Of a stretch of DNA of 64,000 nt, positions 1 through 64,000 are shown piece by piece (within the stretch, counting starts at the first letter, position 1; each line of letters begins with the position of its first letter). The DNA comes from Photorhabdus noenieputensis (GTDB lineage Bacteria; Pseudomonadota; Gammaproteobacteria; Enterobacterales; Enterobacteriaceae), in the NCBI RefSeq assembly GCF_018448935.1, contig NZ_RCWC01000001.1, forward strand, positions 310,001 to 374,000. The letters are read 5' to 3'. The position numbers and the translations under genes were made by a program. The notes beneath the pieces were generated by a model that saw only the letters and a program-made list of their open reading frames with translations, searched no databases and was not told the DNA's origin.

Positions 1-884
1 TGGGGAGGCGTAACTTAGGTGAGGATAGTCGCGGTATGATTATGACAGGTATTGAGCCATTTGACTCGTTGACGGGGGGATTTAACCCAACTGATTTAAT
101 TCTCATCGGTGGTCGTCCCGGAATGGGCAAAACAGAACTGGCACTTTGCATGATTGAGGGTATGACTAGGAATGGAGGGGCGGTATTGCTGTTTTCAATG
201 GAAATGGCAGCACAACAAATTACAGAACGTATAGTTGCTGGTTCTGCCCAGTTGTCAGTTTCGAAATTGAGACGTGGTGAATTTTATGATGAAGATTGGG
301 CTCGTATATCTAACGCAATAAGCGAGTTAATAGATCGCGATATTCATATTCTTGATGCTAGTGAATTAAGCGCTGAACAGATATGTGCTATCAGTGAAAC
401 GCATAAGCGCAGGTACCCGAATCTGAAAGGTATTTTTGTTGATTATCTTGGGTTGATAGAAAGGCCCAAAGCCGAGCGTAATGACCTTGCTATCGCTCAA
501 ATATCCAGGGCCCTCAAGGGACTAGCTAAGCGATTGCATACACCTGTTACAGCATTGAGTCAGTTATCAAGAGACGTTGATAAACGGCCTATACATCAGC
601 GTCGTCCTGTTGCAGCGGATTTACGAGACTCAGGTAACCTAGAGCAAGATGCAGATCGAATTATTTTTACTTATCGTGATGTTGTTTATAACCCACTAAG
701 TCCAGCCAGAAATTATGCCGAGATTATTTTGGATAAGAATCGTCACGGTGAAACCGGAACCATATTCCAGGAATTTAAAAACGGGCATTACTTACCAACT
801 GATCAAATTGTTGCTGCTGAAATATGTCGTACACAGCAACAGGCTAAACAAAAAGAGCGCCGATACGCAGACAAAGCATTTTAA
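1..884 (+). CDS. Phage replicative DNA helicase, DnaB family (5' end outside window)
   Basis: Hexameric helicase that would unwind DNA ahead of the phage replication fork. The visible part is the RecA-like C-terminal domain: Walker [10 protein letters not shown] lies near position 110, a FVDYLGL Walker B strand near 435, and the [10 protein letters not shown] and [10 protein letters not shown] motifs typical of DnaB follow. The frame is open to the first base and the residues before the internal ATG at 36 (GEDSRG then M.TGI..FDSLTGG) match the usual DnaB linker, so the gene probably starts upstream. It marks the replication module of the prophage. Confidence 0.88.
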
Positions 885-910
885 CTAAAGACCAAAAGAG
901 GCAGATCAAA

Positions 911-1012
911 ATGACCATAAACAGTAAACTGATTTTATTAGATAATTTGGGTAGTTATGAATTATCCCGTTTTGGGTGCAGTGCTGAAAGCATCGTTATC
1001 TTACAAATTTAG
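911..1012 (+). CDS. Small ORF of 33 codons, unknown
   Basis: A short open frame (begins MTINSKLILL) starts 26 bases after the helicase stop and is preceded by an AG-rich stretch (agaggcag). I recognise no family. The rest of 885-1310 holds no convincing gene: there is a short hairpin around 1042-1060 (GCCAGCAGGATGCTGGC) and an AT-rich promoter-like zone before 1311. It may be a remnant of a replication-region gene. Confidence 0.25.
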   Translation: MTINSKLILLDNLGSYELSRFGCSAESIVILQI

Positions 1013-1215
1013 ACTTAAAAGCTAGTCGATTCAACGTAAACGCCAGCAGGATGCTGGCTTTACCAAAATTGCTGGCGGATAACTAGGAGCTGGAGATGCT
1101 GAAGCGCAATTGTACTCTTCGACGGCGGGAGAAAGCCTTTCTGTAGCTGAATATTGTTTTTCTAGTGAAGTGGCCTGATGGAACACACTGGGATGGTATA
1201 AGAGTTGAAGTTGTA

Positions 1216-1230
1216 TTTGTAACGTACAAA
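1216..1230. promoter_or_regulatory. Candidate operator, perfect 6-3-6 inverted repeat
   Basis: TTTGTA-ACG-TACAAA lies about 80 bases before the 1311 gene, in the only plausible promoter region of the two-gene unit that encodes an XRE-type regulator. Autoregulation by that HTH protein is an inference from position and symmetry; no second copy was found nearby. Confidence 0.35.
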
Positions 1231-1310
1231 TTACATATCAAGTATATTGCTTGCGTTCAAAACGAAAAAAAAATACCATAAAATCTGCTTAACGCAATCA
1301 GGGTATCTAA

Positions 1311-1982
1311 ATGAGCATTAACGACACACAAAGTGATATTACCGATTTGATAATAAACGCTTTCAGGCGTGATTTTTGGCTTAACGTACAAGATGCATTA
1401 TATGCTAAGTATGCTGCAGCACAGGAAGTAACTGTAGGCAATATATTAAAACTTGGTGAACCGGAGCAACGTAGATTTAGGCCTCAGGCTAGGCACTATG
1501 GCCTTAATTCAGCATTGAGGGAGGCCGCAAGTCGCTCTGGTTATCTTTGTTACGATGCTGATACATCCCCGAAAGGGGAGCATTACATTATTATCGATTC
1601 AGAAGGTGTTAAAATTAGCCGTATTGGGTTAAATCACGATGAGCGCCATATAAGAGGTGCTAAACATCGTTCATTGATAGCCCAATTGAATGAAAAATTT
1701 GAAGGCTATACCCCAGATCTTTTTAGAGAAGAAGATAGTAAACATCATAATGACATTGATACGTTAGGTGTGTTGTTAATAAATATTAATCCACCATATC
1801 ATGAATCTCAGGCTAGCATGATGGATTTAAGGATTGTGGTTCCTTTTACCAATATGAAAGGTTTTCACTATAATAAATCTGTAACGGAGCTTTTAGCCCT
1901 CTATACTGGAGAGAAGAAGATAGTCATTCCTGATATGGTTTTACCTAAGCTCAAGAAGCGCCTGAAGGATCAGGAAAAATAG
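1311..1982 (+). CDS. Unknown protein paired with an XRE-ImmA protein
   Basis: A soluble 223-aa protein with no signal peptide or membrane segment and no family I recognise. It has a central YIIIDSEGVKIS stretch and a basic, lysine-rich tail. The gene ends 15 bases before the XRE-ImmA/IrrE gene, so the two are probably cotranscribed behind the inverted repeat at 1216. By analogy with other ImmA-type pairs it could be the partner (target or toxin) of the neighbouring protease-like regulator. It sits among phage replication genes but is not a usual replication gene, so it is probably cargo. Confidence 0.7.
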   Translation: MSINDTQSDITDLIINAFRRDFWLNVQDALYAKYAAAQEVTVGNILKLGEPEQRRFRPQARHYGLNSALREAASRSGYLCYDADTSPKGEHYIIIDSEGVKISRIGLNHDERHIRGAKHRSLIAQLNEKFEGYTPDLFREEDSKHHNDIDTLGVLLININPPYHESQASMMDLRIVVPFTNMKGFHYNKSVTELLALYTGEKKIVIPDMVLPKLKKRLKDQEK

Positions 1983-1997
1983 AATAGGTGAGACATT

Positions 1998-3197
1998 ATG
2001 AGAGTGGGAATTTCTGGTTTCCAATCTGAAAGGTTGACACAGATAAGAGAAGCGAGGGGATTATCGAAAATTAACCTTGGTAGGTTAGTAGATCGTTCGC
2101 CATCAACTATTACCAAATGGGAAAACGGTAATCATTCCCCCGATGCAGAAGTATTGCATAGCTTAAGTCAGATTCTTAATTGCCCGGTAAGTTGGTTCAC
2201 AAAGCCTATTGTTAAGTACGAAAAAAAACCAGTATTCTTCCGAACACTTTCAACCACGGCAAAAGACTTATGTATCGCCTCAGAGCGATACATGGGGTGG
2301 TTTCAAGAGTTATCATGTAAGATGCAAGAATATCTTGATTATCCAGAGGTTAACATTCCTCATCTTAACGTAAAGGATTACAGAGCGATAGATGATCAAT
2401 TGATTGAAAGAATGGCTTTTGAGTGTAGGAAAGCTTGGGGATTAGGTATTGCACCGATAGATGATCTATTACTGGTAATGGAGAATGCGGGGATAGTCTG
2501 TTCCAGATTTGAACAAGGTAGTTCTGTAATGGATGGCTATTCTCAATGGAATGATTTAGAGAATAGACCGTATGTGGTTTTAGCTAGTGATAAAGATAAC
2601 TATTATCGTAGTCGATTTGATGCTGCTCATGAATTAGGTCATATAGTCTTACATCGATATATAAATAAATTTGATAATATCAATTTTAATCCAATAGAAG
2701 AGCAAGCACATAAGTTTGCGTCGAGTTTCATGCTGCCGGAAGAGTCATTTTCTGTAGAGCTTCCTCCATATCCTACATTACAGAATTTCATATCTCTAAA
2801 AAATCGCTGGGGGATGTCAGCACAATCTATGATCCTTAGAGCGAGAAATTTAGAATTAATATCTTCTCTGGAATATCAGAGGTTATATAAAAATATTTCT
2901 GCTAGAGGTTGGCGAAAAGGAGAGCCGCTTGATGATCTTAGAAAACCAGAGTCGGTTCGTTTGTTACCTAGGTGCTTAAATCTATTATTGGATTCTAGAA
3001 CTTTTAGTAAAAAAACACTTCTTGAGGAATTTGGTTTCCCAAAAGGAGATTTAGAGGATTTATGTTCAGTTCCTAAGGGATTCTTGTCAGAATCACAGGT
3101 ACTTGATTTCCAATCCAGAATACAATTGAAGAATAGTATTAATATATCTACTACACAACAAGATACAAACGTCGTCAATTTATTTAATAGAAAGTAA
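1998..3197 (+). CDS. XRE helix-turn-helix / ImmA-IrrE metallopeptidase fusion
   Basis: A 399-aa two-domain regulator. Residues about 8-65 form an XRE-type HTH (LTQIREARGLSKINLGRLV, then STITKWENG). The middle carries the zinc-peptidase signature HELGH near residue 211, inside DAAHELGHIVLH, followed by EEQAHKFASSFMLP, the usual second half of a COG2856 ImmA/IrrE domain. Relatives cleave or inhibit a repressor or act as the antitoxin half of two-gene modules. The start at 1998 has a gtgag ribosome-binding site (RBS). It follows the unknown 223-aa gene closely, which suggests one operon. A role in immunity or toxin control is an inference. Confidence 0.85.
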   Translation: MRVGISGFQSERLTQIREARGLSKINLGRLVDRSPSTITKWENGNHSPDAEVLHSLSQILNCPVSWFTKPIVKYEKKPVFFRTLSTTAKDLCIASERYMGWFQELSCKMQEYLDYPEVNIPHLNVKDYRAIDDQLIERMAFECRKAWGLGIAPIDDLLLVMENAGIVCSRFEQGSSVMDGYSQWNDLENRPYVVLASDKDNYYRSRFDAAHELGHIVLHRYINKFDNINFNPIEEQAHKFASSFMLPEESFSVELPPYPTLQNFISLKNRWGMSAQSMILRARNLELISSLEYQRLYKNISARGWRKGEPLDDLRKPESVRLLPRCLNLLLDSRTFSKKTLLEEFGFPKGDLEDLCSVPKGFLSESQVLDFQSRIQLKNSINISTTQQDTNVVNLFNRK

Positions 3198-3297
3198 AAT
3201 TGGGAATTAATACTAACACCTGTTATTCTGTTCGTATCGGCCTGAACATCTGATAACCTAAACAAAAGCTGCTGTGTCATAACTTTGAGGATAAGTA

Positions 3298-3891
3298 ATG
3301 ACGCAGCATAGTTTTATCAAAATTTCGAATGACACCCTGAGACCTGCGACTCCCGCAGCCAGGGAATACCTGCACTCCAAAGTGAAGTGGGGCGATGTGC
3401 TCTATGCGGATTTTAAGAAAGCACGTAACCCGCGTTTCCATCGTAAATATTTTGCCCTTCTGAATCTCGGCTATGAATACTGGGAACCTGCTGGGGGTAC
3501 CATTTCCCCGGAAGAGAAAGCGCTTGTGCGTGGCTACGTACAATTTCTTGCACACTTCGCGGGCAGTGAAGATGTCTTACAATCCGCTGCGGATGAATAT
3601 CTTGCTGGCATATCTAAAAACCGAGCCCAGAATATTACTGCCACTAAATCCTTTGATGTCTTTCGGCGCTGGGCAACAGTGGAATCAGGGCACTATGACA
3701 TTTACGAAATGCCCAACGGCAGTCTGTACCGTGAACCTCGTTCAGTCAGTTTCGCCAAAATGGAAGAGATGGAATTTCAGGAGCTTTATAAAGATACATT
3801 AAACGTGCTTTGGAACTTTATTTTGTATCGCAATTTCTCGACCCGAAACGCCGCTGAACATGCAGCTTCTCAGTTGTCCGATTTTATGTAA
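3298..3891 (+). CDS. DUF1367 phage protein
   Basis: A 197-aa protein of the DUF1367 family common in lambdoid and related phages near Nin-type genes; its biochemical role is not established. Family features visible are the GYEYWEPAGG stretch around residue 60, the ATKSFDVFR..ATVESG.YD segment, and the SVSFAKMEEMEFQELY motif near residue 150. Length is normal for the family. It lies just before a Ref-like nuclease gene and an antiterminator-like gene, the expected setting. Confidence 0.8.
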   Translation: MTQHSFIKISNDTLRPATPAAREYLHSKVKWGDVLYADFKKARNPRFHRKYFALLNLGYEYWEPAGGTISPEEKALVRGYVQFLAHFAGSEDVLQSAADEYLAGISKNRAQNITATKSFDVFRRWATVESGHYDIYEMPNGSLYREPRSVSFAKMEEMEFQELYKDTLNVLWNFILYRNFSTRNAAEHAASQLSDFM

Positions 3892-3906
3892 TGAGAGGCA
3901 GAGCCA

Positions 3907-4204
3907 ATGGCTAAAAGTGAAAAACAGTGGCTTTCTAATGTGACATTACTGGGATGTATCTGTTGTCGGAATATGGGGTTGGGAGTAACACTTGCGGAAA
4001 TTCATCATGTGAGAGCGGTACAAGATATGGCCCAAAGGGCTGCTCATTTCTCCATTCTGCTGCATCCTCGCTATCATCGAGCGTTTGCATCCCACGGGCT
4101 TTCATGCGGCACCGAAGACATGGCAAGCAATCCACAGTATGGCAACGGAACTATTGCCCCAAGTTAAAAGGGAAGTTGAAGAGGTACGGTTATGTCGGGT
4201 GTGA
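3907..4204 (+). pseudogene. Ref-like recombination nuclease gene, frameshifted
   Basis: The N-terminal half reads as a Ref-type HNH-like nuclease: two close cysteines (CICC near residue 18) and the IHHVR motif, with HPRYHR in place of the usual C-P-x-H-H-R. The frame from 3907 then runs into a non-homologous tail ending at 4167. The expected C-terminus (GFHAAPKTWQ, then a glutamate/leucine-rich helix) is encoded in the next frame from about 4100 to the TGA at 4204. One extra base around 4098-4105 explains this. It is either a broken gene or a sequencing error; no canonical slippery site is visible there. Confidence 0.6.
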
Positions 4205-4707
4205 TATTTTCAACGGATGGGCTGCAATTGACTCAGGCACAAGAAATTTGGTTGCAGGACTGGTTATCCAAGTTCGGTGCATGGGTGTATTCTGGCAGGC
4301 TTAATAAACGTCAGAGCAGTATGATTGCTGAGCTTATGGCGACGGTAGAGCTGAGAGGTTATCCAGAACGTCCGATATGCAATGATGATGACGGAATGTT
4401 AATCGCTAGGGTAGTAGACCATATTTACCACATTGATCGGGTTGCATTTGGGATGTTGCTTAGTCGATATGTTTATTGTGTATCTGATAGAGCAATTGCC
4501 AAACATTATCATGCAACGGTTCAGCCAAGAATTATGATCCGCAGAAATGGTATGTTGCGTAAGCGAAAGCCATCAATGTCAACTTGTCGGCGTGAGGTTG
4601 AGGAAATATTAAGAGCAACGGAATATTTGATTTATCAACCATTGCAATATGCCTTTATAAGACGGGAACAGGAAAGAAAATCAAGACTTTTGTCACGAAC
4701 GTGTTGA
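4192..4707 (+). CDS. Phage antitermination protein Q-like / DUF1133-like
   Basis: A basic 171-aa protein. The sequence alone gives a weak family match (DUF1133/antiterminator-like), but position supports the call: it is the last gene before the lysis and structural genes, its stop overlaps a TTGACA box, and a strong terminator follows about 65 bases later. That is the classic arrangement of Q, the late promoter and the Q-dependent terminator. The start overlaps the end of the Ref-like reading frame by 13 bases. It would allow RNA polymerase to read through into the lysis and morphogenesis genes. Confidence 0.55.
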   Translation: MSGVIFSTDGLQLTQAQEIWLQDWLSKFGAWVYSGRLNKRQSSMIAELMATVELRGYPERPICNDDDGMLIARVVDHIYHIDRVAFGMLLSRYVYCVSDRAIAKHYHATVQPRIMIRRNGMLRKRKPSMSTCRREVEEILRATEYLIYQPLQYAFIRREQERKSRLLSRTC

Positions 4708-4732
4708 CATCTTTGAACTTATGAGCCACTAT
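4704..4732 (+). promoter_or_regulatory. Putative phage late promoter
   Basis: A perfect -35 box TTGACA (4704-4709), 17 bases, then a weak -10 CACTAT (4727-4732). It overlaps the stop codon of the Q-like gene and fires toward the terminator at 4772, as expected for a late promoter whose transcripts need antitermination. The weak -10 keeps confidence moderate. Confidence 0.45.
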
Positions 4733-4771
4733 TTCAGTATATGTTGTGATAGTAGTATTCGTGACTGATAG

Positions 4772-4795
4772 CCTCGCCCAGTGCGGGGTTTTTTA
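4772..4795 (+). terminator. Rho-independent terminator after the late promoter
   Basis: Stem CCTCGC/GCGGGG with loop CCAGT, followed by six T. It lies about 40 bases downstream of the putative late promoter and is a plausible target for the upstream antiterminator. Confidence 0.75.
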
Positions 4796-4886
4796 TTGCC
4801 TGAAATTCAGATAAGACTTGCTGTTGTCATTGGTCAGAGTTACATGTGTGTCTATGCACAATAACTGACCAAAGGTTTAAATTATC

Positions 4887-5087
4887 ATGCTAAAACATGA
4901 AGATATGACAACAACAGCCTCATGTGTTTTAGAAACAGTACCAATGTATGACTGGGTTTCTATTCCCGATGTTTCAACTCTGACGGGGCTATCAACACCG
5001 CGTTGCCAATTACTTTTAACTCAATTTTGTCTGGCTGGCTTGATGGAAAGCCGGGACAACGACACCTTTTTCAAGCGTTGCCTTTGA
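4887..5087 (+). CDS. Small winged-helix-like phage protein
   Basis: A 66-aa protein whose middle (WVSIPDVSTLTGLSTPRCQLLLTQ) reads like a DNA-binding HTH with a following wing. It could start at 4887 or at the internal ATG at 4905; the upstream AAAGG is far from either. It lies between the late terminator and the methyltransferase gene. I know no specific function; a small regulator is possible. Confidence 0.5.
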   Translation: MLKHEDMTTTASCVLETVPMYDWVSIPDVSTLTGLSTPRCQLLLTQFCLAGLMESRDNDTFFKRCL

Positions 5088-5115
5088 TGGGGTGACTTCT
5101 TAAGCGGTGAAATGG

Positions 5116-5145
5116 ATGGCTGGTGGAGTTGACGACACCAGCCAT
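5116..5145. other. 10-bp perfect hairpin before the methyltransferase gene
   Basis: ATGGCTGGTG and its exact reverse complement CACCAGCCAT flank a 10-base loop. There is no T run, so it is not a typical terminator. It may be a leader structure or an RNA processing site upstream of 5188. Confidence 0.4.
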
Positions 5146-5187
5146 TCGCCTGTTCTGTGCTAACCAGAGAGTAAGCTAGTATCGATT

Positions 5188-6231
5188 ATGGAAAATATTG
5201 TGAATTTAAGTGGTATCACATTAATTAATGACGACTCTCTACGATTTATCAAAACGTTACCAGACAACTGCATAGACTTAATCGCCACCGATCCCCCCTA
5301 TTTTCGGGTAAAAGAGTGTGGTTGGGACAGACAATGGGAGGATGTAACGGCTTATCTTGCGTGGCTGGATGAAGTACTGACTGAATTCTGGCGTGTGCTG
5401 AAACCCAACGGCAGTTTGTATATATTTTGTGGTTCGCGTTTGGCGTCTGATACGGAAATCCTTGTTCGTGAACGGTTCAATGTGCTTAACCACATTATCT
5501 GGGCAAAACCTTCTGGTCCGTGGCGCAGGCAGAATAAAGAAAGTTTAAGGGCTTATTTCCCTTCTACTGAACGGATCATATTTGCTGAACATTATCAGGG
5601 GCCTTATCAACCTAAAGGTGATGGGTATTTCCACAAATGCCGCGAACTTAAGCAATATGTCTTTAAACCGCTTGTGGACTACTTTCGCAATGCACGAAAG
5701 GCGTTGGGTGTCACAGCAAAAGAAATTAACGCTGCCACGGGAAAACAGATGGCCAGTCACTGGTTCAGTGATAGCCAGTGGCAATTACCCAATGAAGTGG
5801 ATTACCAAAAACTGCGGATATTGTTCGCTCGAATAGCCAGAGAAAAACACCAGAACGGAGAATTAAACAGGCCATATCATGAGTTAGTAGAATCTCATCT
5901 TACTTTGTCACGCCAATATGAGGAATTGAGTCTGGAATATGGGCTGCTGCGCCGTCCGTTCTCGGTGACGGTAGATGTGCCTTATACTGATGTCTGGTCT
6001 TTTCCACCTGTTCAGTATTACCCAGGTAAACATCCTTGCGAAAAGCCGGCAGACTTGATGGCGCATATTATCCGATCCAGTAGTCGGGAAGGGGATTTGG
6101 TGGCGGACTTCTTTATGGGATCGGGCTCAACACTAAAAGCGGCCCTGAAGCTGAATCGTAGGGTCTTGGGTGTAGAATTGGAAGAAGAGTACTTTAACCA
6201 AACTAAGCGGGAAATTGGGGTAATAATATGA
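5188..6231 (+). CDS. Orphan DNA adenine/cytosine-N4 methyltransferase
   Basis: A 347-aa S-adenosylmethionine-dependent amino-methyltransferase. The catalytic motif IV, DPPY, is near residue 35 (IATDPPYF) and the AdoMet motif I is near residue 310 (DFFMGSGSTLKA), so the order is that of the beta class. A KHPCEKP stretch before motif I is typical of the family. The intervening 250 residues would include target recognition. No restriction gene is adjacent, so it probably protects phage DNA or regulates expression. The target sequence cannot be read from the protein. Confidence 0.88.
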   Translation: MENIVNLSGITLINDDSLRFIKTLPDNCIDLIATDPPYFRVKECGWDRQWEDVTAYLAWLDEVLTEFWRVLKPNGSLYIFCGSRLASDTEILVRERFNVLNHIIWAKPSGPWRRQNKESLRAYFPSTERIIFAEHYQGPYQPKGDGYFHKCRELKQYVFKPLVDYFRNARKALGVTAKEINAATGKQMASHWFSDSQWQLPNEVDYQKLRILFARIAREKHQNGELNRPYHELVESHLTLSRQYEELSLEYGLLRRPFSVTVDVPYTDVWSFPPVQYYPGKHPCEKPADLMAHIIRSSSREGDLVADFFMGSGSTLKAALKLNRRVLGVELEEEYFNQTKREIGVII

Positions 6232-6275
6232 ATAACTACCTCGTTGCGGTGGAGGGGTTATTTGAGTTTCTCTCA

Positions 6276-6782
6276 TTAGTTATTATGGCCAAATAGTGAA
6301 TTGTTGGATAGTATTTGGCGGATTTCATTGTCAGAAAGTGGTTGTAATCTCGGTGAACAGAGATTAACTTTTTGACTTGAAGTAATGCTCTTAGCGAGAT
6401 CTATATAAGCTCTAAATTCAACTTGGCTGTGTCCACCTTCATTCATTTCCATCGGCTGAATAATCACATGATGGTTTGACAAAAAAAAGTTATACCAAGT
6501 ATTTTTTCTCACTTTCTTTATTAATTTTTTAAGCAAAAACATTGCAGGTATCATTTGCCCTAGTAATAAACGAGATGTGGTAAAGGGAGTGTCGGGGGTA
6601 CCAGAGACTTCTTTACCAGTGCTGACGTTGCGAACAACAATTTTATTAATATATAGTCGTATGTAAATTAAGCTCATAAAAATGTGTATGTCAGGTAATT
6701 CAAATTTGTTGCAAGTATACGTTCTTCTCTTAATGCAGTGAAGTCTGATGCTTATTGAGTCTTTTAAATCAATACAGGGCAA
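6276..6782 (-). CDS. Hypothetical protein on the opposite strand to the late genes
   Basis: An open frame of 168 codons with a TTG start; no recognised family. It has a hydrophobic stretch around LPDIHIFMSLIYIRLYINKIVV and a basic middle. It lies alone on the minus strand between the methyltransferase and holin genes, where phages often carry cargo genes with their own promoter. The weak start codon and lack of a clear RBS leave open that it is spurious; the alternative is that 6232-6837 is untranslated. Confidence 0.45.
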   Translation of the reverse strand: MPCIDLKDSISIRLHCIKRRTYTCNKFELPDIHIFMSLIYIRLYINKIVVRNVSTGKEVSGTPDTPFTTSRLLLGQMIPAMFLLKKLIKKVRKNTWYNFFLSNHHVIIQPMEMNEGGHSQVEFRAYIDLAKSITSSQKVNLCSPRLQPLSDNEIRQILSNNSLFGHNN

Positions 6783-6837
6783 ATCAGCCCAAGTAATTAA
6801 ATTAACTAAATGATCACTCCATCAGTGGGATGGAATT

Positions 6838-7020
6838 ATGCGTATGGACAAATACACCAGCCCCACTGCATACACTTGGGGCACATTTACAGCAATGCTT
6901 GGTGCTCTGTCGCTGAACGACTGGGCCATCATTATTGGCATTATCTGCACTGTTGGCACCTTTGGGGTCAACTGGTACTACAAGCATCGGGAGCTTAGCC
7001 GCAATGACAAAGACCAGTAA
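6838..7020 (+). CDS. Phage 21-type pinholin
   Basis: A 60-aa class II holin with two membrane segments (about residues 14-30 and 30-48, the second being WAIIIGIICTVGTFGVNWYY) and a charged C-terminus (KHRELSRNDKD), like S21. The N-terminus reads M-R-M-D-K, so translation may begin at 6838 or 6844, the dual-start arrangement used in this family to make holin and antiholin. It overlaps the endolysin gene by 17 bases. It would depolarise the membrane and release the SAR endolysin. Confidence 0.85.
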   Translation: MRMDKYTSPTAYTWGTFTAMLGALSLNDWAIIIGIICTVGTFGVNWYYKHRELSRNDKDQ

Positions 7021-7540
7021 GTTAAGTGCTGCGGTTATCGGTCTGGTTCTCTCTGGTGCAGGTGCCACGGCGATATTGTCTCAGTTCTTGGACGAGAAAG
7101 AGGGTAACCGGCTATCAGCGTATCAAGATGCGGGGGGAGTCTGGACAATCTGCCGAGGTGTTACTCGGATTGATGGAACTCCCGCTCGTCAGGGGATGAG
7201 GTTAATGCCGAATCAGTGCCGTGACCTCAATGCACAAGAAGCAAAGCAGGCTATTGCATGGGTAAAACGCAATGTGCGGGTGCCATTAACTGAACCTCAG
7301 ATAGCAGGTATTGCCAGCTTTTGCCCATATAACATTGGCCCATCGAAATGCTTCTCTTCCACATTCTATAGAAAGCTGAATGCCGGAGATAAGAAAGGCG
7401 CTTGTGCTGAGATAAAACGTTGGGTATTTGATAATGGTCGAGACTGTCGACAGACCAAAGGGCAGGCAAACGGCTGTTCTGGTCAAGTTGAGCGACGTGA
7501 CCAGGAATCGGAATTAACTTGCTGGGGGCTGGATGAATAG
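7004..7540 (+). CDS. SAR endolysin, GH24 lysozyme family
   Basis: A 178-aa muramidase. The start at 7004 gives a weakly hydrophobic, Ala/Gly/Ser-rich N-terminus (residues about 8-26, AAVIGLVLSGAGATAIL), a signal-anchor-release segment that exports the enzyme in inactive, tethered form. The catalytic E-8-D-5-T triad of GH24 follows: EKEG, AYQD and GVWTICRG. Length and layout match P21/Lyz-type endolysins and fit the pinholin just upstream. It would cleave peptidoglycan after the membrane is depolarised. Confidence 0.92.
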   Translation: MTKTSKLSAAVIGLVLSGAGATAILSQFLDEKEGNRLSAYQDAGGVWTICRGVTRIDGTPARQGMRLMPNQCRDLNAQEAKQAIAWVKRNVRVPLTEPQIAGIASFCPYNIGPSKCFSSTFYRKLNAGDKKGACAEIKRWVFDNGRDCRQTKGQANGCSGQVERRDQESELTCWGLDE

Positions 7541-7643
7541 ACATTCGTTGGCCAGGATATTGTTTCTGTTTGGTTTTGTTCTTACTTTGATAGGTAAAGA
7601 TGGATGGGGTTGGTTTCTGGGGTATTGTTGCTATGAAATTTAA
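7533..7643 (+). CDS. Small membrane protein in the lysis cassette
   Basis: A 36-codon ORF beginning MNRHSLARILFLFGFVL overlaps the endolysin stop by 8 bases and the Rz start by 11 bases. It encodes one hydrophobic segment. The tight coupling on both sides argues that it is translated. Function is unknown; it could tune lysis timing or couple translation to Rz. Confidence 0.55.
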   Translation: MNRHSLARILFLFGFVLTLIGKDGWGWFLGYCCYEI

Positions 7644-8082
7644 CTTTCATTACTACACGATACTAGCGTTGATCCTTATTTCATTGACAGCGTATTGTTA
7701 TCACTCTGAGTTACAGAAAGAGCAACGTGTTACAAAGCAGCAGCAAGAAGACATTCAGCAACTCATAGACACTATCGACTATCAGAACTCTCACATCACG
7801 ATGTTGAACGAGTTGGATGTGAAACATATGAAGGAACTTGCTAATGCTAAATCTGAAAATGATGCTCTGCGTGATGATGTTGCTGCCGGTCGTCGTCGGT
7901 TGCGCATCGCGGCAACCTGTAGTCAAAGTGAAGCAGGTTCCCCCTCCGGCGTGGTTAATGCAGCCAGCTCCAGATTGGAAGACCCCGCTATCAGGGATTA
8001 TTTCACTCTCACCGAAAGGGTAACAATGATGCAGGCACAATTAGAGGGCTTGCAAGACTATGTTAGAACCCAGTGCCGATAA
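7633..8082 (+). CDS. Spanin inner-membrane subunit, Rz
   Basis: A 149-aa protein with one N-terminal membrane segment (YYTILALILISLTAYCY) followed by a glutamine/glutamate-rich coiled coil. It is the i-spanin that bridges to Rz1 and fuses inner and outer membranes in the last step of lysis. The longer frame from 7600 is possible, but ATG 7633 overlaps the preceding small gene and gives a normal Rz N-terminus. The Rz1 gene is embedded in another frame, the classic arrangement. Confidence 0.85.
   Translation: MKFNFHYYTILALILISLTAYCYHSELQKEQRVTKQQQEDIQQLIDTIDYQNSHITMLNELDVKHMKELANAKSENDALRDDVAAGRRRLRIAATCSQSEAGSPSGVVNAASSRLEDPAIRDYFTLTERVTMMQAQLEGLQDYVRTQCR
7844..8023 (+). CDS. Spanin outer-membrane lipoprotein, Rz1 (embedded in Rz)
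   Basis: A 59-aa lipoprotein fully inside the Rz gene in the +1 frame. The start ATG at 7844 is preceded by AAGGAA with 7-base spacing. A short signal peptide ends in the lipobox LPVVVGC, and the mature part is proline-rich (VPPPAWLMQPAP), both hallmarks of Rz1 o-spanins. It pairs with Rz across the periplasm. Confidence 0.88.
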   Translation: MLNLKMMLCVMMLLPVVVGCASRQPVVKVKQVPPPAWLMQPAPDWKTPLSGIISLSPKG

Positions 8083-8172
8083 TCATCTGAATAACTGATG
8101 TTTTTTTCTTGAATATATTGGCATTATTTATCAATATAAATTTATTATTCGGTTTTGAGTTAAATTGATGTA

Positions 8173-8192
8173 TACTGTTTTTTTATACAGTT
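8173..8192. promoter_or_regulatory. LexA (SOS) box before kwaA
   Basis: TACTGTTTTTTTATACAGTT matches the 20-bp LexA consensus in 16 positions, with intact CTG-N10-CAG. It overlaps a possible -10 (TATACT, 8171-8176) and lies 20 bases before the kwaA ATG. The same kind of site occurs in this window before recN, a known LexA target. Confidence 0.7.
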
Positions 8193-8212
8193 ATGGTGAA
8201 GGGAGGTGGAAA

Positions 8213-8731
8213 ATGTTTTTAAGCAAACTTGCTCGCTTTGCATTAACTGCAACTTCTGTGGCTCCTGTATGCATCACATTGGCTTATTTGGCTTTCATTC
8301 AAAAAAACTACATTATGCTTGGTGTGTATATAACTATAGGAGTGATTAGTGTCTTTCTCTGTATTATTATATTGAAATATTCTATTCATCATTCAGGTCG
8401 AACAAAAAAGAATATAAAAACAGCTACTCCAGCTAATAAAGAAGTAACTAATTACTTTTTAACATATTTATTTCCATTGCTTAGTGCGTCCGGGACATTT
8501 TTTGACTGGAAAATTGCTGCATTCTTTTACATTAGTTTGCTTGCTTATGTTTCTTTCTCTGAAGGTTATAGCTTTAATCCGTTATTATCATTCTTCGGTT
8601 ATAAATTTTATGAAGCAGAGGACGAGACAGGTATTAGTTTTGTATTGATTACCAAAAGGGATTTATTTTTAGTGAATAACGACAGGTTAGATGTTATAAA
8701 GCTAACAGCTCACACATACATTGTTGTTTAA
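8213..8731 (+). CDS. kwaA: Kiwa anti-phage defence membrane protein KwaA
   Basis: A 172-aa membrane protein with four predicted segments (about residues 10-29, 33-55, 80-95, 98-115) and a cytoplasmic C-terminus containing SFNPLLSFFGYKFYE and ISFVLITKRDL, the pattern I associate with KwaA. In Kiwa, KwaA senses phage infection at the inner membrane and works with KwaB. The start at 8213 is chosen for its strong RBS (GGGAGGTG); the longer frame from 8165 has none. It is AT-rich, lies directly after the lysis genes, and is preceded by a LexA box. The identification rests on combined size, topology and the KwaB neighbour. Confidence 0.75.
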   Translation: MFLSKLARFALTATSVAPVCITLAYLAFIQKNYIMLGVYITIGVISVFLCIIILKYSIHHSGRTKKNIKTATPANKEVTNYFLTYLFPLLSASGTFFDWKIAAFFYISLLAYVSFSEGYSFNPLLSFFGYKFYEAEDETGISFVLITKRDLFLVNNDRLDVIKLTAHTYIVV

Positions 8732-8750
8732 TTCAAAAAGGAAATTACTT

Positions 8751-9650
8751 ATGGAATTATTTGCTATAACCGACACTAGTAAAATTGTGAGAGTTGTCAC
8801 AGACTCAGAGACGCAAAAATCTGTAAACACCTTGTTTAAAAAACAAAAAGAATATTTTGAAAATAATTATACGACATCTGTAGAATTTAGTGGTGGTTAT
8901 ATTACCAGTCCTGTGGAGTATTTTTGTATTGATAATTTTGATGATGTTATAGGTGTTCTTGATGCAATTCAGACGCCTACCTCCATTCAAGAGTGGAGTC
9001 CGCAGGAGATATCTATTTTTAATATAAAGGCTCTGTTTTCTGGTGAAATTACTTCATCTGAAACAGAAGATAATATAAAAGCTTATCTTCAATGTTTTGA
9101 TAAAAGACAAATAATAGATAATAAAAAAACATTGTTTCATAGTGTACTTCAAGACAAAAATACCTTTAAGCTATCTGATTCTGATGGTTTGGTTATCGAT
9201 AATAAGCTAACCGCAATACTTGAGGGTAATAAATTAAAATTTAAAAGTTTTCATATGTTGAGGCGAGTATTCGATGTTGATGGGTATTTTAAAGAGGCCA
9301 CTGATGATGATTTAAGAGAGTTTTCTAATCATGATCATTTCCATATTTCAAATAATTTTGACCTTACAAGTCTTGCTGATACAGTAATAAGAAAGAAAGT
9401 ATCATTAATAAATAAATCAAGAGTCTTAGAGAATTATACTGTGGATGCTTTATTAGCAGCAGCTAATGAAAATGGAGTGGTTTTTGATTTAGATATACAC
9501 GAAGATAATGGCAAAAGGAAAATTGCAATGCCACAAGAGAAAAAACACATTAAGAGGCTATTGTGTTTTCTGGATGAAGATTATTTTACCTCGCAGATTA
9601 CTCAAACATTATACAGGACAAACTCTAAGAAAAAGGTTAATCAATCTTAA
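8751..9650 (+). CDS. kwaB: Kiwa anti-phage defence protein KwaB (DUF4868)
   Basis: A 299-aa soluble protein. The C-terminal two thirds fit DUF4868: a KFKSFHMLRRVFDV segment near residue 165, a following E..DDDLREF helix, and the end signature LLCFLDEDYFTSQ with TLYRTNSKK. KwaB is the DNA-binding effector of Kiwa that limits phage replication after KwaA senses infection. The start at 8751 has GGAA upstream and lies 19 bases after kwaA; the gene is followed by a terminator at 9714, so kwaAB forms a closed unit. Base composition is lower in GC than the phage genes around it, suggesting transfer. Confidence 0.78.
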   Translation: MELFAITDTSKIVRVVTDSETQKSVNTLFKKQKEYFENNYTTSVEFSGGYITSPVEYFCIDNFDDVIGVLDAIQTPTSIQEWSPQEISIFNIKALFSGEITSSETEDNIKAYLQCFDKRQIIDNKKTLFHSVLQDKNTFKLSDSDGLVIDNKLTAILEGNKLKFKSFHMLRRVFDVDGYFKEATDDDLREFSNHDHFHISNNFDLTSLADTVIRKKVSLINKSRVLENYTVDALLAAANENGVVFDLDIHEDNGKRKIAMPQEKKHIKRLLCFLDEDYFTSQITQTLYRTNSKKKVNQS

Positions 9651-9700
9651 TGAATGGTTATTCCTCCGGTACATAATAGCCAGTAAATAACTCTAAAAAC

Positions 9701-9901
9701 TCAACACCCCAATCCATCACATCTGTGGTGGTTTTTTATAGTGGAATATTTGCAACTAACTCTTGTGGCAGAAAAACAGATTAAACCATTTACTACTGTG
9801 TAACTTGCAAGCTTAGACATAAGTGCACTGAAGTTGTCAGCTTGCTGAGGTAGTTTTTTTAGTGAATCATCTATCTTTTCGATGGTTGATTTAAAACTCA
9901 T
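9701..9901 (-). CDS. Small unknown protein, possibly truncated
   Basis: A 66-aa ORF starting MSFKSTIEKIDDSLKKL with a perfect Shine-Dalgarno AAGGAG six bases before the ATG at 9901. The first 45 residues look like an amphipathic helical protein; the last 14 are encoded by the kwaAB terminator hairpin, so the original 3' end may be lost. No family is recognised. The remainder up to the IS at 10079 holds nothing else I can support. Confidence 0.4.
   Translation of the reverse strand: MSFKSTIEKIDDSLKKLPQQADNFSALMSKLASYTVVNGLICFSATRVSCKYSTIKNHHRCDGLGC
9714..9737 (+). terminator. Terminator of the kwaAB unit
   Basis: Stem CCATCAC/GTGGTGG (7 pairs, one G-T) with loop ATCT, followed by six T. It closes transcription 64 bases after kwaB. 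Confidence 0.75.
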
Positions 9902-10078
9902 TACAGACTCCTTGAGAGTGTTTTTGTTCATGGAAAGATAAAACTACCTATTTTTAACATGAAATAAGTTGAGACAAGTCACTTAATGAAATTAAAGCTA
10001 AGAATGATAATTTCATCTTTTAAACAGTTACGTTAATACCGATAATTCATGCTACTGCCTGTTCCTATCGCGTACTAG

Positions 10079-10995
10079 GCTGTGTCCCTTAATATCAATT
10101 AATAGTATTATTATCTGATTGATTTCGATGCAGGAACAAAATGGTGGCACGTTACGACATTTCTGATGATGCTTGGATATTGATAGAATCTTGTTTGCCC
10201 CCTGTACGTTCAGGGCAGGCAGGACGTCCACATGTTGAACACCGCAGTGTGATGAATGGGATGTTCTGGGTGTTATGTTCAGGTGCGCCGTGGCGCGATT
10301 TGCCTGAACGCTACGGTCCCTGGAAAACGGTTTATAACCGATTTAACCGTTGGTCAAAATCAGGCATTATCAATAAGATATTTAACCGATTACTGTCCAT
10401 TCTGGATGAAAAATGCCTCATAGACTGGTCTGAAATTTGTCTGGATGGCAGCCATGTTCGTGCCAGTAAAGATGCTGCCGGGGCGAAAAAAAACATCCCG
10501 ATATCGCTGACGATCATGCGTTGGGTCGCTCACGCGGTGGTTATGGCACCAAAATCCACCTGGCAACTGACGGAAAGGGCTTCCCACTCAACCTGATGTT
10601 GACGGCAGGCCAGGCCCATGAGAGTCAAACGGCTATTCCTTTGCTCGATGGCATTGGCGTCCAACGCAAGAATGGTTTTATGAAACGGCGTGGCAAAGCG
10701 GTGTTGGCAGATAAAGGCTATTCGGGAAGAAAACTCCGCGGTTACCTGCGCAAATTGAGAATAAAGAGCATTATTCCTTATAAAATCAATGAAAAAGGGA
10801 ATAGTGATGGTCGTACACAATTTGATGAACAGGCTTATTGTGACCGTAATGTTGTCGAACGCTGTTTTGGTTTTTTGAAAGGTAATCGACGTATTGCAAC
10901 ACGCTATGAAAAAACAGCACGAAACTATCTGTCGATGGTGAAATTAGGCTGTATTCGACTCTTTTGCCGGAGATTATATAATTAAGGGACACTAC
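10079..10995 (+). mobile_element. IS5-family insertion sequence (917 bp), complete
   Basis: The ends are imperfect inverted repeats (GCTGTGTCCCTTAAT left, GTAGTGTCCCTTAAT right, reverse complement), flanked by a 4-bp target duplication CTAG at 10075-10078 and 10996-10999, the YTAR-type target of IS5 relatives. It carries a two-frame DDE transposase. It sits between the Kiwa unit and the packaging genes, inside the prophage late region. Confidence 0.88.
10141..10985 (+). CDS. IS5-family (IS427-like) transposase made by -1 frameshifting
   Basis: The first frame (10141-10596) and second frame (open to 10985) join at A8 (10486-10493), where the zero frame reads gcg-aaA-AAA-AAC, a canonical A AAA AAC slippery heptamer. 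The joined product is a DDE transposase: the first Asp in SEICLDGSHV, the second in LADKGYSGR, and Glu in NVVERCFGFLK. Without the shift the product loses the second and third catalytic residues, which keeps transposition rare. No inactivating mutation is seen. Confidence 0.85.
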
Positions 10996-11041
10996 CTAGT
11001 GATAATGCTGATGTATAATCCTTCCATGCAAGGAGGAAGTG

Positions 11042-11359
11042 ATGTTAAAAATATTCAATTGCGTAAAATTTATCGGATTGCTGATTGTTTTTATTTTACC
11101 TTGTATCGGGTACTCGGAAACCCAATACGTAGATCCTATGACAACATGTCTAAATGATTATGTCCTTCCTAAATTATCAGCAGACATACTGCCTGAAAAG
11201 TTAGTGGATGATGCTTTTATTACGTGCAAATCTCAGGTTGATGAGTGGCTTAAGCCTTTTGAGGCTATTGATAAACGTGAAGAAAACTATAAATCTATGC
11301 ATGATTTTTATGTTCGAATGGTAAATATCAGACGGAAAGCCGAATTAAGCAATAACTGA
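11042..11359 (+). CDS. Small exported protein, unknown
   Basis: A 105-aa protein with a clear signal peptide (FIGLLIVFILPCIGYS then ETQYV) and two cysteines in the mature part (TTCLND and ITCKSQ), probably a periplasmic disulphide protein. The start ATG 11042 follows AAGGAGG with 5-base spacing. It lies between the IS element and the terminase genes and has its own terminator, so it looks like a cargo gene. No family is recognised. Confidence 0.6.
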   Translation: MLKIFNCVKFIGLLIVFILPCIGYSETQYVDPMTTCLNDYVLPKLSADILPEKLVDDAFITCKSQVDEWLKPFEAIDKREENYKSMHDFYVRMVNIRRKAELSNN

Positions 11360-11397
11360 ATGATGATTATTTGTTATTGAATAAATATTGCATGTTG

Positions 11398-11420
11398 ACC
11401 ACCTTCCACGGTGGTTTTTA
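11398..11420 (+). terminator. Terminator before the packaging genes
   Basis: Stem ACCACC/GGTGGT with loop TTCCAC, followed by a T-rich run. It separates the small exported-protein gene from the terminase operon. Confidence 0.65.
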
Positions 11421-11437
11421 TATTTTAAGGGAAAGAA

Positions 11438-12157
11438 ATGGCAAAAAATACTGACTGGGAGGGAATAGAGCGTGATTACCGTTCTGGCTTTCTCTCAATC
11501 AGGGAGATTGCCAAACAACACGGTATTAGTGATGCAGCGATTCGGAAGAGAGCGAAAACTGAGGGATGGGTTCGCACTATTGTTGAAAGTACGCAGTGCG
11601 GACCTGATGCGAACCAAGCGGAAAGTCAGGTAGCAAGTAGCACCAGTAATATCTTGGAGTCTGAAAAGTTCGCAGAGAGTTCGCAAGGAACCGCAGGGAT
11701 TCTAAAGCCGCAATACGAACAGTTTGCTCAAAACATAGCGGCGGGTATGCCGATGAAAGAGGCGGCAATTTGTGCGGGTTACTCTCCAGCCCGTGCTGAT
11801 TCTCAATCATCCATATTGATACGCAGACCGGAAATAAAAGCCCGCATTCGAGAACTGAGAAACGAAGCGGCGTTGCTTGTTTCATTCAATGCTGGACACT
11901 TGGCTGAATTGTCGTTTCGTGCTGGGAAGGAAGCGTTAGCAGATAAGAAATTCGGGCAGGTTGCCCCAAATATTAAAAATGCCGCGCAACTTACCGGTAT
12001 CGATATGAGCAGCAATAAAACTGAGGTCAATGTTGATCTCGCTGGTCTGAGTTATGGCAAGGTCTGTATTGTCACGCCTGCCAATTGCCCGGCTGATGTC
12101 TGGTCAACATATATGGAGAAACTGCGCGAGGGAAAACAGGTAGCCCAGTCATCATAG
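11438..12157 (+). CDS. Terminase small subunit
   Basis: A 239-aa DNA-recognition subunit of the packaging motor. The N-terminus has an HTH (residues about 12-40, [19 protein letters not shown]). A second conserved part begins near residue 90 ([23 protein letters not shown]), the usual terminase small-subunit domain, followed by an oligomerisation segment. The last codons (gag gga aaa cag) contain a slippery heptamer leading into the large-subunit frame. The TAG stop at 12155 lies inside the loop of a downstream hairpin. Confidence 0.85.
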
Positions 12158-12191
12158 ATGGTGTTCTGTACGCTTTTAGTAGTGACTGGGC
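12130..12191 (+). promoter_or_regulatory. Candidate -1 ribosomal frameshift signal joining TerS to TerL
   Basis: Slippery heptamer G GGA AAA (12130-12136) is in register with the small-terminase frame. A 6-base spacer (12137-12142) leads to stem GCCCAGTC (12143-12150) paired with GACTGGGC (12184-12191). A -1 slip enters exactly the frame of the large terminase, which has no ATG, GTG or TTG before its Walker A motif. All three elements of a classical signal are present with normal spacing; function is inferred. Confidence 0.65.
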
Positions 12192-13401
12192 GACAGAAGT
12201 TTTATATGACCGAGCATTAGGTTCTGTTCGTTGGCGTTGGACATATGGCGGGCGTGGTGGCGGTAAATCGGTAGAGATTGCTCGTGCGCTGGTATTGTTG
12301 GGTGCTATAGAACTGATGACGATTCTCTGTGCCCGTGAATTCCAGAACTCAATCAATGATTCTGTTCTTGCCCTGCTTGAAGCACAAATCATTGATCTTG
12401 GCCTGTCCCACTTCTATAAGGTCAAAAACAACGAGATTGAAGGTCGGAACGGCACTCGTTTCACGTTTAAAGGTCTTCGCAACAATATTCAAAGCATCAA
12501 GTCGATGCATGGCATTAAGATCTGTTGGGTTGAAGAGGCTCAGACCGTTTCGCAAGATAGTTGGGATATTCTTGGGCCAACTGTACGTGCTAATAAATCC
12601 GAAGTCTGGGTTTCTTTCAACCCTCGCGAGGAAGAGGACCCGACATACAAACTGATGACCCGGCATCAGGAAGATCCCCCTGACGGTGGCGTTATTATTC
12701 GAAAAGTTAACTATTGTGATAACGCCTTTTTCCCTGACGTACTCCGGCAGGAAATGGAATATTGCAAACGCATCGATTATGAAGCGTATGAGCATATTTG
12801 GCTTGGGTTACCAAAAGCACTCAGTGAAGCGGTTATCTTCTCTGGGAAATACCGTGTTGAAGCATTTTCTGATGAGCTATGGCTAGAAGCTGACCGACTT
12901 TTCTATGGAGCTGACTTTGGTTTCGCTAATGACCCGTCCACACTGGTTCGCTGCTTCATTATTGGTACCAAACTATATATCGAATATGAAGCCTATGGAG
13001 TAGGCGTTGAATTAGATGAAATGCCCCAGTTCTATGATTCGGTGCCGCTTTCTCGTAAATGGCCCATTCATGGGGACAGTAGCCGACCGGAAACTATCAG
13101 TTACTTATCACGCCAGGGGTTCGTTATCGATGGTGCCACAAAATGGCCGGGGAGCGTTGAGGATGGGATCACTTACCTAAAAGGGTTTGAAGAAATCATT
13201 ATTCATGAACGCTGTAAACACATGATTGATGAGGCAAGACTCTATTCATACAAGACTGACCGACTGACCGGTGAAATCCTGCCGGTGGTGCTCGACAAAC
13301 ATAACCATTTATGGGATGCGGTACGTTATTCGCTGGATGGTTATATCACAGGCAAAAACAACCCACTTCGTATATCTAAAAATCTGTTGGGGCGAATTTA
13401 A
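12136..13401 (+). CDS. Terminase large subunit (ATPase-nuclease), no canonical start
   Basis: Packaging motor of the PBSX/XtmB type. Walker A is GGRGGGKS (around 12251), Walker B ICWVEEAQ (around 12524), and the nuclease aspartate lies in [10 protein letters not shown] near 12910, with [12 protein letters not shown] near the end. The frame opens at 12097, and the first ATG/GTG/TTG is a TTG at 12295, after Walker A, which would give a dead enzyme. Translation must therefore start at a rare codon (CTG 12100, ATA 12109, ATC 12151 or ATA 12154) or enter by -1 frameshift from the small subunit near 12136. The latter gives about 421 residues after the junction, a normal length. Confidence 0.88.
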
Positions 13402-14906
13402 TGTTTTTCAAATTCAGACATAAAAAGAAAGCGGAGGCTTTGCCAGTTGAACAGGATATTGATCAAGCATCACCTCAGCCAATGAACATACATCCGGATA
13501 CTGTCGGATCGATAACAGAGAGAAAAGTAGCTCGGCCTGTTGAACCATACAGGCCCCCTCCCGGTGTTGTTCCTACTGAACAGTTATCCGCATTAATGGC
13601 AATGGATTCTACACCTTATGAATATATGACGGGTACAGGTGGTATATCGGGAGATGTGGGTTTCCCCGGTTATCCTTATCTGGCCCAACTGTCACAATTA
13701 CCCGAATATCGGAAAATGGTCGGCACTATTGCAGGGGAGATGACTCGTAAGTGGATAAAGCTAACGTCAGTGGGGGATAATGACAAATCAGATAAAATCA
13801 AAGCGCTTAATGAGGCTATTGAAAAATTCCACGTTCGTGAACGGTTAAAAAAAGCCATTGAACATGATGGTTTTTTTGGGCGAGGTCAGATTTACATTGA
13901 TGTTCGCACGTCAAAAGGCGTGCTTGCTGCAACCGATCCGGTTGAACTTGAGTCTAGATTATTTCTGTCACCCAAAAAAATCACAAAGGGGAGTCTTATC
14001 GGCTTTAACGTCATTGAGCCAATATGGACATATCCGGGGATTTATAACGCTAGCAACCCGTTGAGCAATGATTTCTATAAGCCGTCAAGTTGGTATGTGA
14101 TGGCAAAAACTGTACATGACAGTCGTTTGATTACATTTATCACCCGGCCATTAACCGATATGTTTAAACCTGCGTATAATTTCGGCGGCTTATCACTGAC
14201 TCAGATTGCAGAGTTTTATGTACAAAACTGGTATAGGACACGTGATAGCGTATCTGATTTGATCCATTCATTCTCTGTGTCTGGATTTAAAACCAATCTT
14301 CAATCGACGTTGCAAGGACAGACGAAGAATCCCGATCAGTTAATTTATCGTGCAGAATTGTTTAACAAGATGCGTGATAACCGAGGGGTAATGATGCTGG
14401 ATAACGAAGAGGAGTTTTTCCAGTTCAATACACCGCTAAGTGGCCTTGATTCACTGCAAGCCCAGTCTCAGGAACATATGAGTTCAGTCAGTAGCATACC
14501 GTTAGTGATTTTTACAGGTATCACACCGAGCGGGCTAAATGCGTCATCTGATGGGGAAATCCGTGTTTTCTATGACTTCATTGCTACTTTGCAAATGTTA
14601 GTGAAAGATGGACTGGCACGAATGATTGATATTATTCAATTATCCGAATTTGGCGAAATTGATCCTGATATTAGCTTTACATTCGAACCGCTGTATCAAA
14701 TGAATGATGAACAAAAAGCCAGCATACGTAAGACCGATGCAGATGCTGATTCAGTATTAATTGCTGCAAATGTGATTAGCACAGATGAAGCCCGCGAACG
14801 TCTAGCCAACGATGAAAACAGCCCGTATCACTCTCTGGAAATCAATGATGAAATCGACAAAGAAGACGACATCGAAGAAGAGGACAACACGGAAAACATC
14901 ATCTGA
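13401..14906 (+). CDS. Portal protein, DUF1073 family
   Basis: A 501-aa protein forming the dodecameric ring through which DNA enters the capsid. It matches the DUF1073 (Acb1-like N-terminal) portal family: the PGYPYLAQLSQLPEYRKM stretch near residue 95, FFGRGQIYIDV near 155, and the conserved LVIFTGITPSGLNASSDGE near 370. The last 20 residues are very acidic. It overlaps the terminase stop by one base. The sequence looks complete. Confidence 0.85.
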   Translation: MFFKFRHKKKAEALPVEQDIDQASPQPMNIHPDTVGSITERKVARPVEPYRPPPGVVPTEQLSALMAMDSTPYEYMTGTGGISGDVGFPGYPYLAQLSQLPEYRKMVGTIAGEMTRKWIKLTSVGDNDKSDKIKALNEAIEKFHVRERLKKAIEHDGFFGRGQIYIDVRTSKGVLAATDPVELESRLFLSPKKITKGSLIGFNVIEPIWTYPGIYNASNPLSNDFYKPSSWYVMAKTVHDSRLITFITRPLTDMFKPAYNFGGLSLTQIAEFYVQNWYRTRDSVSDLIHSFSVSGFKTNLQSTLQGQTKNPDQLIYRAELFNKMRDNRGVMMLDNEEEFFQFNTPLSGLDSLQAQSQEHMSSVSSIPLVIFTGITPSGLNASSDGEIRVFYDFIATLQMLVKDGLARMIDIIQLSEFGEIDPDISFTFEPLYQMNDEQKASIRKTDADADSVLIAANVISTDEARERLANDENSPYHSLEINDEIDKEDDIEEEDNTENII

Positions 14907-15684
14907 TCCCCTTCAAACACTCCGACAAATTAAACCTAATGTCGGTGTTCGTGTGTGGTACAGCAAGCAGTTATATAAGCTGGTGGATGAGATGAATAAC
15001 TCAGTGATTTACTGGGTATCCGCCAACTATAAGAACAGCGGTGCAGCAATGGCAATGGATGTTAGCCCGGAGATGTTGATGCGTTCAGCAATGCGAAAAT
15101 TAACCCGGCGTTGGTTAAAGCAGTTTGATGCTTTAGCTGACAAGCTGGCGAAAAAATTCGCGGCTTTATCAATGGATAACATGGATGCGTCGTTAAATCA
15201 TGCGTTAGATGCGGTACATATTTCGATACCGTTCACGATGACGACAGAAATGAATAACGCGCTACAGACGGTCATTGGTGAGAATGTTGGGTTGATTAAA
15301 AGTATTCCACGGCAATATTTATCCCAAGTTGAAACACTAGTGATGCAATCAGTAGCAAGGGGGCGTGATCTTGGAACGTTGACAAAAGCCTTGCAAGAGC
15401 GTTACGACATTACTAAGCGCCGAGCAGCCCTGATTGCTCGTGACCAGAACAACAAAGCGACTTCTGTTATGCAATCTGCCCGGCAGCGCTCAATCGGTTT
15501 TAAGACGGGCGTTTGGCGGCATAGTCATGCAGCAAAAAAATTTCGTCAATCACACTTGAAAGCGGATGGTAAAGAGTTCGATTTATCAAAAGGGCTTTAT
15601 ATTGACGGAAAATGGATCATGCCTGGTGAAGAAATCAATTGCGGGTGTGGTTGGCAAATCGTCATTCCTAAACTAACCAACTAA
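14845..15684 (+). CDS. Minor head / head morphogenesis protein (Mu F, SPP1 gp7-like)
   Basis: About 279 aa. The C-terminal half has the family pattern: RRAALIARDQNNKA, then WRHSH.AKKFRQSHLKADG.EFDL and the closing PGEEINCGCGW, equivalent to the conserved C-x-C/H motif of Mu F-like proteins. It binds the portal during capsid assembly. The frame is open from 14812, overlapping the portal gene; I prefer the methionine pair at 14845/14848, because the upstream segment would only mirror the acidic portal tail. The basic Lys/Arg/Thr-rich N-terminus results from this overlap. Confidence 0.78.
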   Translation: MMKSTKKTTSKKRTTRKTSSDPLQTLRQIKPNVGVRVWYSKQLYKLVDEMNNSVIYWVSANYKNSGAAMAMDVSPEMLMRSAMRKLTRRWLKQFDALADKLAKKFAALSMDNMDASLNHALDAVHISIPFTMTTEMNNALQTVIGENVGLIKSIPRQYLSQVETLVMQSVARGRDLGTLTKALQERYDITKRRAALIARDQNNKATSVMQSARQRSIGFKTGVWRHSHAAKKFRQSHLKADGKEFDLSKGLYIDGKWIMPGEEINCGCGWQIVIPKLTN

Positions 15685-15701
15685 TTAATCCGAGAAATAT
15701 T

Positions 15702-17027
15702 ATGAATCACGGTCTGGCGTTAGATCGGGCTTCTGTACGCTCATACGACAGAGATGGGCGTTTGCATGTTGCTGAAAGTCCTATCTCTAAGGCGACGGTA
15801 TCATCGTATTACGGAAGAGAAATCCCGAACTGGCAAGGGTTAAGGCTTGATCCTAATCGTATCTACAAACTGTTGCGTGCCCCTGATGAATTAGAGAAAG
15901 GGGTTGCAACTTTCAATAACCTGCCGTTATTGAAAAAACACATTCCCGTCACGGCGGCCAAACCTTCAACAGAATTGATTGTTGGTACAACGGGATCAGA
16001 TTCCATGTTCGATGGTACATACCTGAAAAACAGCCTGGCAATTTGGGATGCTGAATCTATAGCGGGTATTGAATCGGATGAACAAAAAGAATTGTCAGCG
16101 GCGTATCACTACGTCGCTGATATGACCCCCGGCACGTATGACGGCATTCATCATGATGGCGTTATGCGCGATATCGTCGGGAACCATGTCGCTCTTGTTG
16201 AAGAAGGGCGAGTCGGTGCAGATGTTGTTGTCTGCGATTCCCTCCCTCTGGAGTTAAAACACATGAAGTTAAATAAAAAAATGGTGGCTGTCGCTGTACG
16301 TGCGGCGCTGGGGGCATACTTGCAGCCGAAATTAGCACAAGATGCTGTACCAAAAGAAATTGCCTCATTACTGAAAGCGGGTGGGAGCGCGAAAAGTATA
16401 GCGGAAGCGGCGAAAAACAAATTCGGTACCCTTCTGGCTCAGGATATGGAAATCGACTCAGAGGAGCTTGCCTCAATCATTGAAGCTGTTGCTGATGATG
16501 CGGAGACACAGGAGCCTGCGGAGTTACCCGCGCAGGACGATGATATCTGTGCGCAAGTGCTTGAGCTGCTTGCAGGTAAATTGCCAGAGGAAGACCTGGA
16601 AAAAATCCGGGCGTTAATTTCAGGCACTCCCGCGCAAGACGATGATCCCGATAATAAACCAGAACCAAAGGAAGAGGATAGCGTCAGTAAGCCCGCAATG
16701 GATGCTGCTATTCGTGCAGCTACTCGAAAGGCAGAAAAAGACACAGTGAATCGCATTAATGCTATTCGCATTGCTGAGGCTGAGGTTAAACCCCTCATCG
16801 GTGATGTAGTAGCAATGGATTCTGCTGACGAAATTTACAAGGTTGCGCTTGATGAGGTGGGTGTTGATACAGCCGGCGTTCATCCGTCCGCTTATCGCTC
16901 TTTAGTGAAAATGCAGATCGGCATAGCAGAGTCAGCAAAACTTAAAGCCCGCCTAGCAATGGATTCTGCTGCTATAGATTCTTTTGAAAAACGTTTTCCC
17001 ACCGCATCTAAATTAGTGAGGATTTAA
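15702..17027 (+). CDS. Prohead protease-scaffold, DUF2213
   Basis: A 441-aa protein with two parts. Residues 1-190 are DUF2213, a predicted capsid maturation protease: the YYGREIPNWQ start segment, LLKKHIPV, and MRDIVGNHVALVEEGRVG. Residues about 240-350 are acidic, low-complexity and helical (EELASIIEAVADDAE, repeated AQDDD), as expected of an internal scaffold that is degraded on maturation. It sits directly before the cement and major capsid genes, as in related phages. Confidence 0.8.
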   Translation: MNHGLALDRASVRSYDRDGRLHVAESPISKATVSSYYGREIPNWQGLRLDPNRIYKLLRAPDELEKGVATFNNLPLLKKHIPVTAAKPSTELIVGTTGSDSMFDGTYLKNSLAIWDAESIAGIESDEQKELSAAYHYVADMTPGTYDGIHHDGVMRDIVGNHVALVEEGRVGADVVVCDSLPLELKHMKLNKKMVAVAVRAALGAYLQPKLAQDAVPKEIASLLKAGGSAKSIAEAAKNKFGTLLAQDMEIDSEELASIIEAVADDAETQEPAELPAQDDDICAQVLELLAGKLPEEDLEKIRALISGTPAQDDDPDNKPEPKEEDSVSKPAMDAAIRAATRKAEKDTVNRINAIRIAEAEVKPLIGDVVAMDSADEIYKVALDEVGVDTAGVHPSAYRSLVKMQIGIAESAKLKARLAMDSAAIDSFEKRFPTASKLVRI

Positions 17028-17029
17028 CT

Positions 17030-17506
17030 ATGGGTTTTCCGAACAAAATTAATCACTATCCAGCCCCCGGCATTGAGGGAGCATTTGCCAGTACTAACCC
17101 TGGTGCCACTTTGTTAGCAAGGGACGGCACGCTGATTGCGGGTAACGATGGAGTAACTGTTGGGCGTTTTGCCTGGGTGATTGATGGTGTCGTTTCGAAC
17201 AAGGGGGCGGGTGCCCCGTCTGGTTTTGTGGGGCGTGACGGACAAGCGTCTATCACTCTTTGGCTGGGAGAAGCATCCATGCTGATCCAACCCGGACGTG
17301 AAGTCACTTTATTTACTGCGGGTGATTTTACGGTACGAACAAGCACTCCCGCAAAAGTTGGGGATAAGATTTACGCATCCTTAAAAACGGGTGAGGTGCA
17401 GGCCGCCGCAGCGGGAAAAACTATCACTGATTTTATCGAAACTAAATTCGTTGCCGGTACTGCTGCTGGTGCGGGTGAATTAGTTAAAATGGGGACCTGG
17501 AGCTAA
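17030..17506 (+). CDS. Capsid decoration / structural cement protein
   Basis: A 158-aa glycine- and alanine-rich beta protein. Segments such as [15 protein letters not shown] and [17 protein letters not shown] match the DUF2190-like/Gp24 cement proteins that trimerise on the capsid surface. It starts two bases after the scaffold gene and overlaps the capsid gene start by one base. Assignment rests mostly on position and composition. Confidence 0.65.
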
Positions 17507-18540
17507 TGAAACGACACACAGATTTTCAATATATTGAAGGGGAATACGGCATTGTAGTACCACAGGCCGTCGATTACTTAAATCCCCAATATGCTCGTAA
17601 CTATACGTTAGCTATGGATGCACAGCCAGCTATGGTGACCGTGAGTAACGCCGGTGTTCCTGCGTATCTGACTAACTATCTCGATCCTGAGTTGGTTCGT
17701 GTGTTGGTCACGCCGATGAGAGCGGCTGAAATTATCGGTGAAAATAAAAAAGGTGACTGGACAACGCTGACAACCCAGTTCCCGGTTGAAGAATCAACGG
17801 GTGAAGTGAGCTCATACGGTGATCACAGCAATAACGGCATGTCAGATGCTAACGTGAATTGGGTGGAACGCCAGAGCTATCATTTCCAAACATTTACTGT
17901 CTGGGGGGAGCGTGAGCTGGATATGTACGGTACGGCCCGTATCAATCGAGCAGCGCAACTTAATACCGCAAGCGCATTAACCCTAAACAAGTTTATGAAC
18001 AAGTCTTATTTCTATGGTATTGCGGGGCTTAAAAACTATGGACTGTTGAATGATCCGGGGTTAAGCGCACCGGTGGTACCGGCTGCAAACGGAAAATCCA
18101 ATGGTACAACGTGGGAAACCAAAGACGGGCAGGCAATTTATGACGATATTTCCCAACGCCTATTTAAGCAGCTTACAAAACAAACAGAAGGGTTGGTGGA
18201 ACGAACAGAGCCATTGAAACTTTGCATGTCGCCAACAGCGGAAGTCAATCTGACAAAAACTAACCAGTACAACGTTAATGTTACCGATCAATTGAAAAAG
18301 AATTTTCCGAATCTGACGATTGAAACGGCGGTTGAATACAGTACGGAAGCGGGGGAACTGGTTCAATTGATTGCTGATACGCTTGATGGTGAAAAAACGG
18401 CTTATGCCTCATTTACTGAAAAAATGCGGGCACATGCGGTTGTTGTGAGCTCATCCAGTTTTAAACAAAAGAAATCAGCCGGTACGTGGGGTGCGATTAT
18501 TCGTTATCCACACGCTATTGCACAAATGTTGGGGGTTTAA
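17506..18540 (+). CDS. Major capsid protein, DUF2184 family
   Basis: A 344-aa HK97-fold capsid protein. Family features include [14 protein letters not shown] near residue 65, [16 protein letters not shown] near 80, [12 protein letters not shown] near 145 and [15 protein letters not shown] at the end. Length is typical. There is no long N-terminal scaffold domain, which fits a separate scaffold-protease upstream. Confidence 0.85.
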
Positions 18541-18867
18541 ATGGTGGCAGTCATTGTGGGGTGTAAATTGCCTCACGGGTTAACGATTGAAATTGATGGG
18601 AATAGCGTGACGCTAAACGGGATAAATTCATCAACAATTATTGGTGGTTATGGGCTGACATATGATGTTGATAAAGCGTTTTTTGACAAATATCTGGAGC
18701 TCTATGCAGATACGGAATTAGTCAAAAATGGGCTTATTTTTGCCCAGGAAAAACTCAAAGAGGCTCGGACGGAAGCTGAGGAAAAAGCCGGGTTAAAGAA
18801 CGGGTTAGAGCCTATCGATCCCCAAAAACCGGGTAAGAATATCGAGCAGCGAAAAGAAGAGGATTAA
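18541..18867 (+). CDS. Small conserved head-region protein, unknown
   Basis: A 108-aa protein starting immediately after the capsid stop. A beta-rich first half ([18 protein letters not shown]) is followed by a charged helical tail ending in ERKEED-like residues (EQRKEED). Such proteins occur next to DUF2184 capsid genes in related phages but have no proven function; a capsid or neck accessory is likely. Confidence 0.65.
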
Positions 18868-18871
18868 GCTA

Positions 18872-19321
18872 ATGGGCTTTGTTGTCGTTTTTGATGTCGT
18901 GAAATTTCGCACTCGTTACCCGGAGTTTTCTTCTATCAGTGATGTCCTGCTGGATACCTATTTTATTGAAGCAACACTCTATCTTAACAATACGGCCCAA
19001 AGCCCAGTTAGTGATCTTGAACAACGAATACTGTTGTTGAATATGCTTGTTGCTCATATTGCCGAACTTAATCGTTTATCTGTTAGCGGAACAGCGGCCA
19101 ATCCGCTCGTGGGGCGGGTTAGCAGCGCAAGTGAGGGATCTGTTTCCGTTTCGGCTGATATGGGCGTTGTGAGTGAACGTGCTGCTTGGTTCTTGCAGAC
19201 AAAATACGGGGCTATGTACTGGCAGGCAACAGCGCAATATAGAATTATGCGTTACGTCCCCGGCAGCTCTCCCTCTCACTATCCGTCATATTACTATCCA
19301 CGGACTCAATGGAGGCGCTAA
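18872..19321 (+). CDS. Head-tail connector, DUF4054-like
   Basis: A 149-aa protein. The opening [20 protein letters not shown] and the later [13 protein letters not shown] are the usual marks of DUF4054 connectors that dock under the portal; the C-terminus ([13 protein letters not shown]) also fits. The last base of its stop forms the start of the next gene, so the neck genes are translationally coupled. Confidence 0.75.
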
Positions 19322-19779
19322 TGTCGAACAGTATCGAGGGCGGTGATGCAGCAAAACGCTACTTAAAGCAATTAGCTAAAAGAGTGGGTGAAGGCCAAAA
19401 ATTGCGGGTTGGTTTTTTCAAAGACGCGACTTATCCCGATGGCACCTCAGTTGCAATGGTGGCAATTAGTAACGAGATTGGTGATCCGAGGCGTAATAGA
19501 CGACCCCGTCCGTTTTTTCGTAACACTATCAACGAACATGCTAATGAATGGGGTGATGTGCTTGCACAGGGCCTGAGTGCTAACGATATGAATGGGGATG
19601 CAGCGTTACGGATGACCGGGGAAGTTATCAAGGGGCAAATTCAACAATCTATTCGTTCTTTCACTTCACCGGCTAATAAAAAATCCACTATAGCTAAAAA
19701 GGGATTTGATGCGCCGTTACGTCACACCAAACACATGCTGAACAGTGTTGATTATGTGGTTGATGAGGGGAGTGAATGA
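19321..19779 (+). CDS. Neck / virion morphogenesis protein (HK97 gp10-like)
   Basis: A 152-aa protein with LRVGFFKDATYPDGTSVAMV, NEIGDPRRNRRPRPFFR, and a C-terminal LRHTKHMLNSVDYVV, the layout of phage tail-completion or virion morphogenesis proteins that join head and tail. The start at 19321 (TAATG overlap) is preferred over 19309 because of the coupling. Confidence 0.7.
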   Translation: MSNSIEGGDAAKRYLKQLAKRVGEGQKLRVGFFKDATYPDGTSVAMVAISNEIGDPRRNRRPRPFFRNTINEHANEWGDVLAQGLSANDMNGDAALRMTGEVIKGQIQQSIRSFTSPANKKSTIAKKGFDAPLRHTKHMLNSVDYVVDEGSE

Positions 19780-20147
19780 ACCTGCACAATATTGTATCTG
19801 GTGCTGTTGGGATTGTTAATCCTCACTCACCTGGAGAGATACGGGTAAGTGTGGGATATGATATTGCACCCAGTGGTAAGCAAGTCCCGCGCTACATCAC
19901 AACACCCGTTACCGCACAAATCCAGCCACTGACTTTTACTGATCTACAACATACGAACGGCTTGAATATTCAGGGAGTGCTCAAAGCGGCTTATGTGAAT
20001 GGCAATTTTAATGCCGTCAACCGCCCCAGACAGCAAGGGGGTGATCTGTTGATTATTAATGGTGAAGAGTGGTTGATAGTGCAGATTTTGGAAGAGTGGC
20101 CGAATTGGTGCAAATTCGCTGTTACATTGCAGCGTGGGGAACAATAG
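19776..20147 (+). CDS. Head-tail joining region protein, unknown family
   Basis: A 123-aa protein overlapping the previous stop by four bases (ATGA). It is beta-rich (QVPRYITTPVTAQIQPLTFTD; LLIINGEEWLIVQILEEW), resembling short tail-completion proteins found between gp10-like and LIC_12616-like genes in myoviruses. The role is inferred from position. Confidence 0.6.
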   Translation: MNLHNIVSGAVGIVNPHSPGEIRVSVGYDIAPSGKQVPRYITTPVTAQIQPLTFTDLQHTNGLNIQGVLKAAYVNGNFNAVNRPRQQGGDLLIINGEEWLIVQILEEWPNWCKFAVTLQRGEQ

Positions 20148-20149
20148 TG

Positions 20150-20689
20150 GTGACGATAAGTGTAACGCAAGACGATATAACAACCGCATTACGCGGTTTT
20201 TTAATGGCCTTAATACCCAGGCGTAGCGTTATTTTGTCTCAGATAAATCGCTCACCGATGCCAGATGGCGATTTTATTGTTATGACACCATTGAACAGCA
20301 CGGGTTTATCAACAAGTGTAGTGATCTATAACGCACCAACAGCGGCAGGTATGGGAAAAAGTTTAATCACTCGGACGACACGTTGGACATGTCAAATTGA
20401 CTGTTACGGTCAGTTCGCTCATGAGGATGCTTACATTATTGCAACGACGGTGCGCACTGAATATGCGATTGAGCTATTCAAGAGATCAGGTATCGATATG
20501 GCACCACTTTATGCCAGCGACCCGATTCAGACGACGATGATTAATGGTGAACAGCAATATGAGTCGCGTTGGACATTTGAATTTACTGCTCAAATCAACC
20601 CTGTTGTGACAACAGAACAACCATTTTTCGACAGTATTACGCTGAACACTAAAACAGTGGAGTCTATTCATGGCAATTCCAATCAGTAA
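20150..20689 (+). CDS. LIC_12616-family neck protein
   Basis: A 179-aa protein beginning with GTG at 20150 (GTG 20147, overlapping the previous stop, is the alternative). The segments [13 protein letters not shown] and [17 protein letters not shown], and the WTCQIDCYG stretch, fit the LIC_12616 family, located between neck and sheath genes in contractile-tailed phages. It probably caps the tail end. It overlaps the sheath gene by 20 bases. Confidence 0.65.
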
Positions 20690-22157
20690 AGATGTGAGAA
20701 TTAATCCGGGGGTGCTGTCGGCAGTGGGTAATGCTGTTGATCTCAATGGGTTATTACTGACAGATAATATATATGCACCTGTTGGTGTGGTGTTGTCGTT
20801 CTTGACTAAAGAGGATGTGGCGGCATATTTCGGTGGTGCATCCGAAGAATATAGCATGGCGGCTATTTATTTTTCAGGGTACAACAACTGCACAAAGACA
20901 CCTGGCCAATTGCTGTTTTCCCGATTTAATCGAGCGGCAGTATCGGCCTGGTTACGTTCAGGTTCTTTTAATGGGGTGACTATTACTGATCTGCAAAAAA
21001 TGTCCGGTGTGTTGAAACTCAATATCAATGGCACAACAATAAATGCTGCAATCAATCTCGATGGGGTTAAATCCTTTGCTGATGCAGCAAAGAGCATTGA
21101 AACAGCGGTTGGCAAGGCAGTAACGGTTGTGTTCGATACCACCCGTAAAGCTTTTATCATCAATGTTGTCTCTGGCAGCATTAAACTGGAAGATACAAAT
21201 ATCACCTATGGTACTGGTGATGGGGCCGAGGCTCTTAAGTTCACTGGCGCACTAGGAGCAACGGTTTCTCAGGGGGCTACAGTGTCGGCGGTTCCTGATC
21301 TATTCGCTGTGATTAAAACGCAGTCTCAGCAATGGGCAGGTTTTACGACGGTATTTGAATGTACAGATGAACAGCATCTTGCATTATCCGCATGGGCTAG
21401 TAGTCAGGTATATCGCTATTTCTATGTTGCCTGGACAACAAGCGGCACGGCAAAAGTGAAAGGCAGTCAGGAAACTATCGCCCATAAAATTATTGGCATT
21501 CACAGCTACGGGAGTGTCGTTCCTGTTTTCTGCTCTGATAATATGAAACCGGCAGCAGTATTGGGTTATGCGGCGGTGCTGGATTTTGAGCGAACGGAGG
21601 GACGTGTTCCGTTTAAATTCAGAGAATTGAACGGCCTCCGTCCTGATGTGATCGATTCTGATGTTTATGATGCATTGATTGCTAATGGATATAACTTCTA
21701 TGGCAATTATGCCGCTAATAACATCACCGAAAATTATTGGGCTGATGGCACAATAACCGGTGATTTTAAGTGGTTAGATTCCTTCTGTGGTCAAATCTGG
21801 CTGAATGCGAACTTACAGGGGGCGGTTATTGCCTTGTTCAAATCCAACAAGACTGTTCCTTATAACACGGCCGGCCGTGCGCTGGTGGAAGCCTCGATGA
21901 GTGATGTTATCCAGCGGTTTAAGTTGTGGGGCGGTATCCGATCGGGCGTAACATTATCGGCTGTACAAAAACTGGAAATTATTAATGCTGTGGGATCTGA
22001 TGTTTCAACGTCAATAATCGCGAAGGGTTATTACTTGTATATTGGGGAAATGTCTGCCTCTATGCGTGCAAATCGCACCAGCCCAAGCTGTACACTGTGG
22101 TATTGCGACGGAGGCAGTATTCAGAAATTCGAAATGGCATCTACGGAGGTTCAATAA
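20670..22157 (+). CDS. Tail sheath protein, DUF3383
   Basis: A 495-aa sheath subunit that contracts to drive the tube through the cell envelope. The N-terminal [12 protein letters not shown] and the C-terminal [22 protein letters not shown] with [12 protein letters not shown] match DUF3383 sheath proteins, as does the central [10 protein letters not shown]. This gene is the main evidence that the phage is a myovirus. Length is normal. Confidence 0.85.
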
Positions 22158-22594
22158 TGTCAGACACAATCACTTCTGCTGATGCGGTAATTACCCTGAC
22201 TGTGACCAATTTATACCCGTCTGGTGTGCAATTACAGGGATTTGCCGCCGACAACATTTTCGAAACTGAGGCGTTGGATTTGGCTGAAACGGTACGTGGG
22301 GCGGACGGTAAACTGTCAGCGGGTTTTATCTACGGCAATATCAATCAGACGATTCATATTATGCCTGATTCAGAAAGTCGCACCATTTTTGATACCTGGG
22401 CAACGACATCACGTACTAGCGTCGCGGTGTTCAGATGTAATGCGACGGTTATTCTTCCGGCCATCGGGCGTAAATACACATTGGTGAACGGCGTTCTGAA
22501 GCAATGGAAAACCATGCCGGACGCAGGAAAGGTTTTACAAGCGGTGCAGGCCGTCATTGAGTGGGAATCAATAACAGGTGAGGCATATAGCTAA
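22157..22594 (+). CDS. Tail tube protein, DUF3277-like
   Basis: A 145-aa tube subunit following the sheath with an ATG/TAA overlap. The start TSADAVITLTVTNLYPSGVQLQGFAADNIF and the later GFIYGNINQTIHIMPDSES fit DUF3277 tube proteins. Its place between sheath and tail-assembly chaperone is the expected one. Confidence 0.8.
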   Translation: MSDTITSADAVITLTVTNLYPSGVQLQGFAADNIFETEALDLAETVRGADGKLSAGFIYGNINQTIHIMPDSESRTIFDTWATTSRTSVAVFRCNATVILPAIGRKYTLVNGVLKQWKTMPDAGKVLQAVQAVIEWESITGEAYS

Positions 22595-23001
22595 TGGCAC
22601 GTAAAGAAACCTTCATCACTATGAATGATGATAATCGCGACAAAGGAAAGCTTTTTTACATTCAGGAAATGCCCGCTTCGCAGGCTGAATGGTGGGCTAT
22701 TCGTGCATTGATGGCAATGGGGAGAGAGGGGTTGGATATCCCCGATAATTTTCGGGATTTGGGCATGGCTGCATTAGCGGTGGTTGGATTGAAAGCAATT
22801 TCTCGCATTGCTCCTGATGAAGCCAGGCCACTACTTGATGAACTGATGGGTTGTGTGCAGATGGTTCCGAATCAGGCAGATAAAAAAATCAAACGCGAAC
22901 TGATCGACAGTGACATTGAAGAAATTGTTACCCGGCTGAAATTACGTGCAGAGGTGCTTAAGTTACACGTGGATTTTTTCAAAACCGCCAACCAATCGTA
23001 A
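22594..23001 (+). CDS. Tail assembly chaperone, short form (gpG-like)
   Basis: A 135-aa chaperone that coats the tape-measure protein before tube assembly. Its 3' end contains the slippery heptamer T TTT TTC (22974-22980) in register with this frame; most ribosomes continue to the TAA at 22999. The overlap of one base with the tube gene and the position before the tape measure fit the family. Confidence 0.78.
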   Translation: MARKETFITMNDDNRDKGKLFYIQEMPASQAEWWAIRALMAMGREGLDIPDNFRDLGMAALAVVGLKAISRIAPDEARPLLDELMGCVQMVPNQADKKIKRELIDSDIEEIVTRLKLRAEVLKLHVDFFKTANQS

Positions 23002-23210
23002 TCCCGCCGCGCTATTCCAGCATCTCAAGACCATTCGGTATCGTCGGTTATACAAATGTCCCAGGCACAATAGCGACCGTTATCTCATCAGGAAAAGCAA
23101 CTCTCCATGAGCTGGATACAGTTTATGGCGTGGAGGACCTTTGGCAGTTAATAGAGATTATTCAGGTCGATAATCACAATGCTTACGTTTTACAGCAGGG
23201 TAAAAACTGA
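22594..23210 (+). CDS. Tail assembly chaperone, -1 frameshift product (gpGT-like)
   Basis: A -1 shift at T TTT TTC (22974-22980) continues reading to the TGA at 23208, adding about 76 residues with a GYTNVPGTIA segment and the conserved-looking LHELDTVYGVEDLWQLIEII. The extension has no start of its own and ends directly at the tape-measure ATG. This is the well-known conserved frameshift of tail assembly genes; the extension recruits the tail tube. Confidence 0.8.
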
Positions 23211-25321
23211 TGGCAAACATTATAGATGAACTTGTTATAACGCTGGGGCTTGATGCGGCTGAATTTAGCGCAGGTGAAACTGCAGTGATTGCCGGGATCG
23301 GTGGGTTGGCTCAGGTTATGCAAAAACTGGTTGACTCGTTTAATGATGGTGAAAAGAAAACCAGCAAATCATTAGACAAAACCGGTAAGAAAACCGAAAA
23401 AGTGGCAAAAGAAATGGAGGCGGCAGGAAAGAAAGCTTCCTCTTTCTTTTCCAGCATAAAGAGTCAGATCTTGGCTTTGGCGGGTGTCACGGTCTCACTC
23501 GGTGGACTGAAAAGTTTTGTGACCAGTTTTGCCGGCAATCTCAATCAGTTAAGTACTGCCGCTGATGCGTTCGGCATGTCGGCCAAAGCGCTTGATGGCT
23601 GGACAAAAGCAGGTCAAGCATTCGGGGTCAGTGCAAATGAGATTGTGGGGGCATTTTCACGCATTAATGATGCTAAAGCCCGACTAAAATCAGGTGTTGC
23701 GCTTGATCCGGCTCTTGAGACGCTGTTAAAAACGGCATCACAAGCGGGTGTGGATATTGATATTGCCTCAGAAAGCACCGAATCTATCATGCGTAAGCTG
23801 AGCGGTGTTTTTCCCAGACTTAATAAAGATCAACAGCAAGCTTACGGTGGTGAACTTGGGTTCGGGTACGCCGCGCAACAGTGGTTCTCATCCGGTCACG
23901 CACTCAAAGATGTGGATAAATTTACAGCCAGTTCGGGTGTGGATGATAAATCTGTTGCTGCCGCGCGTCGTTTTCGTGAACAGTGGACAGAGATAAGCCA
24001 GAGTTTTGAGAAAACAGGCTACATTCTGTTTAATGCCCTTTTACCATATATCAATGATTTCAATATCTGGCTAAAAAATTTAGCCGATTGGATGAATAAG
24101 CATCCAGAAGAGATTAAAAAAGCGGTCAGTGGTTTTCTCGATAAGATGAGTTTTATTATTTCAGTCGCTAATCAGGCCGCAGATGCGGTAGGCGGTTGGG
24201 GTAATGTCATCATTGGTCTGATCGGGTTGAAGTTTGCGGGGTGGTTATGGGGAATTTATCGCGTGGCTTCGTCCATTTTGAAAATGGGGAAAGGTAGCGG
24301 CGGATTGTCAGGCAAAGGGGCTATAGGGAAAGCCGGGATATACGGCGCTATCGGGTATGCGTTATATGATCCTGTGGAGTCAGTCGCGACTTCGATTATT
24401 GGGCAAGAGACAAAAAATATACTGGATTCATATGGATTGTATCTGGCAAGCGACTGGACACCTTTTTTTAGTAAAAAAGAGTATGAAGCCTATCAGGCAA
24501 AACTAGATGGTAAAGCCTCTAAGCCAGATACGGCCGTAATCAAAGAGGAAGAAAAGCGCAGCGAAAACGACCGTATCATTCGGGTTGAGGATGAACGACA
24601 GCAGCGGCTGGAATACAGTAATAATTGGTTAAAAGCTGCGTTAGATAAGCTGACCGATTCAATTAATAAATTGATTGATTCGCTCGTTCCTCAAGTTTCG
24701 GCCTCTGAAGTGTCACCGAACACTACCGGCATGAAATTACTGGGTTGGCTATCACCAAAATTAGCACAACTTGAGCAGCAGTTCGGGTTACCGGAGGGTT
24801 TGTTACGTAGTGTTGCCATGATGGAATCGGGAGGCAATCAGTATGCTGTGTCTAAAGCAGGTGCCAAGGGCTTATTCCAGTTTATGCCAGGTACAGCCAA
24901 ACATTTTGGGTTAATGGATGATGATGTTTTTGATCCGGTAAAATCTTCGGAAGCCGCGGCAAAATATTTATTTCAGCTAATGAGAATGTTTGACGGAGAT
25001 TTGAGTAAAGCACTGGCGGCTTATAACTGGGGACAGGGAAATGTTATACGGAAAGGATTGGGCGCTGCGCCAAAAGAAACCCGCGATTATATCCCAAAGG
25101 TATTGGCGAATATGCCACAACTGGGGGCTCATGTGGCCGCTCAGCGTTATTCGAATACGGTAAATAACAACCGTACCTCCTCTGTTTCTGAGAGTTATCA
25201 CATCGGAACTATTCAAGTCAGCTCTAACGCTAACAACGTAAAAGGCGTGGTTAACGATGCCCGGCAGAAAATAGGTGGATCAACGCTGGCAACAAGCTAT
25301 TCAACGGGGGTAACTGGATAA
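23210..25321 (+). CDS. Tape measure protein with C-terminal lytic transglycosylase domain
   Basis: A 703-aa protein. Residues 1-130 have the tape-measure start (LGLDAAEFSAGE, long helices, GLKSFVTSFAGNLNQL), and two Gly/Ala-rich hydrophobic stretches lie near residues 325-395. Residues about 515-640 form an SLT goose-lysozyme-like fold with catalytic Glu near 538 (VAMMESGGNQYAVS), GLFQFMPGTA and AAYNWGQGN. It sets tail length and opens peptidoglycan during DNA entry. At 703 residues it suggests a tail of roughly 100 nm (about 1.5 A per residue). Confidence 0.88.
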   Translation: MANIIDELVITLGLDAAEFSAGETAVIAGIGGLAQVMQKLVDSFNDGEKKTSKSLDKTGKKTEKVAKEMEAAGKKASSFFSSIKSQILALAGVTVSLGGLKSFVTSFAGNLNQLSTAADAFGMSAKALDGWTKAGQAFGVSANEIVGAFSRINDAKARLKSGVALDPALETLLKTASQAGVDIDIASESTESIMRKLSGVFPRLNKDQQQAYGGELGFGYAAQQWFSSGHALKDVDKFTASSGVDDKSVAAARRFREQWTEISQSFEKTGYILFNALLPYINDFNIWLKNLADWMNKHPEEIKKAVSGFLDKMSFIISVANQAADAVGGWGNVIIGLIGLKFAGWLWGIYRVASSILKMGKGSGGLSGKGAIGKAGIYGAIGYALYDPVESVATSIIGQETKNILDSYGLYLASDWTPFFSKKEYEAYQAKLDGKASKPDTAVIKEEEKRSENDRIIRVEDERQQRLEYSNNWLKAALDKLTDSINKLIDSLVPQVSASEVSPNTTGMKLLGWLSPKLAQLEQQFGLPEGLLRSVAMMESGGNQYAVSKAGAKGLFQFMPGTAKHFGLMDDDVFDPVKSSEAAAKYLFQLMRMFDGDLSKALAAYNWGQGNVIRKGLGAAPKETRDYIPKVLANMPQLGAHVAAQRYSNTVNNNRTSSVSESYHIGTIQVSSNANNVKGVVNDARQKIGGSTLATSYSTGVTG

Positions 25322-26142
25322 TGGCATTCTCTCTCAATCAAACAACGGTACTTAGTGCGTTCCGTAGCGGCAACCTGTTATCTGCCGTTAACAGTATGAT
25401 ATCTCTTGGATATGGTATTTATTATGCATCCGGGCAGAGAGTGGGTGATAAGCCGTTTACGCCCACGTCATTCATTGCAGTAGAAGTCACACGAGAGGCG
25501 TCAATCACCACTGCGCCGATAGAGAAAGGCGGCTATACATCATACAACAAAGTGCAGCGGCCCGGTGAAGTCCATGTGACATTTTCGTTTGAGGGGTGGA
25601 CCGGTTTTTCTGGTTCCGTGCCTAACTTAACAAACCTCACCCTGACGTCCCGTTCTGATGTTCTTGAAGCGTTAGATAAGATGGTATCCAGTGCTGAAAT
25701 TTACGACATTGAAACACCTGATACTACGTACACAAGTTATGATTTGATTAAGTACGATTTTCGAATAAGGCAGGATAACGGTGTTACCTTACTGATTGTG
25801 ACCGCAGTTTTCCAGGCGGTACAAGACATTGCCGAAGTGAAAATGAGCAGCAATGTTGCTAACAAGTCGAATACAACAAAGAATGAGACGGCGAAAGGCC
25901 CAAGTAAAAATACCGAACAATCAACAGGTTCAACAAAACATGCCACACTATCCGATGTCAAAAAGGCTCTGACCGGATTGAAAAAATCCGTTTCCAGTGC
26001 TGCAACGCAAGTTGCTGATAAAGTTTCATCCGGTTTCAAGCGTGCAACAGAGACGATTACCGGTCCATTAAATGATTCTGTATTGAATGCCACCAACCAT
26101 CTCAATGATGCAGTAGAAGAATTATCGAGGAAATTAACGTGA
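25321..26142 (+). CDS. Baseplate protein following the tape measure
   Basis: A 273-aa protein. Residues 1-175 are beta-rich ([33 protein letters not shown]), like the T4 gp53/Dit-like hub-associated proteins of DUF3383-type myoviruses; the last 90 residues are a lysine- and serine-rich helical tail. It overlaps the tape-measure stop by one base. A baseplate role is inferred from position. Confidence 0.62.
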
Positions 26143-26444
26143 TTGAAATAGCGATCAGGGCAGCTAAGGCTCAGGAGTTCACTGTGACCTTGAATGAGCA
26201 GTCATGCATGATACGCCTCAATCAACGTGGCACAGGTTTATATATGGATTTAACCGTCAATGATAAACCTGTGCTACAGGGAGTTGTGTGCCTCAACTGC
26301 AATAAAATTGTCCGTTACAGTTATTTACGGTTCCAGGGTGAATTGTTTTTTGCTGATCTGGATGGTTTATCTGATCCCCATTGGGAGGAGCTAGGGCAAC
26401 GCTACAAATTATATTACCTTTTTCCAGGAGAGGTGACTCAGTGA
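26139..26444 (+). CDS. Baseplate plug protein (Pam3 gp18-like)
   Basis: A 101-aa protein with a GTG start overlapping the preceding gene by four bases. The single beta-domain layout ([50 protein letters not shown]) fits the small baseplate plug family found just before hub genes. It would close the central channel of the baseplate. Confidence 0.65.
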
Positions 26445-27337
26445 CGTACAAACAACACAATATCACAGTTGAATTTCAGCTAGTTGACGGCAAGACATTT
26501 GATGATAGCGGTAACAATATACTGACTATCGAAAACGCACGCGCTTATGTCAACATGGCGGCGTGGGGCGGCATATCAGGGACACAAATAACATTACAAA
26601 TCTGGGGTTTAACAACCAGCCAAATGGCAACGTTGAGTTATCGCGGGATCTGGATTGGTAGTGCGAAATTCAACTTAATGCGTGTATGGGCGGATGGTCA
26701 TGCCATATTTGAGGGTTTTATCAGTGATGCCTATGCAGATTTTAATCAGTTACCCGATACTCCCCTGACGATAACGGCCAGTATGATGCTTGGCCTAAGA
26801 GCAAAGGAAGTTGAACCGTTCACTGCATCGGGAGATGTGGATATTATCGATATTATTACTGCGATGGCTAAAAAAGCGGATCTGACGGTTGAAAATTATG
26901 GTGCCACAGGTGTTATCTCCAATCCTCATTATACAGGAAATGTTGTTAATCAAATCCAACAGGTGGCAAATGCGCTAGATATAGACACTGACTTCGGGAT
27001 TGATAAAGTGACTATTTGGCCTCATGGTCAACCGAAAGTTGAAAAACTGCTGCTTACGTCTCCAGAATATGGGCTAATTGGCTATCCCATATTTACTGGC
27101 GTGGGAATAACAGCAACTACCCTTTTCAGTAATGAAATTATTTTAGGTCGTAAGGTAAAAATAGAAACCTCTTTGCCGAACGTTAGCGGCACTTATCTGA
27201 TAACAGGGGCGGAACACTACCTTACCTCCTGGCTTGATGGTGGTCAGTGGCATACATCTTTTAGTGGCACTACAGTGAAAACAGAGGATAAAAACAATGA
27301 CAAAGCTGACAACAAAACCAACGGACATAAACAGTGA
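26441..27337 (+). CDS. Baseplate hub protein
   Basis: A 298-aa protein. I choose GTG 26441, which overlaps the previous TGA and has AGGAG upstream, over the longer ATG at 26381. Segments such as [42 protein letters not shown] and the later GQWHTSFSG resemble the gp44/D-like hub proteins of contractile tails. It follows the plug and precedes the spike, the usual order. Confidence 0.68.
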
Positions 27338-27989
27338 AGCGAATGCTTTTGATTTTGTCATGAGGCAGTTTCTTAGTCAGCATGTTTTTATCACTTTGGG
27401 CCTTGTTATTAAATCGAGCGGGAAAACCGTAGATGTAAAGCCGATGGTACATAATATGACGGGAGCAGGGAGAAAAATCGAGAATGGAATAATCTATAAT
27501 GTTCCAGTATTTCGTCTTCAGCGTGGTAACAGTGCTGTCATTATGAATCCTGTGGTTGGTGATATTGGTTTAATTGCCATTTGTGATCGTGATATTAGCA
27601 GCATCAGAGCAACAAAAGCACCGGCATTACCGGGTTCAAAAAGAACGCACAATTATTCAGACGCAATTTATCTGGGGGGAGTTTTAAACGCAGAACCACA
27701 ACAATATGTTGAATTCGTAGATAATCAGATAAATATTGTTTCACCGAATAAAATTAACGTAGTCGCTCCGACAACGGAAATGACTTCATCAAATTCAATC
27801 ACAATGAACTCACCATCTATTATATTAAATGGTGCGGTTATTCAAGGTGGTGGCGGTAACGGTGGAAATGCAATATTCGGCAGTACCGTAACAGCGAAGG
27901 GCGAAATTACAGGAAATGGGGTTAAACTTTCATCACATGTGCATGGTGGTGTTGAATCTGGTGGTTCGAAAACCAACAGTCCAGAGTAA
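27297..27989 (+). CDS. Gp138-type membrane-puncturing spike protein
   Basis: A 230-aa spike at the tail tip. The N-terminal OB-fold domain carries VKPMVHNMTGAGRKIENG, PVFRLQRGNSAVIMNPVVGDIGL and CDRDIS, typical of the Gp138 N-terminal domain. The C-terminus (NGAVIQGGGGNGGNAIFGS then HVHGGVESGGSKT) is a glycine-rich beta-helix tip. The start at 27297 overlaps the hub gene by 41 bases and has GAGG seven bases upstream. Confidence 0.8.
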   Translation: MTKLTTKPTDINSEANAFDFVMRQFLSQHVFITLGLVIKSSGKTVDVKPMVHNMTGAGRKIENGIIYNVPVFRLQRGNSAVIMNPVVGDIGLIAICDRDISSIRATKAPALPGSKRTHNYSDAIYLGGVLNAEPQQYVEFVDNQINIVSPNKINVVAPTTEMTSSNSITMNSPSIILNGAVIQGGGGNGGNAIFGSTVTAKGEITGNGVKLSSHVHGGVESGGSKTNSPE

Positions 27990-27993
27990 AAAT

Positions 27994-28449
27994 ATGTATA
28001 GAAATCTAACATCAAATATTATTGTCGCAGGAGCTTTGTTTGCCTGCGTGTTTAGCGCCGGAGCAAAAAACAGTGACACTTCTCGGCAAGAAAAGATATC
28101 CGCTATGTGTATGTCCCAGTCTATATTACAGCAGTATGCCGCGAGTGCAGGGCTTAACTATATAGATCCGTCCACCCTCGCAGAAGAGGTCCTGTTACAA
28201 ACAGGAAGTTACTCGACTGAAAGCCCGGTATATAAAGCTCAAAAGGAAGATGCTGTAAATCAAGGAAAAAAATTGATGCTAAAAGAGAAACAAGTAATGA
28301 ATATTATCCGGTATTACTATGAGGATCGTGATGAAGCAATGTTGTCGCGGGGGGAAGGGGTTTCATCCGTTTTTCAGCAGCTATGTATCGTTAATCCAAA
28401 ACGTTATCTTCCTAGCTACAACGCGTTAAAAGCAGCGGGAAAAATATAG
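27994..28449 (+). CDS. Exported protein of unknown function (cargo gene)
   Basis: A 151-aa protein with a signal peptide (NIIVAGALFACVFSAGA then KNSD) and two cysteines in the mature part. It is helical and charged, with no recognised family. It interrupts the baseplate block between the spike and the wedge genes, where tail genes are normally contiguous, so it is probably cargo expressed from the lysogen or secreted. It starts four bases after the spike stop. Confidence 0.6.
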   Translation: MYRNLTSNIIVAGALFACVFSAGAKNSDTSRQEKISAMCMSQSILQQYAASAGLNYIDPSTLAEEVLLQTGSYSTESPVYKAQKEDAVNQGKKLMLKEKQVMNIIRYYYEDRDEAMLSRGEGVSSVFQQLCIVNPKRYLPSYNALKAAGKI

Positions 28450-28762
28450 AATCGAACGGTTCAAGAACCTATAAACCCCAGTCGTGTTGGTGGATAAAGT
28501 CATCTTCGGCTTACAGTACAATATTGTTGCGTATTTTCATCAGACGTATGACATTCATGACAAAATGATGTCAATGTGATGCTATTTTTCTAAATCTTGC
28601 TTTTAACGTTCGTTATCTTCTGGAATAAGGCTTACATAGGTGGCTAATTGTCATTTACTGCATGGTTGTAAGGTTCAGAATAGTGGTTTAATATGATACA
28701 TAGTGACACATTATGACTGTTTGTGACTCACTATAACAAACTATTTGATAAGGTAGAACGTC
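28450..28762. other. Intergenic region in the cargo segment, no gene seen
   Basis: 313 AT-rich bases. There is a short palindrome GGTTCAAGAACC near 28456-28467, and repeated TGACACATTATGACTG-like runs before the next gene (28705-28735) that may be a promoter or operator region. A weak RBS (AAGGTAGAAC) precedes 28763. I see no ORF, tRNA or strong terminator. Confidence 0.5.
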
Positions 28763-29323
28763 ATGAATCTATCACTAAGGAATTGTTTAGCAGTAGTTTT
28801 ATTCGGAGGAGTGCTGTCGGTTCCTTCATTCTCTGCTGGTTATGTGGATTCGAGGGACGGTTGTAGTATGCTTAGCTTTAAAGTAGGTGAAACTATCTGT
28901 AGTCTGGATGATTTGAAAACTCAATATCAAGAAAGAAGAGAGATTGTTGATTCATTAGCTAATGAAATTAGCCAATATTATTTAAATCTCCTAAGCCTTG
29001 ATGAAAGTCAAATTCGTGGTATTTTGCTTCAAAACGATATAGAAATTAATAAGGCTTGCGAAACCACAATGAGAGGATTTGAGCAGGGGCTCAAAGCTAT
29101 GTTGAAGCAAGATCGATCCGATGAAGAAAAACAAGAAATGAGGATGTATCTGAAATCTATAGCAAAGGCCAGATTTGAGATAACTCGTCTTAATGATTTT
29201 TCTCGTCAATTATTTACTTTGCCTAAGATTTATAAAAGCGATATAAATAAAGCTGCTCTATCAGAATTGGCTGCTTATACAACCAAAAAGATTGAGTCTG
29301 GGAATTTTTCATTTACTGGGTGA
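28763..29323 (+). CDS. Exported helical protein next to a YafO-type toxin gene
   Basis: A 186-aa protein with a signal peptide (LAVVLFGGVLSVPSFSA then GYVD) and two early cysteines (DGCSML, ETICSL) that could form a disulphide; the rest is predicted long helices. No family is recognised. Its stop is three bases before the YafO-like gene, so they are cotranscribed. It sits where the antitoxin YafN would be expected but bears no resemblance to it in size or sequence and should be outside the cytoplasm. Confidence 0.6.
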   Translation: MNLSLRNCLAVVLFGGVLSVPSFSAGYVDSRDGCSMLSFKVGETICSLDDLKTQYQERREIVDSLANEISQYYLNLLSLDESQIRGILLQNDIEINKACETTMRGFEQGLKAMLKQDRSDEEKQEMRMYLKSIAKARFEITRLNDFSRQLFTLPKIYKSDINKAALSELAAYTTKKIESGNFSFTG

Positions 29324-29326
29324 TAA

Positions 29327-29764
29327 ATGGAACAAGTGGATGTATCAATAAACGAGTATACGAGGAAAGATTTTTTTGATGACGTCTTCCTAAAGCATCC
29401 AGATCTTGAACAGGCTATTCTGCAAGATTTTAAACACTATAAAGAAACCGGAGAAGTCCCTGATTATTTTGGTAGGGATGTTGCTTACACTCAGCCAGAA
29501 GCAGCATATAAATCATGTATGATGCATATTCATCTTTGCTTTCCGCCTGATTCATTCCCCACAAATAGGGTTCAGTATTATAGAACGTGTAAATCAAATA
29601 GCCCAGAAAATGATGCTTGTCTAGTATATGTTCAAGGTCTTTTGGAAGAAAACAAATATTCCTTATTGGCGATAATGCATCCTGATGCTCATGGAAAAGC
29701 TAGAAATCCCAAGATAATGAGTTATCTGGCAAGAATAGCTCAGGATTTCAGAGATAATAACTAA
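29327..29764 (+). CDS. YafO-family mRNA interferase toxin
   Basis: A 145-aa protein. It matches E. coli YafO along its length: DFKHYKETGEVPDYFGRD for the conserved D-F-x-x-Y-K..G..P..FGRD, HIHLCFPP, ACLVYVQG, LLAIMHPDAH and the closing ARIAQDFR. YafO cleaves ribosome-associated mRNA and normally follows the yafN antitoxin gene. No YafN is present here; the upstream gene encodes an exported protein. Two terminators directly follow, so the toxin gene closes a separate transcription unit inside the baseplate block. Confidence 0.78.
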   Translation: MEQVDVSINEYTRKDFFDDVFLKHPDLEQAILQDFKHYKETGEVPDYFGRDVAYTQPEAAYKSCMMHIHLCFPPDSFPTNRVQYYRTCKSNSPENDACLVYVQGLLEENKYSLLAIMHPDAHGKARNPKIMSYLARIAQDFRDNN

Positions 29765-29785
29765 ACCGTCTAGTACGGTTTTTTT
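29764..29785 (+). terminator. Terminator after the YafO-type gene
   Basis: Stem AACCGT/ACGGTT with a short loop (CTAGT-like) and seven T; it begins at the last base of the stop codon. Confidence 0.75.
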
Positions 29786-29794
29786 CATATCTGG

Positions 29795-29815
29795 CCGCGT
29801 AATTGCGGTTTTTTT
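29795..29815 (+). terminator. Second tandem terminator
   Basis: Stem CCGC/GCGG with loop GTAATT followed by seven T. Together with the first it insulates the cargo genes from the baseplate wedge genes downstream. Confidence 0.6.
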
Positions 29816-29834
29816 ATTTCTATAAGGTACGAAA

Positions 29835-30191
29835 ATGCAAACTCGTTCACTTCTGCTTGATACCGAGTCATGGGATTTAACGTTAGATGATTCTGGAAAT
29901 ATCGCCATTACTGATAATCCCTATTCTGTAGCGCAGGATGTCGCTTGTGCCTGTAGTACATATCTGGGGGAGTGCTGGTATGACACAAAATTGGGTATTC
30001 CTTATTACCAGCGAATTTTGGGACATTGGCCGGGAACTCAGCTAATCAACAGCAAAATGCAACAAGAAGCAATGAAGTTACCTTATGTTCAATCTGCCAC
30101 TTGTAAAGCTATAAATGGGAAGGAGAGAACTATTACGGGCATGATGACAATAACGGACTCGAACAATCAATCAACGGTGGTAAATTTCTGA
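29835..30191 (+). CDS. Baseplate wedge protein (gp25/Mu gp46-like)
   Basis: A 118-aa protein with SLLLDTESWDLTLDDSGNIAIT, a VAQDVACACSTYLGECWYD segment and GIPYYQRILG, the pattern of short phage baseplate W-type proteins that set the wedge around the hub. It overlaps the next gene by one base. It resumes the structural block after the cargo genes. Confidence 0.72.
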   Translation: MQTRSLLLDTESWDLTLDDSGNIAITDNPYSVAQDVACACSTYLGECWYDTKLGIPYYQRILGHWPGTQLINSKMQQEAMKLPYVQSATCKAINGKERTITGMMTITDSNNQSTVVNF

Positions 30192-31432
30192 TGACTAACT
30201 CTGTAGTACTGACAACAAGTGTTCCAGGTGTAACCTTTACAAAGACGGGTCTAACTGTGCCCGACGAGGTTGATATTTTAAATGGGCGGTTAAATGATTT
30301 GGCTACAGCAATGGGTGGTGCAATGAGTACGAGCTTAACAACACCGCAAGGTCAAATAGCAATGAGTGATGCGGCTATCATTGCTGACAAGAACGATCAG
30401 TTACTTGCTATTGTCAATCAAATTAACCCGGATTATGCAACCGGACGTTTTCAAGATGCTATCGGACGAATTTATTTTTTAGATCGAATTCCAGCATCGG
30501 GAACAACGGTAACAGCAACATGCACTGGGTTAGTTAATACAGTTATTCCAATTGGTAGTATTGCTCAAGATAAAAAAGGGTATCTTTATCATTCAATAAC
30601 AGAGGCTAAGATCCCTGACAGTGGCTCTGTTGATGTTGTTTTCCAAAACTCAACAACAGGGCCGTTAGCATGCAAAATTGATGACTTGAACTCGATTTAT
30701 AGCTCGGCACCCGGCTGGTCTGGTATCAGTAATGCGAATGCTGGCGTACCTGGCGCAGATGAGGAAACCCGCGCTAATTTTGAGTATCGTCGTAAACAAT
30801 CTGTTGCTAAAAATGCGACAAACTCATTACATGCCATTTATGCCGCAGTATTAGAAGTAAATGGCGTGGCAGACGCATACGTTATTTCAAATGATACTTC
30901 GGTAGTAAAAACGGTCGGGGTATCAAAATACAGAATAGCGCCGAACTCTATTTATAGTGCTGTGTATGGGGGAAAAACTGAGGATGTCGTTAGAGCAATC
31001 TGGAAGAAAAAGCCTCCAGGTATTCCTACGAACGGAAATACAACTTACACAATTGTGGATGATGAAAACTATGTTCAGCCTTACCCCGAATATGAAATTA
31101 AATATGTGATACCCGCGCCCATTCGTGTCTATGTTGACGTCTCACTTGCGAATAGCGATTACCTTCCTGCTGATATTGAAACACAGGTTAAGTCAGCTAT
31201 AGCGCAAGCATTTAACGGAGAAGACGGTGGAACGCGAGCAAGAATAGCATCTACATTATTTGCTGGTAGATATTATTCAGGCATTTATAACATAGATACA
31301 TCGAGTGTTGATATTTACAATATTACGCTTAGCCGTGACGGTATTACTTATTCAACATCAATTAGTTTTGGTATTGATGAAATCCCAACGCTTGACGTTG
31401 ATAATATATCTGTGAAATTAGTAGGTTCATAA
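30191..31432 (+). CDS. Baseplate J-like protein
   Basis: A 413-aa wedge protein. Typical features are VDILNGRLNDLATAMGG near the start, FLDRIPASGTTVTATCTG, and GVPGADEETRANFEYRR near residue 195, all found in Mu gp47/P2 J-like proteins; YYSGIYNIDTSS lies near the end. It links the hub to the tail fibres. It is complete and adjacent to the wedge and DUF2612 genes. Confidence 0.85.
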   Translation: MTNSVVLTTSVPGVTFTKTGLTVPDEVDILNGRLNDLATAMGGAMSTSLTTPQGQIAMSDAAIIADKNDQLLAIVNQINPDYATGRFQDAIGRIYFLDRIPASGTTVTATCTGLVNTVIPIGSIAQDKKGYLYHSITEAKIPDSGSVDVVFQNSTTGPLACKIDDLNSIYSSAPGWSGISNANAGVPGADEETRANFEYRRKQSVAKNATNSLHAIYAAVLEVNGVADAYVISNDTSVVKTVGVSKYRIAPNSIYSAVYGGKTEDVVRAIWKKKPPGIPTNGNTTYTIVDDENYVQPYPEYEIKYVIPAPIRVYVDVSLANSDYLPADIETQVKSAIAQAFNGEDGGTRARIASTLFAGRYYSGIYNIDTSSVDIYNITLSRDGITYSTSISFGIDEIPTLDVDNISVKLVGS

Positions 31433-32038
31433 ATGGAAAATGTGGGAGCAACTATTCTTGCTCAGTATGCCGCTAGTCCAAAACTCAACTCACTTATTCT
31501 AAGCTTCAATGCTGCTGTTTCCTCTGCTGAATTTATTAATACATTTTACGATCTGATTTGGAACATTGACACAGCAAATACTTACGGACTGGATGTGTGG
31601 GGAAAAATAGTGAATGTCAGCAGGCGGCTGACTGTTAATGAAAATGTAAAATATATAGGTTTTGGTGAAGCTTTACTGAATGTTCCGACAACGACAGATC
31701 CAAATCCATTTGACCAAGCACCATTTTATTCCGGGGAGTCAAAAACAAAAACTATTGAGCTATCAGATCAGATGTACCGAAAGCTAATTATGATGAAAGC
31801 CATGTCAAATATATCTGACTGCACTATACCAAACATCAACAGAATGCTTGTTTATATGTTTAGCGATAGTGGACGTGCATATATCACTGATGATGGAAAT
31901 ATGAAGATGAGTTATGTATTTGAATTTCAGCTATCAACAGCAGAATTAGCAATTGTTCAAACATCGGGAGTACTGCCTTACCCGGTTGGTGTCAGTGTCG
32001 CAATCGTTCAAAGGATACCAACAAATGAAATCAACTGA
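31433..32038 (+). CDS. DUF2612-type baseplate/tail protein
   Basis: A 201-aa protein. ILAQYAASPKLNSLI, FYDLIWNIDTANTYGLDVWGKIV and the LSDQMYRKLIMMKAM motif match DUF2612, which sits between J-like proteins and fibre genes and probably forms the fibre-attachment site. It overlaps the fibre gene start by 14 bases. Confidence 0.78.
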   Translation: MENVGATILAQYAASPKLNSLILSFNAAVSSAEFINTFYDLIWNIDTANTYGLDVWGKIVNVSRRLTVNENVKYIGFGEALLNVPTTTDPNPFDQAPFYSGESKTKTIELSDQMYRKLIMMKAMSNISDCTIPNINRMLVYMFSDSGRAYITDDGNMKMSYVFEFQLSTAELAIVQTSGVLPYPVGVSVAIVQRIPTNEIN

Positions 32039-33368
32039 AAAACCTAATCTTATTGCTGTTCCGTTTGCGAGCGCCGGAGACTATAACGAGATTGCAACAA
32101 AATCAACTGAAAGCAGCTTGGCAAAAGGAGTAGCTACGTATCCGAGCGGTTTTCCCCCGTTAACGATGACAGCAATATCTGCTGGTGGAATTCCTCCATC
32201 TGGCAAGGATATGAACGGGATATTGAATGATATTACTACCGCAATACGTTATTCAATGTCTGGTGGTTTGTATTCATATAATGCTGATTTTAGTGCTGCC
32301 ATTGATGGTTATCCTAAAGGGGCCATTGTTGCCAGTTCTGATGGAAGTAAAATTTGGTGGAATGGGGTAGAAGATAACAATACAGATCCGGATAGTACAT
32401 CAGTTTCCGGTTGGAAAAATCTACTAGCAGATCCTAATGGGTTATTTCTACAGAAAGCTAATAACTTATCTGATATTAATAACAAAGCGACAGCGCGTAA
32501 TAATTTAGGACTGGGAGAGATTGCAACTCAAGATTTTATTCCTGACGCCACACTTATAGAAAAAGGCATCACCCAACTTACAGACAAGACAGGTAACAGT
32601 AATACCCTTGCAGCAACTCAGAAACTTGTTTCTGATGTGAATGATAATGCCAATAATAAGCTCGCTAAAAATCAAAATGGGGCAGACATCTTCAATAAAA
32701 CTGAATTTGTAAAAAATATCGGTTTATCGGAAATGGTGGCGTTGGCTAAAGGGGCGGTGCCGAATAGCCGGAAAATTAACGGGAAGCCGTTGACCGGGGA
32801 TATTAGTCTGAATGCTGGGGATGTGGGAAGTTATGCTAAATCTGAGAGCGATAATACTTTCTTACGCATTTCTAGCAATAAAACCGCAACCGTTGGCAAT
32901 TTACTGATTGACAGTAAAACTCCTTTTCCTAAATTGCGTTTCAAATCGAAAGATGGATATATATTGGGAATTAACGGTTCTGAAGGGAAATTGTTGCATA
33001 TCTATTCTGACGATCCCAAGAATCAGCGGCGTTATAATATATTAACGCCTGAGAGAAGTGGTACTCTTGCATTACAAAATACAGCTATGAAATCCGAAAA
33101 TGGTTGGTGGCAATGTGGAGATACGGGGGTAATTATTCAATGGGTTAAAGTCCTATCAGCTCAACAATCATGGATAAAGGTAAATTATCCAATTTCTTTT
33201 AAAAATAAGCTTTTTGGCTATGCTGCAAGTATGTCGAGTATCAATACATCAACTGGCCACACATTAGTACGTAATGCAACACTATCGACATTTGAATATC
33301 AAGCAGGTACTCCCAACAATGATGAGAATCCAGGCAAAGTTGTACATATATTATTTTGGGGGGTATAA
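32025..33368 (+). CDS. Prophage tail fibre protein
   Basis: A 447-aa fibre. The N-terminus (IAVPFASAGDYNEIATK, then FPPLTMTAISAGGIPPSGKDMNG) is the baseplate-docking domain common to tail fibres; the middle has repeats such as AKNQNGADIFNKTEFVKNIGL, also found in the fibre array at 60627-64000. The C-terminus carries the host-binding tip (NGWWQCGDTGVIIQW, a gp53-like tip). The start at 32025 is chosen over 31953 because the earlier segment is only the shadow of the upstream gene. Confidence 0.8.
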   Translation: MKSTEKPNLIAVPFASAGDYNEIATKSTESSLAKGVATYPSGFPPLTMTAISAGGIPPSGKDMNGILNDITTAIRYSMSGGLYSYNADFSAAIDGYPKGAIVASSDGSKIWWNGVEDNNTDPDSTSVSGWKNLLADPNGLFLQKANNLSDINNKATARNNLGLGEIATQDFIPDATLIEKGITQLTDKTGNSNTLAATQKLVSDVNDNANNKLAKNQNGADIFNKTEFVKNIGLSEMVALAKGAVPNSRKINGKPLTGDISLNAGDVGSYAKSESDNTFLRISSNKTATVGNLLIDSKTPFPKLRFKSKDGYILGINGSEGKLLHIYSDDPKNQRRYNILTPERSGTLALQNTAMKSENGWWQCGDTGVIIQWVKVLSAQQSWIKVNYPISFKNKLFGYAASMSSINTSTGHTLVRNATLSTFEYQAGTPNNDENPGKVVHILFWGV

Positions 33369-33815
33369 ATGGTCTATTTCTCCAGAAAAGAATGTGTTTT
33401 TTATAATGAAGCTCATGAAGAGTGTGTTGAAATAACAGTAGAAAAACACAATGAATTGCTTGACGGTCAATCACGCGGGTTTGCTATCGTCAGTGATAAA
33501 GAGGGTTATCCAATTCTTACAAAGCAAGCACCGTCTGTTTATCACAAATGGGATAGTGAAAAGTGGATAATATCAGAAAGTGATAAAATAAAGCTTAGAC
33601 GGGAACAGCAACAACAAGCAGAACATAAGAAACAGCAACTTATGTTCACTGTAAGTAAACAGATCGCTCCGTTACAAGATGCTGTAGATTTGGGGATGTC
33701 GAGTGATGAGGAAAAATCGCTGTTAGCAGAGTTAAAAAAATATAGAGTATTATTGAACCGCATTGATGTTAATTCAGCGTCAGATATTAACTGGCCCGAA
33801 AAACCCTTAGAATAA
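33369..33815 (+). CDS. Tail fibre assembly protein, Tfa family
   Basis: A 148-aa chaperone for trimerising the adjacent fibre. The C-terminal signature KKYRVLLNRIDVNSASDINWPEKPL is typical (W-P near the end), preceded by a Gln/Lys-rich helix. It starts directly after the fibre stop. The same family recurs three times in the array near the window's end. Confidence 0.85.
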   Translation: MVYFSRKECVFYNEAHEECVEITVEKHNELLDGQSRGFAIVSDKEGYPILTKQAPSVYHKWDSEKWIISESDKIKLRREQQQQAEHKKQQLMFTVSKQIAPLQDAVDLGMSSDEEKSLLAELKKYRVLLNRIDVNSASDINWPEKPLE

Positions 33816-33890
33816 TGGAATCAGGGCCAATTGAACGTTTAGATAAGTCTAATCAAATATGGCTTTTTTGCACTACTCTGACTGAATCGT

Positions 33891-33926
33891 CCTTTAAATG
33901 TTGGATAACCATCCAACATTTAAAGG
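33891..33926. repeat. Perfect 16-bp inverted repeat with 4-base loop
   Basis: CCTTTAAATGTTGGAT and its exact reverse complement are separated by AACC. It lies in the 136-base gap between the prophage tfa gene and the convergent symE-like gene, so it may terminate transcription from both sides, although it has no T run. Confidence 0.7.
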
Positions 33927-33951
33927 TGTAGTCCATTTATGTTTTAGTCTA

Positions 33952-34236
33952 TTAGGTAATCATCAACCCACCAGGATAATACTTAATCCAATCAATAGCA
34001 GCACTGGGGTTAAATGGCTCAATGCTCAGTCCTTCCAGGCATTGCCAGAGTTCCTGGGTGTTCTGGGCTGTAATAACAATACAGTCCGGCATCACCCGGA
34101 TTTTTAGTGGCATTCCGAAGGTAAATCCTGCCTCCTGTAACCATTTTCCTTTTAAAGAAATGCCGTTTTTAGCTACCTTGCCAAAACGTTCAGCTTGGGA
34201 AATTCGGCGAATTGTTTTATTATCGCGTTTAGCCAT
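33952..34236 (-). CDS. SymE-family toxin
   Basis: A 94-aa protein. ISLKGKWLQEAGFTFGMPLKI and MPDCIVITAQ are the conserved core of SymE, an SOS-linked protein with an AbrB-like fold whose mRNA is normally held down by an antisense RNA (SymR). I see no LexA box upstream; an antisense RNA would have to start within the GC-rich 34260-34320 stretch, which is only a possibility. It lies at the prophage right end, with its own promoter-like TATATA upstream. Confidence 0.8.
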   Translation of the reverse strand: MAKRDNKTIRRISQAERFGKVAKNGISLKGKWLQEAGFTFGMPLKIRVMPDCIVITAQNTQELWQCLEGLSIEPFNPSAAIDWIKYYPGGLMIT

Positions 34237-34336
34237 AATTAACTACCTTATATAGTTAGTTGTGGTAAGCAGGGTTATCGGGTGCCCGCCCGGTAGCTCT
34301 GCGTCAGTGGAAATAGTTTCTCAATGTTGAATTATG

Positions 34337-34379
34337 AACTATAGGTCATCTTTCTGCAATAAAAATGTGACCTATAGTT
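34337..34379. repeat. Perfect 12-bp inverted repeat at the end of the HTH gene
   Basis: AACTATAGGTCA and TGACCTATAGTT are separated by 19 bases; the repeat touches the stop codon of the HTH gene. It may be a terminator-like hairpin or a protein-binding site; the palindromic CTATAG ends favour binding, but this is a guess. Confidence 0.55.
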
Positions 34380-34564
34380 TACCTGGGCTTTTTGTTTTCA
34401 GGCAGTCCATTGAGGGCGTCATTCCAGTGTTGATCCCGTTCTATATTATTCACTATTTTGCTGATCCATGTTTCTGATTTGCCCCACCGTATAGCCAGTT
34501 CGCGGCGCGTCCAGCCTTTTCGTTTCATTTCAGACTTAAACAATTCTGGCGATATACGTTTCAA
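34379..34564 (-). CDS. Small HTH DNA-binding protein
   Basis: A 61-aa protein that is almost entirely a helix-turn-helix (KRKGWTRRELAIRWGKSETWISKIVN), like phage Cro-type or antitoxin-like regulators. Its target could be the inverted repeats at 34580-34592 (just upstream of its start) and 34337-34379. It lies near the prophage right end beside the symE-like gene. Confidence 0.62.
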   Translation of the reverse strand: MKRISPELFKSEMKRKGWTRRELAIRWGKSETWISKIVNNIERDQHWNDALNGLPENKKPR

Positions 34565-34579
34565 AATTACTCCATAAAT

Positions 34580-34592
34580 ATAAACTGTTTAT
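34580..34592. promoter_or_regulatory. Candidate operator of the HTH gene
   Basis: ATAAAC-T-GTTTAT is a perfect 6-1-6 palindrome starting 16 bases before the HTH start codon (minus strand), the right place for autoregulation. This is inferred from symmetry and position only. Confidence 0.35.
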
Positions 34593-34728
34593 CGACACAT
34601 CATAGTATAGCCATTTCGCCGATAGGGTGACATTGGTAAATAAAATGACCGCTTAAGTGGCACAAGCCGAACTCCATGAACATAGGATATGCCACACCAG
34701 AAATATCTATCACTAAGGTGATTGTTAT

Positions 34729-34791
34729 ATGAAGTTGGGTTACATGCATGCGTCAAAAACTGACGGTATCAAGTGCTGGATTTATGAATAA
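34729..34791 (+). pseudogene. Remnant of a Gin/Hin-type DNA invertase
   Basis: A 20-codon frame beginning MKLGYMHASKTDG resembles the first residues of serine invertases and resolvases (pattern M-x-I-G-Y-x-R-x-S), with the catalytic serine position present but Arg replaced by His; it stops after 20 codons. The rest of the gene is gone. Such invertases usually lie beside phage tail-fibre genes. The rest of 34593-34870 shows no other gene. Confidence 0.45.
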
Positions 34792-34873
34792 TGCCCTATG
34801 AGGCAAAGATCTGGTGAGGCATTTTATTTTGCACTATGAATTATAAAATAGAGGTAGTTGCTGTGCTACAGAC

Positions 34874-34903
34874 ATAAAAAAACCAACCTAATCATGGTTG
34901 GTT
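34874..34903 (-). terminator. tmRNA terminator (possibly bidirectional)
   Basis: Stem AACCAACC/GGTTGGTT with a 7-base loop. Read on the minus strand it is followed by seven T, and it lies 126 bases after the mature tmRNA 3' end. A shorter T run also exists on the plus side. Confidence 0.75.
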
Positions 34904-34941
34904 TTTCCAAAAGCTCCGCGGCTCCTTTGCGTATCCTTTTG

Positions 34942-35020
34942 TGTCCCTTCATTGTCCGGTCAGTGTCCAATCAACTTTGCTAACTCACTGTTTTTAAAGC
35001 TGTTGTCCTATCACTGTCCC
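34942..35020. repeat. Five TGTCC repeats in two 11-bp-phased groups: likely integrase arm sites
   Basis: TGTCC begins at 34942, 34953 and 34964 (11-bp spacing) and again at 35004 and 35015 (11-bp spacing). The array abuts the 3' end of ssrA, a common attachment site, on the prophage side. Direct repeats phased to one helical turn next to a core site are what a tyrosine integrase arm-binding region looks like. The integrase gene itself is not in the window. Confidence 0.55.
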
Positions 35021-35028
35021 TACTAAAT

Positions 35029-35392
35029 TGGTGGAGCTGGCGGGAGTTGAACCCGCGTCCGAAATTCCTACATCCTTGGTACTACATGCTTAGTCTAATC
35101 TTTACATTCGCTTGCCAGCTGCGGACAGACACGCCACTAACAAACTAGCCTGATTAGATTTAACGCTTCAACCCCAGGCAAGGCATCCACGCGATCTCTT
35201 TTGGGTTTGACCTCTCTTGATCCCCGTCCTAAGAGCGGAGGCTAGGGAGAGAGGGCTCTGCGCAGGTTATTAAGCTGCCAGTGCGTATTTTTCGTCGTTT
35301 GCGACTATTTTTTTGCGGCTTTTTACGAGGCCAACCGCCCCTCGGCATGCACCTTGGGTTTCGCGAATCCCGTCGAATCCAGAATCAGCCCC
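35029..35392 (-). ncRNA. ssrA: tmRNA
   Basis: 364 nt, close to the 363-nt E. coli mature form. The 5' end reads GGGGCTGATTCTGGATTCGA and the 3' end TCCCGCCAGCTCCACCA, which pair as a tRNA-like acceptor with an encoded CCA and a GGTTCAACTCC T-arm. The tag frame (minus strand, 35302 to 35270) encodes ANDEKYALAA followed by TAA. tmRNA rescues stalled ribosomes together with SmpB, encoded just upstream on the same strand. The 3' part doubles as the likely prophage attachment site. Confidence 0.97.
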
Positions 35393-35442
35393 AAGTGTCT
35401 TAAAAGCAAGTATATCAGAATACTAAACTATAATGCCAGAAT

Positions 35443-35925
35443 TTATCGCCCAGAATTCTTCATAATACGTGCTTTGTCTAATTTCCATTCACGTTCTTTA
35501 ATGTCCGAACGTTTGTCGTGTGCCTTTTTGCCTTTTGCTACGCCAATTTTGACTTTGCACCAGGCGTTTTTCCAATAAAGAGATAAGGCAACAACGGTAT
35601 AACCATCACGATTGACTCGGCCATATAATGAGTCAAGCTCGCGCTGATTAAGTAAGAGTTTGCGTGAACGCATTGGATCACAGACGACATGGGAAGAAGC
35701 TACATTTAACGGGGTGATGGTGGCACCAAAAAGATAAGCGTCTCCATCTTTGAGCAAAACGTAACTGTCGCTGATGTTGGCTTTACCAGCGCGCAGTGAT
35801 TTGACTTCCCATCCTTGTAACGAGAGACCCGCTTCAAATTCTTCTTCAATGAAGTATTCGTGACGAGCTCGTCTATTCATGGCAATGGTTGCCGAACCGG
35901 GTTTGTGTGCTTTTTTCTTTGTCAT
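35443..35925 (-). CDS. smpB: SsrA-binding protein SmpB
   Basis: A 160-aa RNA-binding partner of tmRNA, needed for trans-translation. It contains [36 protein letters not shown]-type sequence (visible core [17 protein letters not shown]), the oligonucleotide-binding barrel, and the basic C-terminal tail ([21 protein letters not shown]) that enters the mRNA channel. It is transcribed in the same direction as ssrA, 50 bases upstream, and divergently from ratA. Confidence 0.97.
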
Positions 35926-36081
35926 AGTGTATGCATTATACTGAATGCTTTGGTGAAAGAAATCTTTTCCCGCACATATTTGCTGATTAATGAGTGTTTA
36001 TTGCATTATACGCTGACAGATTTTTCTTTGATCACGTATAGGTGATATTATTCGCTACAATTAAGCCTTACAGGAAATTAT

Positions 36082-36516
36082 ATGCCACAGATTAGTCGCT
36101 CTGCGTTAGTACCATTCAGCGTGGAACAAATGTACAAATTGGTCAATGATATAGGTTCTTACCCGGATTTTTTGCCGGGGTGTGTCGGCAGTCGGGTGCT
36201 GAGTGTTAGCAATAATGAAATGACTGCATCAGTCGATGTTTCGAAAGCGGGTATAAGTAAGACTTTTGTTACCCGGAATATTCTGGCCGATAACCAAAGC
36301 ATTAATATGCAACTGGTCGATGGGCCTTTTCGTAAGTTAATGGGAGGCTGGCAGTTCATACCATTGAGTGAAGATGCCTGTAAAGTTGAGTTGCACCTTG
36401 ATTTTGAGTTCACTAATAAACTGATTGAATTGGCTTTCGGTAAGATTTTTAAGGAACTGGCCGGGAGTATGGTGCAAGCTTTTACTCTGCGTGCACGCGA
36501 GGTTTATCGTGTCTGA
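36082..36516 (+). CDS. ratA: RatA / PasT, COQ10-START-domain protein
   Basis: A 144-aa protein of the START-like COQ10 family ([29 protein letters not shown] at the start, [16 protein letters not shown] near the end). E. coli RatA has been reported to interfere with ribosomal subunit joining and is related to mitochondrial COQ10 ubiquinone-binding proteins; its main role is debated. It overlaps ratB by eight bases. Order smpB-ratA-ratB-bamE is that of enterobacteria. Confidence 0.92.
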
Positions 36517-36802
36517 TATTAATGTCGAAGTTGTTTATGCATTGCCTGATCGCCAATATCTGCGTACGGTGAAATTGGCTCAAGGCGCAACTGTCGAGCA
36601 AGCAATAGTTGCATCAGGTTTGCTGACTTTGCGTAATGATATTGATCTGCAAAAGAATAAGGTTGGAGTTTATAGCCGTCCTGTTAAGTTGACGGATGTT
36701 TTGGAAGAGGGTGATAGGGTGGAAATTTACCGCCCATTATTGGCTGATCCAAAAGAAATGCGTCGTAAGCGTGCTGAGCGGGCTAAAAATAATGCTCAAT
36801 AG
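36509..36802 (+). CDS. ratB: RatB / RnfH family protein
   Basis: A 97-aa ubiquitin-like-fold (beta-grasp) protein of the UPF0125/RnfH family. The GTG start at 36509 overlaps the end of ratA; the longer frame has no conserved residues. Typical segments are [18 protein letters not shown] and [20 protein letters not shown]. Its partner and function are not firmly established. Confidence 0.9.
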
Positions 36803-36861
36803 TTACTATAGACAGCCAGTCATCCATTTTTTTGACTGACTGTCTATTTATATCTCTTTGG

Positions 36862-37209
36862 TTATTGAAGATCTTCGGTAAGTGAATTTTCGTTTTTAAT
36901 GTCAGTCAGTACACCATTACTGTCAAATGTCAGTGTCAGAGTTTGTTGAGTCACTTTTTCGTGCCCAGGTTGCTGGCGAAATACATAAAACCACGTTTGA
37001 GTTCCAAACGGGTCCTGTAACATTGGTGTTCCTAATGTGTAAGCTACCTGTTGCTGGGTCATTCCTTTATGAATTTTTGATACACTAGTCGGTGTTAGGT
37101 AGTTCCCCTGATTAATGTCAGGGCGGTAAACAGCCCGTTCCAACGTAGAGCAACCCGCAGTCAGCATGACAAATGATACAGCAGCGGCAGTCAACATTTT
37201 ACAGCGCAT
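36862..37209 (-). CDS. bamE: Outer-membrane assembly lipoprotein BamE (SmpA)
   Basis: A 115-aa lipoprotein of the BAM complex that inserts beta-barrel proteins into the outer membrane. The lipobox is MLTAGC near residue 19. The mature part has [12 protein letters not shown], the [20 protein letters not shown] core and [12 protein letters not shown], the conserved OmlA/SmpA fold. It is convergent with ratAB. Confidence 0.95.
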
Positions 37210-37275
37210 GGTAATTACATTCCTTTAGGAGTCAGGGGGTTGATAATAATAGACCTTGACGAGATTGAAAACCTT

Positions 37276-37402
37276 TATACCCGTTATCTTTCAAGTTGCC
37301 TCTTTGTTGGCTGCGCTCGCTCACCCCGGTCACATAGTTTGCTATGCTCCCGGGGATTCTCTCCCTTGCCGTCGCAATGCATCTTAAAATCCATAGGGTA
37401 TA
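37276..37402 (-). repeat. ERIC element, 127 bp
   Basis: Exactly 127 bp with ends TATACCC and GGGTATA and the ERIC core (minus strand: CCGGGAGCATAG and CCGGGGTGAGCG). It lies between bamE and recN. A second copy in opposite orientation is at 43849. Confidence 0.85.
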
Positions 37403-37447
37403 CAAGCTTTAGCTATGACCTTAAATATACGCAAAAGTTGCGTCAAA

Positions 37448-39109
37448 TTATGCTGCCAGCAGTTCTTTGGCGTTTGCCAGGGTATTTTTTGTCACTTCAT
37501 TACCTGCGAGAAGCCGCGCCAGCTCTTGTAATCTGGCTTTTTTATCCAGCAACTGCATTTGAGTTTCAGTTTCTTCACCGTCAGTCTGTTTACTGACATA
37601 AAAATGTTGGTGGCCACAACCAGCTACTTGAGGCAGGTGGGTGACGCACATAACCTGTGTAGATTCGCCTAATTCACGTAATAGACGGCCGACAATTGCG
37701 GCTGTCGGGCCGCTGATACCAACATCTACTTCATCGAAAATCAAGGCGGACGTTTCCATTTTCTTAGCCGTTATAACCTGAATTGCCAGCGCAATACGGG
37801 AAAGCTCACCACCCGAAGCGACTTTTGCGAGAGATTGGTGTGGTTGACCTGGGTTAGTGGTGACATTAAATTCAACTTTATCTGAACCATCAGCATTCAG
37901 ATGTTCAGGTGCAAAAGAGACATCAATGGTAAAGCGACCATGTGGCATGGCGAGCTGATGCATGCTGTGAGTAATGAGTTCACTTAATTCTTTGGCATAT
38001 TGCTGGCGAACCAGATGCAATCTTTCTGCGACTTCCAATGCTTGCTTATGATGTTGATTAACTTGTTCACTAAGGTGGGTACAGTCATCTTCTTGCTGCG
38101 CCAATAATTGCTGTTCTTCCAATAATTGTTGATGTAGTGAAGGAAGTTCTTCTGGGACAACGTGATGTTTACGGGCTACCCTAATTTGTTGTGAAATTTT
38201 TTGTTCCAGTTCAAAAAGACGATTTGGGTCCATATCCAACTGATCACCGTAGTGGCGGAGTTCATCGCTGACTTCATTAATTTGAATGGATGCTTCTTCC
38301 AGCATAGTGAGTAATTGGTTGAATTTATCATCCATAGTGATGAGTTCTGCCAGCTCGTGTTTAGCGTAATTCAGCAGGCTGATAATATTTTGTTCATCGT
38401 TATCACTGAGTAGCTGGAGTGCGGTTTGGCTGACAGAGAGTAACTGACCGCGGTTTGCTAACCGTTTATATTCATTATCTTGTTCCTGATATTCACCTGG
38501 TTGCGGTGCCAACTCATTGAGTTCTTTTAAGTGATACTCCAGCAACTGTTGACGAGATTGACGTTCAAGCGCCTGTTGTTGAAATCGAGCAAGATCCTGA
38601 CAGCTTTGGTGCCATTGCTGATATGCCTGTTTCATTTCATTGTGTAGATTGGATTGATTAGCATAAGTATCGAGCAAGCGTTTTTGGTGACCATTATTCA
38701 ATAGTAATTGGTGAGCGTGTTGACCATGAATTTGAATAAGATGGGTACCTAGTTCACGTAATTGAGAAAGTGGTACGGCAGTGCCATTGATAAAGCCTCT
38801 GGAGCGGCCATCTGACGTTATTGTGCGGCGTAGTAAGCATTCATTGCTGTCATCAAGTTGGTGATCTTCTAACCATTGACGAGCAGAAGGCGTATCAGAA
38901 AGAGAAAATCGGGCGCAAATATCAGCACGAGAAGCCCCGTTACGCACCATATTGGCCTCACCACGATTACCCAGACATAAACCTAATGCATCAATTGCGA
39001 TGGATTTACCCGCGCCGGTTTCACCCGTGATGGCTGTCATACCTGGCTGGAAGTCAATTTCCAGCTCACGAACAATGGCAAAGTTGCTAATGGTTAACTG
39101 GGTGAGCAT
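37448..39109 (-). CDS. recN: DNA repair protein RecN
   Basis: A 553-aa SMC-like ATPase for double-strand-break repair, the same length as in E. coli. Walker A is GETGAGKS near residue 30; a long coiled coil follows (residues about 150-370); the signature [14 protein letters not shown] and Walker [14 protein letters not shown] are in the last third. The start ATG at 39109 is one codon after an upstream GTG in the longer frame. Two LexA boxes precede it, so it is part of the SOS response. Confidence 0.97.
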
Positions 39110-39135
39110 CACACTTCTCCTGTGTATAAAAACAC

Positions 39136-39155
39136 CTCTGTATCTTCATACAGTA
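39136..39155. promoter_or_regulatory. LexA box 1 before recN
   Basis: CTG-N10-CAG at 39138-39153 (minus strand TACTGTATGAAGATACAGAG), 27 bases before the recN start. Three bases from the second box, the usual tandem arrangement at recN. Confidence 0.85.
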
Positions 39156-39157
39156 TA

Positions 39158-39177
39158 AACTGGTTTTTTATACAGTA
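39158..39177. promoter_or_regulatory. LexA box 2 before recN
   Basis: Minus strand TACTGTATAAAAAACCAGTT, CTG-N10-CAG at 39160-39175. With box 1 it forms the double operator known from enterobacterial recN. Confidence 0.85.
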
Positions 39178-39198
39178 AAGTGGTGAAATCTAATTTTT

Positions 39199-40077
39199 TT
39201 AGAACATTTTTTTAGACCAGCTTAGTTTTGTACTTAATGTATTGAAATAATTATAGTCTTTAGGGTGAATGAGATTGAGCTTCTGTTTGCTGCGGCTAAT
39301 AATCACATCTTCTCCGTCCTGTATAGGCAGAACTATTTGGCTATCGCAACTGACTTCATAGTCGTTGCTATTTTGGGAAAATTTCAACCTTATATTGCTT
39401 TCGCTACTGATAACTAATGGCCGGGAAGACAATGTATGTGGGAACATCGGTACCAGGACGATAGCATTCAGGTTAGGTGTCAGAATTGGCCCACCCGCGG
39501 AAAGCGAGTAAGCTGTGGAACCCGTTGGCGTTGCGATAATGAGTCCGTCAGAACGTTGGGAAAAGGCAAAACGTTCATCGATATAGACTTCGAATTCAAT
39601 CATATGTGCCACTTTCCCCGGATGGAGTACGACTTCATTGATTGCGGTACTGATGCGGGGTTTATGGCCGTTTCTTCTGACTTGGGCTTCTAGCAGGAAG
39701 CGGTGTTCGTTCCGATATTCGCCATCTAATACTTCAGAAAGTTGCTGTAGGGCATTATCAGGATCTAAGTCCGTCAGAAAACCCAGATTGCCTCTGTTAA
39801 TGCCAATGACTTTTATGTCATAACGGGAAAGGACTCGGGCAGCGCCCAACATATTGCCGTCGCCACCAACGACAACAGCTAAATCAGCCTGTTTACCAAT
39901 TTCAGTCAGACCGCCAGTTCGTGCATCTTTTAAACCAATGTCTTTGGCAACCTGACGATCAATAATGACAGAATAACCTTTGGATTTTAACCAATGATAA
40001 AGCATCTCATGAGTAGCAAGCGCTTCTGGGTGGCGAGGATGACCAACAATACCTATGCATTTGAATTTTTTATTCAT
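39199..40077 (-). CDS. nadK: NAD kinase
   Basis: A 292-aa enzyme that phosphorylates NAD to NADP using ATP. The conserved [11 protein letters not shown] motif is near residue 71, [10 protein letters not shown] near 95, and the NAD-binding [15 protein letters not shown] near 185. Length equals the E. coli protein. It is divergent from grpE and upstream of recN, as in E. coli. Confidence 0.97.
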
Positions 40078-40130
40078 CGTTGTAATTTCCTTCTAGCAAG
40101 AGGTTTTATCCTCACAATATGGCGGGTTCC

Positions 40131-40159
40131 CTTGAATCCCCAGTTTAGATCCCCATAAT
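40131..40159 (+). promoter_or_regulatory. Sigma-32 heat-shock promoter of grpE
   Basis: -35 CTTGAA (40131-40136), 14-base spacer, -10 CCCCATAAT (40151-40159), close to the RpoH consensus. It lies about 45 bases before the grpE start. Confidence 0.85.
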
Positions 40160-40201
40160 AGGCTAAGTAGCGAGATTAATGCCAAATACGCGGAGATATT
40201 C

Positions 40202-40783
40202 ATGAGTAGTAAAGAACAAAAAATGCCTGACGAGCAAGTCTCGGAAGATATGGAAGTTGTATCTGAACAGCAAAACAGTGCGGATAAAGCAGAAGCATCG
40301 GAGACTGAAAGCGTTGTTGATCTGCGTGTCGCAGAGCTGGAAGAACAGCTCAAGCAGGCGCAACAACGTGAACGTGATGCCATTTTGCGTGCTAAGGCTG
40401 AAGTTGAAAATATCCGTCGTCGTACTGAGCAAGATGTGGAAAAAGCCCATAAGTTTGCGTTAGAAAGATTTGCCAATGAACTGCTACCGGTGATTGATAA
40501 TCTTGAGCGCGCTTTGGAGGCAACAGATCGTACTAATACCGAAATAGCGCCTATGGTTGAAGGCGTCGAGCTGACGTTGAAGTCTTTCCTTGGGGCTGTG
40601 GGTAAATTTGGTATTGAAGTTGTTGGCGACACAAATGTTCCTTTTAATCCTGAAATTCATCAGGCCATGACCATGATGGAATCCGATCAGCATGAACCGA
40701 ATCATGTCATGATGATCATGCAGAAAGGGTATACCTTAAATGGCCGTTTGTTGCGCCCGGCAATGGTAGCCGTATCGAAGTAA
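40202..40783 (+). CDS. grpE: Nucleotide exchange factor GrpE
   Basis: A 193-aa cochaperone that releases ADP from DnaK and acts as a thermosensor. It has an acidic N-terminus, a long coiled coil ([36 protein letters not shown]), and the C-terminal beta domain ([30 protein letters not shown]). It is preceded by a heat-shock promoter and followed by a strong terminator. Confidence 0.97.
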
Positions 40784-40824
40784 TTTTAGCTTAGTCGTAA
40801 TTTTAATTCAGTAATAAGTATCAG

Positions 40825-40853
40825 TGCCGCTCCGACAGGGGCGGCATTTTTTT
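40825..40853 (+). terminator. grpE terminator
   Basis: Stem TGCCGCTCC/GGGGCGGCA (9 pairs, one T-G) with loop GACA and seven T. It ends at the convergent ung stop and may serve both genes. Confidence 0.9.
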
Positions 40854-41532
40854 ATTGTGGCAATTCAGGTGTCCAGTTAATTGGTGCGACGCCTTGGTTT
40901 TCTAGCAATGCATTGGCTTTTGAAAAGTGTTTGCAGCCAAAGAACCCTCGGTGGGCAGATAGTGGAGATGGATGAGGTGCTTTGAGAACATGATGTTTAT
41001 TAGCATCAATAAAGTAGCCCTTTTTTTGAGCGTGGGAGCCCCAAAGCAGAAAAACGACGCCTGAACGGTGCTCATTGATAGCGGCAATGACTTTATCAGT
41101 GAAAGTTTCCCACCCCAGATTCGCGTGGGAGTGTGCATTACCACGTTCTACGGTGAGTACGGTATTGAGTAGTAACACTCCTTGTTTAGCCCAACTGACT
41201 AGGCAACCGTGATTTGGATGCTGGAAGTCAGGTATATCGGATGCCAATTCTTTGTACATATTAACCAGAGAAGGTGGTGCAGGAATACCCGGTTGTACAG
41301 AAAAAGAGAGGCCATGTGCTTGATTGGGGCCGTGGTAAGGGTCTTGCCCAAGTATCACCACCTTAATATCAGCCAATTCGGTGTAGCGGAATGCATTAAA
41401 TACATCCTGTTGTGGCGGATAAATGGTTTTACCTGCCTGACGTTCTTTTGCGACATAGGCCAGTGTGTCGAGAAAATAGGGTTGTTTTTTCTCGTTACCG
41501 ATTACGTCATGCCATGTGAGAGGTGCGGACAT
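40852..41532 (-). CDS. ung: Uracil-DNA glycosylase
   Basis: A 226-aa family-1 enzyme that excises uracil from DNA. The catalytic water-activating loop [18 protein letters not shown] is near residue 62, [10 protein letters not shown] near 122, and the DNA-intercalating [17 protein letters not shown] near 187. All family motifs are intact. It is convergent with grpE. Confidence 0.97.
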
Positions 41533-41703
41533 AGTAAATCCTTTTTATAGATTACCAAATGGATGCTAGCTGACCGATTACAAAATCAGAGGAAAACCTT
41601 TGATGCACACTAAAACTAAATTCTTGATAACTATTTCAATGTTGTAAAGTATTTTTGAAAGTTTATCCAAAGAATTGCTTTGTGGTTAGCTATAGAAACT
41701 TAT

Positions 41704-41961
41704 TTAAAACATAAGGTAGCAATATGTTTTATAGTAACTATATGAAATTAACTGTTCTGAATCAATGAGTATCCTCATTTGTGTGAGTATATCGGAATGA
41801 GACATATTGGCCTGATCGAATAACCCAGATAAGTCATTGATAATTTTGTTTATTGTGCGGACGTAGAGATAGAAATGATTACAAGTATGCAATACCGTGA
41901 AGGCCAGATTGTAGTTAAGGATTAAGCTGGATCGTTTGAATATCGTATGAAACCAAAACAA
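41704..41961 (-). CDS. Doubtful ORF of 85 codons in an AT-rich gap
   Basis: The interval 41533-42178 has no recognised gene. The only sizeable frame codes for an 85-aa protein rich in Tyr, Asn and Leu (LAFTVLHTCNHFYLYVR) with no family match. The stretch is strongly AT-rich and contains the sigma-28 promoter near its right end. It may be a decayed gene. Confidence 0.25.
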   Translation of the reverse strand: MFWFHTIFKRSSLILNYNLAFTVLHTCNHFYLYVRTINKIINDLSGLFDQANMSHSDILTQMRILIDSEQLISYSYYKTYCYLMF

Positions 41962-42096
41962 TACTTGTTGTAAGCAGTCAGTTCACTTTGACTCTTTTCT
42001 GGCTATTTATTGACAAATAATAGGTATAAATTTCTCTGTTATCAGAGAGAAGAATCACAATTGATTAATTTTGTTAACAAAATTTAAACATTTATT

Positions 42097-42123
42097 TAAC
42101 TTAATGGTATTCCCTGCCGATAG
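42097..42123 (+). promoter_or_regulatory. Sigma-28 (FliA) promoter of the phospholipase gene
   Basis: TAAC (42097-42100), 15 bases, GCCGATAG (42116-42123): two mismatches from the flagellar consensus TAAA-N15-GCCGATAA. It lies 55 bases before the phospholipase start. Confidence 0.72.
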
Positions 42124-42178
42124 ATTAGTTGTACTAATTAGATCGTCGATTATTTTCAACTATCTTTAGGGGAATTTT

Positions 42179-43195
42179 ATGAGTTTATCAATTGAAATGA
42201 ATCTATCAGTCGATTCAAGTTTTCCCGTTTTAAATAATCTTCAACTTGTTACACCGCCTTCTGTTCCAGATCAGAATATTGAAAAAGCGACCACAGAAGT
42301 TTTTTCCCTCTCTGAAACAACTAAACAAAGTAATAGAGTCTATCAATCATTAATTAATGAGCAGAGTATTAACATTAATTTAAAGTCAATCACCGGAATT
42401 AAGTCTGAACAAATTAGTGGTAAGCAATCTCATGAAATTGATTATATGTTAACCTTAATTTCTGATGATGTTTATATACGCACCACGATGGGAATAGGTG
42501 ATTATGTTCGTCTTTCTGATGGTGAATTATTAAAGGCAGGAATAGAACCGGCAAATTTAAGGGATGAAACAACGGGTTTTCAGGCAGGTATTTATCGGAA
42601 AGATGATCTCTATATAGTTGCTTTTGTGGGCACTAATGATTTGAAGGATATATTAACTAATTTACGACAAGGTTTTGGATTTGATGAAGCTCAATATCAT
42701 CAAGCCATTGATTTAGCTCGTACCGCCAGAATGGCATTTGGGGAAAACTTATTATTTACCGGGCACTCTTTGGGAGGGGGATTAGCCGCGACAGCCGCAT
42801 TATCAGTTGGAAAGCCTGCGGTAATATTTAATTCAGCCGGTGTTTCTGACAATATGATGAAAAATTTGGGGTTTTCACCCCAAGAGGGTAGGGCTATCGC
42901 TGAAAATGGATTGGTGCGTCATTATGTTGTGGAACATGATTTGCTTGATGTATTACAACAGAAACTGCCCGTATCTCAGCCGATAGGACATAAAATCTTA
43001 CTGAAATATAATGATAATTCAGGAGAATCAGATCAAGGGTTTCCTCATAATCTGATACGTGGACTAAAAGCACATTCTCTTAAAAAGATGCTGGAATTAT
43101 TAACGATATACAAACCTTGGTCATCTTTAAATGATGAACAGCAAGAAGAATCTCTAGTCAAGCTTAATGAACCGGATCTGAGTGTTTCCATATAA
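42179..43195 (+). CDS. PhlA/YplA-like phospholipase (class-3 lipase fold)
   Basis: A 338-aa alpha/beta hydrolase. The nucleophile elbow GHSLGGGLAA is near residue 197, preceded by IVAFVGTND, and a later ASP/His pair (VEHDLLDVL, GHKILLKY) could complete the triad. There is no Sec signal; PhlA/YplA-type phospholipases A1 are exported by the flagellar apparatus, and the sigma-28 promoter upstream fits that. The next gene, an ankyrin-repeat protein, would be its cytoplasmic inhibitor (PhlB-like). An antibacterial effector/immunity pair is the alternative. Assignment is by motif and context. Confidence 0.65.
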   Translation: MSLSIEMNLSVDSSFPVLNNLQLVTPPSVPDQNIEKATTEVFSLSETTKQSNRVYQSLINEQSININLKSITGIKSEQISGKQSHEIDYMLTLISDDVYIRTTMGIGDYVRLSDGELLKAGIEPANLRDETTGFQAGIYRKDDLYIVAFVGTNDLKDILTNLRQGFGFDEAQYHQAIDLARTARMAFGENLLFTGHSLGGGLAATAALSVGKPAVIFNSAGVSDNMMKNLGFSPQEGRAIAENGLVRHYVVEHDLLDVLQQKLPVSQPIGHKILLKYNDNSGESDQGFPHNLIRGLKAHSLKKMLELLTIYKPWSSLNDEQQEESLVKLNEPDLSVSI

Positions 43196-43209
43196 TAAAG
43201 AGAAGCGCG

Positions 43210-43797
43210 ATGAAAATTGGTGAAGTAATTGAGCCTGAATCGGAACCAGATTGTCAGCGGAGTGAAGAAAATATAACTCCGTTACAATGGGCTATATTCA
43301 ATCAGCGAATGGATGATGTTAATAATTTGCTGAAAGAGGGCGCTGATCCTACTCAACCTGGTTTGCAACAAGAAAGTGCTTTACATACGGCTGCAAAAAT
43401 CAACAGCCCTGATTATCTTAAATCTTTGTTATCAGTCGTGCCGGATGTGAATATTATGCATCCTGTAACCTTAGCAACACCTTTACATGTTGCAGTTCAG
43501 GTAAGAAGAAGAATGCAGATTGAATTACTGTTGGCCGCCGGTGCTAATCCCAATCAGGCTAATCGGATTGGAGATACGCCGTTACATATTGCAGCCAAAA
43601 TCAATTCGCCGGAACTGGTGTTGATATTGTTGAAGTCAGGCGCTGATCCTAGATTGCAAAACAAGCAACAATCAACGTTCCAGATGTATCTCAATCTTAC
43701 ACCGCTAAAAGCGCGGAGCTATGAGATGCAAGCGGAATATGATGAAGTCAATCATTGGCTGAAAGCTCAGCAAGTCAGCCGGTATTATTTGAAGTAA
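43210..43797 (+). CDS. Ankyrin-repeat protein, likely inhibitor of the phospholipase
   Basis: A 195-aa cytoplasmic protein with at least four ankyrin repeats (ITPLQWAIFNQRMDDVNNLL; ESALHTAAKINSPDYLKSLL; ATPLHVAVQVRRRMQIELLL; DTPLHIAAKINSPELVLILL). It begins 14 bases after the lipase stop. Ankyrin-like partners protect the producer from PhlA-type enzymes in related bacteria; that role is inferred here. A terminator follows seven bases after the stop. Confidence 0.75.
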   Translation: MKIGEVIEPESEPDCQRSEENITPLQWAIFNQRMDDVNNLLKEGADPTQPGLQQESALHTAAKINSPDYLKSLLSVVPDVNIMHPVTLATPLHVAVQVRRRMQIELLLAAGANPNQANRIGDTPLHIAAKINSPELVLILLKSGADPRLQNKQQSTFQMYLNLTPLKARSYEMQAEYDEVNHWLKAQQVSRYYLK

Positions 43798-43803
43798 GAT
43801 AAA

Positions 43804-43829
43804 AACGGGCTATTTGGCCCGTTATTTTT
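43804..43829 (+). terminator. Terminator of the phospholipase operon
   Basis: Stem AACGGGC/GCCCGTT with loop TATTTG and a T-rich run. Confidence 0.8.
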
Positions 43830-43848
43830 CATTTAAAGATCAATAAGT

Positions 43849-43974
43849 TATATCCTATTGATTTCAAGATGCATCGCGGCGGCAAGGGAGCGAATCCCGG
43901 GAGCATAGAGAACTATGTGACTGGGGTGAGTGAGTGCAGCCAACAAAGAGGCAACTTGAAAGATGACGGGTATA
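43849..43974 (+). repeat. ERIC element, 126 bp
   Basis: Plus-strand copy of the element found inverted at 37276, with ends TATATCC and GGGTATA and the core GTGACTGGGGTGAGTG. One base shorter in the central C run (CCCGGG instead of CCCCGGG). Region 43975-44324 holds no other gene I can support. Confidence 0.85.
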
Positions 43975-44324
43975 AATCAGTAATTGTGGGTTGGAGCATT
44001 AGGAGCAATTCACAAATCACCATGTTTTTATCGCGTTTTATGAATATTATATATTAATTTATTTCTCTTTGATTTCTCTGATGAAGTCAAGCGAGTAGCA
44101 TTCAACTTTCAGCTTACGCGGGCCACGTGTCTCTGAGAAAAGACTTTATTTTCGTCCCCGGTTACCATCCGACTGGGATTCCTATCGGTTCATGCTTTAT
44201 TTTTGTGGGCGACGACTTATGGTCAGTGTATTTGCGGATGGCATCATTGGCATCTACTGTGGAGGGGAGAAACTCATTATCGAATGTTGTCCAGATGGAC
44301 GTATCTATATTTGTGGAGAAACAA

Positions 44325-45539
44325 ATGACTTCATTTGCTGAACGAGCATCGCCTTATTCCGAAGCACTACGTTCCTCATCATTCCGGAAATTGCTTATTG
44401 GTCAAGGCTTGTCAATGATTGGTGATGCAGTCTGTTTAGCTGCCCTTCCTGTTGCGTTGATTCATGCCAAACTGAGTGGAGAGGTTTTTGGTGTCGTCAT
44501 GGCTGCGGTAGGATTAGGGACGGTCATTGGGGCTGTCGCTGGAGGTCTGCTAGCAGACAGAAAGTCACCAAAACACATTCTCATTGCAACAGATACCGCC
44601 AGAGGGTTGGCGCAAGTTGCTGCAACTATGTTACTTGTGTTAAACGCCCCGTGGTGGGGATTAGTACTTGCCTATTTAATATTTGGTATTGGCATTGGCG
44701 TCTCTCGCCCATGTGCTCAAGTTCTGCTTGTAAACTTGCTACCCAAGCAAGCCTTAGTGGCAGGAAATGGAGCCATGAATTTTATAGATAACTTTGTGGC
44801 AGTAGTCTTTCCTGCCACAGTAGGAGTTATGATCATATTGTGGGAACCAGCATGGGGAATACTGGTTGATGGTATTACGTTTTTCGCAGCAGCTCTTTTT
44901 ACTGCCCTGATACCCGATATAGGGGTTCGTGGTTCTGATAATAAATTCTCTATACGTGAGGTATTGAACGGTATCACAGTCATTACTGGTAACTCTGTAT
45001 TGCTACTCGGATTTATCGCGACATTGATCCTGAATGTGTTGTGTTTCCCTATTTTCTTAGTCATCGCTCCATACGTAATCAGTGATAGATTCAGCGATAC
45101 AATGTGGGGGTTTTGTCTGGCAGCTTCGGGAGCTGGTGCATGTATTGGCTCTGTTATTACAGTACTTACTGCTGGTCACCAACGTCTAATAAGACTTGCC
45201 GTGATTTGTGGTTTATTTCTCTGTAGTGCAATGCTTTTATTGGGGATAGGAGGCTTCTCTTGGATGGTCATTCTGGGGGCAATGTTTGTTGGGATTGTTG
45301 AAGCATCCTGGCTTACTGGTTGGGCCACTGCTATGCAAACCCTCTCTCCAGAAAAAGACCTTGGAAAAGTTGTAGCGGTAGATACTTTTGTTACCAGTGG
45401 TGCACACCCATTCATTTATCTTGGAGCAGGAATCATCGGTGCAACAGTGGGATATTCTGAAACTCTAACATTGACTGCAATCGTCAGTGCTATTGGAATC
45501 ATTGCTATCGCACTTGCTGCGATCACTCGCAAAATATGA
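44325..45539 (+). CDS. MFS exporter
   Basis: A 404-aa major-facilitator protein with about 12 membrane segments. The start ATG at 44325 (MTSFAERASPYSEALRSSSF) has GGAGAA upstream; the frame is open from 44127 but that stretch is unlike any transporter. The loop between segments 2 and 3 has GGLLADRKSPKHILIATD, the MFS motif A. It resembles EntS or macrolide-type exporters of the DHA group; the substrate is unknown. The next gene starts 12 bases later, so they probably form an operon. Confidence 0.8.
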   Translation: MTSFAERASPYSEALRSSSFRKLLIGQGLSMIGDAVCLAALPVALIHAKLSGEVFGVVMAAVGLGTVIGAVAGGLLADRKSPKHILIATDTARGLAQVAATMLLVLNAPWWGLVLAYLIFGIGIGVSRPCAQVLLVNLLPKQALVAGNGAMNFIDNFVAVVFPATVGVMIILWEPAWGILVDGITFFAAALFTALIPDIGVRGSDNKFSIREVLNGITVITGNSVLLLGFIATLILNVLCFPIFLVIAPYVISDRFSDTMWGFCLAASGAGACIGSVITVLTAGHQRLIRLAVICGLFLCSAMLLLGIGGFSWMVILGAMFVGIVEASWLTGWATAMQTLSPEKDLGKVVAVDTFVTSGAHPFIYLGAGIIGATVGYSETLTLTAIVSAIGIIAIALAAITRKI

Positions 45540-45551
45540 AAGGAGAATAAC

Positions 45552-46070
45552 ATGTCACTGACCACCATTATTAAAGATACCCCAATATGGGTCTGGATTC
45601 TTTTTGTTTTTCTCATCAGGCGCGGGATCAGTGCCTTGTCCGATCGTGAAATGCGAATTGATCGTCTTTTCTTACTACCAATAGTATTTCTGGTCTGGGG
45701 AGTATATAGCGTCATTTATGAAACCACATTCTCAGATTTAGCCTTGATAACGATGATAGCGGGTTTATTTGTCGGGATTGTAATAGGATGGGGTCTGTGG
45801 CGTTCTCAACCAAGATTACGTGAAAAAGCAGGCAGTGATTTAATCATCCGTCCTGGTACTTGGTTAACGCTGACGCTGATTGTTATCACATTTATCGTTA
45901 AGTTTATTATTATGGCGATGTTAAGTATTCACCCTGCGTTGTTGCATTCGTTACACTTCAATCTGTTTTTTGGCTTTAGTAATGGTGTGCTTGACGGTAT
46001 TTTCTGGGGCGGAACACTAAATCTTTTTATTCCTTGGTATAGAAACAGGACCAAGAACGTCTACAAATAG
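45552..46070 (+). CDS. Membrane protein, DUF6622-like
   Basis: A 172-aa protein with about five hydrophobic segments (WVWILFVFLIRRGI; LLPIVFLVWGVYSVIY; LALITMIAGLFVGIVIGWGLW; two more). It has a strong RBS (AAAGGAG) and follows the MFS gene by 12 bases. Similar DUF6622 proteins have no known role. Confidence 0.65.
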   Translation: MSLTTIIKDTPIWVWILFVFLIRRGISALSDREMRIDRLFLLPIVFLVWGVYSVIYETTFSDLALITMIAGLFVGIVIGWGLWRSQPRLREKAGSDLIIRPGTWLTLTLIVITFIVKFIIMAMLSIHPALLHSLHFNLFFGFSNGVLDGIFWGGTLNLFIPWYRNRTKNVYK

Positions 46071-46072
46071 TG

Positions 46073-46108
46073 TTTATGAAACCAAATAGCATTTATGAAA
46101 CCAAATAG
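46073..46108. repeat. Two direct copies of a 17-base repeat
   Basis: TTTATGAAACCAAATAG occurs at 46073-46089 and 46092-46108 (19-base period), just after the membrane-protein stop. It is probably a small slippage duplication. The remainder to 46233 has no gene. Confidence 0.6.
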
Positions 46109-46233
46109 TGTGATTGCAAAAACTCGGGATGGCAAAATGCCCGATGAGTTATTTAAAGAAATAAAGAAGCGTTTGCTGAGGACCCTATTTACTCACAGAA
46201 TAATCTTACTATGCGAAACTGCATATTATAATT

Positions 46234-46253
46234 AACGGGCCAATCGGCCCGTT
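46234..46253 (-). terminator. srmB terminator
   Basis: Stem AACGGGCC/GGCCCGTT with loop AATC directly after the srmB stop on the minus strand, followed by a T/A-rich run. It could also stop plus-strand transcription. Confidence 0.7.
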
Positions 46254-46260
46254 TAAAGAT

Positions 46261-47598
46261 TTACGCATCGCTACTGACTGGCGCTTCCGGTTTTGGATTA
46301 CCGGAAGGTTTACGGCGTTTACCGATATTTTTACTATCCCGATGACGTATTTTGGCTTTTTTCTTCGATTCTTCCGCTTTCTTTTTCTCTTTGCGTTTAG
46401 CCAATACTTTTTTCGATGGCTTATTGCGGGCTTTATCACTTGGTGCTTTGGTTGTTGGGCGAAGTTCATCAACCATCCGCGATTTTAGTGGTTCATTCAG
46501 ATAGCGACTGATTTTGCCTAATAAAGGATGATCATGCGCTTCCACTAAGGTAATTGCAGTACCTTTGCGACCTGCACGAGCTGTCCGGCCGATACGGTGT
46601 AGATAAACATCGGCAGTACGCGGTAAATCGAAGTTGAATACATGGCTGATATCATCAATATCCAATCCACGGGCAGCAACATCTGTTGCAACCAGAACAG
46701 TGACGCTGCCATCATTCAGGAGCTTAACTGCTTCCGTCCTTTTCGCCTGTACCATTTCCCCTTCAAGGAACCGGGCTTTAATGCCGGCTTGATGCAATTC
46801 ACCCACAAGTTCGTGTACACGTTCACGTTTGCGAACAAAAATAATGGATTTAGTGACATCAGGTTGTTTCAGTAAATGGCAGAGCAGGGCTGTTTTGTGT
46901 ACCGAATTATCTGCACGGTAGTAAAATTGCTGGATTTTTTTGCGTTCACGGCGTGAGGGTTCAGCATCAATTTCAACTGGATCTTCCAGTAAACGTTCAG
47001 CAAAATCACGAATGGCTTCCCCTTCCAGAGTAGCAGAGAACAACATGGTCTGTTTGCGCCAACGGGTTTCACCCGCTATGGTTTCAATATCATTGGCAAA
47101 ACCCATATCCAGCATACGATCGGCTTCATCAAGGATCAGTGTTTCAACTGCCCGGCAATCAAAGTTTTCTTCCTTGATATATTGCAGCAGACGGCCTGTA
47201 GTGGCGACGACAATATCTTGATTCTCGCTGAAAATTTCTGCGTGATTCATATAGGCTACGCCGCCAGTAATGGTAGCGATATCCAAATGGGTATGCGCAG
47301 CGAATTCTTTTGCCTGATCTGCCACTTGCATGGCTAGCTCACGGGTGGGCGTCAGGATCAGAATGCGTGGTGGTCCAGATTTCTTGCGTGGAAAATCCAA
47401 TAAATGCTGCATAGCTGGCAGCAGGAAAGCTGCGGTTTTACCGGTACCGGTAGGCGCTGATCCTAGTACATCACGCCCGTCCATTGCTGCCGGAATAGCA
47501 GCAGCCTGAATTGCTGTCGGGCGGGAGTAACCTTTATCGTTCAGGGCGTCAAGCAGGCGTTCATCAAGTTCAAGTTCAGAAAAGTTTGTTGCAGTCAT
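46261..47598 (-). CDS. srmB: ATP-dependent RNA helicase SrmB
   Basis: A 445-aa DEAD-box helicase that helps assemble the 50S subunit. Motif I is SAPTGTGKT near residue 50, motif II DEAD near 158, SAT near 190 and HRIGRTARAGR near 330; the basic C-terminal tail (AKRKEKKKAEESKKKAK) binds RNA. The start at 47598 (MTATNFSELELDERLL) matches E. coli; the longer frame to 47667 does not. Confidence 0.95.
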   Translation of the reverse strand: MTATNFSELELDERLLDALNDKGYSRPTAIQAAAIPAAMDGRDVLGSAPTGTGKTAAFLLPAMQHLLDFPRKKSGPPRILILTPTRELAMQVADQAKEFAAHTHLDIATITGGVAYMNHAEIFSENQDIVVATTGRLLQYIKEENFDCRAVETLILDEADRMLDMGFANDIETIAGETRWRKQTMLFSATLEGEAIRDFAERLLEDPVEIDAEPSRRERKKIQQFYYRADNSVHKTALLCHLLKQPDVTKSIIFVRKRERVHELVGELHQAGIKARFLEGEMVQAKRTEAVKLLNDGSVTVLVATDVAARGLDIDDISHVFNFDLPRTADVYLHRIGRTARAGRKGTAITLVEAHDHPLLGKISRYLNEPLKSRMVDELRPTTKAPSDKARNKPSKKVLAKRKEKKKAEESKKKAKIRHRDSKNIGKRRKPSGNPKPEAPVSSDA

Positions 47599-47737
47599 CA
47601 TATACCTCTGTTTAGGCCGCCGATTATAAACAGGTTGGGCGCATTGTTCATCTATTAAAGCGGTCAATTAAGGTAGATAGCTTTTACCGAAACATAATAA
47701 CCCTTATCCTATGGCGAAATTTTTTTATACTAAATAG

Positions 47738-48487
47738 ATGCAGGTTATTAATTTGAAACAGAAACGACTTTTACGCCGAGGTGGATTTACTTTCAAGCAA
47801 TTTTTTGTTGGTCATGATCGGTGTGCGATGAAAGTCGGGACTGATGGCGTTTTATTGGGAGCATGGGCCCCGGTGAGTGGCAAAAAAGCGATTTTAGATA
47901 TTGGCTGTGGCAGTGGGCTCATTGCGCTGATGCTAGCACAGCGTACCGATGAAAATACTAAAATTGATGCAGTGGAACTGGATACCGAGGCCGCATTGCA
48001 GGCGCAAGATAATGCAGAGCAATCTCCTTGGCAGAAAAAGATAGATGTTTATCAGCAGGATATTGGTGATTTTGCTGAACAGTATTCGCAATGTTATGAC
48101 TTAATTGTCAGTAATCCCCCCTATTTTGAACCGGCTGTTGCTTGTCGAAATGAGGCAAGGGAACAGGCTCGTTATACGGGGTCGCTGACTCACCGGCGGT
48201 TATTACAGTATGCAGAGACGTTGATTACAGAGGATGGTCTGTTTTGTGTGGTATTGCCATATGCCATTGGGGAGGAATTTGAAACAATGGCATGTCGTCT
48301 GGGCTGGTTTTCCCATCATCGGGTCAATATTCGCGACAGGCAAAGCAAGCCATTGCATCGGGTGTTATTGGCATTTTCTCGTCAGGAAAAAACCGGCTTA
48401 ACCAGTGAATTAACTATTCGTCAGCCAGACGGTACATATACGCAAGAATTTCAGCAATGGGTGACGGATTTCTACCTCTATTGTTGA
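47738..48487 (+). CDS. trmN6: tRNA1(Val) adenine-N6 methyltransferase (YfiC)
   Basis: A 249-aa enzyme that methylates A37 of tRNA-Val1. RRGGFTFKQFFVGHDRCAMKVGTDGVLLG is the family N-terminus (core FKQFFVGHDRCAMKVGTDG); the AdoMet motif is LDIGCGSGLIALMLAQ and the catalytic tetrad NPPY in DLIVSNPPYF. It is divergent from srmB, as in E. coli. Confidence 0.93.
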   Translation: MQVINLKQKRLLRRGGFTFKQFFVGHDRCAMKVGTDGVLLGAWAPVSGKKAILDIGCGSGLIALMLAQRTDENTKIDAVELDTEAALQAQDNAEQSPWQKKIDVYQQDIGDFAEQYSQCYDLIVSNPPYFEPAVACRNEAREQARYTGSLTHRRLLQYAETLITEDGLFCVVLPYAIGEEFETMACRLGWFSHHRVNIRDRQSKPLHRVLLAFSRQEKTGLTSELTIRQPDGTYTQEFQQWVTDFYLYC

Positions 48488-48554
48488 ATTATTCATTGAG
48501 TTATTGAAAGAACCACGCCGGAACGTGGTCATGCAGAGGTCTTGCCAGCAAAAA

Positions 48555-50159
48555 TTAGGGTGTTAAAATCGTTGGTTTTGATTCTGGCAATAAATCGGGG
48601 TAATCCAGTGTGAAATGCAGACCTCGGCTCTCTTTCCTTTCTAACGCACAACGCACGATTAATTCAGCGACTTGCACCAGATTTCGTAATTCCAACAGAT
48701 TGTTAGAAATCCTGAAATTGGAATAATAATCGTGAATTTCCTGTTGCAACATATTAATACGGCGTAATGCTCGTTCCAGGCGTTTGGTTGTACGCACAAT
48801 GCCGACGTAATCCCACATAAATAGGCGTAATTCGTGCCAGTTGTGTTGAATGACGACCTGTTCATCTGAATTGTCAACCCGGCTCTCATCCCAGAAAGGG
48901 AGTTGCGGTACTTCTGCTATTGTTTCAATCTGTTGTTGGATACTCTCCGCAGCAGACCAGCCATACACTAGGCACTCCAGCAGAGAGTTAGATGCCATAC
49001 GGTTTGCGCCGTGCAGACCTGTATAGCTGACTTCACCGATAGCGTATAAATTGTTGAGGTCAGTATGTCCCTGATGATCGACAACAATACCACCGCAGGT
49101 GTAATGGGCAGCAGGAACGATTGGAATCGGTTCTTTTGTTAGATCAAAACCCAGTGTCAGCAATTTTTCATAAATCATTGGAAAATGTTGGATAATGAAA
49201 TCCGCTGGTTTATGGCTGATATCCAGAAACATGCAGTCAGCACCCAGGCGTTTCATTTCATGGTCAATCGCTCGTGCTACGATATCGCGAGGGGCGAGTT
49301 CAGCACGTTCATCGAAATCAAGCATAAAACGGCTACCATCGGGGCGTTTCAGATATGCGCCTTCACCTCGCAGGGCTTCTGTCAACAGGAAATTGCGTGC
49401 CTGTGGATGGAAAAGACAAGTCGGATGAAACTGGTTAAATTCGAGATTGGCGATGCGGCAGCCCGCGCGCCATGCCATTGCAATGCCATCGCCGGATGAA
49501 ATATCGGGATTGGTCGTATATTGATAGACTTTAGCCGCACCGCCTGTTGCCAGTACCACGACCTTCGCGCGATAAGTTTCCACCTGTTCTTGCTGACGGT
49601 TCCAGATATAAGCGCCGACGACTCGGTTTTCACCATCTAACCGGGCTTTATTTGATGTAATTAAATCAACCGCGTTGCAGCGCTCTCTCACCGTGATATT
49701 TGGATGAGACATCGCTTTATCAACCAGTGTCGTTTCTACCTCTTTGCCGGTTGTATCAGCATGATGCAGAATACGACGATGGCTGTGACCACCTTCGCGG
49801 GTCAGATGATATTGTTTTTCTCCATCTTCGCTGGTTTCTGTATCAAACATAACACCTTGATCAATCAACCATTGCACGCAATGACGGGCATTACTGGTGA
49901 TAAACTCAACAGCGCTTTTATCGCAAAGCCCTGCCCCGGCAATAAGGGTATCTTCAACATGAGATGTGATACTGTCCGTTTTATCAAATACAGCGGCGAT
50001 ACCACCCTGTGCATAATAGGATGCACCTTCACTAAGAATACTCTTACTTAATACCGTGATTTTATATTGTGAGGCTAGCCGTAAAGCCAGAGATAGGCCA
50101 GCGACACCGCTGCCAATAATAAGTACATCGCTGTAATGTTGAGAGAATAATGATTGCAT
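48555..50159 (-). CDS. nadB: L-aspartate oxidase
   Basis: A 534-aa FAD enzyme that oxidises aspartate to iminoaspartate, the first step of NAD synthesis. The dinucleotide-binding [11 protein letters not shown] is near residue 17; the active-site stretch [13 protein letters not shown] near 120 and the [23 protein letters not shown] region near 353 are conserved. It is divergent from rpoE, the enterobacterial arrangement. Confidence 0.97.
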
Positions 50160-50252
50160 AATTGATGATGTATGAATGAAGATGGGTAAAAATCATGTTA
50201 GCCTATCAGATATTATCAAAGCTATGATTGCAACAAAATGATGACAAAAATT

Positions 50253-50279
50253 GAACTTCGCAGAATTTTATTACTCAAA
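50253..50279 (+). promoter_or_regulatory. Sigma-E promoter of the rpoE operon
   Basis: -35 GAACTT (50253-50258), 16-base spacer, -10 TCAAA (50275-50279), the RpoE consensus. It lies about 85 bases before rpoE and would give autoregulation. Confidence 0.82.
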
Positions 50280-50306
50280 GCCATGCTTGCTCAGGAATAG
50301 GACATC

Positions 50307-50366
50307 ATGGTTAGTTCAATAAATATCAATGTGGAGCTTTGCTTCGGGAGATTTAACCTCGGATGA
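50307..50366 (+). CDS. RseD-like leader peptide overlapping rpoE
   Basis: A 19-codon frame ending in CFGRFNLG, whose TGA overlaps the rpoE ATG (ATGA). E. coli has a longer leader ORF, rseD, at this position that couples translation to rpoE. Here an in-frame TAG at 50298 limits the frame to this ATG. Identity rests on position and the conserved-looking end. Confidence 0.5.
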   Translation: MVSSININVELCFGRFNLG

Positions 50367-50932
50367 GCGAGCAGTTAACGGATCAAATGCTGGTCGAGCG
50401 AGTGCAGAAAGGTGACCAAAAGGCGTTTAACCTACTGGTAGTCAGATATCAGCATAAAGTGGCGAGTCTTTTATCCCGCTATATTCCGCAGGGTGATGTT
50501 CCTGACGTTGCTCAGGAAACATTTATTAAAGCCTATCGGGCATTGGCTTCGTTTCGTGGTGATAGTGCTTTTTATACTTGGTTGTATCGTATAGCAGTAA
50601 ATACTGCAAAGAATTATCTGACCTCTCAAGGGCGCCGTCCGCCGTCCAGTGATTTGGATGCCAGTGACGCAGAAAATTATGAAATTTCGAGTGCATTAAA
50701 AGAAATTTCGAACCCTGAGAATTTAATGTTGTCAGAAGAATTGAGGCAGGTGGTTTTCCGCACCATTGAATCTCTTCCCGAAGATTTGCGAATAGCAATA
50801 ACGCTGAGGGAATTAGATGGGTTAAGCTATGAAGAAATAGCCACCATTATGGGTTGTCCGGTTGGTACGGTTCGTTCCCGCATCTTCCGTGCAAGGGAAG
50901 CCATTGAGGATAACATTCAACCACTGATTTAA
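50363..50932 (+). CDS. rpoE: RNA polymerase sigma-E factor
   Basis: A 189-aa ECF sigma factor for the envelope stress response. Region 2 is FNLLVVRYQHKVASLLSRY with DVAQETFIKAYRAL near residue 48; region 4 is LPEDLRIAITLRELDGLSYEEIA with the HTH MGCPVGTVRSRIFRARE. It heads the rpoE-rseA-rseB-rseC operon, behind a sigma-E promoter. Confidence 0.98.
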   Translation: MSEQLTDQMLVERVQKGDQKAFNLLVVRYQHKVASLLSRYIPQGDVPDVAQETFIKAYRALASFRGDSAFYTWLYRIAVNTAKNYLTSQGRRPPSSDLDASDAENYEISSALKEISNPENLMLSEELRQVVFRTIESLPEDLRIAITLRELDGLSYEEIATIMGCPVGTVRSRIFRAREAIEDNIQPLI

Positions 50933-50971
50933 AATTAAAAATAGTGGAACAATACTGAAGGGTACTTTGGC

Positions 50972-51622
50972 ATGCAAAGAGAAAAACTTTCCGCATTGAT
51001 GGATGGCGAAACTCTTGATAGTGAAGTCGTTAGTATTTTGTCTAAAGATTCTGTAATGCAGAAACGCTGGGAAAATTACCACTTGATCCGTGACACATTG
51101 CGCGGTGATGTGACGGAAGTACTGCACTTGGATATTGCTAGTCGGGTTGCATTGGCACTTGAAAAAGAGCCGGTTCATTCCGTCCTTGAGGCTATTCCTG
51201 AATCTCAGCCTCAACCAGAGAGCTGGCAAAAAATGCCGTTCTGGCAAAAGCTTCGTCCTTGGGTGAGTCAAATGGTTCAAGTAAGTGTTGCAGCCTGTGT
51301 TTCGCTGGCTGTATTGGTTGGTGTACAGCAGTACAACAGCCATAGTGCTGAGGATCTTGAATATCAATCTGATACGCCTGCATTTAACACTTTGCCAATG
51401 ATGGGATCGGCTTCTCCGGTGAGTTTGGGAGTGCCTTCTGGTGATGATGTATTTGGCAATGATCAGCGCATTCAAATGCAGGAGCGTAATAAACGTATTA
51501 ACATCATGCTGCAACAATATGAACTCGATCGCCGTGTGCATTTTAAGCAAAATGACGAACGGGGAATTTCGCCACAGGTTGCTATTCCGGTTCCCGGAAC
51601 GCAATCTTTAGGAACACAATAG
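50972..51622 (+). CDS. rseA: Anti-sigma-E factor RseA
   Basis: A 216-aa inner-membrane protein that holds sigma-E inactive until cleaved by DegS and RseP. The cytoplasmic anti-sigma domain (MQREKLSALMDGE; MQKRWENYHLIRDTLRGD) precedes one membrane segment (VSVAACVSLAVLVGVQQY, near residue 110) and a periplasmic domain. It is 40 bases after rpoE. Confidence 0.96.
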   Translation: MQREKLSALMDGETLDSEVVSILSKDSVMQKRWENYHLIRDTLRGDVTEVLHLDIASRVALALEKEPVHSVLEAIPESQPQPESWQKMPFWQKLRPWVSQMVQVSVAACVSLAVLVGVQQYNSHSAEDLEYQSDTPAFNTLPMMGSASPVSLGVPSGDDVFGNDQRIQMQERNKRINIMLQQYELDRRVHFKQNDERGISPQVAIPVPGTQSLGTQ

Positions 51623-51627
51623 CAGTA

Positions 51628-52584
51628 ATGAAACATATTTGGTTTTCCGTTTGCTTGCTGGCGGGCTGCTTGTTTGCTCCTTTACAAGCTTCGGCGCAGC
51701 TCAGCAGCGCTGAAGTTTTGTTGCAGGAGATGGGTAATGCCACTCAGTCTCTGACTTACGAGCTTGCTTTTATTAATCTCAACCAGCAGTCAATCGTCTC
51801 AGTTCGTTATCGCCACGCCGTTATCGATGATATTCCAATTGCTCAGATTATGCAGATGGATGGTTCTCGTAGGGAGATTGTCCAGCGTGGTAATGAGATC
51901 AGTTATTTTGAACCTGGATTAGATGCTTTCAGCCTTAGCGGTAATCATATTATTGATTATTTACCAGCCGTCATTTTTGCTGACTTCAATCAGTTGAAAA
52001 AATATTACAATTTCATTGATGTTGGTCGTACCCATATCGGTGATCGGCCTTGTAGGGTTGTACGTATCACCTCCAAAGATGAAGTGCGTTATAATTATAT
52101 TTTACTGATCGACGAAGAGACTCATTTGCCATTACGTATTGATTTACTGGATCGTGATAGTGAGGCGCTTGAGCAATTTAGGGTTGTTTCTTCCACCATC
52201 GGTGGGGGTATCAATGATGCAATGAGTGTGATTACTCGCTTGAATATGCCGCCAATGCTGGTCATTCCACCGTCAGAAAAGGTCGTATTCAATTGGAAAG
52301 TGGGTAAATTGCCGGCTGGTTTCGTTGAGGTTTCGCGTAACCGTCGTAAATTGTCAAATAGTGACTCACTTGAATCCATTATGTTCAGTGATGGCCTATT
52401 TAGTTTTTCCGTGAATGTGACTAATGTTAATAAGACCGGTAAGTTGGAATATCCTCTCCGTCGTGGGCCCCGAACGATTTATAGTGTGATACGTGGAGCA
52501 AATGAGGTGACAATTATTGGTGAATTGCCATTGGCAACCGCCAAGCGTATCGCCGCTGGTGTTGCGTTTATAGGAGCTGATTGA
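51628..52584 (+). CDS. rseB: Sigma-E regulatory protein RseB
   Basis: A 318-aa periplasmic protein that binds RseA and senses misfolded outer-membrane proteins or LPS. It has a signal peptide (VCLLAGCLFAPLQASA), the LolA-like N-terminal domain (LLQEMGNATQSLTYELAFI) and the MucB-type C-terminal domain. It overlaps rseC by four bases. Confidence 0.95.
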   Translation: MKHIWFSVCLLAGCLFAPLQASAQLSSAEVLLQEMGNATQSLTYELAFINLNQQSIVSVRYRHAVIDDIPIAQIMQMDGSRREIVQRGNEISYFEPGLDAFSLSGNHIIDYLPAVIFADFNQLKKYYNFIDVGRTHIGDRPCRVVRITSKDEVRYNYILLIDEETHLPLRIDLLDRDSEALEQFRVVSSTIGGGINDAMSVITRLNMPPMLVIPPSEKVVFNWKVGKLPAGFVEVSRNRRKLSNSDSLESIMFSDGLFSFSVNVTNVNKTGKLEYPLRRGPRTIYSVIRGANEVTIIGELPLATAKRIAAGVAFIGAD

Positions 52585-53048
52585 TGGTCAAAGAATGGGC
52601 AACAGTAATTCACTGGCAACAGGGGCGGGCATTATTACGTTATGGTTCCTCTTCTGGTTGTGGCAGTTGTCAGGCGCGAGCGACGTGTGGTTCTTATTTG
52701 CTTAATAAATTAGGGGCTGATGGCATACATCAGCTTGAACTTGAGATTTTACAACCGTTGCAACCGGGGCAAAAAGTGGAAGTTGGGATTCCTGAGGGGA
52801 GCTTATTACGTTCGGCGTTGCTGGTTTATTTGACTCCGCTGATTGGGCTATTCCTTGGTAGTGCACTTTTTCAGTTATGGATGACCAATCAATTATGGGT
52901 GTTTTGTGGCGGTGTTTTAGGCGGCGCGTTAGGATTCTTCTCTGCCCGCAGAATCGCCACTTACTGGGATAATCGGCAGGAATATCAACCTGTCGTTTTG
53001 CAAATCGGCTTGCCTCCTGATGCCATTCACATTCAGCAGCGGGAATAA
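52581..53048 (+). CDS. rseC: RseC, sigma-E operon membrane protein
   Basis: A 155-aa inner-membrane protein with the cysteine cluster CGSCQARATC near residue 28 and two membrane segments (ALLVYLTPLIGLFLGSALF; VFCGGVLGGALGFF). It modulates sigma-E and in some bacteria the SoxR-reducing system. ATGA overlap with rseB. Confidence 0.94.
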   Translation: MMVKEWATVIHWQQGRALLRYGSSSGCGSCQARATCGSYLLNKLGADGIHQLELEILQPLQPGQKVEVGIPEGSLLRSALLVYLTPLIGLFLGSALFQLWMTNQLWVFCGGVLGGALGFFSARRIATYWDNRQEYQPVVLQIGLPPDAIHIQQRE

Positions 53049-53241
53049 ACCTACTTTAATCATCCAAGACGTCTAACAATTCATACTTTAAAGCCGCAGG
53101 CATGACTAGGTTTTCGTAGATTTGGCATGTAGAATACAGCCTTTCAGGCCGGTGGCCGACCTAATAAACCGTCGCTTTATGTCCCTCTGTGTGTCCATTA
53201 GGCGAATGATTCAGAAATATCAAGGCAGAAAAATATTTATA

Positions 53242-55038
53242 ATGAAGCAAATACGAAATTTCTCCATTATTGCTCACATTGACCACGGTAAGTCGACGTT
53301 ATCTGACCGTATTATTCAAATTTGTGGTGGCTTAACAGATCGTGAGATGGCAGAGCAAGTGCTAGATTCAATGGATCTTGAGCGTGAGCGTGGTATCACC
53401 ATTAAAGCCCAAAGCGTTACCTTGGATTACAAGGCGAATGATGGGCAACTCTATCAATTAAACTTTATCGATACGCCGGGGCACGTTGATTTCTCATATG
53501 AAGTTTCCCGTTCACTAGCTGCCTGCGAAGGGGCATTGCTGGTGGTTGATGCGGGACAGGGAGTGGAAGCCCAGACGCTGGCTAACTGTTATACCGCGTT
53601 GGATATGGATCTTGAAGTTGTTCCTGTGCTGAATAAAATTGATTTGCCAGCGGCAGAGCCTGAGCGTGTAGCGGAAGAGATCGAAGATATTGTCGGTATT
53701 GATGCTACCGATGCAGTGCGCTGTTCGGCCAAAACGGGTGTTGGTGTACAAGACGTCATTGAGCGCTTGGTTAAAGAGATTCCAGCACCGGAAGGCGATC
53801 CTGATGCGCCATTACAGGCTCTTATCATTGACTCATGGTTTGATAATTACCTTGGTGTTGTCTCCTTGGTGCGGATTAAAAACGGTACCTTGCGCAAGGG
53901 TGATAAAATCAAGGTAATGAGTACCGGCCAGGTATATAACGCCGATCGTCTCGGCATTTTCACCCCTAAGCGTATTGATCGTGATGTATTGGGTTGTGGT
54001 GAAGTGGGCTGGCTAGTGTGTGCAATTAAAGACATTCTTGGCGCGCCTGTCGGGGATACTTTGACATTGGCCCGTCAACCTGCGGAAAAACCACTTCCGG
54101 GCTTTAAAAAAGTGAAGCCACAGGTTTATGCGGGGCTGTTCCCGGTTAGTTCTGATGACTATGAAGCATTCCGTGACGCATTAGGTAAATTGAGTCTGAA
54201 TGATGCTTCGCTATTTTATGAGCCAGAAAGTTCTTCTGCATTGGGTTTTGGTTTCCGTTGCGGTTTCCTTGGCCTGTTGCATATGGAGATTATTCAAGAA
54301 CGTCTGGAACGGGAATATGATCTCGACCTTATTACAACGGCCCCAACGGTTGTGTATGAAGTGGAGACAACTAGCCGCGATATTCTCTATGTGGACAGCC
54401 CATCTAAACTACCACCGCTGAATAATATTGAAGATTTGCGTGAGCCAATTGCTGAGTGTCATATGTTGTTACCTCAGGAGTACTTGGGGAACGTGATTAC
54501 ATTATGTGTTGAGAAACGTGGGGTGCAAACCAACATGGTTTACCACGGTAAGCAGGTTGCACTGACTTACGAAATACCGATGGCGGAAGTGGTTTTGGAC
54601 TTCTTCGATCGATTGAAATCTACCTCTCGCGGTTATGCTTCACTGGATTATAATTTCACTCGTTTCCAGTCATCTGATATGGTTCGTGTGGATGTATTGA
54701 TTAACGGTGAACGAGTTGATGCATTGGCGCTAATTACTCACCGTGGCAATGCACAGTACCGTGGCCGGGAACTGGTGGAGAAGATGAGAGAGCTTATTCC
54801 TCGTCAGCAGTTCGATATCGCAATTCAGGCTGCGATTGGTAATCATATTATTGCTCGCTCAACAGTGAAGCAATTGCGTAAAAACGTCTTGGCGAAGTGT
54901 TATGGTGGTGACGTCAGCCGTAAGAAAAAGCTATTGCAGAAACAGAAAGAGGGTAAGAAACGAATGAAACAAGTGGGTAACGTTGAGTTACCACAGGAAG
55001 CTTTCTTAGCCATTCTTCATGTTGGTAAAGACAATTAA
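53242..55038 (+). CDS. lepA: Elongation factor 4 (LepA)
   Basis: A 598-aa translational GTPase affecting initiation and ribosome movement. G1 is AHIDHGKST near residue 10, G3 DTPGHVDF near 77, G4 NKID near 131; the unique C-terminal domain ([17 protein letters not shown]) is intact. ATG 53242 ([17 protein letters not shown]) is chosen; the longer frame from 53122 is not conserved. It precedes lepB. Confidence 0.98.
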
Positions 55039-55058
55039 TAAGCTTGTAAGGAGTCTAA

Positions 55059-56039
55059 ATGGCTAACACTTTTGCCCTGATCCTAACGTTGGCAACGTTA
55101 GTCACCGGAATTATTTGGTGTATTGATCGTTTCAAATGGGCACCAGCGCGCAAGAAAAAACTTGCCAGATTGCAAGAGTTGACTGAAGGTACAATGGATC
55201 AGGAGCATCTGGCTGAAACTATTAACAAGCCAACATGGGTGGATACTTGCTCATCTATTTTTCCTGTGTTAGCCGTGGTTCTGATCCTGCGCTCCTTTGT
55301 TTATGAGCCTTTTCAGATTCCATCGGGTTCCATGATGCCAACTTTATTGATTGGTGATTTCATTCTGGTGGAAAAATATGCATACGGATTGAAAGATCCC
55401 ATCACTCAAACAACATTGATTAAGACCGGCGAGCCAAAGCGTGGTGATGTTGCCGTATTTAAATACCCGTTGGACCCCAGTTTTGACTATATCAAACGGG
55501 TGGTTGGTTTACCGGGCGATAAAATTATTTATGATCCGGCAAAGAAAGAGTTACGTATTTTTTCTAATTGCAGCAAAACAGGGAATTGTCAGGAAGAATT
55601 ACCGGTTTCTTACGGTTCACTATTCCCAAGTGAATGGACAATGCAGCAATATGGTGTCGATTCCAAGGGTGAAAGTTCGAAAAAGGTCGGTGTTTTCCAA
55701 ATTCCAGTTGAAGAAACGTTGCCGCCTTACAGTATGCGACAAGGTGAACGGATTGAGAATTTGGACGCGGTAACTCACCATATTTTGGAGATTCCAGGTG
55801 TACTATCGGTACCTAATTTCCGTCAGCCTGGCTTGCCAGAGGGAATGTGGGTTGTGCCCGAAGGCCACTATTTTATGATGGGTGATAACCGTGATAATAG
55901 CGCTGATAGCCGTGTATGGGGCTTTGTCCCTGAGAAGAATCTGGTCGGTCGCGCTTCCGCCATCTGGATGAGTTTTGAAAAACAGGAAGGAGAATGGCCT
56001 ACCGGAGTTCGCTTCAGCCGTATTGGTGGAATTAATTAA
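55059..56039 (+). CDS. lepB: Signal peptidase I
   Basis: A 326-aa inner-membrane protease that removes signal peptides. Two N-terminal membrane segments (FALILTLATLVTGIIW; SIFPVLAVVLILRSF) precede the catalytic serine (FQIPSGSMMPTL near residue 92) and lysine (YIKRVVGLPGD near 147), and the GDNRDNSADSR box E near 273. It follows lepA by 20 bases. Confidence 0.97.
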   Translation: MANTFALILTLATLVTGIIWCIDRFKWAPARKKKLARLQELTEGTMDQEHLAETINKPTWVDTCSSIFPVLAVVLILRSFVYEPFQIPSGSMMPTLLIGDFILVEKYAYGLKDPITQTTLIKTGEPKRGDVAVFKYPLDPSFDYIKRVVGLPGDKIIYDPAKKELRIFSNCSKTGNCQEELPVSYGSLFPSEWTMQQYGVDSKGESSKKVGVFQIPVEETLPPYSMRQGERIENLDAVTHHILEIPGVLSVPNFRQPGLPEGMWVVPEGHYFMMGDNRDNSADSRVWGFVPEKNLVGRASAIWMSFEKQEGEWPTGVRFSRIGGIN

Positions 56040-56102
56040 TATTTTTATATTAGCGAAGCATTAATTTTACTCGCAGTGTAGAATGTCCTTTCAAACTTAA
56101 TG

Positions 56103-56178
56103 ACTGGCTCCCAAAAGGAGCCAGTGCAAACGCAACAGTTTTGTCAGGGGTTCCTGTAACAGGTCTGTTGCGTGTGCG
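56103..56178 (+). promoter_or_regulatory. Structured leader of the rnc-era-recO operon
   Basis: Two hairpins: ACTGGCTCC/GGAGCCAGT (56103-56125, 9 pairs), and a long stem CGCAACAG (56131-56138) with CTGTTGCG (56165-56172) extended outward by GCA/TGC. Their position before rnc matches the E. coli leader that RNase III cuts to limit its own expression. Confidence 0.6.
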
Positions 56179-56215
56179 TTTTTATTTGACGAATTCTGAC
56201 CGATATTGGTAGCAC

Positions 56216-56896
56216 ATGAATCCCATCGTAATTAACAGATTGCAGCGTAAGCTGGGGTACACTTTTGATCAGCATGATCTGCTGATACAAGCGTTAACTC
56301 ATCGTAGTGCCAGCAGTAAACATAATGAGCGGCTGGAATTTCTTGGTGACTCAATCCTGAGTTTTGTTATTGCCAATGCGTTGTATCATCGTTTTCCTCG
56401 GGTTGATGAGGGGGATATGAGCCGCATGCGTGCCACATTAGTGCGTGGTAATACGCTGGCTGAATTGGCAAGGGAATTTGAATTAGGTGAATGCCTGCGT
56501 TTAGGGCCGGGGGAACTGAAAAGCGGCGGTTACCGTCGTGAATCAATACTTGCTGACACCGTTGAAGCATTGATTGGTGCGATTTTCCTTGATAGCGATA
56601 TCCAGACTATTGAAAGAATTATCCTGAGATGGTACGAAACTCGCTTGAATGAGATCAGCCCTGGCGACAAACAGAAAGATCCGAAAACCCGTTTACAGGA
56701 ATACTTGCAAGGGCATCATTTGCCTCTGCCGTCATATCTGGTTGTTATGGTTCGTGGTGAAGCTCACGACCAAGAATTTACTATTCACTGTCAAGTGAGC
56801 GGTATCGAACTGCCAGTTAAAGGAACAGGCTCTAGCCGTCGCAAAGCGGAACAAGCAGCGGCTGAGCAAGCATTAAAACAACTGGAGCTTGAATGA
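56216..56896 (+). CDS. rnc: Ribonuclease III
   Basis: A 226-aa double-strand-specific RNase for rRNA processing and regulation. The signature [16 protein letters not shown] is near residue 38, and the second catalytic region [13 protein letters not shown] near 114; a C-terminal dsRNA-binding domain ends the protein ([17 protein letters not shown]). ATGA overlap with era. Confidence 0.98.
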
Positions 56897-57801
56897 GCGA
56901 ACAAGAAACCTATTGCGGCTTTGTTGCAATAGTTGGACGGCCTAATGTGGGGAAATCCACGTTGCTGAATCAGCTTTTAGGTCAAAAAGTATCTATTACT
57001 TCCCGTAAACCGCAAACGACCCGTCACCGTATTATGGGTATCCATACAGAAGGTGCTTATCAGACTATTTATGTGGATACGCCAGGGTTACATATTGAAG
57101 AAAAACGGGCGATTAACCGGCTGATGAACCGGGCTGCCAGCAGTTCTATCGGTGATGTGGAGTTGGTTATTTTTGTTGTCGAAGGGACTCATTGGACCCC
57201 GGATGACGAGATGGTACTGAACAAACTGCGTAATCTGCGTTGTCCGGTTTTATTGGCTATCAATAAAGTGGATAACGTGACCGATAAAACCAGCTTGTTG
57301 CCACATATTGGTTTTCTCAGTAAACAGATGAGTTTTCTGGATGTTGTCCCAATGAGCGCTGAAAAAGGCATGAATGTTGATACGATTGCTAAAATTGTGC
57401 GCGGATATATACCGAAAGCGACTCACCATTTCCCGGAAGATTATATTACTGACCGTTCTCAGCGGTTTATGGCTTCTGAAATCATCCGAGAAAAGCTTAT
57501 GCGTTTTCTTGGTGACGAATTGCCATATTCTGTCACGGTTGAAATTGAGCAGTTCGTGGCGAACGAGCGCGGTGGTTACAAGATCCACGGTTTGATTCTG
57601 GTTGAGCGTGAAGGCCAGAAGAAAATGGTTATTGGTAATAAAGGCAGTAAAATCAAGACCATTGGTATTGAAGCCCGTCAGGATATGGAAAGACTGTTTG
57701 ATGTAAAAATCCACTTAGAACTATGGGTTAAAGTTAAAGCAGGTTGGGCTGATGATGAGCGAGCGTTACGTAGCTTGGGTTACGTTGATGATTTGAAATA
57801 A
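56893..57801 (+). CDS. era: GTPase Era
   Basis: A 302-aa GTPase for 16S rRNA maturation and 30S assembly. G1 is GRPNVGKST near residue 15, G3 DTPG near 62, G4 NKVD near 124; the KH domain is in the last 80 residues ([13 protein letters not shown]). It overlaps rnc by four bases, the usual coupling. Confidence 0.98.
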
Positions 57802-57810
57802 GGCATCCCT

Positions 57811-58536
57811 GTGGACGGTTGGCAACGTGTTTTTGTTCTTCATGGGCGACCTTACAGTGAAACTAGTCTGTTACTGGATCTGTTCGCTGAAAATGAAGGG
57901 CGGATTAGCGTGTTGGCAAAAGGTGCGCGTAGCCGTCGTTCCAATTTGAAAGGCTGCTTGCAGCCATTTACCCCATTGCTGGTTCGTTGGAGTGGGCGGG
58001 GGGCAATTAAAACGCTGCGTGATGCAGATCCTATCTCTCTGGCCCTTCCGCTTACCGGCAATGTATTGTACAGCGGTTTATATATCAATGAATTGCTGTC
58101 AAGAGTGCTTGAACAGGGAACGGCTTATCCCGCCTTATTCTTTGATTATCTCCAATGTTTGCAGATTCTTGCTGCCAGTGAATATACACCGGAATATGCA
58201 TTACGTCGGTTTGAACTAGCGTTGCTGGCAAATCTTGGTTATGGCGTTGATTATCTGCATTGTGCGGGCAGTGGTGAACCTGTCGCTGACACGATGACCT
58301 ACCGTTATAGAGAAGAAAAAGGATTTATCGCTAGCTTGGTTGTTGATCATTACAGTTTTACCGGGCGCGAATTAAAGTCACTGGCAACTCGTGAATTCCC
58401 TGATTTTGCAACATTAAAGGCAGCAAAGCGTTTTACGCGTATTGCATTGAAACCTTATCTCGGTGGCAAGCCTTTAAAAAGTCGCGAATTATTTCGGCAG
58501 TTTGTACGTCAGAAGCCTGAAAAGAAAGAAAACTAA
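57811..58536 (+). CDS. recO: DNA repair protein RecO
   Basis: A 241-aa protein that loads RecA on SSB-coated DNA with RecR. Starts with GTG ([25 protein letters not shown]), the oligonucleotide-binding fold; the central [11 protein letters not shown] and helical C-terminus are conserved. It follows era by nine bases. Confidence 0.95.
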
Positions 58537-58605
58537 TGAATTTGTTTCTCTTCAAGATGGAAAGTGTAAACTTGTCATATTCTAATATGACTACAGGAGA
58601 TAAAT

Positions 58606-59337
58606 ATGGCTGAAGTATTATTAGGCGTTAATATCGATCACATTGCGACGGTGCGCAATGCTCGCGGCACCAATTATCCTGATCCGGTTCAAGCGGCTTT
58701 TGTTGCGGAACAGGCGGGAGCCGATGGCATTACCATTCATTTGCGTGAAGATCGCCGTCATATTACCGATCGGGATGTAGAACTGTTGAAAAAAACTATC
58801 CAGACTCGGATGAACCTTGAGATGGCCGTGACAGATGAAATGGTGGATATTGCCTGTCGTATTAAACCTGAATTTTGCTGTTTGGTGCCTGAAAAACGGC
58901 AGGAAGTGACAACAGAAGGGGGTTTGGATGTTATTGGTCAGAAAGATAAGGTTGCTGCGGCGGTTAAGCGTCTATCTGATGCGGGGATTCTTGTCTCGTT
59001 ATTTATTGATGCGGAACATCGACAAATTGATGCGGCTAGTGAAGTTGGCGCACCTTTCATTGAAATTCATACTGGTGCTTATGCTGATGCAGAAAATGAA
59101 GTAGAACAGGAAAAAGAGTTTCATCGTATTAAAGCAGCCGTGACTTATGCAGCGAATAAAGGTCTAACGGTTAATGCGGGTCATGGGCTGACATATCATA
59201 ATGTACAACGTATTGCTGCTCTGCCAGAAATTTATGAGTTGAATATTGGTCATGCCATTATTGGACGTGCGGTATTCAGTGGTTTGACCGCTGCGGTGGC
59301 GGATATGAAAACCCAAATGCGGAAAGCTCGCCGTTAA
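58606..59337 (+). CDS. pdxJ: Pyridoxine 5'-phosphate synthase
   Basis: A 243-aa TIM-barrel enzyme that condenses 1-deoxyxylulose 5-phosphate with aminoacetone 3-phosphate. [18 protein letters not shown] is the start, HLREDRRHI near residue 45, and [11 protein letters not shown] near 192 bind substrate. Its last base is the first of acpS. Confidence 0.97.
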
Positions 59338-59717
59338 TGGCTATTATTGGGTTAGGTACAGATATTGTTGAAATTGCCCGTATTGAAGGGGTTGTCGAGC
59401 GCTCAGGTGAGCGCTTGGCAAAACGCATTCTCAGTGAATTAGAATGGGAACAATATCAGCAACATGAAAAACCGGTTCGTTTTTTGGCTAAGCGCTTTGC
59501 GGTAAAAGAAGCCGCAGCAAAGGCATTAGGTACGGGTATCCGTAATGGGCTGGCATTTAACCAGTTTGAAGTGGTCAATGATGCACTGGGAAAACCGATT
59601 TTGCGACTCTATGGTGCGGCAGCAGCGTTGGCTCAGCAATTAGGGGCGACCTCTTTGCATGTGACATTGGCTGATGAGCGCCGCTATGCCTGTGCGACCG
59701 TTATTCTTGAGCGTTGA
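59337..59717 (+). CDS. acpS: Holo-(acyl carrier protein) synthase
   Basis: A 126-aa transferase that adds 4'-phosphopantetheine to acyl carrier protein. [14 protein letters not shown] with the metal-binding Asp near residue 9, and [20 protein letters not shown] with the Glu near 58. It is translationally coupled to pdxJ (TAATG). Confidence 0.97.
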
Positions 59718-59719
59718 TT

Positions 59720-59980
59720 TCAGATTTTATCCGCATGATGCAGTAATACAAATTTATCCCACAGTTGCTCTTCTGTTTCTTGTCGGTCTGGATCGGTGAT
59801 AATGGTATTATTTATCGGACAGACTGATTGACAGGTTGGAACATCATAATGACCGATGCATTCGGTGCAACGGTCGGCATCAATCTCATAAATTTCATCT
59901 CCCATCGATATAGCCTGATTGGGACATTCGGGTTCACACATATCACAATTAATACAGCTTTTTTTGATTAATAACGACAT
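59720..59980 (-). CDS. yfhL: YfhL-type ferredoxin
   Basis: An 86-aa 2[4Fe-4S] ferredoxin with CINCDMCEPECP near residue 9 and CTECIGHYDVPTCQSVCP near 38, the extended second-cluster spacing of the YfhL/AlvinFdx type. It is convergent with acpS, as in E. coli. It marks the end of the conserved core block before the fibre array. Confidence 0.95.
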   Translation of the reverse strand: MSLLIKKSCINCDMCEPECPNQAISMGDEIYEIDADRCTECIGHYDVPTCQSVCPINNTIITDPDRQETEEQLWDKFVLLHHADKI

Positions 59981-60101
59981 TTCAATAGATTAACTTATTT
60001 TTCATTTTATATTTGTTTTTTCATTCTTTTGGGAAAGAACAGCTCGAATAATAACAAAATATTTATGGCTGTTGTAGTATTAGTAATAACAAAATAATTA
60101 A

Positions 60102-60126
60102 GGCCGGGTTCTGCCTGAATCCCGGT
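60102..60126 (-). terminator. Terminator repeated at the end of each fibre cassette
   Basis: Stem CCGGGTTC/GAATCCCGG with a short loop, followed on the minus strand by TTAATTATTTTG. Near-identical copies occur at about 61733 and 63309, one per cassette. Confidence 0.65.
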
Positions 60127-60137
60127 CTTTTTGCTAA

Positions 60138-60572
60138 TTATGATAATGGCGCAATTGGCCAGTCAATTTCCGGTGCTGTTGAAGTATCAACCCGGTTAAG
60201 CATCACTCGGTATTTTTTCCATTCTTTGATTAATCGTATTTCTTCGTCTGTTGCGATATCAAGTTCCATAGCATCAGAAAGTGGGGTTATTTTTTCATTT
60301 GCGTGAGAGATAAATTGCGTTCTTTGGCTTTCCGCTATGGATATCAACTCCTCTTTTGTTGGTGGTGGAATATCTTCCCAACAAGGAAGACCATCTTCGC
60401 CAGAGGAAAGTATTTTTCCTGTGGGCGGGATTCCCGAAAACTCATTGAATATGTTATCAGTTACAGGTAAAGGGTCATTTGGCCATGAGCCCGCTGCAAT
60501 ATAATTCTGTTGTAATAATAGTGGATAAAATGCTTTATTTGATGCGCTAAATACATAGTTTTTGTTATTCAT
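60138..60572 (-). CDS. Tail fibre assembly protein, cassette 1 (intact)
   Basis: A 144-aa Tfa chaperone, intact. N-terminus YVFSASNKAFYPLLLQQNY, middle GKILSSGEDGLPCWEDIPPPT, and the C-terminal signature KKYRVMLNRVDTSTAPEIDWP. It follows its fibre gene on the minus strand. It resembles the prophage Tfa at 33369 in the C-terminal third. Confidence 0.85.
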   Translation of the reverse strand: MNNKNYVFSASNKAFYPLLLQQNYIAAGSWPNDPLPVTDNIFNEFSGIPPTGKILSSGEDGLPCWEDIPPPTKEELISIAESQRTQFISHANEKITPLSDAMELDIATDEEIRLIKEWKKYRVMLNRVDTSTAPEIDWPIAPLS

Positions 60573-60626
60573 AATTCTTTACCAATTTTAATTAAATAAT
60601 CATAATGGTAAATTGATTATTTCTAA

Positions 60627-61355
60627 TTAATATCCTATTGCCCTAAAAAATACTCCAACAGGAGAAGAAGTGTTATTAGCAGTAGGACTCCTATAGCATT
60701 GGAATTGACTCCGGCTTACTATGGCTACTGAACATATTCCGGCGTCTTGGGGGTTATAACCGCCATGAGTTAACGTAATATTTAAACATGCGTTAGGAAA
60801 TGGTATTGGAAAAGTATTTAAATACCCAGCCTCAAGAGAGCCATGACCGTTAGCCAGTACAAATCCCCATGTTTCAATTAAACCTGAAGGTAATTTTTGC
60901 CAACCAGCGCTAGCTAAATTTGCGGTAAAATACGACATATCTGGAATTTGATTAACACCAATGCCCACTTCTCGTTTCGCAGCTTCATTTAAACCCAGGT
61001 TTTTTACAAACTCATTTTTATTGGGAATATCTGCCCCGTTTTTTGCTTTTTCCAATGCGAAATCGGAAATTTGATTTGTAAATTTTTTTTCTAGCGCTCT
61101 ATTTAATTGAGCTTTGATCTTAACGGTATCACCCTCATCGAGAACATCACTGTCAGATTCTGTCGCGATAAAGTCAGCTACAACAGAGGCTATTGTGGAT
61201 GATTGACGTAACGCTTTATTTAACACATGACGGAAAATTCTATCTTCTTCTGGAAACCCAGTTTTTAAAATTTGCTCTCCTTCATATGTTGCCTGGCTCA
61301 CTACATTAGCGTTATTACCAATAGAAAACGCTTTAAAATCGTTTTTTGGATTCAT
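60627..61355 (-). CDS. Tail fibre protein, cassette 1
   Basis: A 242-aa short fibre. ATG 61355 (MNPKNDFKAFSIG) has AGGGA upstream; the longer TTG start at 61376 is unlikely. Residues 1-150 are a shaft domain nearly identical to cassette 2; QKLPSGLIETWG begins a gp53-like C-terminal receptor-binding domain with FPIPFPNACLNITLTHGG and VFFRAIGY at the end. No baseplate genes are adjacent within the window. Confidence 0.8.
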   Translation of the reverse strand: MNPKNDFKAFSIGNNANVVSQATYEGEQILKTGFPEEDRIFRHVLNKALRQSSTIASVVADFIATESDSDVLDEGDTVKIKAQLNRALEKKFTNQISDFALEKAKNGADIPNKNEFVKNLGLNEAAKREVGIGVNQIPDMSYFTANLASAGWQKLPSGLIETWGFVLANGHGSLEAGYLNTFPIPFPNACLNITLTHGGYNPQDAGICSVAIVSRSQFQCYRSPTANNTSSPVGVFFRAIGY

Positions 61356-61768
61356 ATATATTTCCCTAAAATTCAATGGCGGGTTTTATAGATAATATCT
61401 TAAATTATTGTAGAGAAATTTCTCAACGCTCATAGTCTAGAGATAAAAAGGAATAATTAAATATCTTTATATATTATGGGGTTAATTATTTTTCGCATGT
61501 TTTAAGTAAGAAATAATTCAATATATTTCAGTTGAAAATATATCGGAATAATTCAGTTTCTCTTGTGAACTATCTTAAGTAATTTCCATGTTGAAAGATT
61601 TATTCTGGAAAGTAAATTTTGATGACGTGCAAGATCATTAATGTCGTATGAGCTATAAAGTCTTGGCGAAGAAGAGTTTGGATGATAATAGAATATTTAC
61701 TATTGTAGTATTAGCAATAATAAAATGATTAAGGCCGGGTTCTGCTTGAATCCCGGTCTTTTTACTAA

Positions 61769-62204
61769 TTATGATAATGGCGCAATTGGCCAGTCAATTT
61801 CCGGTACTGTTGAAGTATCAACCCGGTTAAGCATCACTCGGTATTTTTTCCATTCTTTGAGTAATAGTACTTCTTCGTCTGTTGCTATATCAAGTTCTTC
61901 TGCATCAGAAAGTGGGGTTATTTTTTCATTTGCGTAAGATATAAGTTGCGTTCTTTGGCTTTCCGCTATGGATATCAACTCCTCTTTTGTTGGTGGTGGA
62001 ATATCTTCCCAACAAGGAAGACCATCTTCGCCAGAGGAAAGTATTTTTCCTATGGGGGGGGATTCCCGAAAACTCATTGAATATGTTATCAGTTACAGGT
62101 AAAGGGTCATTTGGCCATGAGCCAGCCTCAATATACTCCTGTTGTAATAATAGTGGATAAAATGATTTATTTAATGCGCTAAATACATAGTTTTTATCGT
62201 TCAT
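61769..62204 (-). pseudogene. Tail fibre assembly gene, cassette 2 (frameshifted at a G8 tract)
   Basis: The start (62204, YVFSALNKSFYPLLLQQEY) and the end (KKYRVMLNRVDTSTVPEIDWP) are in different frames. The break is at eight consecutive G (62053-62060, plus strand); cassettes 1 and 3 have shorter, interrupted runs at the same place. One extra base explains the shift. It could be decay, phase variation or a sequencing error. Confidence 0.75.
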
Positions 62205-62205
62205 A

Positions 62206-62928
62206 TTAATACCCTATTGCTCTATAAAATGCTGCTACAGGAGTTTGTAAATTTGGAATACTGCTAAAACATTGGAATTGGGCATTATTGACTATCATTA
62301 TTGAAAATATGCCAGCATGTTGAGGTGCATTACCAACGTGAGTTAATGTGACGTTGAGACATGTATTTGGGAATGGGATTGGAAAGTTATTTAAAGCACC
62401 AGGTTCGGCATAATCATTACCTTTTACTGATGCTATTCCCCACATTTCAATTAAGCCCGAAGGTAATTTTTGCCAGCCAGCCTTAGCTAAGTTTGCGGTG
62501 AAAAACGACATGTCTGGAATTTGATTAACATCAGTGCCCACATCTCGTTTTGCCGCTTCATTTAAACCCAGGTTTTTTATAAACTCATTTTTATTAGGAA
62601 TGTCTGCCCCGTTTTTTGTTTTTTCCAATGCGAAATCGGAAATTTGATTTGTAAATTTTTTTTCTAGCGCTCTATTTAATTGAGCTTTGAGCTTAACGGT
62701 ATCACCCTCATCGAGAACATCACTGTCAGATTCTGTGGCGATAAAATCAGCTACAACAGAAGATATTGTGGACGATTGACGTAACGCTTTATTTAACACA
62801 TGACGGGAAATACTATCTTCTTCTGGAAACCCAGTTTTTAAAATTTCCTCTCTTTCATATCTTGCTTGACTCACTACATTGGCATTATTACCAATAGAAA
62901 ACGCTTTAAAATCATTTTTTGGACTCAT
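62206..62928 (-). CDS. Tail fibre protein, cassette 2
   Basis: A 240-aa fibre with ATG at 62928 (MSPKNDFKAFSIG). The shaft domain is nearly the same as in cassette 1 (ALRQSSTISSVVADFIATES), but the C-terminal domain after QKLPSGLIEMWG differs clearly (VKGNDYAEPGALNNF; FQCFSSIPNLQ). Its stop is two bases before the tfa start. Confidence 0.8.
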   Translation of the reverse strand: MSPKNDFKAFSIGNNANVVSQARYEREEILKTGFPEEDSISRHVLNKALRQSSTISSVVADFIATESDSDVLDEGDTVKLKAQLNRALEKKFTNQISDFALEKTKNGADIPNKNEFIKNLGLNEAAKRDVGTDVNQIPDMSFFTANLAKAGWQKLPSGLIEMWGIASVKGNDYAEPGALNNFPIPFPNTCLNVTLTHVGNAPQHAGIFSIMIVNNAQFQCFSSIPNLQTPVAAFYRAIGY

Positions 62929-63403
62929 ATGTATTTTCCTAAAATTCAATAGTGGGTTTTATAGATAATATCTTAAATTATTGTAGAAATAATTTCTCAA
63001 CGCTCATAGTCTAGAGATAAAAAGGAATAATTAAATATCTTTATAGCTTATGGGGTTAATTATTTTTCGTATGTTTTAAGTAACAAGTGATTCAATGTAT
63101 TTCAATTGAAAACATATCGTAATAATTAAATTTATCTTGTGTGAATTATCTTAAATAATTTACATGTTGGAAAATTTATTCTGGAAAATAAATTTCGATG
63201 ATGTATATGGTCACTAATATCGCATGATCTATAAATTCCTGGTGAATAATAGATTGGATGATGATAGAATATTTGCCATTGTAGTATTGGCAATAAAGAA
63301 ATGATTAAGACCGGGATTCTGTCTGAATCCCAGCCTTTTTGTTAATTACGACAATGGCGGAGTTGGCCAGTCAATTTCTGGTGCGTTTGAAATATCAACC
63401 CGG

Positions 63404-63703
63404 TTAAGCATAACTCGGTATTTTTTCATTCGTGTGAGATATAAATTGCGTTCTTTGGTTTTCCGCTATGGATATCAATTCCTCTTTCGTTAGTGGTGGA
63501 ATATCTTTCCAATAAGGAAGGGCATTTTCGCCATAGGAAAGTATTTTTCCTATGGGAGGTATTCCCGAAAATTCATTGAATATATCATCAGTTACAGGTA
63601 AAGGGTCATTTGGCCATGAGCCTGCTTCAATATAATCCTGCTGTAATGATAGCGGATAAAATGCTTTATTTGATGCGCTAAATATATAGTTTTTATCGTT
63701 CAT
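63404..63703 (-). pseudogene. Tail fibre assembly gene, cassette 3 (C-terminus lost)
   Basis: A 99-aa remnant. The first 90 residues match cassettes 1 and 2, then it ends in KIPSYA instead of the W-P signature. Compared with cassette 1, 77 bases are missing between two TATTTTTTC repeats (60211 and 60288 in cassette 1), a typical slippage deletion that shifts the frame. The former C-terminal codons can still be read around 63350-63420. Confidence 0.75.
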
Positions 63704-63722
63704 AATTTTCTGCTAGTTTTAA

Positions 63723-64000
63723 TTAATACCCTATTGCCATAAAAAATGTAAAAGTAGTGAGTTTATGGTAATTAAGGTTTTTATAACACCGAAACTGATG
63801 CTGATTTTCTATTGTTGCTGAGAATATACCTGCTGCTTGAGGGTCATTACCACGGTGAGTTAACGTGATACTAAAACATGCATTTGGGAATGGTATTGGA
63901 AAATTATTTAAATACCCTGCTTGAGGGTCGCTATGGTTATAAACTTGTGCTAATCCCCACATTAAAATTAAACCCGAAGGCAATTTTTGCCAACCGTTCT
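63723..64000 (-). CDS. Tail fibre protein, cassette 3 (5' part outside window)
   Basis: The C-terminal 92 codons of a third fibre. GWQKLPSGLILMWG opens the gp53-like tip, followed by its own variable loop (AQVYNHSDPQAGYLNNF) and ending FMAIGY. The frame is open to the window end, so the shaft and start lie beyond it. Confidence 0.78.
   Translation of the reverse strand, partial: NGWQKLPSGLILMWGLAQVYNHSDPQAGYLNNFPIPFPNACFSITLTHRGNDPQAAGIFSATIENQHQFRCYKNLNYHKLTTFTFFMAIGY

Follow-up and report, generated by a model that had tools for sequence, protein, structure and literature searches.

Programmed frameshifts are known in phage tail genes, and the heptamer at which lambda gpG is extended into gpGT is G GGA AAG. 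The treatment of this pair in PMC5009743 places the shift near the end of the first gene, where it adds an extension to an abundant short protein, the two products being needed in unequal amounts; it gives a gpG:gpGT ratio of 30:1 and describes G GGA AAG as highly shift-prone in E. coli. The locus described here is similar in the placing of the shift and in the addition of an extension to a short protein expected to be abundant, with both products needed in unequal amounts, but it differs in that terminase subunits would be joined, the extension being a complete motor ATPase/nuclease of 421 residues. It also lacks the lambda G/GT position just before the tape measure gene, the genes here being those of the small (TerS) and large (TerL) terminase subunits. 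The -1 frameshifts of dnaX and of IS3-type elements share with our locus an X XXY YYZ heptamer and, in one half of the clade of relatives examined, a downstream structure; they differ from it in that no conserved upstream Shine-Dalgarno sequence is present here and the hairpin is found in only 31 of 52 aligned rows.

Recoding has been proposed for terminase genes before, as bypassing in Hau3 and as a putative shift inside terL in vB_MoxS-R1 (PMC9030533, PMC5009743), but in both the recoding lies within a terminase gene, and the relevant portions of these papers describe neither a TerS-TerL fusion nor a conserved canonical heptamer. Within the portion of the open-licence literature on terminase recoding or fusion that was covered, no report of a TerS-TerL frameshift was found, and the word 'terminase' is absent from the main texts of PRFect (PMC10885494), Antonov 2013 (PMC3711429) and Sharma 2014 (PMC4066793). 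As far as its main text goes, Sharma 2014 places five prophage clusters in supplementary tables; two are known cases, and one of the other three might be a TerS-TerL frameshift. Provisionally, then, the -1 frameshift mechanism is known and the terminase-subunit target is apparently new. For the terminase itself, PMC9611059 indicates that a stable TerS:TerL complex is known for few viruses, with a stoichiometry that varies between them, that TerS rings contain 8 to 12 subunits, mostly 9, and that a holoenzyme of 9 TerS : 2 TerL has been seen for P22. The same paper reports that in lambda and P22 TerL is bound by the C-terminal part of TerS, the site on P22 TerL being its N-terminus; the contact is thus the one that would be made covalent here, but in those complexes the subunits are separate chains.

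The window, that is, the whole stretch of 64,000 nucleotides of Photorhabdus noenieputensis DNA that was analysed, contains the following features at the terS-terL junction.

11438..12157, + strand: TerS (small terminase) gene, an ORF of 239 aa, taken as frame 0
12130..12136, + strand: slippery heptamer G GGA AAA, in register with TerS, kept in 52/52 distinct junctions as GGGAAA[A/G]
12136..13401, + strand: TerL (large terminase) frame reached by a -1 slip, 421 aa, ending at TAA 13399-13401
12143..12191, + strand: downstream hairpin, with arms 12143-12152 and 12182-12191 plus an upper stem, starting 6 nt past the heptamer
12151..12156, + strand: ATC ATA, rival non-ATG starts, encoding the Ile-Ile of a conserved IIDGVLY motif
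12155..12157, + strand: TerS stop codon TAG, within the hairpin, 18 nt 3' of the heptamer

The upstream gene has weak helix-turn-helix matches in its N-terminal part, a Terminase_2 core and a conserved C-terminal part. Its match to Pfam PF03592 (Terminase_2) is marginal by itself (8.4e-6, 26.9 bits against a cut-off of 26.1); PHROG small-terminase families match it with up to 86.3 bits, and solved small terminases weakly (best 6.6e-7, residues 88-190). Its last codons read GAG GGA AAA CAG GTA GCC CAG TCA TCA TAG. The downstream frame carries a Walker A motif, YGGRGGGKS, from 12244, and matches both the ATPase domain of Terminase_3 (PF04466, 2.9e-40) and the nuclease domain Terminase_3C (PF17288, 3.3e-15), its profile also matching the solved structures 4IDH/4IFE (gene 2 protein) and 2WBN (terminase large subunit). 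The terS-terL region of the window is very probably part of a Photorhabdus prophage.

The original prediction held that a -1 frameshift at the end of terS was the only obvious way to translate TerL, and the elements on which it was built were confirmed on the sequence: the TerL frame, which opens at 12097, contains no ATG, GTG or TTG ahead of Walker A, the first being TTG 12295; GGGAAAA lies at 12130-12136 in TerS register; and the stem arms GCCCAGTC (12143-12150) and GACTGGGC (12184-12191) are present. Comparison of 52 distinct junctions strongly supports this interpretation. We consider it highly probable that a programmed -1 ribosomal frameshift at G GGA AAA generates a TerS-TerL fusion of 654 residues and that this would be the normal, and probably the only, route to TerL.

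Other potential recoding signals were seen in the same window. The ORF at 22594-23001 ends with an in-frame T TTT TTC (22974-22980), and the -1 frame after it is closed by a TGA immediately 5' of the ORF at 23210, which is tape-measure-like; the pair, spanning 22594-23209, is likely to be the tail assembly chaperone pair of the same prophage, with a second, classical frameshift. Upstream of terS, a transposase at 10141-10985, which we take to be IS5-like, occupies two frames that overlap, and A AAA AAC stands at 10488.

The junction was present in 63 entries, among which the window is counted three times (as the window, L001 and L087). With 714 nt required 5' of Walker A, 62 of the 63 gave 52 distinct sequences, one of them the window's. 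They came from a first IMG/VR search (best 80 of 94 candidate contigs), from named genomes of Photorhabdus, Escherichia, Serratia, Xenorhabdus, Pantoea and Morganella, from Providencia phage PSTCR3 and from further genomes of a nearest-genome search. The closest named relative, Photorhabdus heterorhabditis (L094), has a TerL that is 100% identical. At least 80% of the query was matched in 17 of 5,426 E. coli RefSeq genomes, with any match in 24, and two of these prophages were taken; only the window's own genome, of 394 sampled from the order, matched at E 1e-200 or better; and 6 of the nearest 97 genomes matched at 1e-120 or better, giving 7 matches with the window's own included, among them a 5'-truncated TerL (G010) and two outgroup TerLs (G037, 64% identity, and the second match of G007, 52%). 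Outgroup TerLs are at most 66% identical, and no full-length TerL fell between 66% and 78% among the matches listed. The frameshift looks as though it was gained once, at the base of the clade.

Some of these prophages have decayed. L091 and L103, which lack the junction, were left out of the count; the latter, from Photorhabdus thracensis, holds a TerL remnant that lacks its 5' part, and no TerS junction was seen in its vicinity, and L091, of the same genus, has a 5'-truncated TerL. L011, close to the Photorhabdus type, and L047, to which L105 (Morganella psychrotolerans) is identical here, were kept, but since terS is broken further upstream in all three, conservation in them, which accounts for two of the 52 rows, proves nothing. 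For the same reason L011, in which TAG directly follows the heptamer, was dropped as a telling case. The decayed copies speak for the possibility that the window's prophage has itself decayed, with loss of the ATG of TerL and the heptamer as a relic; as an isolated phage carries the junction and 52 distinct sequences show it to be strongly constrained, this explanation is refuted for the clade and for the window we give it almost no credence. Across the window (11438-12154) and its relatives, two unlike types of TerS N-terminal part (one beginning MAKPDWGALQ...) were seen on a conserved C-terminal half, a sign of domain swapping.

In all 52 distinct junctions GGGAAA[A/G] stands exactly 114 nt 5' of Walker A. 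A second IMG/VR scan, made with an N-terminal profile and restricted to the best 80 of at least 568 relatives, yielded 38 loci with the motif; these came from 32 contigs already sampled and 6 new ones, and the heptamer was found in 38/38 of the loci listed. Loss of the heptamer in relatives, which was to count against a frameshift, was thus seen in none of the 52 junctions and none of the 38 loci of the second scan. Six of its seven bases had no substitution in the 52 junctions, and GGGAAA was the longest invariant run in 1,038 aligned columns (-260 to +777), the columns being anchored on Walker A without gaps and misregistered 5' of about -230 in rows with a one-codon terS deletion. When parsimony steps were counted on a FastTree tree (length 3.9), the third positions of 174 degenerate codons with an invariant amino acid showed a mode of 7 steps; zero steps were found for the GGA (Gly) codon of the heptamer and for one Cys codon at +519, and 20 other invariant Gly codons had 5-16 steps each. 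The codon 5' of GGA varies in meaning (GAG 47, ACG 3, GCG 2; Glu, Thr or Ala), its third base being always G. The Lys codon of the heptamer is AAG in 33 rows and AAA in 19 (4 steps), a variation permitted by the rule X XXY YYZ, which leaves the last base free. In 62 of 63 loci a frame-0 stop follows the heptamer at a distance of 15 or 18 nt, the exception being L011 with 0 nt. In the outgroup, by comparison, GGGAAAR occurred in the 200 nt 5' of Walker A in one of 106 distinct TerLs (L134). The junction has three properties of a canonical -1 frameshift site, namely an in-register heptamer, an early frame-0 stop with an open -1 frame and reduced synonymous variation.

The same fused product would be expected if RNA polymerase rather than the ribosome made the -1 shift. 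Runs of three G and three or four A, such as make up this site, are too short for transcriptional slippage, and the invariance of six bases in codon register agrees with slippage of tRNAs in tandem, so that slippage of the polymerase seems an exceedingly poor candidate. A -1 shift at this site agrees with the pattern of substitutions on its two sides. Steps at TerS codon positions 1/2/3 were 45/31/277 upstream (-233 to -115), 12/18/3 in the overlap (-107 to -94) and 76/821/135 downstream (-90 to +300), TerS position 2 being TerL position 3; in the aligned junctions, the phase of substitution changes from the TerS to the TerL frame just 3' of GGGAAA. The figures for the overlap are supportive but not decisive alone, given its shortness and the fact that a single TerS first position accounts for 8 of the 33 steps.

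Start codons were surveyed in 220 of 239 loci, the 19 others having no Walker A pattern followed by 120 residues. The clade set of 97 loci, many of them present twice, reduced to 46 distinct 150-nt junctions, and the outgroup of 123 loci to 106 distinct TerLs. By a lenient test, a start codon is present 15-60 residues before Walker A in all 106 outgroup TerLs, 94 of which have an ATG there; the ATG of the nearest outgroups mostly precedes Walker A by 25-27 codons. Within the clade, no start codon lies between the heptamer and 15 residues before Walker A in 32 of 46 distinct junctions, and the remaining 14 have 17 starts in five different places, the commonest (10) being 18 residues before Walker A. 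In 13 of the 46 the open frame also lacks a start 5' of the heptamer. Against a frameshift, the -1 frame of several relatives, including PSTCR3, contains a GTG or TTG within terS, 10 codons 5' of the heptamer; in most of the E. coli group a stop comes after this codon, and in the window the codon is CTG.

Database annotation places the start of TerL at scattered GTG or TTG codons, and it could be supposed that TerL is initiated there or, in the window, at TTG 12295. The annotated TerL of E. coli PSJ-22 (L003 2006-3211, locus position 2006 being a GTG at -54 nt) omits the conserved IIDGVLY segment, and that of PSTCR3 (L002 1672-2820) begins after Walker A. However, the positions differ between relatives, with 32 junctions having none as noted above; the starts in PSTCR3 and the window would remove Walker A; and that in E. 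coli removes the nearly invariant IIDGVLY-FSSDW stretch. PSTCR3, as an isolated phage, also speaks against such starts, which we regard as very improbable. On the frameshift reading, TerL is annotated too short in both public records examined.

A more serious alternative is that TerL initiates at the non-AUG codon ATC 12151 or ATA 12154 by termination-reinitiation, the heptamer being there by chance. The Ile-Ile pair at this place is invariant in 52/52 rows, ATA overlaps the TerS stop as ATGA starts do, the N-terminus would then exceed that of the nearest outgroup by only about 5 codons, and a weak Shine-Dalgarno-like tetramer lies 4-18 nt before the rival ATH start in 14 of 52 rows, a point against the frameshift. 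However, the other 38 rows have none of the tetramers looked for, and an ATG at either place, which for 12151 the original prediction had named as a finding that would contradict it, is present in 0/52 rows. The first ATH codon is ATA in 42 rows and ATC in 10, and the second drifts among ATT (28), ATC (13) and ATA (11) with 8 steps; moreover, ATA is already imposed by the TAA/TAG stop of the other frame. Upstream of this codon the substitutions keep to the -1 frame, the overlap steps numbering 18 at TerL third positions against 3 at those of TerS, in a stretch short enough for this to be supportive only, and the invariant GGA and the fixed G before it would be left unexplained. Initiation at these codons is consequently unlikely, and we read ATC ATA at 12151..12156 as ordinary Ile codons.

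The downstream hairpin proved to be less general than the heptamer. When the window's sequence is folded, the basal stem lengthens to 10 pairs and is topped by an upper stem (-25.4 kcal/mol, z = -2.7). The rows fall into two groups according to residue 7 of TerL. Where this is Val (31 rows, 20 distinct 80-nt segments, including the window's), all share the 10-pair basal stem and the upper stem, 6 nt past the heptamer, with energies of -25 to -33 kcal/mol and z of -2.7 to -5.4, and 95.8% of 400 cells are paired as against 31-52% when the arms are slid. Of the 20 pairs, 13 never vary, 5 vary on one side and 2 depart by unpaired cells only, three being broken in 5-7 of the 20 rows. No two-sided change was seen in these 20 pairs across the 20 segments, and covariation gave no support for the hairpin, the shuffle control being equal or higher in 500/500 shuffles. 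Where residue 7 is Thr (21 rows, 15 distinct segments; the E. coli, Providencia, Xenorhabdus, Pantoea and Morganella type), a strong common structure was not found (z +1.6 to -3.3), the consensus keeping a five-pair core. Four E. coli-type loci (L003, L005, L018 and L098) have a different long hairpin about 18 nt past the heptamer (z -1.5 to -3.3), which may replace the missing stem.

The junction comparison that had been proposed as a check therefore came out in part as foreseen: the heptamer is kept and no ATG is present in the 52 rows, but the stem is strong in 31 and absent or different in 21. For this reason the hairpin is considered accessory. Canonical -1 sites often have a stimulatory structure downstream or a Shine-Dalgarno upstream, but neither is indispensable. 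As a universal stimulator it was rejected, being absent from the Thr half of the clade, and it is likely to be a stimulator in the window's half only. We also rejected a dnaX-like upstream Shine-Dalgarno, as GGAG, GGAA and GGAT vary freely and are not conserved. On the evidence of the alignment, the heptamer is the sole signal common to the clade.

According to the proposed mechanism, most ribosomes would terminate at the TerS stop 18 nt on, giving free TerS. In a minority, the P-site and A-site tRNAs would both slip back one base, so that reading would continue into TerL, and in Photorhabdus, Serratia and the other members of the half to which the window belongs, the strong hairpin 6 nt downstream probably raises this rate. 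The predicted fusion consists of 233 TerS and 421 TerL residues (654 in all, 73.4 kDa). A phage without TerL forms no plaques. Providencia phage PSTCR3, which carries the junction, was isolated from a plaque; TerL must therefore be made in PSTCR3.

By analogy with lambda gpG/gpGT, the fused chain would be a minor fraction of TerS, and a minority of fused chains would be found within TerS rings. With the C-terminus of TerS joined to the N-terminus of TerL, the frameshift would both determine the proportion of the subunits and hold a TerL on the TerS ring, since it joins the ends that bind each other in P22. We lean towards a model in which TerL is made only as the fusion, the motor consists of a few fused chains in rings of free TerS, and the rate of frameshifting fixes the composition of the terminase holoenzyme. 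With this finding, programmed frameshifting would no longer be a matter of tail assembly but would reach the motor that packages the genome, and it would provide a natural covalent link between TerS and TerL. The TerS:TerL ratio would then be encoded in the mRNA and the contact fixed, making the architecture of the holoenzyme testable.
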